Program-made: the position numbers and the translations under genes
Shown: positions 1-30,188 of the stretch, in pieces
Numbering within the stretch: position 1 is the stretch's first letter
Layout: each line of letters starts with the position of its first letter
Notes under the pieces: generated by a model
The model's database searches: none
What the model was told of the DNA's origin: nothing
Seen by the model: the letters and a program-made list of their open reading frames with translations, nothing else
DNA from: a virus
DNA: 30,188 nt
IMG/VR virus record: IMGVR_UViG_3300042558_000542
Span: 1-30,188 of that record
Strand: one strand, 5' to 3'

Positions 1-97
1 AATCAATATGCTCAATAACATTTTTATTGTTAGTATGCATGATTTTGAGAATGACTGAAATATACGAAGAGTCAGGGTTCCCCCTCCCCCCTGCACA

Positions 98-163
98 CCG
101 AATCGCATCGGGGAAACGCTTTCTGCCTACTGGGTAGGTGCGTTTATGATTCGGCGAAGCGTT
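98..163. other. GC-rich stacked hairpin with an alternative pairing
   Basis: Three nested inverted repeats stack here: CCGAATC (98-104) with GATTCGG (148-154), AAACGC (114-119) with GCGTTT (140-145), and CCTAC (126-130) with GTAGG (134-138) around a 3-nt loop. AACGCTT (115-121) can instead pair with AAGCGTT (157-163), which would break the middle stem. A C-rich run (80-91) lies just upstream. The island is much richer in GC than its surroundings. It could be a structured RNA, a cruciform or a replication/packaging site; the sequence does not decide between these. Confidence 0.45.
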
Positions 164-528
164 ATTTGTTGCGGCTGACTACTAATTTTTAAAAGTAATA
201 AAGGAAAAGTAATTCTTTCAACACATTGACCGCTTTCCCTTTCCTTTCCTTTATCCGTTCACTCATTCGCATATTCCCACTAAAAAAAATTGATACTATA
301 ATTTTGCAAATTTGTTAGATGTATTTTTTAACAGATAGTTTTTTATATCGGGTAAATTGGCTTCATTCATTTATAAAGTTTAATTGATTGCTAAAGAATT
401 TAGTATCTGTTTTTTATTAGATATTATTTAATGCCTCTCTACGATGCCATTTGATAATTTTCAATAAAACAGCTTTATTTTAGACGTTTTCGAAATATCA
501 ACATTTGTGAAAAATAGTTGGCAAAATA
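164..528. other. Noncoding AT-rich stretch
   Basis: No convincing gene is visible. The only structure worth noting is a 10-bp inverted repeat, ATAAAGGAAA (198-207) with TTTCCTTTAT (245-254), followed by no T tract. The right arm lies in a pyrimidine-rich tract with repeated CTTTCC units (232-256). Confidence 0.4.
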
Positions 529-561
529 TTTGGAATGTATATTAAATATATAGTACATTTG
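529..561 (+). promoter_or_regulatory. Bacteroidetes-type promoter upstream of the 603 gene
   Basis: TTTG at 529-532 is separated by 21 nt from TACATTTG at 554-561. This fits the Bacteroidetes vegetative promoter layout (-33 TTTG and -7 TAnnTTTG, spacer about 19-21 nt) with a full match in the -7 box. Transcription would start shortly after 565, giving a leader of roughly 35 nt before the ATG at 603. Confidence 0.6.
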
Positions 562-602
562 TATTGTTAATTTAATTCACACAAACAAAAAAACAAATCA
601 TC

Positions 603-1037
603 ATGCAAAACGAAATTTTGAACAATCAGCCGCAAACAGTTACCGAACAAAAAGTTATTATTCTTGATGGCAAATTGACAGGCAAAAAATTATCACAATT
701 ATTAGCCGCAAAAAGTCAATCTAACAAAGATTATAAAAGCAGCGAAGGTAGTATATCAAAAATGCTTAAAAATGTCGCTGAATATGGCAGCCAATACCTG
801 GTAGAATTGAATAAAAAACATAGCACTAACATTAACGCTGAATTTATCTTATCAAATGTCAATCAAGGAAAAGAAGGTATTGAGTTATTTTTGAAATTCG
901 CCACTGATAAGGATATACAACAGGCTGCAAAAAGAGGGGAAAAACTAGGTAAAAATTCACCCGTCTTTACTTTTTGGGCAGCCTTATCATTCATAGGTAG
1001 ATATTGCGAAGCAAACAAAGTTAAGCAAAGTAAATAA
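603..1037 (+). CDS. Hypothetical protein, 144 aa
   Basis: Not recognised. The product is lysine-rich, soluble and mostly helical in composition, with no membrane segment or cysteine motif. The N-terminal 25 residues look disordered (Q/N/T-rich). The middle (res. 25-60) is basic, and the C-terminal half contains a hydrophobic FTFWAALSFIGRYCEA helix near the end. The ATG follows an A-rich leader and the promoter at 529-561. It is the only gene between two long noncoding stretches, so it may be expressed separately from the early run that starts at 1777. A small DNA-binding or regulatory protein is possible, but no known fold can be assigned. Confidence 0.7.
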   Translation: MQNEILNNQPQTVTEQKVIILDGKLTGKKLSQLLAAKSQSNKDYKSSEGSISKMLKNVAEYGSQYLVELNKKHSTNINAEFILSNVNQGKEGIELFLKFATDKDIQQAAKRGEKLGKNSPVFTFWAALSFIGRYCEANKVKQSK

Positions 1038-1053
1038 ACTAACGCACGTTAGT
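1038..1053. repeat. Palindrome just after the 603 gene
   Basis: ACTAACG (1038-1044) and CGTTAGT (1047-1053) form a perfect 7-bp inverted repeat with a 2-nt centre, starting directly after the stop codon. It suits a dimeric-protein operator better than an RNA hairpin, because the loop is too short for a full stem. Confidence 0.5.
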
Positions 1054-1056
1054 AAA

Positions 1057-1101
1057 GGGGAGTCCTGATTCAATCAGCGGATGTTTGCGGCATTGCTCCC
1101 C
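1057..1101 (+). ncRNA. Candidate three-way-junction RNA fold
   Basis: An outer stem GGGGAG (1057-1062) / CTCCCC (1096-1101) encloses a hairpin CTGATT (1065-1070) / AATCAG (1072-1077) and a weaker GATG/CATT hairpin at about 1080-1094. No U tract follows at once, so it is not a standard terminator. It may be a 3'-end stabiliser of the upstream mRNA or the first domain of a longer noncoding RNA. No known riboswitch class is recognised. Confidence 0.4.
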
Positions 1102-1183
1102 ACAAAGTAGGTTCACATGGTAGTATCTGCATTTTTTGACATGGCTTTATAAATATTTTCAGTTCGAAAATTTAAAGTTTGTG

Positions 1184-1198
1184 GCTTCGGTTCGAAGC
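1184..1198. repeat. Short hairpin GCTTCG/CGAAGC
   Basis: A perfect 6-bp hairpin with loop GTT. Neither strand has a T tract after it, so a terminator is unlikely. Confidence 0.4.
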
Positions 1199-1278
1199 TT
1201 AATCAAAAAAACTACAAAGGAAAGGAGCAAATTTAACTTTGTTGCCTTGAATATTTGACAAGTTTTTTATTCGCAATA

Positions 1279-1301
1279 TTATAAGTCTTATAAACTTATA
1301 A
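1279..1301. repeat. 8-bp inverted repeat with repeated CTTATAA
   Basis: TTATAAGT (1279-1286) and ACTTATAA (1294-1301) flank a 7-nt centre that is itself CTTATAA, so this heptamer occurs twice directly (1287, 1295) and once inverted. The pattern is operator-like. The AT-only composition makes chance occurrence possible. Confidence 0.4.
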
Positions 1302-1340
1302 GAGAAAAAATAATCATGAGACATTTTTATGTCATGCGTG

Positions 1341-1416
1341 GTCGGTTTATACTATTTCATTATTCAAAGTTTATTAATTTGAACAGCGTTACCGACATAA
1401 ATTCAAAAAATAGTAT
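1341..1416 (+). ncRNA. Candidate H-type pseudoknot
   Basis: GTCGGT (1341-1346) can pair with ACCGAC (1391-1396), and ATACTATTT (1349-1357) with AAATAGTAT (1408-1416). The arms occur in the order A-B-a-b, which is the topology of an H-type pseudoknot. A further hairpin, TTCAAA (1363-1368) with TTTGAA (1378-1383), sits in the long connecting loop. This is seen only as complementarity; AT-rich sequence produces such matches by chance. Confidence 0.35.
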
Positions 1417-1515
1417 GTAAGGAGTGCAAATATAGTTATTTCGATTTATCATCTAACTTCTCCCCACACACCCGAACAGGGAAGGACTGCATTAAACAGC
1501 TCCGATAATTAAGGC

Positions 1516-1572
1516 ATGAAAGTACTTTGCTACTTCGATTTATTCATTTAGTAAAGGCGTGACTACTTTCAT
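1516..1572. repeat. 9-bp inverted repeat
   Basis: ATGAAAGTA (1516-1524) and TACTTTCAT (1564-1572) are perfect complements separated by 39 nt. They lie inside the structured noncoding stretch before the 1777 gene. Confidence 0.4.
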
Positions 1573-1604
1573 TAAGGTACAAATGTCTGCAAAAAAACAA
1601 CCAA

Positions 1605-1683
1605 TATTTAAGTAATGGCAAGGGTAAAGTTTACCCTATACCTATACTCGCCATGATGTTAAACAAATGGTATTGCTTAAATA
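1605..1683 (+). ncRNA. 12-bp stem enclosing a perfect hairpin
   Basis: TATTTAAGTAAT (1605-1616) pairs with ATTGCTTAAATA (1672-1683) over 12 positions, the single non-Watson-Crick pair being U-G. Inside lie GGGTAAA/TTTACCC (1622-1636) and ATGGC (1615-1619) with GCCAT (1650-1654). This domain ends 17 nt before the tRNA-like minihelix at 1701, and the two may belong to one transcript. Confidence 0.45.
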
Positions 1684-1700
1684 TTTTTAATACTATTCAA

Positions 1701-1749
1701 GGGAAAGGGCAAGGCGCAGGGTCTAAGGGTTCGACTCCCTACTTTCCCC
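1701..1749 (+). ncRNA. tRNA-like minihelix (acceptor stem plus T arm)
   Basis: GGGAAAG (1701-1707) pairs perfectly with CTTTCCC (1741-1747), as in a 7-bp acceptor stem. Directly before the 3' strand is a T-arm-like hairpin with loop TTCGACT (1730-1736) and GGG/CCC core. Only about 18 nt separate the acceptor 5' strand from the T arm, so D and anticodon arms are absent; it cannot decode. No CCA is encoded (CCCC follows). It may be a deleted tRNA, an RNA 3' domain, or a remnant of an attachment site in a host tRNA gene. Confidence 0.5.
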
Positions 1750-1776
1750 TATTTATTCACTCTAAATTTTAAAACT

Positions 1777-2088
1777 ATGGGACTAGGTATTTATTTATCA
1801 AACAGCAATGGGACTCATTTTGGGCAAAGTATAACCCACAATTTAAGGACAATGGCAATAAGTGCAGGCGTTTATGAATGTCTATGGAATGGTCATGGAA
1901 TGACAGCAGGACAGGTAGAAAGTATCTTGTGGGATGGTATAGTAGATATGCTAAAGCGAAAAGATTTTTATAAACAACTTGAGCCAAGCAATAAATGGGG
2001 AACTTATGAAGACTTCCTTACATTTATAAAAGAACTTCACTTGGAATGTGCAATTAACCCAGATTCCATAATAATCGTATCTAAATAA
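1777..2088 (+). CDS. Conserved phage protein of unknown function, 103 aa
   Basis: The sequence resembles a widespread family of small phage proteins of unknown role, recognised by an N-terminal THNL..MA..AG.YE.LW motif (res. 20-37) and a C-terminal PSN.WG.YE.F segment (res. 69-80) followed by a C.NPD..I.VS ending. It is soluble and slightly acidic, without cysteine clusters or signal peptide. The ATG at 1777 follows an A-rich leader 28 nt after the tRNA-like minihelix. It opens the run of small plus-strand genes typical of a phage early region. Function cannot be inferred beyond that. The family assignment is from memory of the motif pattern. Confidence 0.75.
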   Translation: MGLGIYLSNSNGTHFGQSITHNLRTMAISAGVYECLWNGHGMTAGQVESILWDGIVDMLKRKDFYKQLEPSNKWGTYEDFLTFIKELHLECAINPDSIIIVSK

Positions 2089-2120
2089 GTAAACCAAATA
2101 TTCACTAAAACAAAACAAAC

Positions 2121-2285
2121 ATGAAACGCAAACTAGTAATTAAGGAAATCGCATGGGTATTATTTGTAATTATTGCAGGGCTGTATGTGGCAGGAATGCT
2201 ATCTTCTTGCACTAGATACTACACACCACATCAGGCAGCAAGCACAGGAGGTAAAACTTGCAGCAAATGGAATTCAATTCGTTAA
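2121..2285 (+). CDS. Small predicted lipoprotein, 54 aa
   Basis: A basic N-terminus (MKRKLVIKE), a hydrophobic stretch (res. 11-27) and a lipobox LSSC with cysteine 30 suggest a lipoprotein with a short mature part of 25 residues rich in Tyr, Ser and Thr. The ATG follows the recurrent leader (TTCACTAAAACAAAACAAAC). It is followed by a membrane microprotein (2305) and a second lipoprotein (2503), so three consecutive genes are directed to the cell envelope. Possible roles are superinfection exclusion or envelope modification; this is inference only. Confidence 0.65.
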   Translation: MKRKLVIKEIAWVLFVIIAGLYVAGMLSSCTRYYTPHQAASTGGKTCSKWNSIR

Positions 2286-2304
2286 TTAAATAAACTAAAC
2301 CAAA

Positions 2305-2484
2305 GTGAAAAAATATATTCTATTATCATATTGTATAATTATGTTTATGCTAACAACATCACTACTAATTGTTCTTTATCCTTATGTAAAGGACAACATA
2401 CAGAAGTTTCTGTATTGCTACTTAGTATGTGCAGGATACTTAGCCTGTTTTCTATCTTACAAATCATATAAAACTAATTATTAA
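2305..2484 (+). CDS. Two-TM membrane microprotein, 59 aa, GTG start
   Basis: Two hydrophobic segments (about res. 4-25 and 37-52) are joined by a short polar YPYVKDNIQK linker. The GTG at 2305 is chosen because it follows AACTAAACCAAA, the usual leader type, and begins a VKKYI... basic start typical of membrane proteins. The next in-frame ATG (2341) would remove most of the first segment. It lies between two predicted lipoprotein genes. No family is recognised. Confidence 0.6.
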   Translation: MKKYILLSYCIIMFMLTTSLLIVLYPYVKDNIQKFLYCYLVCAGYLACFLSYKSYKTNY

Positions 2485-2502
2485 TCAATCAAACTAAACA
2501 CA

Positions 2503-2673
2503 ATGAAAAAGTTATTATTTATTATCATCATCGGACTATTTATGTCAAGCTGTTCAACTTATATAAATGTAGGTGAAGGTGGCAGGTGTAAGGTTCCAGC
2601 CCCTCGAAAGTTTGAACGCACAAAAGTATTCCCAAGTCGTTCGCATCCAATGTATAGAATGGGGGTGCACTAA
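2503..2673 (+). CDS. Small predicted lipoprotein, 56 aa
   Basis: MKKLLFIIIIGLFMSSC is a clear type II signal peptide with lipobox MSSC (Cys17). The mature part is about 40 residues, basic, with a GEGGRCKVPAP segment. The ATG follows AATCAAACTAAACACA. A strong terminator (2698-2730) comes right after the stop, so this gene ends a small transcription unit of envelope proteins. No known family recognised. Confidence 0.7.
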   Translation: MKKLLFIIIIGLFMSSCSTYINVGEGGRCKVPAPRKFERTKVFPSRSHPMYRMGVH

Positions 2674-2697
2674 GTGATGTTTGTTTTGTGTGTGAAT

Positions 2698-2730
2698 AGC
2701 AGGTAACAGGTAATGCTGACCTGCTTTTTT
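2698..2730 (+). terminator. Rho-independent terminator
   Basis: AGCAGGT (2698-2704) pairs with ACCTGCT (2719-2725) and is followed by a run of T to 2730. The next gene starts 64 nt later on the same strand with no clear promoter in between. Confidence 0.8.
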
Positions 2731-2794
2731 ACTTTACACAACTAGACAAAACTATTTTACAAAAATTAAAATTAGTAAACCTAAAACTTTACAA

Positions 2795-3031
2795 ATGGTA
2801 CAGATACCTTGCACAAGATGTGGCAGAAATATGCCCGAACTACGCCTGACTAAATGCGGATATAGTACTTGTATGTCCTGCTCAAACACTCAACCTGTTG
2901 GCTGCATACCTGTAACTAATCACAAGACAGGTAACACTATTCAAGTAGTACCGCTTGATACAGCAAACAGAATTAACCGCCTGGCTCAACGCAAAGGCTA
3001 TGGCGTAATGTCAGGAATGAAACATAATTAA
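2795..3031 (+). CDS. Zinc-ribbon phage protein, 78 aa
   Basis: A Cys4 zinc ribbon is formed by C6/C9 (CTRC) and C26/C29 (CMSC), with the PEL...GYSTC.SCS pattern seen in small zinc-ribbon proteins of many phages. The C-terminal half (res. 38-78) is basic, with VTNHKTGNTIQVV and a helix rich in R/N/Q. It likely binds nucleic acid or a host protein; the exact role is unknown. The ATG follows CCTAAAACTTTACAA. It is the first gene after the terminator at 2698-2730. Confidence 0.75.
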   Translation: MVQIPCTRCGRNMPELRLTKCGYSTCMSCSNTQPVGCIPVTNHKTGNTIQVVPLDTANRINRLAQRKGYGVMSGMKHN

Positions 3032-3053
3032 TCACTCTAAAAACAAAACAACA

Positions 3054-3197
3054 TTGAGACAAATTAAAAAGCATTTCGATACGCAGAGACAAGCGGAGAA
3101 CTATTTGAATATACTCTACGGAGTGTACGACTATGTTAAACTAATCCGCTTTCCAATGCTAACTGAATCAGGTACTTATATATTTGAAGTTCACTAA
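3054..3197 (+). CDS. Small phage protein, 47 aa, TTG start
   Basis: The reading frame opens with TTG at 3054 exactly 3' of the usual leader (AATCACTCTAAAAACAAAACAACA), at the spacing where other genes have ATG. The product has a KKHFDTQRQAENYLNILYGVYD helix region and ends in a YIFEVH strand, a pattern I have seen in small conserved phage proteins. No ATG occurs until codon 35, which would leave only 13 residues. The coding frame plus leader make the TTG start the best reading. Function unknown. Confidence 0.6.
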   Translation: MRQIKKHFDTQRQAENYLNILYGVYDYVKLIRFPMLTESGTYIFEVH

Positions 3198-3222
3198 TTA
3201 GTAAACCAATAAACAAAACAAC

Positions 3223-3654
3223 ATGAGTACAATCAATCTGCTATGCAAGTTCGTGTCTCAGAGACCTGGACTTGACTTCCACAATTACGGAGACTGGAAA
3301 GCATACAACTCCGAAAGGCGTGAGATAACTAAGGACATGGGAGACTTCCATGAACTCCTCAACCATGCACGTCTAAGAGTAAACAACCTTGATGACAAGA
3401 TAAAGGCATACCTTGAAAGGTCATCAGGCAGGCTGTCAATAAATGAGGATGGGCAGCTGCAATACATCACAGGACAATACTTCCCTACTGAATACAGACC
3501 AGCAGCAGCAAGAGTAGTCGCTGATATTATATGGGCAGACTACAGAGACGAAAAGTATACTGACGGGCGTAACGTGTACGAAACAGGACATGACATACGT
3601 AAAGCCCTCAGGTCATACTTCAGTAGAAGAATTATGAAATACTATTTTAATTAA
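3223..3654 (+). CDS. Conserved phage protein of unknown function, 143 aa
   Basis: The N-terminus reads CKFVSQRPGLDFHNYGD (res. 8-24) followed by SERREITKD (res. 30-38), a signature of a widespread uncharacterised phage family. The rest is helical and rich in R and Y; no catalytic motif stands out. The gene has the standard leader (ACCAATAAACAAAACAAC) and is 9 nt upstream of the 3664 membrane gene, so the two are probably co-translated. The size matches what I recall for the family; function unknown. Confidence 0.75.
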   Translation: MSTINLLCKFVSQRPGLDFHNYGDWKAYNSERREITKDMGDFHELLNHARLRVNNLDDKIKAYLERSSGRLSINEDGQLQYITGQYFPTEYRPAAARVVADIIWADYRDEKYTDGRNVYETGHDIRKALRSYFSRRIMKYYFN

Positions 3655-3663
3655 TATACTACA

Positions 3664-3870
3664 ATGCAATACGTATTCCTTATCTTAGCAATAGTATTAT
3701 TCCGATATGCTGATGAGCAACCTAACTGCATAATAGGTGGGGTGTTATGCCTAGCCTTTTCTGTATGGATGTTTGCAATTCCGCATAAAGAAAATAAACA
3801 CAAACGTAAACGTAGGGTAGTCAGCAACCTGCCAAAAGCTGACAGTCTTAAGCACTGTTCTAAGGTCTAA
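3664..3870 (+). CDS. Small membrane protein, 68 aa
   Basis: Two hydrophobic segments (about res. 1-13 and 22-41) are separated by a short acidic, polar loop. The C-terminal third is strongly basic (KENKHKRKRR) and probably cytoplasmic. It starts 9 nt after the preceding stop. Not recognised; an inner-membrane microprotein of the early region. Confidence 0.6.
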   Translation: MQYVFLILAIVLFRYADEQPNCIIGGVLCLAFSVWMFAIPHKENKHKRKRRVVSNLPKADSLKHCSKV

Positions 3871-3913
3871 AGAACGTGGCACAAACATTCACAAACATTT
3901 AAAAACAAAAAAA

Positions 3914-4303
3914 ATGAATCAGACAACTATCTCCAACGACTTACTGAAAGCTATTTATGACAATGGCAACGATGCAGTAAAAGACTACGTACTTTCTGTG
4001 GCTCCCGACTTACTAGCTACATCAATTGATGGCTTCGTGCTTAACATTGACTCGGATTCACTCTCAACATTTGTTGAAACGCTTGATGTATCCGAATACA
4101 ATGATACCCAACTAATCGAGGTAATAAACAACACTGCATCTGGTGCCGAAGCAGGACATGGCTTCTATCTTCACAGACAAGGGGACAGCGTACAATGGTA
4201 CACTGCACCTACTAAAAAGGGTAAGGCTGTTCGCCTCGTGCCTGTATTTGCAGGTACTGACGCAGAACAACACCTGGTTGACCTCGGATACACAAAGCTC
4301 TAA
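3914..4303 (+). CDS. Hypothetical acidic protein, 129 aa
   Basis: An acidic soluble protein. The N-terminal half is helical with repeated D/E/N (res. 1-75). The C-terminal half has GHGFYLHRQGDSVQWY and a short KKGKAVRLV basic strand, suggesting a small alpha/beta domain. No family is recognised. The ATG follows an A-rich leader (AAAAACAAAAAA). The gene is closed by a terminator at 4317-4345, so transcription may stop here unless antitermination operates. Confidence 0.7.
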   Translation: MNQTTISNDLLKAIYDNGNDAVKDYVLSVAPDLLATSIDGFVLNIDSDSLSTFVETLDVSEYNDTQLIEVINNTASGAEAGHGFYLHRQGDSVQWYTAPTKKGKAVRLVPVFAGTDAEQHLVDLGYTKL

Positions 4304-4316
4304 TATCTTACCAATC

Positions 4317-4345
4317 AGCAGGGTAGTACATCTGCCCTGCTTTTT
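4317..4345 (+). terminator. Rho-independent terminator fused to the next leader
   Basis: AGCAGGG (4317-4323) pairs with CCCTGCT (4335-4341), followed by T to 4345. The T tract runs straight into the leader TTATTCACTTAAAAC of the 4368 gene, leaving no room for a separate promoter. Confidence 0.8.
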
Positions 4346-4367
4346 ATTCACTTAAAACAAAAATAAC

Positions 4368-4538
4368 ATGGATAAGAATAAACAGCAAGATATGCACGGC
4401 GCAATTATGAAAGCAAATGACAATATACGGTGGGAGATTGAACAAAAGATTGAACTGATAAAAATATACTTGTCTGAAGCTGGATATAGTGATGAAGATA
4501 TAAACGAATATCTAGACAATACAACATTCCATTATTAA
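4368..4538 (+). CDS. Hypothetical acidic microprotein, 56 aa
   Basis: A short, highly charged helical protein with a predicted coiled region (IRWEIEQKIELIKIYL) and an acidic C-terminus (DEDINEYLDN). The ATG at 4368 follows the recurrent leader CACTTAAAACAAAAATAAC and the stop is 19 nt before the 4558 ATG, which has the same leader. The matching leaders at both ends support this as a real gene. Function unknown. Confidence 0.6.
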   Translation: MDKNKQQDMHGAIMKANDNIRWEIEQKIELIKIYLSEAGYSDEDINEYLDNTTFHY

Positions 4539-4557
4539 TCACTTAAAACAAAAACAA

Positions 4558-6105
4558 ATGTTCACGTACAACACAAAAGACAGAATGCGTAAAGCAAATT
4601 GTTACTACTCAGTAGAACTCGAAGGCATGGAAAACGTGCACCTGAGGGGTGCTATGTTCGGCTACTACAAATCAGGTAGCGATAAAGAAAGAGATGAAAA
4701 TGATAGGTGGCCCGATGATGGTCTTATGCTAATGAAGCCTGGTAAACTGCTAAAGAAAATGGCTGAAGCAATAGAATCTGATGTAACCGACCTTGATATA
4801 GAAAATGCTGTCAATCGCCTAAAGAACATCATCTCTATCCACGGAGACGAGCATGGTGAAGGTGGCGAATTACCTATGCTATGTATAGTAAAAGGCGAAC
4901 TGATAGGTGCTTACTATCTGGAAGATAACTACCTCGAAGGAATAGGCAATCTCGGAAGTAGTTGTATGCGGTATGAAAGCTGCCTTCCTGCATTTAGAAT
5001 ATACGAGGACAATCAAGATGCTATATCAATGCTGGTACTCAAATCACACACAAACAAAGTAATTGCAAGGGCTTTACTATGGAAGCTCAATGCAGAGTAC
5101 TACATGGATACTGTTTACAGCATCAAGGACAACTACAGAGATATGCTTATTGACTATGCAAAGCGTCATGATTTCTTCTACAAGTCATATCAGTCGTGCC
5201 ATCACAATGTATTTGACAGGAAGGGGGATGAGCATATAACACCTTTCATCATCAGCGTACCCATCAACTTCGACACATCGTGGAAAGTGCCATACATGGA
5301 TACTATGTTCTTTGCTGTCAAGCGTGATGACCAATGGTATGCTACTAATTGTGCAGTTGAATCCGATACAGAAATATACAGAATGAGAAGTACTGGAGGT
5401 AGGGCTGAGACAAGATGGTACCCTGCTGAAAACTATCTGCTACACATGGAGGTATCATTCTCGCTTCTGCATAAAACATTCGTTTCTGATGCGGCTAAGA
5501 AGTGGATAGATGATAACGACATAAGAGATATACCTAACAGCGTTATGAAGGATGTCATTAAGGATGATGAAAGCGGTAACTATGACTACAAGAGATACTT
5601 CTTATTTGAAGAAGAAGATGAGGAGGAAGAAGATGAGAACAGGGTTTACTGCGAATACATAGGAGAGTACAGAGACTATGACGACTGCACTTACATAGAC
5701 AGAGGTGAGAGAAGAGATGAGTATGTGCTTAATGAAGATGTTGTTGAAGTACGTGGATACTGTTGGTGGACAGGAGATTCAGATATTGTATGGGTTGATT
5801 CTGAAGGAGAATACTACCACGTAGATGACACGTTCTACTGCGAGTATAATCAAGAACATTACCACATTGACGATGCAGTATATGTAAAAGACTATGGGGA
5901 TGTACGTAAATATGACGTAGAAGAAGTAGCTGTTAGTATTGATGGCACATGGTATAATAAAGACAACTGCGTTCAATGTGCAATCAGCGGTGTATGGATG
6001 CAAGATGGGGATGAACAAGAGCTTCCAGATGGCAGATTAGTAACGCAGGATGAGTACGACAAGTTTATGGAAGAGAATCAAGAAGAAGAAGAAGAGAGAC
6101 CTTAA
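4558..6105 (+). CDS. Large conserved phage protein with acidic repeat tail, 515 aa
   Basis: The N-terminal 230 residues carry a pattern seen in uncharacterised phage proteins: a LGSSCMRYESC motif (res. 132-142), an IARALLWK motif (169-176) and a YMDTVYS motif (182-188). After a middle region comes a strongly acidic tract (about res. 351-362), then about 125 residues of degenerate repeats of the form (G/E)-(E/T/H)-(Y/W)-x3-D-(D/N), at about 369, 417, 432 and 462, rich in Tyr, Cys and Asp. The tail ends in another poly-Glu run. No enzyme motif was identified. It is the largest gene of the first half of the early region, sits next to the peptidase gene and shares the standard leader. It might be a metal-binding or host-interaction protein; the role is unknown. 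Confidence 0.75.
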   Translation: MFTYNTKDRMRKANCYYSVELEGMENVHLRGAMFGYYKSGSDKERDENDRWPDDGLMLMKPGKLLKKMAEAIESDVTDLDIENAVNRLKNIISIHGDEHGEGGELPMLCIVKGELIGAYYLEDNYLEGIGNLGSSCMRYESCLPAFRIYEDNQDAISMLVLKSHTNKVIARALLWKLNAEYYMDTVYSIKDNYRDMLIDYAKRHDFFYKSYQSCHHNVFDRKGDEHITPFIISVPINFDTSWKVPYMDTMFFAVKRDDQWYATNCAVESDTEIYRMRSTGGRAETRWYPAENYLLHMEVSFSLLHKTFVSDAAKKWIDDNDIRDIPNSVMKDVIKDDESGNYDYKRYFLFEEEDEEEEDENRVYCEYIGEYRDYDDCTYIDRGERRDEYVLNEDVVEVRGYCWWTGDSDIVWVDSEGEYYHVDDTFYCEYNQEHYHIDDAVYVKDYGDVRKYDVEEVAVSIDGTWYNKDNCVQCAISGVWMQDGDEQELPDGRLVTQDEYDKFMEENQEEEEERP

Positions 6106-6129
6106 TCATTAACAATTAAAACAAACAAC

Positions 6130-7389
6130 ATGATAGACAATTTATTTAAAAGCATCCTTGAGGTGCAGTCATACTCAGGCAGAGTCGAACGTATGACACA
6201 ACTGATAACCAATTTAGCCAAGTCATTCGGTGCTACTGTTAAGATAGACAATGGTAATGTGTACGTAACCAAAGGTAAGCCGAAAGCAAATGGCTATCCA
6301 TGTATGGTGGCTCATACAGATACTGTCCACGACATTGTTGCTGACAATGAATACTCCGTAGGATATGACACTACAAACGGAATCATCTATGCCTATAACA
6401 ATGTCAAGCGTAACTTTACTGGTATCGGTGGCGATGACAAGGTAGGCATCTATATTGCACTTGCTGCTGTGCGAGACTTCGATAGCATAAAGGCTGCCTT
6501 CTTCCGAGACGAGGAGATAGGATGCGTAGGAAGTGGACTTGCTGACCTGACATTCTTCTCCGATTGTATGTATGCCTTGCAGTGCGATAGACGTGGCAAT
6601 GGAGACTTCATCAACAACATCAGCGGTACCGACATATCATCCACAGCCTTCCAAAATGATATTAAAGACATCATAAAAAGACACGATTACTCCTTTACCA
6701 AAGGTATGACAACAGACGTTGGTAAGCTGACATCGCTTGGCGTAGGCATAAGCTGTGCTAACATGAGTTGCGGCTACTACAATCCGCATCAGCCTGAAGA
6801 GATTATAGTGGTAGATGACGTAGAAAATTGCAAGGATATGGTATATGCAATAATTTACAGCTTAGACAATAAGTATCCTCATACACCACCACCAAAGCCT
6901 GTATATTCTGGCAAAGATTACTATGGCAATCCTTATAATTTCGGTAGCTTTTATGACGAAGCTAAGGTAGAGCCTAAGTCTTACAAGACGTATGACAATA
7001 ATGACTTTGTACACATTGACTTCCCCTTTGAGGATGAGCTGGTAAAGATGACAGATGCCGATATATACGACTACTGCATAGCTACATTCTTCGGTTACTA
7101 TTACATGGGTAATGGTGTGTATCAGTATGAAGATGAGCAAACACTTGATTGTGTGTATCAAGGCAAGGCGGATATGGACCTTCCATCACTTGAAACGTTG
7201 CTTGATAAAGATGAGTTGGAATGGTTGTACGAACAAGCAGACCAGATAGAACAGCAAAGAGATTATCTGATAAGCAAAAGCAAGACAGGGTGCGTATGCT
7301 GTGGTACTAAAAAGATAAGTGAAGACAGCAAACTATATTATGATGGTATGTGCTACCAATGCTACAATCAAAAAGCGTTTGGGTGGTAG
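6130..7389 (+). CDS. M20/peptidase-T-like zinc metallopeptidase, 419 aa
   Basis: Residues 1-245 follow the co-catalytic zinc peptidase pattern: VAHTDTV (H62, D64), GIGGDDKVG (bridging D102 or D103), DEEIGCVGS (general base and ligand E128/E129), a later Asp in LQCDRRG (D153) and a distal His in YNPHQPEE (H220). These match the M20/M28 order of ligands, and the layout is closest to peptidase T-like enzymes. The dimerisation domain looks shortened or absent. The C-terminus (res. 245-419) is unlike known peptidases: an acidic Y/D-rich linker and a Cys4 knuckle (C388/C391 and C408/C411). It probably hydrolyses peptides in the host cytoplasm, as no signal peptide is present. A peptidase in a phage early region suggests amino-acid salvage, or action on a host peptide signal. 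Confidence 0.75.
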   Translation: MIDNLFKSILEVQSYSGRVERMTQLITNLAKSFGATVKIDNGNVYVTKGKPKANGYPCMVAHTDTVHDIVADNEYSVGYDTTNGIIYAYNNVKRNFTGIGGDDKVGIYIALAAVRDFDSIKAAFFRDEEIGCVGSGLADLTFFSDCMYALQCDRRGNGDFINNISGTDISSTAFQNDIKDIIKRHDYSFTKGMTTDVGKLTSLGVGISCANMSCGYYNPHQPEEIIVVDDVENCKDMVYAIIYSLDNKYPHTPPPKPVYSGKDYYGNPYNFGSFYDEAKVEPKSYKTYDNNDFVHIDFPFEDELVKMTDADIYDYCIATFFGYYYMGNGVYQYEDEQTLDCVYQGKADMDLPSLETLLDKDELEWLYEQADQIEQQRDYLISKSKTGCVCCGTKKISEDSKLYYDGMCYQCYNQKAFGW

Positions 7390-7398
7390 GGTTCACTC

Positions 7399-7659
7399 TC
7401 ACGCTTTCTTGGTCGACTTACCGTTGGCTCCTTGCCTTGCTCGGTTCTTCGACTTATGCTCCTTTACGAGCTTACCACTCTTGGTATGGCTCATATCCAT
7501 ATCATCCCCATTGCCATACGTTCCAGCCTTTCTGTTGGCTTTATTCAGCTCAGAACGGTACTTGCGCTGCTTGGGGTTCTTATTGTATAGGGCATCGTAA
7601 GCCATCTTGCGCTTCTTAGCGTCAGGGTTCTTATCGTAGTATTGTTGAGTCTTAGCCAT
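7399..7659 (-). CDS. Conserved basic phage protein, 86 aa (HNH-like motif?)
   Basis: The only minus-strand gene in the early run. It is very basic, with the order YYDKNPDAKKRK, LNKANRKAGTYGNGD (res. 38-52) and DMSHTKSG...SKNR, a pattern shared by small proteins of many tailed phages. The Asp-x-Ser-His and Ser-Lys-Asn-Arg pieces recall an HNH nuclease core, but no full motif is present, so a nuclease role is a guess. The ATG at 7659 is preferred over an upstream TTG. On its own strand a TATATTTG box (7670-7663) lies 3 nt upstream, which could give a nearly leaderless transcript. It is convergent with the peptidase gene, 9 nt apart. Confidence 0.7.
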   Translation of the reverse strand: MAKTQQYYDKNPDAKKRKMAYDALYNKNPKQRKYRSELNKANRKAGTYGNGDDMDMSHTKSGKLVKEHKSKNRARQGANGKSTKKA

Positions 7660-7701
7660 AAGCAAATATAATAATTTTTAATAATCACTAAAACAAAACA
7701 A

Positions 7702-7911
7702 ATGAACACTAAACAATTTGACGTTATCTCTCCTGATGGATTCTCCATCCATCCATCCGATGTTTATCCAACTAAAAAGAAAGCTATGAAGGCTTTTGAA
7801 GATTGGAAGAAACGATACGAAATACAAGGGTATTACAGTTCAATGAACTACGGTAGAATACCACTTGATGAACTGCATAACTATATAGAAATCAAACCTA
7901 TAAACAACTAA
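7702..7911 (+). CDS. Hypothetical protein, 69 aa
   Basis: A small basic protein with N-terminal FDVISPDGFSI and a helix PTKKKAMKAFEDWKKRYE (res. 24-41), followed by the pattern YGRIPLDELHNYIEI. The order of a beta hairpin, a basic helix and a strand is common in short phage proteins. It carries the standard leader (AATCACTAAAACAAAACAA) and is 1 nt from the next gene. Not recognised further. Confidence 0.65.
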   Translation: MNTKQFDVISPDGFSIHPSDVYPTKKKAMKAFEDWKKRYEIQGYYSSMNYGRIPLDELHNYIEIKPINN

Positions 7912-7912
7912 T

Positions 7913-8179
7913 ATGAATGCAACAATCAAACAAACAATCAATGTGCTTGGGATAGACTTGGATATTGACTTTGACATAAGCTATAGCATAGAGAATAGTG
8001 GGATAGGAGGCTATGAGTATATGGGCTTCAGTGGGTATGATAAAGGATACGACTACCCTGATATTCAAACAGTATCATGGGATGAAAGCCTATACGATAC
8101 ATGGCAAAATACTGAAATCAAAAGGCTGTCCAAAACTAGTGACTTTGATGAAAGCATATATAAAAAAATAAAAATATGA
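7913..8179 (+). CDS. Hypothetical acidic protein, 88 aa
   Basis: Acidic and beta-rich at the start (INVLGIDLDIDFDISYSIEN), then a Gly/Tyr-rich segment (GGYEYMGFSGYDKGYDYPD) and a short helix. It starts 1 nt after the preceding stop and its own stop overlaps the next ATG (ATGA), so 7702, 7913 and 8176 form a tightly coupled set. No family is recognised. Confidence 0.65.
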   Translation: MNATIKQTINVLGIDLDIDFDISYSIENSGIGGYEYMGFSGYDKGYDYPDIQTVSWDESLYDTWQNTEIKRLSKTSDFDESIYKKIKI

Positions 8180-8346
8180 AAGTACTAATCAAAAGCCTTA
8201 TTAAGGCGACAAAAAGAAAACGTAAATCACAACGTATAGAATCATGGAAAGATATTATGCACAGATATAAAGACCTTCCAGATGGAGAGTTTATTGATGA
8301 ATTACTGGAGAAATACCACCCTCCACTAAGAAAAAATACTATCTAA
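8176..8346 (+). CDS. Hypothetical basic microprotein, 56 aa
   Basis: The ATG overlaps the stop of the previous gene in an ATGA junction, a sign of translational coupling. The first 20 residues are very basic (IKATKRKRKSQR), followed by an amphipathic stretch with DLPDGEFIDELLEKYHPPL. It could bind nucleic acid, but no domain is recognised. It is the last gene before the promoter at 8349-8379. Confidence 0.6.
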   Translation: MKVLIKSLIKATKRKRKSQRIESWKDIMHRYKDLPDGEFIDELLEKYHPPLRKNTI

Positions 8347-8348
8347 AT

Positions 8349-8379
8349 TTTGATAATTAAATTAAATATACTATATTGC
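8349..8379 (+). promoter_or_regulatory. Promoter-like TTTG-N19-TATATTGC
   Basis: TTTG (8349-8352) and TATATTGC (8372-8379) are spaced as in Bacteroidetes promoters. The -7 box departs from TAnnTTTG at its last two bases, but the same TATATTGCAT decamer recurs with TTTG 20 nt upstream at 15718-15749. It would drive the 34-aa microprotein at 8396, which is followed by a terminator. Confidence 0.45.
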
Positions 8380-8395
8380 ATTAAATTGTTTCTAT

Positions 8396-8500
8396 ATGAT
8401 AAAGTTTATAACAGCATTCTTAATATTCGCATTTGCTTGTTATCTCTGGGCATTAGTACTAGAGATAAGAGAGTGCATATCTAAGAAAAATTTTGATTGA
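8396..8500 (+). CDS. Single-TM microprotein, 34 aa
   Basis: MIKFITAFLIFAFACYLWALVLEI forms one hydrophobic helix, followed by a charged RECISKKNFD tail. It lies alone between a promoter-like element (8349-8379) and a terminator (8511-8546), as if expressed as a one-gene unit. The ATG lacks the usual A/C-rich leader. No homologue is recognised. At this size, a chance frame cannot be excluded. Confidence 0.45.
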   Translation: MIKFITAFLIFAFACYLWALVLEIRECISKKNFD

Positions 8501-8510
8501 TACATAAGCC

Positions 8511-8546
8511 CAACAGGTGATGTGTCTACATCTGCCTGGATTTTTT
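8511..8546 (+). terminator. Rho-independent terminator
   Basis: CAGGTGATGT (8514-8523) pairs with ACATCTGCCTG (8528-8538) with one bulge, followed by TTTTTT at 8541-8546. The next ATG (8567) is only 20 nt away with the usual leader and no promoter. Confidence 0.75.
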
Positions 8547-8566
8547 AACCACTAAACTAAAAACAA

Positions 8567-8761
8567 ATGAAAGGAACTTTAATAACAGTTAACGGAATAC
8601 CTCACGCCTACTCAGAGTTCTTAAACATGGCATTCGAGCTGTCAATACAAGACAGAACTGAACTGAAAGACGACTGGCAGGGAAGCGAGTGTCTATTCAA
8701 TACAGAACTTGGCTACGCTAAGATTATACCTGATAGTATTATACCAATTAGTAAAAATTAA
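8567..8761 (+). CDS. Hypothetical protein, 64 aa
   Basis: A small acidic protein with the start GTLITVNGIPHAYSEFLNMAFEL and a C-terminal hydrophobic strand (AKIIPDSIIPI). Soluble in appearance, without cysteine motif. The leader is CCACTAAACTAAAAACAA. It is 12 nt upstream of the 8774 gene. Not recognised. Confidence 0.6.
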   Translation: MKGTLITVNGIPHAYSEFLNMAFELSIQDRTELKDDWQGSECLFNTELGYAKIIPDSIIPISKN

Positions 8762-8773
8762 AAACCAAACACA

Positions 8774-9112
8774 ATGAGCATAGCAGAACAAATCATTCGA
8801 ATAGTTGAGTCAAACGCAGTAGACAACAAAGCTGTCATCCCTGATGTGAAGTCATGGGCAATAGCCTGGAGGGAAGAGTCGTCTAATGATAAAGTAACAT
8901 CAAAGACATACGACCACCATTTCAATAGGCAGGTTGAGATGGCTAAGATTATAGGAACATACTCTGGGTTTATTAAGGCATTACTAATAGACATAAGAAC
9001 GCATAGAAAATACCCTGCAAAAAACGAAACAGACTTCTTGAATTATCTTGAAAGGGAATGTACAAAGACTGATGATGAACTTAAAGATAAGTGGAATAAA
9101 TTGTTTAACTAA
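8774..9112 (+). CDS. Hypothetical helical protein, 112 aa
   Basis: A charged, all-helical soluble protein with no clear motif. The N-terminus (IAEQIIRIVESNAVDNKAVI) is amphipathic, and the C-terminal 40 residues are rich in Lys, Glu and Asp (ECTKTDDELKDKWNKLFN). It ends 5 nt before the winged-helix gene at 9118, so the two are probably co-translated. Function unknown. Confidence 0.6.
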   Translation: MSIAEQIIRIVESNAVDNKAVIPDVKSWAIAWREESSNDKVTSKTYDHHFNRQVEMAKIIGTYSGFIKALLIDIRTHRKYPAKNETDFLNYLERECTKTDDELKDKWNKLFN

Positions 9113-9117
9113 TTAAT

Positions 9118-9390
9118 ATGCAACTAAAAGTAATAGAAGAAACCAAAACAATAGAGTATAACAACGAGTCGATAATACTAAGCAGAAAAGAATATCAACT
9201 ACTAAACTATCTTTTAAATAACAGCGGCAAGGTTATAAGCAGGGACATACTAATGAAAGACGTATGGGATTATGACATTGTTTTGGACACTAGAACAGTA
9301 GATGTTCATATCAGAAAACTTAGAAAGAGACTGCCAGGTATACAGATAATTACAAGAAAATGCTTTGGTTATATGTTAATAATTGATTAA
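9118..9390 (+). CDS. Orphan OmpR/PhoB-type winged-helix DNA-binding protein, 90 aa
   Basis: Almost the whole protein is one winged-helix domain of the OmpR/PhoB output type: an initial beta sheet (LKVIEETKTIEYNNESI), LSRKEYQLLNYLLNNSGKVISRDILMKDVW (res. 21-50), the recognition-helix region RTVDVHIRKLRKRL (62-75) and the wing ending in CFGYML. The receiver domain and phosphorylation site are missing, so it cannot respond to a kinase the usual way. It probably acts as a sequence-specific regulator of phage or host promoters, working as a dimer or on direct repeats. The TACCCGATA repeats at 10466-10626 are one candidate target, without proof. Confidence 0.8.
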   Translation: MQLKVIEETKTIEYNNESIILSRKEYQLLNYLLNNSGKVISRDILMKDVWDYDIVLDTRTVDVHIRKLRKRLPGIQIITRKCFGYMLIID

Positions 9391-9402
9391 ACCCAATACA
9401 CA

Positions 9403-9648
9403 ATGACAAAACAAGAGTACTTAAATTACAAGCAGACCGACCAGATGGCTATTCTGTATCACTTCTACAAGGAAAGATTCGATAGATATAAACATAAACC
9501 TTTCCTGCAAAGAAAAGAATTTGATACCTTTGCTACAATGGTAATGGATTTAGGATTGGCTTACCAAAGAGCCGAAGAACATTACGATGCAAAGTTTAAT
9601 GTAATACAACTCGCTGACAAGGAAGGCAAAATAATAATGACATTATAA
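9403..9648 (+). CDS. Hypothetical protein, 81 aa
   Basis: A helical, charged soluble protein, rich in Tyr, Phe and Lys in its first half (KQTDQMAILYHFYKERFDRY). The second half contains MVMDLGLAYQRAEEHYDAKF and a short C-terminal strand. It follows the winged-helix gene by 12 nt and is followed by the long-looped hairpin at 9656-9725. No family recognised. Confidence 0.6.
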   Translation: MTKQEYLNYKQTDQMAILYHFYKERFDRYKHKPFLQRKEFDTFATMVMDLGLAYQRAEEHYDAKFNVIQLADKEGKIIMTL

Positions 9649-9655
9649 ATCTTTG

Positions 9656-9735
9656 ACAGCTCCCTGATGAAATAATTCTAAAACTGTTAGTAATTTAATT
9701 ATAATCAAGAGGAACAGGGGGCTGTTATTTTATTA
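9656..9735 (+). terminator. Long-looped hairpin terminator or attenuator
   Basis: ACAGC T CCCTG (9656-9666) pairs with CAGGG G GCTGT (9715-9725), two 5-bp blocks around a symmetric T-G mismatch, with a 48-nt AT-rich loop. A T-rich run (9726-9735, TATTTTATTA) follows. The long loop is unusual for a simple terminator and may carry a regulatory or small-RNA role. Confidence 0.5.
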
Positions 9736-9755
9736 AACAATTAAAAACAAACATC

Positions 9756-9989
9756 ATGAACATTTACAGAATCCAAACAACTTCTTTTGATGAAGAAGAT
9801 TTCTACATTCAAACTACATTGAATGATGAGCAAGTAAGAAAAGTAATTGAACCTATTGTCGAATCAGAAAGAGAGGATGAAAGTGGGGAAACATTCTACG
9901 AAAACGAATATTATGTAACTAAACTTTCAGAGGAATACCCTAATGAAGTTGTAGAATTTTATCAAGAATTTGAAACTATAACAATCTAA
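9756..9989 (+). CDS. Hypothetical acidic protein, 77 aa
   Basis: Very acidic throughout (Glu/Asp-rich, few basic residues), with a strand IYRIQTTSFDEEDFYIQTT followed by helix NDEQVRKVIEPIV and C-terminal EFYQEFETITI. Proteins of this size and charge in phages sometimes mimic DNA, but no fold is recognised and this is only a possibility. The leader is AACAATTAAAAACAAACATC; it is 10 nt upstream of the ERF gene. Confidence 0.6.
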   Translation: MNIYRIQTTSFDEEDFYIQTTLNDEQVRKVIEPIVESEREDESGETFYENEYYVTKLSEEYPNEVVEFYQEFETITI

Positions 9990-9999
9990 AACCAAACAA

Positions 10000-10524
10000 A
10001 TGAAACAGTTAATCTCAATTCAAAGCGAACTCAAAGCCCCAAAGAATCAATTCAATTCTTTTGGCAAGTATCATTACCGTAATGCAGAGGATATCCTTGA
10101 AGCATTAAAACCTATCATGTTAAAGCATGGATGTACGCTGACAATCTCTGATGAGATAAAGATGGCAGGAGATATTATGTATGTGGAATCTAAGGCTACG
10201 CTATGCCATGAAGGAGATTGCGTATCTGTAACTGCACAAGCAGGTATAGACCTTAATGCAAAAGGTATGTCGGCTGCTCAATGTTTCGGTGCGTCTGCTA
10301 GTTATGCCAGGAAGTATGCACTCGGTGGCTTGTTCTTATTAGATGACAGCAAAGATGCTGACGCTACCAATACTCATGGCAAAGACTCACAGCCTTTGCA
10401 AGATGCCTTAAATAAGCTGTCAGGTATGAATAGTAAGGCAGAAGCTATTGAGTGGGCTAAGACACTACCCGATAGCGTTAAGACACACGACTCATTCAGA
10501 CAAGCATTCAGTAAGAAGTTCTGA
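10000..10524 (+). CDS. ERF-family single-strand annealing recombinase, 174 aa
   Basis: The N-terminal 125 residues fit the ERF superfamily: an initial helix with LKAPKNQFNSFGKYHYRNAEDI (res. 12-33, the FGKY.YR..EDI pattern), a central beta sheet and the ERF signature GASASYARKYALGGLF (97-112). The C-terminal 50 residues are variable and helical, as is usual in this family. ERF proteins anneal complementary single strands during phage recombination. The RecE-like exonuclease gene lies 127 nt downstream and an SSB-like gene at 12521, making a complete exonuclease/annealing/SSB set. The leader is AACCAAACAA. Length is within the family range. Confidence 0.88.
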   Translation: MKQLISIQSELKAPKNQFNSFGKYHYRNAEDILEALKPIMLKHGCTLTISDEIKMAGDIMYVESKATLCHEGDCVSVTAQAGIDLNAKGMSAAQCFGASASYARKYALGGLFLLDDSKDADATNTHGKDSQPLQDALNKLSGMNSKAEAIEWAKTLPDSVKTHDSFRQAFSKKF

Positions 10525-10626
10525 TGATATAATGTCTAGTTTATTAGATAAAAAACTGGACATATTTATACCCGATAACGTATAAAATACCCATAACTAA
10601 CCTATATTATACCCGATAGCATATAA
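10466..10626 (+). repeat. TACCCGATA direct repeats upstream of the exonuclease gene
   Basis: Two 20-bp direct repeats, TTATACCCGATAACGTATAA (10566-10585) and TTATACCCGATAGCATATAA (10607-10626), differ at two positions and start 41 bp apart, close to four helical turns. A third shorter copy, TACCCGATAGCGTTA, lies in the end of the ERF gene (10466-10480). They suggest an operator or iteron array controlling the 10652 gene. Confidence 0.6.
10533..10562 (+). terminator. Hairpin after the ERF gene
   Basis: TGTCTAGTTT (10533-10542) pairs with AAACTGGACA (10553-10562), all ten positions pairing in RNA with one U-G wobble and a 10-nt loop. It is followed by TATTTATA, a weak U-rich tail. It may act as a weak terminator, or as a palindromic operator next to the TACCCGATA repeats. 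Confidence 0.4.
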
Positions 10627-10651
10627 TTATTATTCACTAAACCAAACCGTT

Positions 10652-11440
10652 ATGAAAGTAACAGAACAAACCATCAAAGACAGACCGCTGTCCTTCTCCT
10701 CCATCAAGGAGTTTATGAGGTCGCCAAGACACTACGTCAAGTACCTAACTCAAGAACGCAAGCAAACAGAAGCTATGCTGTTCGGGGCTGTATGCCACAA
10801 GTTAATACTTGAACCTCAATACTTCGAGAGTGAGTACATCGTTGAGCCTGAGTTCAATAAGCGCACCAACCAAGGCAAGGAAGACTACCAAGCATTCCTT
10901 ACTTCCATCGAAGAGAAGAAGCTGACCCCTATCCCACCAGCTACAATGCTGAAGGCTAAGGAACTATTGACACAGCTGATGGGTACACCTGCTCACAATA
11001 TGGTCAAGTCGCTGTCGAAAAAAGAGGAAAGATTCGACATGATTCACGAGACAGGACTCCCTGTATGCGGATACATTGATGGCGTAGGAGATGACTTCAA
11101 CCTTGAAGTTAAGATAGTAACGTCTGCCGATACTGATGACATCATCAGGGACTTCTATAAGATGAAGTACCATATCCAAGCAGCTATATATAACTGGACA
11201 AATGGTAAACCTATATACTATCTTGTAATTGAGAACAACTTCCCTCATCTCAGTCGCATATTCAAGGCATCTGATGAGTATGTAACGGAAGGTAAGAAGG
11301 CATTTGATAAGGCTATGACAGACTTTAAGTACTGTTTAGATACAGACTCATTTGACTTAGGCTACGAGTTCTATACAGGAATAGAGCCAACTATATTGAC
11401 ACTACCTGGATGGGCAAAGAAAGGAGGAGACGATGACTAA
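10652..11440 (+). CDS. RecE-like PD-(D/E)XK exonuclease, 262 aa
   Basis: The motif order matches the RecE/DUF3799-type PD-(D/E)XK exonucleases: an S.S....F..SP.HY start, GAVCH (His49), YIDGV (Asp143), LEVK (Glu152, Lys154), and a YHIQAAIY helix (Gln175). Such enzymes digest one strand of a DNA end to leave a single-stranded tail for the annealing protein, here the ERF protein at 10000. It is smaller than E. coli RecE but close to phage versions. The ATG follows TTATTCACTAAACCAAACCGTT, and its promoter zone holds the TACCCGATA repeats. Its stop overlaps the start of the 11433 gene by 8 nt. Confidence 0.85.
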   Translation: MKVTEQTIKDRPLSFSSIKEFMRSPRHYVKYLTQERKQTEAMLFGAVCHKLILEPQYFESEYIVEPEFNKRTNQGKEDYQAFLTSIEEKKLTPIPPATMLKAKELLTQLMGTPAHNMVKSLSKKEERFDMIHETGLPVCGYIDGVGDDFNLEVKIVTSADTDDIIRDFYKMKYHIQAAIYNWTNGKPIYYLVIENNFPHLSRIFKASDEYVTEGKKAFDKAMTDFKYCLDTDSFDLGYEFYTGIEPTILTLPGWAKKGGDDD

Positions 11441-11588
11441 ACTTCTTCAGTTGCTTAACTTTAACGGATATAAGATTAACCTTGTATATCTTCTTGGTGG
11501 GATTATTGTACACACATTCCTTTTACTGTATCTATATGGATGTATAGTAGGATTAGTAGAATGGATAAAAGAAAGGAGGGCAAGATGA
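11433..11588 (+). CDS. Membrane microprotein, 51 aa
   Basis: One or two hydrophobic segments (about res. 17-43, INLVYLLGGIIVHTFLLLY onward) lie between polar ends, with a basic EWIKERRAR C-terminus. It starts inside the end of the exonuclease gene and its stop overlaps the next start (ATGA), so it belongs to a translationally coupled chain: 10652, 11433, 11585, 11707, 12084. Role unknown. Confidence 0.6.
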   Translation: MTKLLQLLNFNGYKINLVYLLGGIIVHTFLLLYLYGCIVGLVEWIKERRAR

Positions 11589-11710
11589 TTAAAACTTTAG
11601 TATGCCTAACGTATAAACTAGGTATTGGGGTAATGGCTTTCTATCTGTTAGCCTTCATTGTCGTAGGTATAGCAGACTTTATTAACTACATAAAACTTAA
11701 ATTCAAATGA
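11585..11710 (+). CDS. Single-TM microprotein, 41 aa
   Basis: The middle (about res. 14-35) is one membrane helix (GVMAFYLLAFIVVGIADF), with a basic tail YIKLKFK. Both ends overlap neighbours by ATGA junctions, which supports expression. It is paired with the preceding membrane microprotein, and the two could act together at the membrane. No homology recognised. Confidence 0.6.
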   Translation: MIKTLVCLTYKLGIGVMAFYLLAFIVVGIADFINYIKLKFK

Positions 11711-12096
11711 CAAAAGAACAAGACCTTGTACTTGTGCCTAACGACTGGCTCCCTCCTAATGCACTAGCTTTATTCTGCCAAGACAAAAGAACAATGAACA
11801 AACACTCAGCCGAGTTCTATACTGACGACCTTAACTATGGTGGAGATGTATTCTATATCAATAAAGATGGCTACCTGATACACGAACAAACAGAGATGTA
11901 CGTTACATCAGGAGAAGATGGACCACTAGCAGGGCATACCTGCCTGTGCGTAGATACCATCCACAAGCCAATGGTAAATCATGGGCTGAAAAAACTTTAT
12001 TCCCATGTTATGAATAAAATATGTATATTGCAGCTTAGATTTAAAGATAACACAGTAACAGAAGTACACTCAATCATCAAGCCATGTATACAATAG
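11707..12096 (+). CDS. Hypothetical protein, 129 aa
   Basis: A soluble protein with VLVPNDWLPPNALALF at the start, a Tyr/Asp-rich middle (AEFYTDDLNYGGDVFYINKDGYLI) and a C-terminal beta strand set (ICILQLRFKDNTVTEVHSI). Cys-x-Cys at GHTCLCVD is present without a second pair. It overlaps both neighbours (4 nt upstream, 13 nt downstream). Not recognised; its location suggests a link to recombination or replication. Confidence 0.65.
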   Translation: MTKEQDLVLVPNDWLPPNALALFCQDKRTMNKHSAEFYTDDLNYGGDVFYINKDGYLIHEQTEMYVTSGEDGPLAGHTCLCVDTIHKPMVNHGLKKLYSHVMNKICILQLRFKDNTVTEVHSIIKPCIQ

Positions 12097-12518
12097 GAAC
12101 AGCGATAGACACCGTACTATCCGAATTAAAAGAAAAGACAGGCATCCATTGGTCAGCACAACTTACATCAAAAGGATTCATCGTTTATAGAAGACCACAG
12201 CCCGATGAGTTCGTAGTTTCTGAATACAACAAGTGGAGAGATGCCTGCTGCTCTTTATTTGACGTAAGCTACGACCAGCTTGACAATGACGACAAGAGCA
12301 ATATATACGTTGCCCCTCGCCATTGGTGCTGGTACATGATGGCATCTGTTTCAATGCTTAACATTGACAGCATAGTAAAGCTGTTAAACAATCAAAAGAA
12401 CAGGACATCAGTGCTTCACGCCATCCGCAAGATTCACTTCTATATCCACCGTAAGAACCCAGACCGTAAGTCTATGGAGACATTCAACAAATTACTAAAC
12501 TTTTATCAAAACCAATAA
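12084..12518 (+). CDS. DnaA domain-IV-like DNA-binding protein, 144 aa
   Basis: Residues 51-117 match the pattern of the DnaA C-terminal (domain IV) helix-turn-helix: a first helix ending in VSYDQL, a loop, APRHWCWYMMASVSMLNIDSI and the signature-like RTSVLHAIRKI (107-117), close to the DHTTVLHA.RKI of bacterial DnaA. The AAA+ ATPase domain is missing. The N-terminal 50 residues are unrelated to DnaA. It could bind DnaA-box-like sites in a phage origin or compete with host DnaA; alternatively it is a transcription regulator. A second protein of this kind is encoded at 14899. Confidence 0.7.
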   Translation: MYTIGTAIDTVLSELKEKTGIHWSAQLTSKGFIVYRRPQPDEFVVSEYNKWRDACCSLFDVSYDQLDNDDKSNIYVAPRHWCWYMMASVSMLNIDSIVKLLNNQKNRTSVLHAIRKIHFYIHRKNPDRKSMETFNKLLNFYQNQ

Positions 12519-12520
12519 TT

Positions 12521-12805
12521 ATGCAACAAGCAGAGTTCGTAAAAAACCTTTACATTAAGAAAGGTAAGTATGGCACTAAAGTATCTTTCAAAGTAGATGC
12601 TTTCATTGAAGAAATCAAATCCAAGAAAAACAAAGATGGCTTTGTTAACATTGAGATTAAAGAGTCTAAGTCTGGTGAAAAGTTATACGCCGTATATGAC
12701 ACATGGGAACCTAAAGGTGGTCAAGCAGGTGGTCAAGTAGGTGGTCAAGCTAAAGCTGTTAAACCATCATACCAATCTAAAACTAATGATGATTTACCAT
12801 TTTAA
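12521..12805 (+). CDS. SSB-like protein with acidic DDLPF tail, 94 aa
   Basis: A compact beta-rich N-terminal domain (res. 1-65) with aromatic and basic strands, then a flexible Gly/Gln linker built from three GGQ units, and a C-terminal NDDLPF. This tail copies the conserved acidic DDDIPF-type tip of bacterial SSB that recruits partner enzymes. The body is shorter than a canonical OB-fold SSB (about 110 aa), so it is probably a divergent phage single-strand-binding protein. It sits between the DnaA-like gene and the primase-helicase, and close to the ERF/exonuclease set, which supports the role. Confidence 0.7.
   Translation: MQQAEFVKNLYIKKGKYGTKVSFKVDAFIEEIKSKKNKDGFVNIEIKESKSGEKLYAVYDTWEPKGGQAGGQVGGQAKAVKPSYQSKTNDDLPF
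12716..12751 (+). repeat. Three 12-bp tandem repeats in the SSB-like gene
   Basis: GGTGGTCAAGCA (12716-12727), GGTGGTCAAGTA (12728-12739) and GGTGGTCAAGCT (12740-12751) are near-identical in-frame repeats encoding GGQ(A/V). Copy number may vary between relatives and change the linker length. Confidence 0.85.
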
Positions 12806-12811
12806 TCTGTT

Positions 12812-13045
12812 ATGAAAGAAAATCAAGACGTAGGGCCTATTGGCAAATACTTGTATAATAAAAACATGAGAGAAAATACGCCATTCCAAATAAGCGGTAA
12901 GAAAACAGGGTACATCCTTGATGGCGAAATAATACCAGCAGAGCAGTTCAGTCAAATGTTCCCTCTTGAAATTATACGACCCGATGCCAAAGGCCCGAAC
13001 CCTTGTGTTAAAAACAGGTGGAGGTCAGGACAAAAAAGTTATTAA
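12812..13045 (+). CDS. Hypothetical protein, 77 aa
   Basis: A basic, Pro/Gly-containing small protein, with NTPFQISGKKTGYILDGEIIPAEQF in the middle and a basic RPDAKGPNPCVKNRWRSGQ tail. It begins 7 nt after the SSB-like stop, and its stop lies 20 nt before the primase-helicase ATG. No motif recognised. It could be an accessory factor of the neighbouring replication proteins, on position alone. Confidence 0.6.
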   Translation: MKENQDVGPIGKYLYNKNMRENTPFQISGKKTGYILDGEIIPAEQFSQMFPLEIIRPDAKGPNPCVKNRWRSGQKSY

Positions 13046-13064
13046 ATGCAATTCACTCTCACAA

Positions 13065-14888
13065 ATGCCAAACGTAACATTATTCAAAGATATTACCGAC
13101 ACCACGACCCCTCTACTTCAACCAGTAGAGCGTGTGCTCGGATACATAAAAGATGGAAGATGGAAGGATAAGGTTGAAGCCATAAGAAATTGTACCGATG
13201 AAGAGCAGCAAGACAAATTAAAACTTACCCTGCCCTGCGTATTATACGCTGGAGAGTTTACCATCAACGTAAAGACCGACAAAGGAACAGATACTTGCAG
13301 AAAGGATGAATGCCTGGCAAAGCACAGCCACCTTGTACCCATTGACATTGATGACATAGACAATATAGATGAAATAATCGAAACGCTAAGGAAAGACCAC
13401 TTTATATATGCTCTATGGAAGTCTCCGACAGGTAAGGGATGTCACGGACTTGTGAAAATTGGTGACGGAAAGAACCACCGTAGGCACTACACATCATTAC
13501 TGCAAAAGTATAAGTTCTTAGATAGCACAGCAAGAAACGAGTCAAGAGTTTTGTTTGCATCATACGACCCTGATTTATACATAAACCCACGAAGTAGCAC
13601 ATACTACCAAGTAGAAGATGAGCCGAAAGCAGTTACTGAATCGGCTCTTCCCATCTCAGGACAAGGCTTCACAGACTACAAGAAAGTAGATGTAGCTTGT
13701 AAGATGGTAAGGCTTGCTACAGATGGAGAGAAGCATAACGTACTGCTAAAGGCATCTGTTCTTCTTGGAGGATATATAGCTTCAGGAAAGGTAGAAAGAG
13801 AGGTAGCTGAAACGCTACTGTACCACGAGATTAGCAAGAGGGACATTAAGAATGACAGCACTGCTAAGAATACTATCAGCGATGGTATTACGTATGGTAT
13901 GATGATGCCTATCCATGAGATGGAAGAAAAATACGCAGAGGCTATTGAGTTTGTTGGCTCTTCTGAAGATGAGTTAAACTTCCTAAGCAAGACAGATGAT
14001 GATGAGCTGTATATCAGAAAGTTCAGGCAAGGGTTAATTGAAACTGGTAAAGGCTTTGGATACGAGGAACTAGACAAGCACTTTGTACTTAAGGAAGCCG
14101 AGTTCTACGCTTTTGTAGCTCACTCTAACGTAGGTAAGACAACAAGTATTCTATGGTTTCTGTTAGTATCTGCTGTTAATCATGGGTGGAACTGGATGAT
14201 ATATACAGGAGAGAATACGCCTGCTTCTATTAAGATGAAGCTGATAGAGTACCTTACTGGCAGGAAGATTAAAGAAGTGCCTGAGCATTGGCTTAAATAC
14301 GCTATACGCTTCGTTAACGACCACTTCTACTTGATTACTAATGATAAGACGTATGAGTATAAAGAGCTGCTAGGATACGCTGAAACGCTGTCAAAGAGGA
14401 AGAGTCTTAAAGGTATCTTCATAGACCCTTACAACTCCTTAAAGGCTAACATATCAGCAACTAAGACTAAGTATATCTATGACTACGAGGCATATAGTGA
14501 TATGCTGGCATTTACCAACAGAACTAAGATAACGCTATTCCTTAGTGCCCATACCAATACTGAGGGTCAGCGGATGCTTGATAATGATGGCAATCAGAAG
14601 ATGCCTCATGCTACGATGGTTGAAGGAGGGGTTGCGCTGTATAACAAAGTACACAACTTCATTGTATTCCATCGGAAGATTAAGGATGCTGACAAGTGGA
14701 TGTATACGGAAGTTAGCGTTGATAAGGTAAGGAATAAAGATACAGGTGGTGAGCCTACTATAAAGGGGCAGCCGATACTTCTGAAGATGAATAAAGCTGT
14801 TGAGTTTATAGATGAGCAAGGCAGGCTACCATTTGAAAGAGACTTCCTACCTACATACGAGGAGGAGAAAACAGACAATTACTTTTAA
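13065..14888 (+). CDS. BT4734-like primase-helicase, 607 aa
   Basis: The N-terminal 190 residues resemble the BT4734/VirE-N-like domain found in Bacteroidetes mobile elements, with VPIDIDDID (acidic metal-binding strand) and SPTGKGCHGLVKI. The C-terminal half is a RecA-fold helicase of RepA/DnaB type: Walker A AHSNVGKTT (res. 352-360), a Glu in YTGENTP, Walker B IFIDP (D454), and a LSAHTNTEG sensor-like motif. It probably primes and unwinds DNA at phage replication forks. The ATG at 13065 is preferred over one 99 nt upstream, since it follows TTCACTCTCACAA, clears the previous gene and begins with MPNVTLFKDI as in relatives. Confidence 0.85.
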   Translation: MPNVTLFKDITDTTTPLLQPVERVLGYIKDGRWKDKVEAIRNCTDEEQQDKLKLTLPCVLYAGEFTINVKTDKGTDTCRKDECLAKHSHLVPIDIDDIDNIDEIIETLRKDHFIYALWKSPTGKGCHGLVKIGDGKNHRRHYTSLLQKYKFLDSTARNESRVLFASYDPDLYINPRSSTYYQVEDEPKAVTESALPISGQGFTDYKKVDVACKMVRLATDGEKHNVLLKASVLLGGYIASGKVEREVAETLLYHEISKRDIKNDSTAKNTISDGITYGMMMPIHEMEEKYAEAIEFVGSSEDELNFLSKTDDDELYIRKFRQGLIETGKGFGYEELDKHFVLKEAEFYAFVAHSNVGKTTSILWFLLVSAVNHGWNWMIYTGENTPASIKMKLIEYLTGRKIKEVPEHWLKYAIRFVNDHFYLITNDKTYEYKELLGYAETLSKRKSLKGIFIDPYNSLKANISATKTKYIYDYEAYSDMLAFTNRTKITLFLSAHTNTEGQRMLDNDGNQKMPHATMVEGGVALYNKVHNFIVFHRKIKDADKWMYTEVSVDKVRNKDTGGEPTIKGQPILLKMNKAVEFIDEQGRLPFERDFLPTYEEEKTDNYF

Positions 14889-14898
14889 AACAAATAAC

Positions 14899-15339
14899 AT
14901 GACGAACAAGGATTTTTTGAGGGAGCTGAAAAGTTATTTCCCAGACATTGATTGGACAGATGGAGCAGAGTCAAGGGTGCTATTGCTGATTGACAGGTAT
15001 CGCTCTACTATAAAGCATAAGACTATTGTAAAGCAGATATATGTAGACAGAGAGGTTGTTCTTCCTGCTACATCAGCAAAGCATGACGACTACCTAGAGA
15101 TAGCTCAGGAGGTATGCGAGAATCATAAGATTACGCTTGAGCAACTAAGAGCCAATAGTCCTAAGTGGGCGTATGAAAGAGGGGAGATTAGAACAAGACC
15201 TTTGGTTGATGCCAGGTGCGAGTTCGTAAAGAAAGTGTTTGGAAGATTCCCACATACAAGTCAGGTACAAGCAGCAAGGTGGCTAGGATATAGAGACCAC
15301 TCATCTATTTATCATTTACTATTAAAAAGAAAATTATGA
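14899..15339 (+). CDS. DnaA domain-IV-like DNA-binding protein, 146 aa
   Basis: Residues 65-143 follow DnaA domain IV: YLEIAQEVCENHKITLEQL (first helices), RTRPLVDARCEFVKKVF (basic loop and helix), HTSQVQAARWLG, then YRDHSSIYHLLLKRK (res. 131-145), equal to the DnaA signature G..RDHSTV.H. No ATPase domain is present. The N-terminus (res. 1-60) is a separate helical module. The start at 14899 follows AAAACAAATAAC; a longer frame from 14812 would overlap the helicase gene. It is 10 nt after the primase-helicase gene, so it may guide it to an origin. Confidence 0.75.
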   Translation: MTNKDFLRELKSYFPDIDWTDGAESRVLLLIDRYRSTIKHKTIVKQIYVDREVVLPATSAKHDDYLEIAQEVCENHKITLEQLRANSPKWAYERGEIRTRPLVDARCEFVKKVFGRFPHTSQVQAARWLGYRDHSSIYHLLLKRKL

Positions 15340-15722
15340 AAGAAGAATTAAATTTTACAAACATTGGCAACAAAGAAAGCCAAAAAGAACTTATCAAAGA
15401 GATTATGGACTTAGATGCTAAGGATGGGTTGTATGAAGATGAAGTTGATAAGTTGGCTCACCAATACAATCCAGTTATGAAACTTGATGCTGAATTTATT
15501 AGGGCTGGATTTAAAGCAGGTTACAACAAAGCCAAAGAAATTCAGAAGGAGCAATCTCAACCAGAAATATCAGATGAAGAAATAGATAATGCAGTAGTAA
15601 AAGAATATGAAAATGTAGGAGATGAAAAGTTATTTCCAAATCATACAGATAAAGATATTTGGATGAATGGATTTTGTGAAGGTATTAAATGGTACAGAGA
15701 ACAATTAAAAAGAAATATTTGA
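15336..15722 (+). CDS. Hypothetical acidic protein, 128 aa
   Basis: A charged helical protein with two features common in Bacteroidetes phage genes: an AGFKAGYNKAKE helix (res. 56-67) and a C-terminal KDIWMNGFCEGIKWYREQLK helix. Both follow the pattern of short W/F-G...Y-K repeats. The middle is strongly acidic. Its ATG overlaps the stop of the DnaA-like gene (ATGA). No function is assigned. Confidence 0.65.
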   Translation: MKEELNFTNIGNKESQKELIKEIMDLDAKDGLYEDEVDKLAHQYNPVMKLDAEFIRAGFKAGYNKAKEIQKEQSQPEISDEEIDNAVVKEYENVGDEKLFPNHTDKDIWMNGFCEGIKWYREQLKRNI

Positions 15723-15749
15723 CAATTCAATACTAATGTAGTATATTGC
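15718..15749 (+). promoter_or_regulatory. Promoter-like TTTG-N20-TATATTGC
   Basis: TTTG (15718-15721) lies 20 nt before TATATTGC (15742-15749), followed by AT. The same decamer, TATATTGCAT, occurs with 19-nt spacing at 8349-8379. It would drive the 15772 gene and those after it. Confidence 0.45.
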
Positions 15750-15771
15750 ATCATAATTAAACCAAACCACA

Positions 15772-15984
15772 ATGACACAAGAACAAATCCAAAAGTTAGT
15801 CGTATCGTCAACGACTCCTATTAATGACGAACAAGGCAGCAGTAGTTACTTTGTAATTACAAAAGCGGCTATGCAGGACTTAATAAAGTCCCTCCACCAA
15901 TGCATCAACGACTATAGCTGTTATTCCTACAACTCAGGGCTTACAGATGGTAAAGATTTAGGAAGATTAGACAACAGATGGTAA
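15772..15984 (+). CDS. Hypothetical protein, 70 aa
   Basis: A polar protein with Gln/Ser/Asn-rich parts and one helix (AAMQDLIKSLHQCIND). The leader is AATTAAACCAAACCACA, behind the promoter-like element at 15718-15749. Not recognised. Confidence 0.6.
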   Translation: MTQEQIQKLVVSSTTPINDEQGSSSYFVITKAAMQDLIKSLHQCINDYSCYSYNSGLTDGKDLGRLDNRW

Positions 15985-16003
15985 ACAATTAAAAACAAAT
16001 CGT

Positions 16004-16405
16004 ATGTACAAATTTGAAAATGACGCTTACAACAAGAAACTAAGAGAATGCCTTGATGAGTATGAAGAATACAGGCAGATGAGGCTTGAGAAAGCAGACT
16101 TCCATATCCCTATAGATATTATAAGTAGGCTACAAAAGATAGTGGCGTATAACGCATCTGTAGGCAGATTAAAGGCATCCCTAGACTTCCTAGTAGAGAA
16201 GGCAACAGCAGTAGAGATGCGTAGAATAGACCATGACGCAATCCCTGCCAAGAAGTTTGAAGCACTTGTAAGGGATTCAGTAGGTCTTGTAACTATATTC
16301 CCTAAAGCATTGGAGCAGATGATTAAAGAGTCGCACTACGAGATAGAGTGCCTACGTTCTGTTCTATCTTACCTCAAGACAGAAGCCCAACATATTAACC
16401 ACTAA
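16004..16405 (+). CDS. Hypothetical helical protein, 133 aa
   Basis: Helical with coiled-coil-like heptads in the first third (KLRECLDEYEEYRQMRLEKA) and in the last (ALEQMIKESHYEIECLRSVLSYL). The middle contains VAYNASVGRLKASLDFLVEKA. It may be a structural or regulatory coiled-coil protein. The leader is ACAATTAAAAACAAATCGT, and it is 10 nt upstream of the ribbon-helix-helix gene. Confidence 0.65.
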   Translation: MYKFENDAYNKKLRECLDEYEEYRQMRLEKADFHIPIDIISRLQKIVAYNASVGRLKASLDFLVEKATAVEMRRIDHDAIPAKKFEALVRDSVGLVTIFPKALEQMIKESHYEIECLRSVLSYLKTEAQHINH

Positions 16406-16415
16406 AAGTATAGTA

Positions 16416-16589
16416 ATGACCAAAAGCAGAAAAGACCCAAGACAAAGATTAGGCAGTTCACAAAAAGATAAAGTGATGACCGTATCTATTCGCCTTACTA
16501 AACCGCAATACCAGGTACTTGTTGATAAATGTAAGCAAGAAGAAGTCACTCTTTCTAACTATATTCGCCTTACATTATTCAAACAATAA
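16416..16589 (+). CDS. Ribbon-helix-helix-like protein, 57 aa
   Basis: A short frame with a basic N-terminus (TKSRKDPRQRLGSS) and then MTVSIRLTKPQYQVLVDKC (res. 21-39), EEVTLSNYIRLTLF (42-55): the strand-helix-helix order and spacing of RHH/MobC-type DNA-binding proteins. It may bind DNA as a dimer and regulate nearby genes. It lies between two larger genes with 10-nt gaps on both sides, which supports it as a real gene. Confidence 0.6.
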   Translation: MTKSRKDPRQRLGSSQKDKVMTVSIRLTKPQYQVLVDKCKQEEVTLSNYIRLTLFKQ

Positions 16590-16599
16590 ACCTAATGAC

Positions 16600-16893
16600 A
16601 TGATAACGAAAGAGCCGCCATCAGTAGTTAAGATAATTATGCCTGTTGTGCTTGATGAAAACCACTTCTCAGTAAATATTAAAATACACAGACCTGAGAT
16701 GAATCGTGGAGAAACAACTACAAAGTGGGATATATATGCCTTCTGTAATCACAACTCAGGCAGGCTTTGGGATGCCAAGGAAGCTCCTATCCTTCACAAC
16801 AGACTGCGTGCAAAGATTAAGTCAATGAAAGAGTTTGACGCAGAATACACTTACTACAAAACATTAGCCGATGAACTACAAGAGCGACTTTGA
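16600..16893 (+). CDS. Hypothetical protein, 97 aa
   Basis: The ATG at 16600 is chosen because a longer frame (16519) would overlap the ribbon-helix-helix gene by 71 nt. It starts with an MITKEPPSVVKIIMPV strand region, then NIKIHRPEMNRGETTTKWDIYAF, and a C-terminal helix (ALADELQE type). A small beta-alpha protein without cysteine or catalytic motif. The last 23 nt overlap the start of the nuclease gene at 16871. Function unknown. Confidence 0.6.
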   Translation: MITKEPPSVVKIIMPVVLDENHFSVNIKIHRPEMNRGETTTKWDIYAFCNHNSGRLWDAKEAPILHNRLRAKIKSMKEFDAEYTYYKTLADELQERL

Positions 16894-17227
16894 TTTAGAC
16901 CTCTCTACTGGTCAGCAAGGAGAACAGAGCCTTTCCAAGATACTATCCCTTACAACAATAGAAGTAAAGACAGACTTCATAGCTCATAGAACAGGCAACA
17001 TAGGTGTAGAGTTCTATTCAAGGGGATGGGCATCTGGGATAGCTGTTACCAAAGCATCCCATTGGGCGTTCATAATACCAGAAAAAGGAATCATTATAAT
17101 AGAAACTGAACGCCTAAAGAGTCTTGCAAGGGAATACTATAAGAAAGGAAGTGTCAAGAAAGGAGGAGATAATAACTCATCAGAGATGGTACTAATACCT
17201 ATTAAAGATTTATTCAATGACAGATAA
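16871..17227 (+). CDS. Small PD-(D/E)XK nuclease-like protein, 118 aa
   Basis: The sequence fits a small phage PD-(D/E)XK enzyme: FDLDLSTGQQGE (res. 7-18, with Glu18), TIEVKTD (Glu31, Lys33, Asp35), HRTGNIGVEF (39-48) and SGIAVTKASHW (55-65). The E-x-K pair and its position after a first acidic element are the catalytic pattern of this fold. It lies directly before a RusA-like resolvase, so it may cut branched or recombining DNA, or act as a restriction-like or host-DNA-degrading nuclease. No metal-site residue seems missing, but the family is diverse. Confidence 0.7.
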   Translation: MNYKSDFDLDLSTGQQGEQSLSKILSLTTIEVKTDFIAHRTGNIGVEFYSRGWASGIAVTKASHWAFIIPEKGIIIIETERLKSLAREYYKKGSVKKGGDNNSSEMVLIPIKDLFNDR

Positions 17228-17624
17228 GCTGTTACATATTATGTGCGATGATGTCCCATCTAATATGACTATTGGTAGTAAGAAGTACTACCTTACCAAC
17301 AATGTCTTTTACGGAGGTGTGCATTGGGCAATAAGAAAGAAGCTGGTAGAGATGTGTAAGTTCTACCTTATGAGTAAGATTACAAAGAAAGTATCTATCA
17401 GCGAGGAGAAGTTCCCTATTCAAATAGAGATAATCTACCACTCACCTAAGCACACCTTCGATATTGATAACAAGGCAGGATACTGGCTTAAGGTACTGCT
17501 GGATTTGATTAAACAGAACGGTACTGTTCCTGATGACAATGTAAAGTATATATCCTCAATTAAGTCATCCTACGTAAGGCTTCCTGCTAAGTCGGAGGAT
17601 ATTCTTGAGATTGTTATAGTATAA
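17217..17624 (+). CDS. rusA: RusA-like Holliday junction resolvase, 135 aa
   Basis: The RusA pattern is clear in the second half: FDIDNKAGYWLKVLLDLI (res. 81-98; Asp82, Asp84 and Asn85 like the D-x-D-N motif) and GTVPDDNVKYI (102-112; acidic pair Asp106/Asp107). These aspartates bind the metal in RusA enzymes, which cut four-way junctions formed in phage recombination. The length of 135 aa is close to RusA (120 aa). It overlaps the PD-(D/E)XK gene by 11 nt, indicating coupled translation, and is the last recombination gene before the convergent point. Confidence 0.82.
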   Translation: MTDKLLHIMCDDVPSNMTIGSKKYYLTNNVFYGGVHWAIRKKLVEMCKFYLMSKITKKVSISEEKFPIQIEIIYHSPKHTFDIDNKAGYWLKVLLDLIKQNGTVPDDNVKYISSIKSSYVRLPAKSEDILEIVIV

Positions 17625-17675
17625 CGATACTCAGATATATTTAGGTTTTCTGATGTTTATATATAAAACAAAATT

Positions 17676-17903
17676 ATGAGCAAAGAAATGAGACAACACA
17701 TAGACAAATTTAACAAGTTTAGATTAACTGAATCAGAAAACTTGAATATATCTTATGTTATAAGTACTAAATTGAAGAAGACAAAATGTTCTTTGTTTGG
17801 ACATAAATTTATTTATGGTGGAAGAACTAATGGCAATATTTGGGGTTGGAATAATTATGTGTGTGAAAGATGTGGGACTAAAATCGATTCATTAACTGAC
17901 TAA
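17676..17903 (+). CDS. Small zinc-finger-like protein, 75 aa
   Basis: The C-terminal half contains KCSLFGHKF (Cys38, His43) and VCERCGT (Cys63, Cys66), giving a Cys-His-Cys2 zinc site of the kind found in short DUF1660-like prophage proteins. The N-terminal half is a charged helix. It ends the plus-strand gene run. Function unknown; binding of nucleic acid is possible. Confidence 0.65.
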   Translation: MSKEMRQHIDKFNKFRLTESENLNISYVISTKLKKTKCSLFGHKFIYGGRTNGNIWGWNNYVCERCGTKIDSLTD

Positions 17904-17982
17904 TTTATTACTTATAACTCCCATATCTATGCAATGCGCAATAATACCTTATTTGGATGGATAGGCGAAACTAATTAATAGT

Positions 17983-17999
17983 GTTCACGTTCCGTGAAC
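17983..17999. terminator. Convergent-point hairpin (bidirectional terminator candidate)
   Basis: GTTCACG (17983-17989) and CGTGAAC (17993-17999) form a perfect 7-bp hairpin with a 3-nt loop between the last plus-strand gene and the first convergent minus-strand gene; the base at 17999 belongs to the minus-strand stop codon. Neither side has a strong T tract, so efficiency is uncertain. Confidence 0.45.
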
Positions 18000-18253
18000 T
18001 ACTCTTGTTCGTTGTGCAGTATGTCAAACTGCTCTATTAGTGCTGTAAAGTATTCAGTAGACTTATCAAGCATAAACATACACCTACGCATTATAGACTC
18101 CTTTAAAGCCTTCTGCTGCTTCGTCATTGCATCCATTGATTCCAGGTTAGCCAACGTCTCATTAGCCACCATATTAGTATTGTAGTAAAGTTCTATCTCC
18201 TCATTCAATCCCCACTCTTCTGTTTCTTGCAGTTGTTCACTATCACGTTCCAT
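17999..18253 (-). CDS. Hypothetical acidic protein, 84 aa
   Basis: A helical, acidic and Met/Gln-rich protein. Residues 1-25 are Glu-rich, then ETLANLESMDAMTKQQKALKESIMRR forms a coiled-coil-like helix. The last gene of the minus-strand unit, 6 nt after the exonuclease gene. Not recognised. Confidence 0.65.
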   Translation of the reverse strand: MERDSEQLQETEEWGLNEEIELYYNTNMVANETLANLESMDAMTKQQKALKESIMRRCMFMLDKSTEYFTALIEQFDILHNEQE

Positions 18254-18259
18254 AATGGT

Positions 18260-19306
18260 TTATTTTGGTGAGCTTGATAATATGAGCCTTCTTTCCTTAA
18301 CAGTTAAATCTGACGACCTCTTCCTACCAATAGCCCCACAATTAGTACACCTGAATTGACTGTAAGCATTTACCGTAGTGTAATACTTCTTACCCTCATC
18401 TTCCAGCTTGTTACTTCCACACGTAGGGCATCTATGCTCATTCTCATCAAGGATAAACAGTGCTGTATTAGGATGAGGCTTTATCCAAGGTCTTAACCTA
18501 AGATATGTCTCCTCAAGGATTACAACATCGTTTACGTTATAATCGAGCATCTTATTCAACGCCTCCTCATCTCCAGCATAACACTTGCTCCACAGCTCAA
18601 ACCCATCATGCTTAGACTTTCTAGGAAGTCCTAACATTCTATTTACGAACTCTAACTTATTAGAAGTGAAGGCAAAGTTCCTCTTAATATGCTTTAAGGT
18701 ATCAATGGACTGATAAGGTAGCGGAGGATTCATCTTGTTAAGTAAGAACCTTGTATTCAGCTTAGGTAAGTCAAACTTATCTCCGTTGTGAGCGACAATG
18801 ATATCAGCTTCGTTTAGCATCTCCCATATCCCCTTTAGTATCCTGCTGTCATCCTGAGCAACAGCCTCCTTTGCTGTCAATGCCCCCGAATAGGTCTTCT
18901 CTTCAAACAGCCATTTAGCAGCCCATGTAAGGATAAACCAATCGCTTTCTATCTGGTCTATGGATATATTCTGATTCCATATACCCCACACTTTAGCTCT
19001 TATAGGTGCTGTTTCAATGTCAAGTATTAGTATCTTGGCTCCTGTTTCTATCTCTTCCTTGAATGGTTTATAGTTGTTTGTATTGTATGTAAGTGGCTTA
19101 GATAATTCTACTGACTTATTCTTCTCTCTATTGAAGCTGCCTTTATGATTTCTGTAATATCTTATATAATCTCTTGCATTCTCTATACTATGGAATGTAG
19201 AATTATTCTCCTCATACATCTTCTTGGCGAGTGTAAGGTCTGGCAGTTTTTGGTTAGCAGAGCAATAGTCTATTGCCAGCTGTCCCTTGATGGTTAGTTT
19301 TCCCAT
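18260..19306 (-). CDS. DnaQ-like 3'-5' exonuclease with C-terminal zinc ribbon, 348 aa
   Basis: Residues 90-275 are an RNase H-like exonuclease domain: Exo I LILDIETAP (Asp96, Glu98), Exo II VAHNGDKFDLPKL (Asp179), and Exo III YNVNDV (Tyr256, Asp260), the DEDDy set. The N-terminal 60 residues form a small helical domain. After the exonuclease domain comes a Cys4 ribbon (C293/C296 and C320/C323), which may bind DNA or RNA. It may proofread or process ends in replication. It lies at the far end of the minus-strand run, beyond the lysis genes, rather than with the replication genes on the other strand. Confidence 0.82.
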   Translation of the reverse strand: MGKLTIKGQLAIDYCSANQKLPDLTLAKKMYEENNSTFHSIENARDYIRYYRNHKGSFNREKNKSVELSKPLTYNTNNYKPFKEEIETGAKILILDIETAPIRAKVWGIWNQNISIDQIESDWFILTWAAKWLFEEKTYSGALTAKEAVAQDDSRILKGIWEMLNEADIIVAHNGDKFDLPKLNTRFLLNKMNPPLPYQSIDTLKHIKRNFAFTSNKLEFVNRMLGLPRKSKHDGFELWSKCYAGDEEALNKMLDYNVNDVVILEETYLRLRPWIKPHPNTALFILDENEHRCPTCGSNKLEDEGKKYYTTVNAYSQFRCTNCGAIGRKRSSDLTVKERRLILSSSPK

Positions 19307-19318
19307 TGTTTATTTTTG

Positions 19319-19408
19319 AAGCCTCTATGGGATTCGAACCCATACCTCTCCACACTTGCGGAGTTCCTACCCTACGCCCATATTCATTTTGGGTTAGACG
19401 AAGAGGCT
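19319..19408 (-). tRNA. Degenerate tRNA or tRNA-like RNA, 90 nt
   Basis: On the minus strand, AGCCTCT (19408-19402) pairs perfectly with AGAGGCT (19326-19320), followed by an unpaired T. A classic T arm with loop TTCGAAT and 5-bp stem ATGGG/CCCAT (19343-19327) is directly attached, and TCGTCT follows the acceptor as in some bacterial tRNAs. The middle has a CTCC/GGAG hairpin (19363-19348) and a CCCA/TGGG hairpin, but no anticodon arm with a normal 7-nt loop and U33. The CCCA/TGGG loop holds TGA at the anticodon place, which would be serine, but a stem mismatch makes this doubtful. CCA is not encoded. Confidence 0.5.
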
Positions 19409-19418
19409 TACTTACTAA

Positions 19419-19844
19419 TTAAATATCTTTATACTCTTTCTTAGCATCAAAACAAGGGCACTCCTTAGATACACCTGGGAAATCGGTATGACCTTGGATG
19501 ATAGGAAAGAACCTTTGTTGAATAACAACCTCATTTCTGACCTTTTTGATGATATCTATCAACGATTTCTTCTGTGCATCTGTTCTATTATCTACTGGCT
19601 TACCTTGCTTGTCTACTCCTCCTATATAGGAGATATGGATTGACTTTGTATTATATCCTGCCACACCATTGGTTGGGCTAGCAATATCTGATAGTTGCGT
19701 TACCTTACCATTAGCCTCTACTATGTAGTGGTATCCAACACTCTTCCACTTTAAAACATTCTTCCAATAGTTACGTATAGACTGTATCTTGGTAGTCTGC
19801 GGAGTAGCAGTACAATGAATTACGATATAGTCAATCTTTCTCAT
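19419..19844 (-). CDS. N-acetylmuramoyl-L-alanine amidase (T7-lysozyme type endolysin), 141 aa
   Basis: The whole protein is one Amidase_2/PGRP domain: IHCTAT (His10, zinc), VGYHYIV (37-42), GHTDFPG (His119, zinc) and SKECPCFD (catalytic Lys127, zinc Cys129). These match the zinc site and the lysine of T7 lysozyme. It cleaves the bond between MurNAc and L-Ala in peptidoglycan, for host lysis. It lacks a signal peptide or cell-wall-binding domain, so release would depend on a holin. It is encoded downstream of the spanin and small membrane genes, in one lysis block. Confidence 0.88.
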   Translation of the reverse strand: MRKIDYIVIHCTATPQTTKIQSIRNYWKNVLKWKSVGYHYIVEANGKVTQLSDIASPTNGVAGYNTKSIHISYIGGVDKQGKPVDNRTDAQKKSLIDIIKKVRNEVVIQQRFFPIIQGHTDFPGVSKECPCFDAKKEYKDI

Positions 19845-19942
19845 TTACGCTTGTCTTTTAACAAATTTATGACTACCATTACAAGCCAAAAAGCTAAAAG
19901 AATAACAAGTTCTTTTTCGCCTTCTGAAGTAAATGTACTCAT
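19841..19942 (-). CDS. Single-TM microprotein, 33 aa, upstream of the amidase
   Basis: STFTSEGEKE begins a short polar part, then LVILLAFWLVMVVINLL forms one membrane helix, with a basic KDKRK tail. Its stop overlaps the amidase start (ATGA). Placed between a spanin gene and the endolysin gene, it could be a small holin or lysis modulator. This rests on context and the helix only. Confidence 0.55.
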   Translation of the reverse strand: MSTFTSEGEKELVILLAFWLVMVVINLLKDKRK

Positions 19943-19975
19943 ATTAATCCAAATATAAAAGAAAAGCACAAAAAA

Positions 19976-20518
19976 CTAAATAAAACCAACAATATATTTT
20001 GCTATTTGTCTGCGGAAAGAAAATACAGTAAGGCATATAATTATAAGCCACATCCATCTGTTGCGTGTTTTCAGTTTGCTATTTTTAATCTCCAACTCGT
20101 GAATCTTTGTCACATTTTTTTGAATAATAGTGACATATTGTTTATCCTTTTTGTCACAATCATCTTTAAGAGCTTGCAACTTAGCTGTACTTTCTTGCGT
20201 TCTTACGACAACTTTTGTATTTGTTTTTGCAGGTAATGTTTTTATTACCTCCTTAATCTTCTCCTTTATTATAGTATCGCACCCCTTATTCATCAGGTCG
20301 TTAAGCATTAACAGAACACGAAAATATTCCTCCTCGTAAGCTTTAACCAATGCTGTATCTGTTACAGTTAATGTATCAGTAGTTTCCTTAATTGGAAACC
20401 TTTGGTCGCACTCTTTAGCGGTTGCTTCTGGCAGCTTATCCATCATTTTGTGCAATTTCTTGGGATTTGCACAGCCAATAATCGAAAATAAACCGATAAT
20501 TAAGAAAAAATTTTTCAT
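19976..20518 (-). CDS. Candidate unimolecular spanin (lipoprotein plus C-terminal TM), 180 aa
   Basis: The ATG at 20518 gives MKNFFLIIGLFSIIGCAN, a lipoprotein signal with lipobox IIGC (Cys16). A longer frame opens at 20641, but it hides this signal and overlaps the next gene. After it come about 135 polar residues, with helical coiled-coil-like parts (QESTAKLQALKDDCDKKD). Near the C-terminus is one TM segment (about res. 154-169, RWMWLIIICLTVFSF) then RRQIAKYIV. A lipid anchor at one end and a TM at the other is the topology of u-spanins, such as T1 gp11, which join outer and inner membranes in the last step of lysis. The amidase neighbour supports this. Confidence 0.65.
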   Translation of the reverse strand: MKNFFLIIGLFSIIGCANPKKLHKMMDKLPEATAKECDQRFPIKETTDTLTVTDTALVKAYEEEYFRVLLMLNDLMNKGCDTIIKEKIKEVIKTLPAKTNTKVVVRTQESTAKLQALKDDCDKKDKQYVTIIQKNVTKIHELEIKNSKLKTRNRWMWLIIICLTVFSFRRQIAKYIVGFI

Positions 20519-20552
20519 TTGAAAAGAATATAAAAGTTGATAATTGCTCTTT

Positions 20553-20792
20553 TTAAAAGAACGAAAGTAAAACTCCCGATAACCCACCCACGATTGTATA
20601 AACCGCATCTCTCCAATCAAACTTACCATAATCCAAAACATCCTTTAACTCCTTTCCGATGGCAGCTGTTAATACAGCTGTAAGTACCCAAAGCCAACAA
20701 TACTGCACCTCTAAGGATTTAAATAAAATAAGGGCTGCAATGCTTACGCTAACGCCTGCCCAAAAGTGCATCTCTTTATCCTTCGGTGTCAT
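20553..20792 (-). CDS. Multi-TM membrane protein, 79 aa
   Basis: Three hydrophobic segments (about res. 9-26, 31-46 and 62-79) with the pattern DKEMHFWAGVSVSIAAL and AIGKELKD....GKFDWRDAVYTIVGGLSG. This His-Phe...Lys-Glu-Leu...Asp signature recalls the YfiM/DUF2279-type membrane proteins found in Bacteroidetes phage lysis regions. It may be a holin or an accessory. It overlaps the preceding 78-aa membrane gene by 17 nt. Confidence 0.6.
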   Translation of the reverse strand: MTPKDKEMHFWAGVSVSIAALILFKSLEVQYCWLWVLTAVLTAAIGKELKDVLDYGKFDWRDAVYTIVGGLSGVLLSFF

Positions 20793-21012
20793 GTTTCTTA
20801 TCAGTTTTGGATGAGCCGAAGTAATAGCCTACCACACCTGCGAGCGCACCTCCGAATATGAACCCTACTCCGATGTTTACTATATCCTTGTTCTCCGCTG
20901 GTACTGGATGCACCTGCAAAAGGTACATAAGGATGAAAGTACCTATTACGATGAAGATTGCTAGGCTGTTTCTGATGTCTGTTTTCGTTAATCTCTTTAA
21001 CCATTCTGGCAT
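20776..21012 (-). CDS. Two-TM small membrane protein, holin candidate, 78 aa
   Basis: Two membrane helices (about res. 16-36 and 46-67) are joined by a VHPVPAENKD loop, and the polar tail GSSKTDKKHDTEG follows. The ending VVGYYFGSSK is typical of small holin-like proteins of phages. Charged residues flank the helices. It is placed before the spanin and amidase genes. Holin function is inferred from size, topology and context. Confidence 0.65.
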   Translation of the reverse strand: MPEWLKRLTKTDIRNSLAIFIVIGTFILMYLLQVHPVPAENKDIVNIGVGFIFGGALAGVVGYYFGSSKTDKKHDTEG

Positions 21013-21013
21013 A

Positions 21014-21181
21014 TTATTTCTTTTTAAATAGTTCCTTGATAAAGTCTGCTATATGCTTTCTGTTAGCAATTACTATGCTTACTGAAGCAAGGCAGCTTAA
21101 TACTACTGGCACGCTGTGGCTAGTTACGGCTGCTAGTATGCTGCCAATCCATAGGCTTACTAATTCGAGTTTGTACGTCAT
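21014..21181 (-). CDS. Small membrane protein, 55 aa
   Basis: MTYKLELVSLWIGSILAAVTSHSVPVVLSCL spans one or two membrane segments, followed by the basic helix IADFIKELFKKK. The stop is 1 nt before the start of the holin candidate. Its topology (short TM hairpin with a basic C-terminus) resembles small holins or antiholins. The gene is too short for confidence on its own, but tight spacing supports it. Confidence 0.6.
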   Translation of the reverse strand: MTYKLELVSLWIGSILAAVTSHSVPVVLSCLASVSIVIANRKHIADFIKELFKKK

Positions 21182-21225
21182 CTCACATTTACATTTACTA
21201 CAAAATAAATGTATTTATTTAAAAT

Positions 21226-21702
21226 CTAATAGTAGATTTCATCCACACTTTTCTTTGTTGATATATTCAAGAATAATCTATTGCGTTTGCAACGCTCCGA
21301 TGGGTTAGTTTTATTCCTATTCCACCACCTACCACCGAATGTTTTAACAGCCCAATATCTAAATGCCATCTGCTTAGGGCTTACCCCTGTTGCTGCCATC
21401 CACTTGATATATTCTTTTTCTACCCAATCTCTTTCATGTACTGTTAAGTAGTACAGAGCATCGTGTATAAGGGCACTGGGGGCGTATAATCCGCTTTTAG
21501 GGAAGAGGGGTTGTAATATCCAAGGAATGCTGTTTTCATCCCATGTAAAGCCTCTGCTGATGGATAGGACTTGCCCATTGGATAGTTCTACCATTATGCT
21601 GTAAGATAGTTTTCTGTACTTGCCTTTCTTATCGTACACAGGAGTATCTGCATACATATACCCTTCCTTGAACTTATCAAGTACGTTATATAGAGTTATC
21701 AT
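21226..21702 (-). CDS. DUF1353 family phage protein, 158 aa
   Basis: The central part matches the DUF1353 pattern: F.WDENSIPWILQPLFP (res. 53-67), GLYAPSALIHDALYYL (70-86), then a helix and a C-terminal AVKTFGGRWW (118-127). DUF1353 proteins are conserved in phage genomes, often near lysis and tail genes, and have no established function. The His and Asp in ALIHDALY are conserved and could be catalytic. It overlaps the preceding fibre gene by 4 nt (ATGA). The C-terminal 30 residues are basic. Confidence 0.75.
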   Translation of the reverse strand: MITLYNVLDKFKEGYMYADTPVYDKKGKYRKLSYSIMVELSNGQVLSISRGFTWDENSIPWILQPLFPKSGLYAPSALIHDALYYLTVHERDWVEKEYIKWMAATGVSPKQMAFRYWAVKTFGGRWWNRNKTNPSERCKRNRLFLNISTKKSVDEIYY

Positions 21703-23048
21703 TTCTTAAATGCCTCCATAAGCTCCCCAAGAATCATAGGAGTGCAAAGGTTTTGCATCCTTACAGCTACAGGAACAGTGCTTGAGGATAGTTCTGTTAG
21801 GAATAGCGATGTTGTGAATAGAGCTGTTCCTGTTGTTCCATTATCATATACCACACCATTTCTCACATTTGCTGCTGTTGGCATAACAATTGTTCCTCTT
21901 AATGTGTTTCCTGCTCCATATATTGTTCCACTTCTTACATTATTTGTGGCAGGAGTGTTAGGCACTGTATCTTCTGAATATAGTGTTCTTGCCACACCAC
22001 CACTTGTAAAGAAAGCTGCTGATGTTGTGTTGTTTGCATCAAGCCAAACGATAGGAGCGTAGATAGCCATCTTACCGTTGTTGTTCACCATGTTGCCATT
22101 TAGATACACTTGACCATTTGCGTTTGTCATGCTTATACCTACTGCTGTAGCAGATGCTGTTACAGTTCCTGTTACTTGTAATTGTATGGCTGAAGTTGAT
22201 GTGATGGCAGCTGCTGATGCTGCTGTTACATTCCCTGTTATAGTTGTATTTCCTGTTGTAATAACCCCTTCTAATGCACCACCTAATACATTGCCATTTA
22301 TAATATTTACAGGAGCAGTTGAATCTATTGCTCTTGCACCAGTTCCTCCTGTAATTGTTCCTGTTACAGTTAATGATGTTCCTGTAAATAAAACACCTTG
22401 ATTGCTTACTCCTGTCTGACCACCTGTTACAGTACCTGTTATAGTTAAAGTTCCTGCTGTTTGGTTAATGGTTCTATTTGAAGTACCAGCAGTTGCTCCA
22501 GTAATGTTTCCTATAACAACAGTATTCCCATTTGTTGAATTCAATGTATTATTCCCAGAACCAGTTGCTGAAGACCCGTTTAGGTTTCCTGTTAGTGTAA
22601 TGATACCAGCAGATGTTTTACTTATTGTTGTAACATTATTTCCTGATGTTACATTGTTGAAGTTAGGTGCTGTTAGGTTTAAATTGCAATTCCCACTATA
22701 TAGAATTAAAATGTCATTACTAGCATTTCTTGGAGCGACATTCCCACCCAAACTAATCGTAACAGTTCCTGTTGTTGCTGTCACCTGAATAAGATTTGTA
22801 GCACCTGGAACTAATGGAGATGATGAAGTAACAGTTCCTGTAACACCTGCTGTATTGAAGTTAAAAGAACCACCTGCTGTAATACCAGTTCCTGCTGTAC
22901 TTCTAAGCGTTAATACAGTAAAGCTAACATCTACATTCACTGTAAATGTATTGCTATACACATCATCAGCAGCTGTAGGAACAGTTCCTGTGTTCCATGT
23001 TGCTCCTGTATTCCAGTTCCCATTTGCTACCGCACGAACATCTGCCAT
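21699..23048 (-). CDS. Beta-rich tail-fibre/adhesin paralogue A, 449 aa
   Basis: Low-complexity Gly/Thr/Asn/Val-rich protein with many short strands of the form (L/I)TITG(T/N)(V/I)TG, which suggests a parallel beta-helix or a trimeric fibre. It starts with W..G...P.A.DDVYSNTFTVNVD and GGSFNFNTAGVT, which also occur in the next gene upstream (23048-24811). The start codon overlaps that gene's stop by one nt. The C-terminal part has ELSSSTVPVAVRMQNL, again shared. Likely an outward structural protein binding the host surface. Its DNA contains many repeated GTAACAGGAAC-type segments. Confidence 0.7.
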   Translation of the reverse strand: MADVRAVANGNWNTGATWNTGTVPTAADDVYSNTFTVNVDVSFTVLTLRSTAGTGITAGGSFNFNTAGVTGTVTSSSPLVPGATNLIQVTATTGTVTISLGGNVAPRNASNDILILYSGNCNLNLTAPNFNNVTSGNNVTTISKTSAGIITLTGNLNGSSATGSGNNTLNSTNGNTVVIGNITGATAGTSNRTINQTAGTLTITGTVTGGQTGVSNQGVLFTGTSLTVTGTITGGTGARAIDSTAPVNIINGNVLGGALEGVITTGNTTITGNVTAASAAAITSTSAIQLQVTGTVTASATAVGISMTNANGQVYLNGNMVNNNGKMAIYAPIVWLDANNTTSAAFFTSGGVARTLYSEDTVPNTPATNNVRSGTIYGAGNTLRGTIVMPTAANVRNGVVYDNGTTGTALFTTSLFLTELSSSTVPVAVRMQNLCTPMILGELMEAFKK

Positions 23049-24811
23049 TACGAGTTATTATATTGTGAGATAATATTTCCTGCTGTTGTATCTGTCAGGG
23101 TGTTCTTCAGTCTTAGAGCAAGGCTGTCAGAACTTGCGTTAATACCACTTATGATGTCAGCACTTGTTAGCTCTCCTGTTCCTACTGTATTATCTGTAGG
23201 CACATCCTTTCTTGTGTTAGCAGCACTTACTGTCACCATTGTTCCTGTCAAAGATAGAGAAGGACCAAAGGTTGTTCCAAACCTTACATCTGTTTGAGGA
23301 GGAAGATTAGGGGTAGAATCTGCTGAATAAAGGAACTTGTAATTACCACCTCCTGTATCCATTCTCCACAGAGTTGTTGCTGTATTAGAGATGAATACGT
23401 TAGGACACCAAATTGCCATTCTTCCGAGTGTGTTGTACATATTGCCTGTAAGGTTTACAGTGGATGCTTGTGATGCTGCATTTAAATTACAGTTAATAGC
23501 TGGAGCAAGACCTGCGTAAACATCACCTGTAACATTTATTGTTATAGTGTTGTTAGCAAAAACAGAATTACCACCAACTAAAGTTCCTGTAACATTTACA
23601 GTTCCTGTACTTACTATTGCAAGTCCATCACCACCTTCAGTATTGCCATTTAAAGTTAAAGTTGTTCCTGAAAAAAACACAGAACAGTTTGCTGTGCTAT
23701 TATTTGCAGAAGGAACACTTGTTGGAGTTATATTACCATTTATTGTTAAATTACCACCACTTATATCTAAAGTTCTATTTGTTCCATTAATTCCTGTTGA
23801 AGGAGAACCTTTTACATCACCATTCACTATTACATTACCGTTTGTAGATACTATACATCTAACTGTTTGACCTCCAGGAATACCCAATAGTATTGAATTG
23901 CCATTAAATGTTAATGTTCCTGCTCCTGTTTTGTTCACTACTGTATTTGAAATATTTTGATTTAACGCAAATATGTTAGGACAAGTAAATGTAAAATTGC
24001 CTGCTCCTGAATATGTTAAAGTTGTTTGACCATTAGCAGCAGTTATATTGTTTGCAACAGAAAGCGTAGCAGTTCCTGTTGTATTAGTAATTGTAAATAT
24101 ATTAGAGACTGCTTGTCCAACACTGGTAGCACTAACAGTAACACCTGCTGTGTTGAAGTTGAATGAGCCTCCTGATGCTAGTGCTGCTGTGCCTGGTTGA
24201 TAGAGTTCGAGTTCTGCAATTCCTACACCAGTACCACCTCCATTTAATGTTATGTTTATTCTATAATATCTGTATGCAGTTGGGTTTGATATTGAACCAC
24301 TTGAATATGAGCTACTTGCTGCTATTGCAGATGGGAGAGTAACAGTATGCAAAGTAGTCCAAGATACATTATTACTACTTCCTTCAAATGTCCAGTTACG
24401 GGGGTTAACAGATTGTGTTGAAGTACCAAATACAGTATAAGCATCTATTATTATAGCACTACCAAAATCCATTGAAAGCCACCCTGTTGTAGTACCATTT
24501 GGTGTTTGCCAAATATTAGCAGTAGACCTGTCAAAAGCTCTCCAAGCGTCATTACCAGCAGCAAATATACTACTCGCAGCAGCAACATAAGGACTTGGAG
24601 CATTGTTAGCAGTCATCTGTGGTGTAGCAATATCCCTTGCCCTTGCAGTATTATTCAAACTATTTACAGTAGCATTTGTGTCCATATTAACGGTAAAACC
24701 GTTGGTGAACACATCATCTCCTGTTGTAGGAATACCAAGCAAAGTTCCGTCATTCCACACACTCGTAGAAGAAAAATTACCACCCCCAGAAATAAGCCAT
24801 CTAACTGCCAT
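23048..24811 (-). CDS. Beta-rich tail-fibre/adhesin paralogue B with discoidin domain, 587 aa
   Basis: This is the longer relative of the 449-aa protein. The shared frame (G..W.DG...P..GDDVFTNGFTVNMD, then GGSFNFNTAGVT) is interrupted after res. 57 by about 150 residues that match an F5/8 type C (discoidin) domain: AWRAFDRS, W.TP, GWLSMDFG, NPRNWTFEGSSNN, TLH, YRYYRINI and AELELYQP (to about res. 206). Discoidin domains bind sugars or surface ligands. The rest is a Gly/Thr/Asn-rich repeat region. It is likely an adhesin at the tail tip, with added glycan binding. Confidence 0.78.
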   Translation of the reverse strand: MAVRWLISGGGNFSSTSVWNDGTLLGIPTTGDDVFTNGFTVNMDTNATVNSLNNTARARDIATPQMTANNAPSPYVAAASSIFAAGNDAWRAFDRSTANIWQTPNGTTTGWLSMDFGSAIIIDAYTVFGTSTQSVNPRNWTFEGSSNNVSWTTLHTVTLPSAIAASSSYSSGSISNPTAYRYYRINITLNGGGTGVGIAELELYQPGTAALASGGSFNFNTAGVTVSATSVGQAVSNIFTITNTTGTATLSVANNITAANGQTTLTYSGAGNFTFTCPNIFALNQNISNTVVNKTGAGTLTFNGNSILLGIPGGQTVRCIVSTNGNVIVNGDVKGSPSTGINGTNRTLDISGGNLTINGNITPTSVPSANNSTANCSVFFSGTTLTLNGNTEGGDGLAIVSTGTVNVTGTLVGGNSVFANNTITINVTGDVYAGLAPAINCNLNAASQASTVNLTGNMYNTLGRMAIWCPNVFISNTATTLWRMDTGGGNYKFLYSADSTPNLPPQTDVRFGTTFGPSLSLTGTMVTVSAANTRKDVPTDNTVGTGELTSADIISGINASSDSLALRLKNTLTDTTAGNIISQYNNS

Positions 24812-24826
24812 ACGTTAATTTATTAT

Positions 24827-25129
24827 CTATGAATAGACGTGCCCAGCAAACCCAGTCCATGTCACCCCACCAGCAGGCTGTGCTGTTGCTGTTGCACTAA
24901 CACTCCCATCTGCTGCTATTGTTAGCCTTATAATAGTCCACACAGTTGCACTTTCACTACTTCCTGTCAAAGCTGTTCCACAGTATAAATACACACCTGA
25001 AGAAGCAAACCTCCTTATTGTATTGTAAGGATTGAAAGCATCCCAAGCATAACCGTTCCACTTCCAAGATGTACCTCCTGAAGTGTAAACCTGATTAAGG
25101 ACTGGGGATGATGGGAAGTCTAATGCCAT
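24827..25129 (-). CDS. Small phage structural protein, 100 aa
   Basis: Starts with MALDFPSSPVLNQVYTSGG and SWKWNGYAWD (res. 21-30), a motif common in short tail-associated and fibre proteins of many phages. The rest is Ser/Thr/Ala-rich with beta-strand pattern (TIIRLTIAADGSVSATATA). It lies between a 180-aa structural protein and the discoidin adhesin. It probably belongs to the tail-tip or fibre complex. Confidence 0.7.
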   Translation of the reverse strand: MALDFPSSPVLNQVYTSGGTSWKWNGYAWDAFNPYNTIRRFASSGVYLYCGTALTGSSESATVWTIIRLTIAADGSVSATATAQPAGGVTWTGFAGHVYS

Positions 25130-25671
25130 TAAATGTCTATTGAATAAGCGTTAACAAATATGTCATCCACCTCTTGGTTAGTTAGGCTTAATACAGCTTG
25201 TATCATAGCCACTGTTGGACTATTTCTTTCAATGTTGTTAGAATAATCCCAAGCATATTGAGCCTTAATCTTAAACTCCTGTTCAGCTTGTGTGCTGTCA
25301 GGAAGTGCATTGATAGCAGCTGTTACGTTTGCCTCAAGGTTCTGAATAGCAAGTTGTGCTCTTAACTGCCATCTTGTAACTCTTACAGGAACACCATCCA
25401 CCACATCCTGTACAAGCGGATGTACAAGTTTACCCTTAGCATAGTTGTCTATTGGTAGGGATAGAAGGATGTTAAGGATGTACACTCTTTCATCTTCAGA
25501 CAGAGTTGTTTCTGATGTATCAGCAAGCTCTTCAGCTACCCTTGATTCTAAAAGAGGCTTGTCAGAAGACACTCTTGTATAAAGAATATCGCTGATGTAC
25601 TTAGCTGCCTTATCGCTTATCAGGTAAGGACTGCCATCCTTTTCAATGTTAAAGTCAAAGTTGTATGTCAT
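25129..25671 (-). CDS. Phage tail-associated protein, 180 aa
   Basis: Two parts can be seen: an N-terminal small helical module (res. 1-85) with DERVYILNILLSLPIDNYAKGKL, and a C-terminal module (res. 90-180) with RWQLRAQLAIQNLEANVTAAINALPD, AQYAWDYSNNIERNSP and a final LTNQEVDDIFVNA. The second pattern (R.QLR..L...GL...V..AI..LP..W..A..I.R..P.......L.L....D..F) recurs in tail and fibre gene clusters. Function is not established; a fibre-assembly or adaptor role is possible. Confidence 0.65.
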   Translation of the reverse strand: MTYNFDFNIEKDGSPYLISDKAAKYISDILYTRVSSDKPLLESRVAEELADTSETTLSEDERVYILNILLSLPIDNYAKGKLVHPLVQDVVDGVPVRVTRWQLRAQLAIQNLEANVTAAINALPDSTQAEQEFKIKAQYAWDYSNNIERNSPTVAMIQAVLSLTNQEVDDIFVNAYSIDI

Positions 25672-26081
25672 GATATTTGTATAATTATTTGACCAGTTAT
25701 TGTCTTAGTTCCTGATGCTGTCCAAGTTGCTGTTCTTGTAGTTGCAGCACTCCACCTGTTAAATACTAGCGTAGAAGCCTGTGTTGCAATACTTGCATCG
25801 CATATATTTGATGTTCCTGTATCTACACCTATACAAGTGTTAAGAACAGTTGTAGGAGAACCTGATACAAAAGGCAAGGTAAATGATGTAGATGTGCTGT
25901 TAGATGTACCACTTATGTTAAAGTTTACAATAACAAACTTACCAATAACTCTGTAGAAAATAGATTTAACAGTAAATGTAGTCCACCCAACAATAGTAGA
26001 TTGCTCCGAGAAATCTATCCAAGGAGTGTTAATCTGATTAGGTAAGTCACCACCATACAAGCCATTTGCTACACCATTCAT
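25668..26081 (-). CDS. Beta-sandwich-type structural protein, 137 aa
   Basis: A beta-rich, Thr/Ser/Asn-rich protein with FTVKSIFYRVIGKFVIVNFNISGTS and TATWTASGTKTITGQIIIQIS. The pattern suggests a jelly-roll or fibre-tip domain. It overlaps the 180-aa gene by 4 nt. No homology recognised beyond the fibre-like composition. It is part of a block of small fibre genes. Confidence 0.65.
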   Translation of the reverse strand: MNGVANGLYGGDLPNQINTPWIDFSEQSTIVGWTTFTVKSIFYRVIGKFVIVNFNISGTSNSTSTSFTLPFVSGSPTTVLNTCIGVDTGTSNICDASIATQASTLVFNRWSAATTRTATWTASGTKTITGQIIIQIS

Positions 26082-26091
26082 ACTGTATCAA

Positions 26092-26550
26092 TTAAGGAGC
26101 TAAGTAATCTAATCCTGAAGCCTGAATAAAGCAGGAAGTACCTCCTGAAAGGTTTGCTAATGTTGTTGCTCTAAGCACATCACCACCTAAAAGTGGAATG
26201 TACTGCCTTCCTGTGTTATCCAATGGTAATCCTGGAATGTTTGTACCATTCAGAAAGTCCACAGCAAACCTTGCAGCGTTCGTGTTACCACTTGAAACAG
26301 GTACGTTCACAAGTCCCAAAGGAATAACCGTACTACCACCTCTTAAGATGTAAATGAACACGTTAATAGTAACAGTATCATTTGTTGTGGCTGTAAGGCT
26401 TATCACCCTTGTTCCGTATGTGCCTGCTGTCTCAATGGTAGTTCCGTTTGTATTACTTCCTAATGTGCCTATTGTTGTACCTGTAAGCACCGCCACACCA
26501 CCATTCGGCTGATTTGCCACTCTTACTAAACTTCCTGAAGGTAAACTCAT
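26092..26550 (-). CDS. Beta-rich structural protein, 152 aa
   Basis: Starts with SLPSGSLVRVANQPNGGVAV and is rich in Gly, Thr, Val and Asn; alternating hydrophobic residues suggest beta strands. It has a hydrophobic core segment VFIYILRGGS and a C-terminal GLDYLAP. Its place, 4 nt after a collagen-motif fibre gene, suggests a tail or fibre protein. No domain is recognised. Confidence 0.6.
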   Translation of the reverse strand: MSLPSGSLVRVANQPNGGVAVLTGTTIGTLGSNTNGTTIETAGTYGTRVISLTATTNDTVTINVFIYILRGGSTVIPLGLVNVPVSSGNTNAARFAVDFLNGTNIPGLPLDNTGRQYIPLLGGDVLRATTLANLSGGTSCFIQASGLDYLAP

Positions 26551-26554
26551 AATA

Positions 26555-27310
26555 TTAAAAATTAAATAGTATTCTTTGATTTGTCATTATCGCATAATCC
26601 ACATCATCAGCAAAGTTATCTAAATTAGTTTTCACTAAATTATTTGTTGGATATTTTGTTGAAGATGTATCTAATGTAACATTCTCCTTATTAGCCACAT
26701 TCTCAGGAGTAAAACCTATCTCAGCTGTAACTGTTGTAGCACTTATCGTAGCACCATTACCCTTCAGTAAGCCATTAAATGTTGTGGCTGTTAGATTGTT
26801 TACAGCATTTGTACCACTTGCTCCTTGAGGACCTTGAGGACCTAAAGGCAATGTTTCCTGAGTCCATTGGTACGTATTCCCATCGTAGTAGTACGTGTAC
26901 TGAATACCTGTATCCGTATGAAACCACAAAGCACCAGCAGGGATTGAGCTTGTGCCTGTTCCTGTAGGAGTTGTATTCTGTATAAAGTCAATAGCAACAC
27001 CATTAGCACCAGGAGGGCCTTGTGCGCCAGGAGCCCCTTCAAGAGAGTCTAAAAAGTCCTGCTCTGTTCCTGTGTTCCCTTCATCCAGCCATATCTCATA
27101 AGCACTCTTACCATCGACACCTATAGACCCATTAGTTCCAGGAGGTCCTTGTATCCCTTGAGAAGCTGTAATGCTTACCGTTGAAGGAACATTGTTCACT
27201 ATCACGACATTCATGCGGATATTGCTACCAGGAGTTACAATAACCTCCGCTGGTTCGCTTGGTGTTACCTCTACTAAAGGCTGTTGTCCTATGATTTCTA
27301 CAAATGCCAT
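26555..27310 (-). CDS. Collagen-motif tail-fibre protein, 251 aa
   Basis: Three short collagen-like stretches (GIQGPPGTNG, GAPGAQGPPGANG, GPQGPQGASG) are spread along the protein, and the segment KSAYEIWLDEGNTGTEQDFL (res. 88-107) is a spacer commonly seen in phage collagen fibres. The N-terminal 70 residues are beta-rich and probably dock to the tail. The C-terminal 60 are helical. Such fibres trimerise through the Gly-X-Y parts. It overlaps the 27310 gene by one nt. Confidence 0.78.
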   Translation of the reverse strand: MAFVEIIGQQPLVEVTPSEPAEVIVTPGSNIRMNVVIVNNVPSTVSITASQGIQGPPGTNGSIGVDGKSAYEIWLDEGNTGTEQDFLDSLEGAPGAQGPPGANGVAIDFIQNTTPTGTGTSSIPAGALWFHTDTGIQYTYYYDGNTYQWTQETLPLGPQGPQGASGTNAVNNLTATTFNGLLKGNGATISATTVTAEIGFTPENVANKENVTLDTSSTKYPTNNLVKTNLDNFADDVDYAIMTNQRILFNF

Positions 27311-27696
27311 TAAATAGAAGTTATTTGTTTTAACACCTTAAACTTACCTCCAATCAATGTCTTCTTAAGACCACTAGCAAATTCACATTGTAAGTCATAG
27401 AAATATGTATCAGGGTAAAATAAAGACCCTGGCACATAATTAAACGTAACAGTGTTTCCAGATACAGTAAATCCAGAACCGCTTTGCAAAGTAGCTTTTG
27501 ATATGTCGTCGCTATCTCTTATAGTCATAAACAATGTAGCACCTGTAAAGTTTAAAGGCTTCTGTTCTGCATCTTTAAATGTAACTATAGCATCAAAAGT
27601 ATCCCCTTGTATTACTGTAAAGTTTACATCTGCTTTTATGACGTTAGAAACCTCTGTCGGCTTAGTGCTTGTTGTTGTATCGTTGCAGTTTGACAT
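27310..27696 (-). CDS. BppU-N/Ig-like baseplate protein, 128 aa
   Basis: Residues 25-125 form a beta sandwich typical of the phage baseplate upper protein N-terminal (BppU_N-like) domain: FTVIQGDTFDAIVTFKD, GATLFMTIRDSDD, and YFYDLQCEFASGLKKTLIGGKFKV. The TVIQGDTF start is characteristic. It probably sits in the baseplate and helps anchor the fibres encoded next. The first 22 residues are low-complexity. It is 1 nt downstream of the 684-aa fibre. Confidence 0.7.
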   Translation of the reverse strand: MSNCNDTTTSTKPTEVSNVIKADVNFTVIQGDTFDAIVTFKDAEQKPLNFTGATLFMTIRDSDDISKATLQSGSGFTVSGNTVTFNYVPGSLFYPDTYFYDLQCEFASGLKKTLIGGKFKVLKQITSI

Positions 27697-27697
27697 A

Positions 27698-29752
27698 TTA
27701 TTTTAATACTTTTACTTTGAATGTTGCTGATGCAGGGTTATGGCTTCCGCTACCATAATTATTAAAACGAATTGTAACTGTGTTAGTGGCACTAACCCAA
27801 GCGGTATAGCAGCTATGAGGCTGTATGGCTGCATTTGGTACTCCTATAGCCACTACGTCTCCTTCTGAAGCGCCTGTTACAGTTATTGTTAAATCTGATG
27901 CATTTCCATTGCCAGTATTCGGAAAGTCAAGAGTAGCAGAACCAGATAACCAGTAGTCTCCAATATCTACAACTCCGTTGAAACCTGCACTATAAGTTAC
28001 TCCATTTGCTTTAACTCTTTGTGCTAAAGTTCCAGATGAATCAGGAAAGCTAATTTGACTATATTGGTCACGGATATTATTAAATCTAACTTGTTTTGAT
28101 AAAGATGTAGGCGTAAAATATCTATCAAATCCTAATTCACTAATTTTTAATCTTGAGCTATCAAATGTATTGCGAAAAATAATTTCTCCACTTGTATTTT
28201 CAGCACCTGAAAAATCTAAACTTGTTATTGATACTGCTGTTTTACCTAGAGGAGTTTTAATATTCAAGCTATCGGTTGTGGTGTTTCCAGCTGTTGTAAC
28301 CTGCTCTAAGGTAGGAATCCAACCTGGGAAGGCACCTGTAAATCTTCTTACCTGACCATTTGATGAGTTAATCACCAATAAGTCATTAGCAGAAGTATCT
28401 GCTGTTACAGGAGTAGTAGACAATGTTAAGGTATCCCTAACCCTTGCCCTTCCATTTACATCGAATCTAAACCCAGTATTAACAGTATCCCCAATAAGTA
28501 CATTGTTATTGTTTCTTATAAACATTGAAGGGTTAGCCCTTGTATTGCCAAGATATATACCACTACCAGCTGTCCAAAAAGAACTCCCCACATATAAGCT
28601 GCCATAGTTAGCAAAAAGTATATCTGTCTCAGTCCCATTATGTGTGATAGCACCATACCAGTTTGAGTTCCATCCTCCATTACTTGCAGGTCTTAAATCT
28701 ATCCTTGCTCTATTCCCTGACGTAGCTCTAAACTCTATTGGAGCAAAAGGAACACTTCCATCTCCAGTATAACTACCAAACTTAGCATATAAATTATCAA
28801 CTATAATAGAATCAGTCTTTACACCACCATTTACATTCAGCTTATACGTGCTGTCAGTTGCTGTTCCTCCTATGTTTACGCTACCATTAGCAAAAAATCT
28901 TGTAGTGTCGCTGCTTGACGCAATACTTAATCTTCTTGATGGAAGAGATATTGTAGTGTTCTCAATTAGAGAACCTCCTAATTTCACATTCTTATCTGAA
29001 TGCGTAAGACCATTTGTAGAAGTTGAAATACCAATACTGTCCTTTAGAGCATACGTTTGATTGTTCTGCGTATAGTATATGCTGTCCATTCCTACTATCC
29101 TAAATATTGATGACACGAAGTTTGTAGAAGATGTAGCACTTGGTACAGTATCTCTGGCTGGGAAGAATATAGTAGACAACTCTATTTCATCCCCATTAAC
29201 AACTGGCTTATTAGGTCTTACATTAGGTACTCCTGTTCTTATGATAGGTCCTGTCTTAGTAAGCACAATGACATCAAGCCTTGAAGTGCTGTCAGCCACT
29301 TTAACTGTAGCAGTGAGTAATGAATTATTTACTCTTCTATAGAAAACTCCGTTTATAAATGCAGAATAAGGAGCTATTGCAAAGTTCTTTTTAGACATTT
29401 GGTTCTGCGTTACCTCTCCTCCAAATACAAGTTTTGTCAAATAATCCATACCAACTCTCTTCCAACGCTGACCAGTATACTCCCACAAAGAGGAATCTCT
29501 TGGAGGGCAGGTTGCTGGAGCAGGATTACAAGCAGAGTCTGGTCTTGCTACAAAGATTATGTAACCTCTACCAGGCCATCCAGTGCCAGTTAATGGGGCT
29601 ACAGGTGTATCCGCCATAATAGGCACAGCCATCCAGTTTTGAGCATTTATCCTTGTAACAGTAATGCCCTGCGGACCACCAACTGCCATCGGGACTTGAG
29701 CAAAAGAAAATGCGCTAATAAAGCATAAAACAAAGACTAACAAAAACCTCAT
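27698..29752 (-). CDS. Tail-fibre-like protein with Sec signal peptide, 684 aa
   Basis: The first 18 residues, MRFLLVFVLCFISAFSFA, form a clear Sec signal peptide with an AXA-like cleavage site before QVPMAVGG. This is unusual for a virion protein. The rest is Ser/Thr/Asn/Gly-rich with beta-helix-like segments (KLNVNGGVKTDSI, FRFDVNGRARV) of the kind seen in tail fibres, and a beta-rich C-terminal knob from about res. 600. No proteolytic tail chaperone domain was seen. It may be a fibre passing through the envelope, or a surface protein expressed in lysogens. Confidence 0.7.
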   Translation of the reverse strand: MRFLLVFVLCFISAFSFAQVPMAVGGPQGITVTRINAQNWMAVPIMADTPVAPLTGTGWPGRGYIIFVARPDSACNPAPATCPPRDSSLWEYTGQRWKRVGMDYLTKLVFGGEVTQNQMSKKNFAIAPYSAFINGVFYRRVNNSLLTATVKVADSTSRLDVIVLTKTGPIIRTGVPNVRPNKPVVNGDEIELSTIFFPARDTVPSATSSTNFVSSIFRIVGMDSIYYTQNNQTYALKDSIGISTSTNGLTHSDKNVKLGGSLIENTTISLPSRRLSIASSSDTTRFFANGSVNIGGTATDSTYKLNVNGGVKTDSIIVDNLYAKFGSYTGDGSVPFAPIEFRATSGNRARIDLRPASNGGWNSNWYGAITHNGTETDILFANYGSLYVGSSFWTAGSGIYLGNTRANPSMFIRNNNNVLIGDTVNTGFRFDVNGRARVRDTLTLSTTPVTADTSANDLLVINSSNGQVRRFTGAFPGWIPTLEQVTTAGNTTTDSLNIKTPLGKTAVSITSLDFSGAENTSGEIIFRNTFDSSRLKISELGFDRYFTPTSLSKQVRFNNIRDQYSQISFPDSSGTLAQRVKANGVTYSAGFNGVVDIGDYWLSGSATLDFPNTGNGNASDLTITVTGASEGDVVAIGVPNAAIQPHSCYTAWVSATNTVTIRFNNYGSGSHNPASATFKVKVLK

Positions 29753-29753
29753 A

Positions 29754-30188
29754 TTAATAGAATTGAATTACAAATATTTCTCCGTTTACTATAGTGTCTC
29801 CTATTCCTGTAAGGTTAACGGTAGAACCTCCCTTAAACCAATCGTAGAAGTTCAATGCGTTTCTTACGATACGTATCCTCTTATTGAGTATTCTTGCATC
29901 AGTGAATGATGTAAGTCCTGCTGTAATATCCACTCCTCCAACAAGTACAATGTCATCAGGAAGGGTAGTTCCAGCACCACCACCACCAGGTACTGATGGG
30001 ATTGCCAAATAATCATCATTCAACCCAACAAATGTAGTAGCACCTGTGTTGTATATCGGGAGCTGTCTGCCGAAGTCGTAGATTGTTATTCTACTTATTA
30101 ACAGCGATACAGCTCTATTTTTACTCTCTTGATTGATATATTGCGACTGATAAGACCACGATACAGCCTTCTTAAGTATATATATCAA
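29754..30188 (-). CDS. Partial structural protein, at least 144 aa (runs off the right edge)
   Basis: The frame is open to the edge of the window (start not seen, since a TTG-like codon at the edge is only apparent). Visible features: helix SYQSQYINQESKNRAVSLLISRI, FGRQLPIYNTG, a Gly-rich PGGGGAG loop and a beta-rich C-terminus (VDITAGLTSF, VNLTGIGDTIVNGEIFVIQFY). Probably a tail or fibre component. It ends 1 nt before the signal-peptide fibre gene and is expressed first in that order. Confidence 0.65.
   Translation of the reverse strand: MIYILKKAVSWSYQSQYINQESKNRAVSLLISRITIYDFGRQLPIYNTGATTFVGLNDDYLAIPSVPGGGGAGTTLPDDIVLVGGVDITAGLTSFTDARILNKRIRIVRNALNFYDWFKGGSTVNLTGIGDTIVNGEIFVIQFY

Follow-up and report, generated by a model that had tools for sequence, protein, structure and literature searches.

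Very few large structured phage RNAs are known. GOLLD and ROOL, whose functions are open, come closest to the RNA considered here, which resembles them in being several hundred nucleotides long, phage-encoded, rich in complex junctions and associated with tRNA features. GOLLD, ROOL and OLE form RNA multimers (PMC12286853). A second likeness is to the lambda N/nut system and to the boxB-boxA leaders of rrn operons, where boxA acts with NusB (PMC4807359, PMC10250234): an early operon opens with a basic protein gene next to short-loop hairpins and a boxA-like site, the hairpins preceding boxA as in rrn leaders. The third is to MALAT1 and MEN-beta, in which a long RNA is followed by a tRNA-like fold (mascRNA, menRNA) that is a potential RNase P substrate, and RNase P matures long RNAs at tRNA-like ends (PMC11693755). 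With tmRNA there is a common T-arm carrying GGTTCGAYT, a 7-bp acceptor stem and no normal anticodon arm.

The DNA analysed, called the window below, is the whole of a 30,188-base IMG/VR virus record. Its plus strand has genes for a primase-helicase, a RecE-type exonuclease and an Erf-like annealing protein, and its minus strand genes for tail proteins. Since relatives of its primase among named phages are mostly from Cellulophaga, Flavobacterium and Maribacter phages, the host of the uncultured phages bearing the RNA is probably a member of the Bacteroidota. A first-pass annotation of the sequence had pointed to about 740 nt of noncoding DNA between two plus-strand genes, and this is borne out: positions 1038-1776 are flanked by ORFs at 603-1037 and 1777-2088 and contain no ORF of at least 50 aa on either strand. 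The upstream ORF (603-1037, plus strand) encodes a small basic protein of 144 aa and pI 9.5 and is a candidate RNA-binding partner. At 554-561 on the plus strand is TACATTTG, which fits the Bacteroidota -7-type promoter consensus, TAnnTTTG, with TTTG at 529-532; a related contig, G006, has this arrangement (TTTG...TATATTTG) ahead of its homologous gene, and on sequence grounds this is likely the promoter of ORF 603-1037 together with the RNA behind it. Directly after the stop codon comes a palindrome, ACTAACGCACGTTAGT, at 1038-1053 (ACTAAC and GTTAGT about GCAC). It is absent from the homologs examined and so lies outside the conserved RNA, whose best supported extent in the window is about 1056-1750; the palindrome itself could be an operator or a stem specific to the window.

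It is close to certain that 1038-1776 represents a conserved functional structured RNA and not chance pairing, and very probably the RNA belongs to an undescribed class of 500-850 nt, found in uncultured phages directly behind the first early gene. Folding of the single sequence lifts the whole region above chance by a modest margin (z = -2.6 relative to 20 shuffles), and its 240-nt pieces on the plus strand give z = -2.0, -0.35 and -2.45. The evidence that decides the matter is comparative. In a lower-resolution version of the scan made genome-wide, plus-strand positions 4158-4397 and 10398-10637 of the window gave z of -5.2 and -5.1, lower than any part of the region examined.

Seven related viral loci were reached through the primase, and blastn of the noncoding DNA against their records found matches in six, five of them with E below 1e-5: 90% identity over window positions 1590-1760 in G001 (E 8e-61), then G006 (4e-15), G005 and G003 (3-5e-9) and G002 (6e-6). 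The conserved core, TATACTCRCCNTGATGT, used as a query, added L031, L032/L035 and L037, and a looser core pattern gave no further homologs. Four contigs that matched a 17-base core pattern (L029, L034, L036 and L038) were discarded as unrelated on reading. The homolog of the downstream ORF, in L002, belongs to another unrelated phage, higher in GC, that lacks the RNA. Nine other viral contigs thus carry the RNA in the same place; G003/G005 and L032/L035 are near-identical pairs, hence eight distinct RNAs in ten contigs, the window included, all from uncultured phages (G003 corresponds to L021, and G006 to L019). In named phages, blastn with the RNAs and tblastn with two homologs of the upstream protein gave only a 24-bp match to the T-arm in two Mycobacterium phages, and scans of genome contigs for the core motif and the primase found none. 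Rfam returned nothing at its gathering thresholds for the window, nor up to E 10 except chance eukaryotic or sRNA matches far below cut-off, and nothing up to E 5 for four homologs; by these scans the class is absent from Rfam release 15. Unlike GOLLD and ROOL, to whose covariance models neither the window (to E 10) nor the four homologs (to E 5) have a match, the RNA has another architecture, with a built-in 3′ mini-tRNA instead of tRNA islands, a fixed upstream partner gene and a boxA-like site in its 5′ part.

The sequence of the RNA is largely divergent among homologs and its architecture is common to them. It sits at the head of the early operon, and a homolog of the basic protein is encoded directly before it on the same strand in 9/9 relatives searched. 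The window copy of this protein is the most diverged (24% identity to that of G006). The protein has no Pfam or PHROG family; a structure search with the G006 homolog gave no significant PDB match, and its predicted model, at low confidence, is all-helical. On the other side of the RNA no first downstream gene is common to the carriers. The region is formally the leader of the gene at 1777, and a riboswitch or translational control of that gene would be one way to account for its structure, but the lack of conservation of the first downstream gene argues against a riboswitch and Rfam has no riboswitch match, so that a cis-regulator of this kind is very improbable.

The 5′ part begins with a three-way junction, D1 (1057-1101 in the window, plus strand), closed by GGGGAG/CTCCCC and enclosing the hairpin CTGAT-TCA-ATCAG and a weak second arm. 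In D1 of the homologs 99% of cells are paired and 15 of 21 pairs have changed on both sides, a number that falls to at most 5 when the partner strand is slid. The equivalence of the window's D1 is argued by analogy, from position and topology; the covariance model R2 does not reach it. A broad D1 pattern had over 120 matches, nearly all by chance, and among those fetched R2 picked only known members. Clade I has next a hairpin, D2, with a GCAAAG-type loop. L037 carries at 5694-5747 on the plus strand, antisense to the RNA, an inverted copy of a D1 hairpin within the 3′ domain of its RNA; it is the hairpin typical of the sister phages, nearly identical to that of G006 when reversed, and L037's own D1 hairpin is different.

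The twin hairpins that follow, D3, occupy 1155-1199 on the plus strand (1155-1171 and 1183-1199), with 6-bp stems and the loops AGTTC (1161-1165) and GGTTC (1189-1193). Most members have an A-rich bulge on the 5′ side. The two loops are equal or nearly so within one RNA and different between phages: GCGGT/GCGGT in G006 and L037, ACGGA/ACGGA in G002, CAGTG/CAGTG in L031 and L032, TAGTT/AAGTT in G003 and GCGGA/GCGGC in G001. Twin hairpins with such loops stand in the same place in G003, G006 and L032. Under the stem rules shuffled sequences are expected to yield 0.00-0.04 per RNA (0.03 for the window); four of the eight RNAs, the window among them, pass these rules, whereas in the remaining four, whose stems are shorter, the twins were recognised by visual inspection. 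Nine of 22 D3 pairs show compensation, against at most 2 when slid. RNAalifold on MAFFT alignments gave z = -12.0 for the 5′ half of G006, L037, G001 and G002, with 23 compensatory pairs (3.6 in column shuffles), and z = -10.9 for that of L031 and L032, with 17 (2.8). Because the D1 and D3 covariance models do not detect the other main clades, the 5′ parts of different clades are equated by their position, their topology and the statistics of the twin loops; the 5′ half of the window outside 1502-1576 has no alignable relative, and its twin hairpins were assigned by the shuffle test.

The elements that the first-pass annotation had listed are present, namely the palindrome, the junction-like fold, the hairpins at 1155-1171 and 1183-1199, a long stem at 1603-1616/1672-1685 and a tRNA-like end at 1701-1748. 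Related RNAs retain their stems through compensation, far in excess of shuffled alignments (z near -12 and -11 for the 5′ half; 15/21 pairs in the 5′ junction); the palindrome and a pseudoknot are without demonstrated conservation. Its central proposal, an undescribed large structured RNA, for which it did not claim a place in GOLLD or ROOL, is supported by the homologous loci, the compensatory changes and the lack of an Rfam match.

In seven of the eight RNAs a GTTCWTTGA-like site lies 186-215 nt past the stop codon (the stretch of L031 used starts about 13 nt after its stop), and in each of those seven it is the top match. In the homologs the fit is good: L031 has exactly GTTCTTTGA; G001, G002 and L037 have one mismatch. 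Across the genome, 9-mers one mismatch away turn up as often as chance predicts. The site in the window, ATTTTTTGA at 1131-1139 on the plus strand, has two mismatches to GTTCTTTGA and is unconvincing; TATTTGACAAG at 1252-1262, also on the plus strand, is an alternative at the usual distance from the stop codon. In six Bacteroidota leaders (L044 and L046-L050) GTTCTTTGA stands 138-223 nt upstream of 16S, and there it is presumably boxA. Some of the PLSDB Bacteroidota "plasmid" records, such as NZ_OY725754.1 (L048) and OY726011.1 (L049), begin or end in or near 16S, and several of them look like chromosome fragments. In several RNAs the boxA-like region could form pairs with the core loop, conserved TTTGACAT with AUGUUAAA, and may be kept for that; such pairing is plausible but is not claimed here, 8-bp matches being common in such AT-rich sequence.

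With its order of basic protein gene, twin hairpins and boxA-like site, the start of the early operon looks as it would for a purely cis-acting antitermination leader of the nut or put type, with all that lies past the boxA-like site being mRNA leader that gives no separate product. The likeness has limits: the protein belongs to no N-like family in Pfam or PHROG and has no N homology, there are two equal-loop hairpins, preceded by a three-way junction and followed by hundreds of structured nucleotides. Since lambda nut sites are far smaller, antitermination by itself leaves the conserved core and the mini-tRNA unexplained; a nut site has no need of 29 invariant columns or of a mini-tRNA that lies hundreds of nucleotides beyond the boxA-like site, and a leader and nothing else is improbable.

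The boxA-like site is also where related RNAs part company. G003 and G006 are 26-65% identical before it and 80-98% identical from it to the end, the switch falling within the site, and their upstream genes are distant like their 5′ RNA parts. The window and G001 have primases that are 99% identical, yet only the last part of the RNA is common to them. Judging from these alignments, phages exchange RNA halves, with one breakpoint at the boxA-like site. The twin-loop type tracks the clade of the upstream protein; this is no more than suggestive, as linked inheritance alone would give the same.

The main rival to a composite scheme is a stand-alone large ornate RNA like GOLLD, ROOL and OLE, acting as an RNA-only multimer or in an RNP, for which the boxA-like site would merely keep Rho off during synthesis and the upstream protein would be an RNP component or an unrelated neighbour. 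The size of 500-850 nt, the many junctions, the invariant core, the mini-tRNA end and the phage location all speak for it, and the multimers formed by the known ornate RNAs (PMC12286853) are counted in its favour. It is nevertheless rather unlikely: a fixed 5′ part of 200 nt travels with the protein gene and its twin loops vary with the clade of the protein, as if a protein were bound there, and no conserved self-complementary loop has been demonstrated.

The middle domain between the boxA-like site and the core comes in at least four types. That of the window (1502-1576, plus strand) is a hairpin, GAAAGTA...TACTTTC, with conserved TTCGATTTATYATT and CGTGACTA, and its alignment to G002 outscores every one of 300 shuffles. 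The core domain (1603-1685, plus strand), closed by 1603-1616/1672-1685, encloses hairpin A (1622-1636), and both stems recur in other homologs with different sequences. Within it 1642-1670 is near-invariant, comprising CTATACTCGCC and hairpin B, CCAT-GATGTTAAACAA-ATGG; TATACTC is invariant, and the core alignment of eight RNAs has 29 invariant columns. Hairpin B is paired in 100% of cells at its third position, which may be C-G, A-U or U-A, and RNAalifold on the 3′ halves gives z of about -5 against column shuffles.

At the 3′ end is a mini-tRNA without an anticodon arm (1701-1748, plus strand), formed by a 7-bp acceptor, GGGAAAG/CTTTCCC, and a T-arm, AAGGG-TTCGACT-CCCTA. A 12-bp acceptor/T minihelix (7+5 or 6+6 bp), whose two stems would stack coaxially, is present in 8/8 RNAs, also where the T-loop and D-like part differ; its junction has a mismatch in some, the window included. 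G002 and L037 have AACTTTGC as T-loop, not TTCGAYT, and retain the 6+6 or 7+5 bp minihelix. In the T-stem 6 cells have changed on both sides where shuffles give 2.1, but counted as pairs these changes are not unusual. ARAGORN and the Rfam models call no tRNA or tmRNA in the window or the homologs scanned. The tRNA association proposed in the first-pass annotation stands as regards the tRNA-like end, and not as regards neighbours: with no tRNA genes nearby by ARAGORN, the mini-tRNA is a domain inside the RNA and not part of a tRNA island. Unlike tmRNA, it has a local acceptor 5′ strand, not one at the RNA 5′ end, and no tag ORF was recognised; unlike MALAT1 and MEN-beta, the RNA is of phage origin, unrelated in sequence and lacks an anticodon arm, and its processing is predicted. 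On its features the mini-tRNA is likely a processing site for RNase P or RNase Z.

Phage att sites frequently match tRNA 3′ ends, and the tRNA-like end might be such a remnant of a host tRNA gene, with the remainder chance pairing of AT-rich DNA. This is hardly credible, as the 3′ strand finds its 7-bp acceptor partner locally, the T-stem covaries, the minihelix is retained where the T-loop is replaced, compensatory changes occur elsewhere in the RNA and the 20 window ORFs scanned include no integrase.

The conserved structure, synteny, modular exchange and motif positions, which are directly supported, are best accommodated by a two-part large phage noncoding RNA that combines Nus/boxA antitermination, a partner protein and mini-tRNA processing, a composite to which we would give an even chance; its boxA/partner-protein part and its mini-tRNA processing part each stand at about evens. 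The RNA, transcribed from the early promoter, would present in its first 200 nt or so the three-way junction, a hairpin, the twin identical-loop hairpins and the boxA-like site; the twin loops would recruit the upstream-encoded protein and the boxA-like site the host NusB-S10 complex, and RNA polymerase would thereby read through the long untranslated stretch into the early operon, as in rrn leaders and at lambda nut sites. The downstream part, about 300-650 nt, ends in the conserved core and mini-tRNA, where a cut by RNase P (possibly RNase Z) would release the structured RNA, as a stable product, from the early transcript. As a working guess, the freed RNA may have a structural or RNP role of the kind suspected for GOLLD, ROOL and OLE. 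More tentatively, and with the balance somewhat against it, the class may be a phage ribonucleoprotein in which a modular RNA with a dedicated protein is transcribed with the help of an rrn-like boxA, is matured by host tRNA enzymes at the mini-tRNA and has its halves swapped at the boxA-like site.

The RNA adds an independent class to the large structured RNAs of phages, and one with experimental handles in its dedicated neighbouring protein, twin hairpins resembling a protein site, boxA-like site and tRNA-like processing end. The open-access literature searched yielded no described early-operon antitermination system for phages of Bacteroidota, and the RNA suggests that such a route may operate in phages that probably infect these bacteria.
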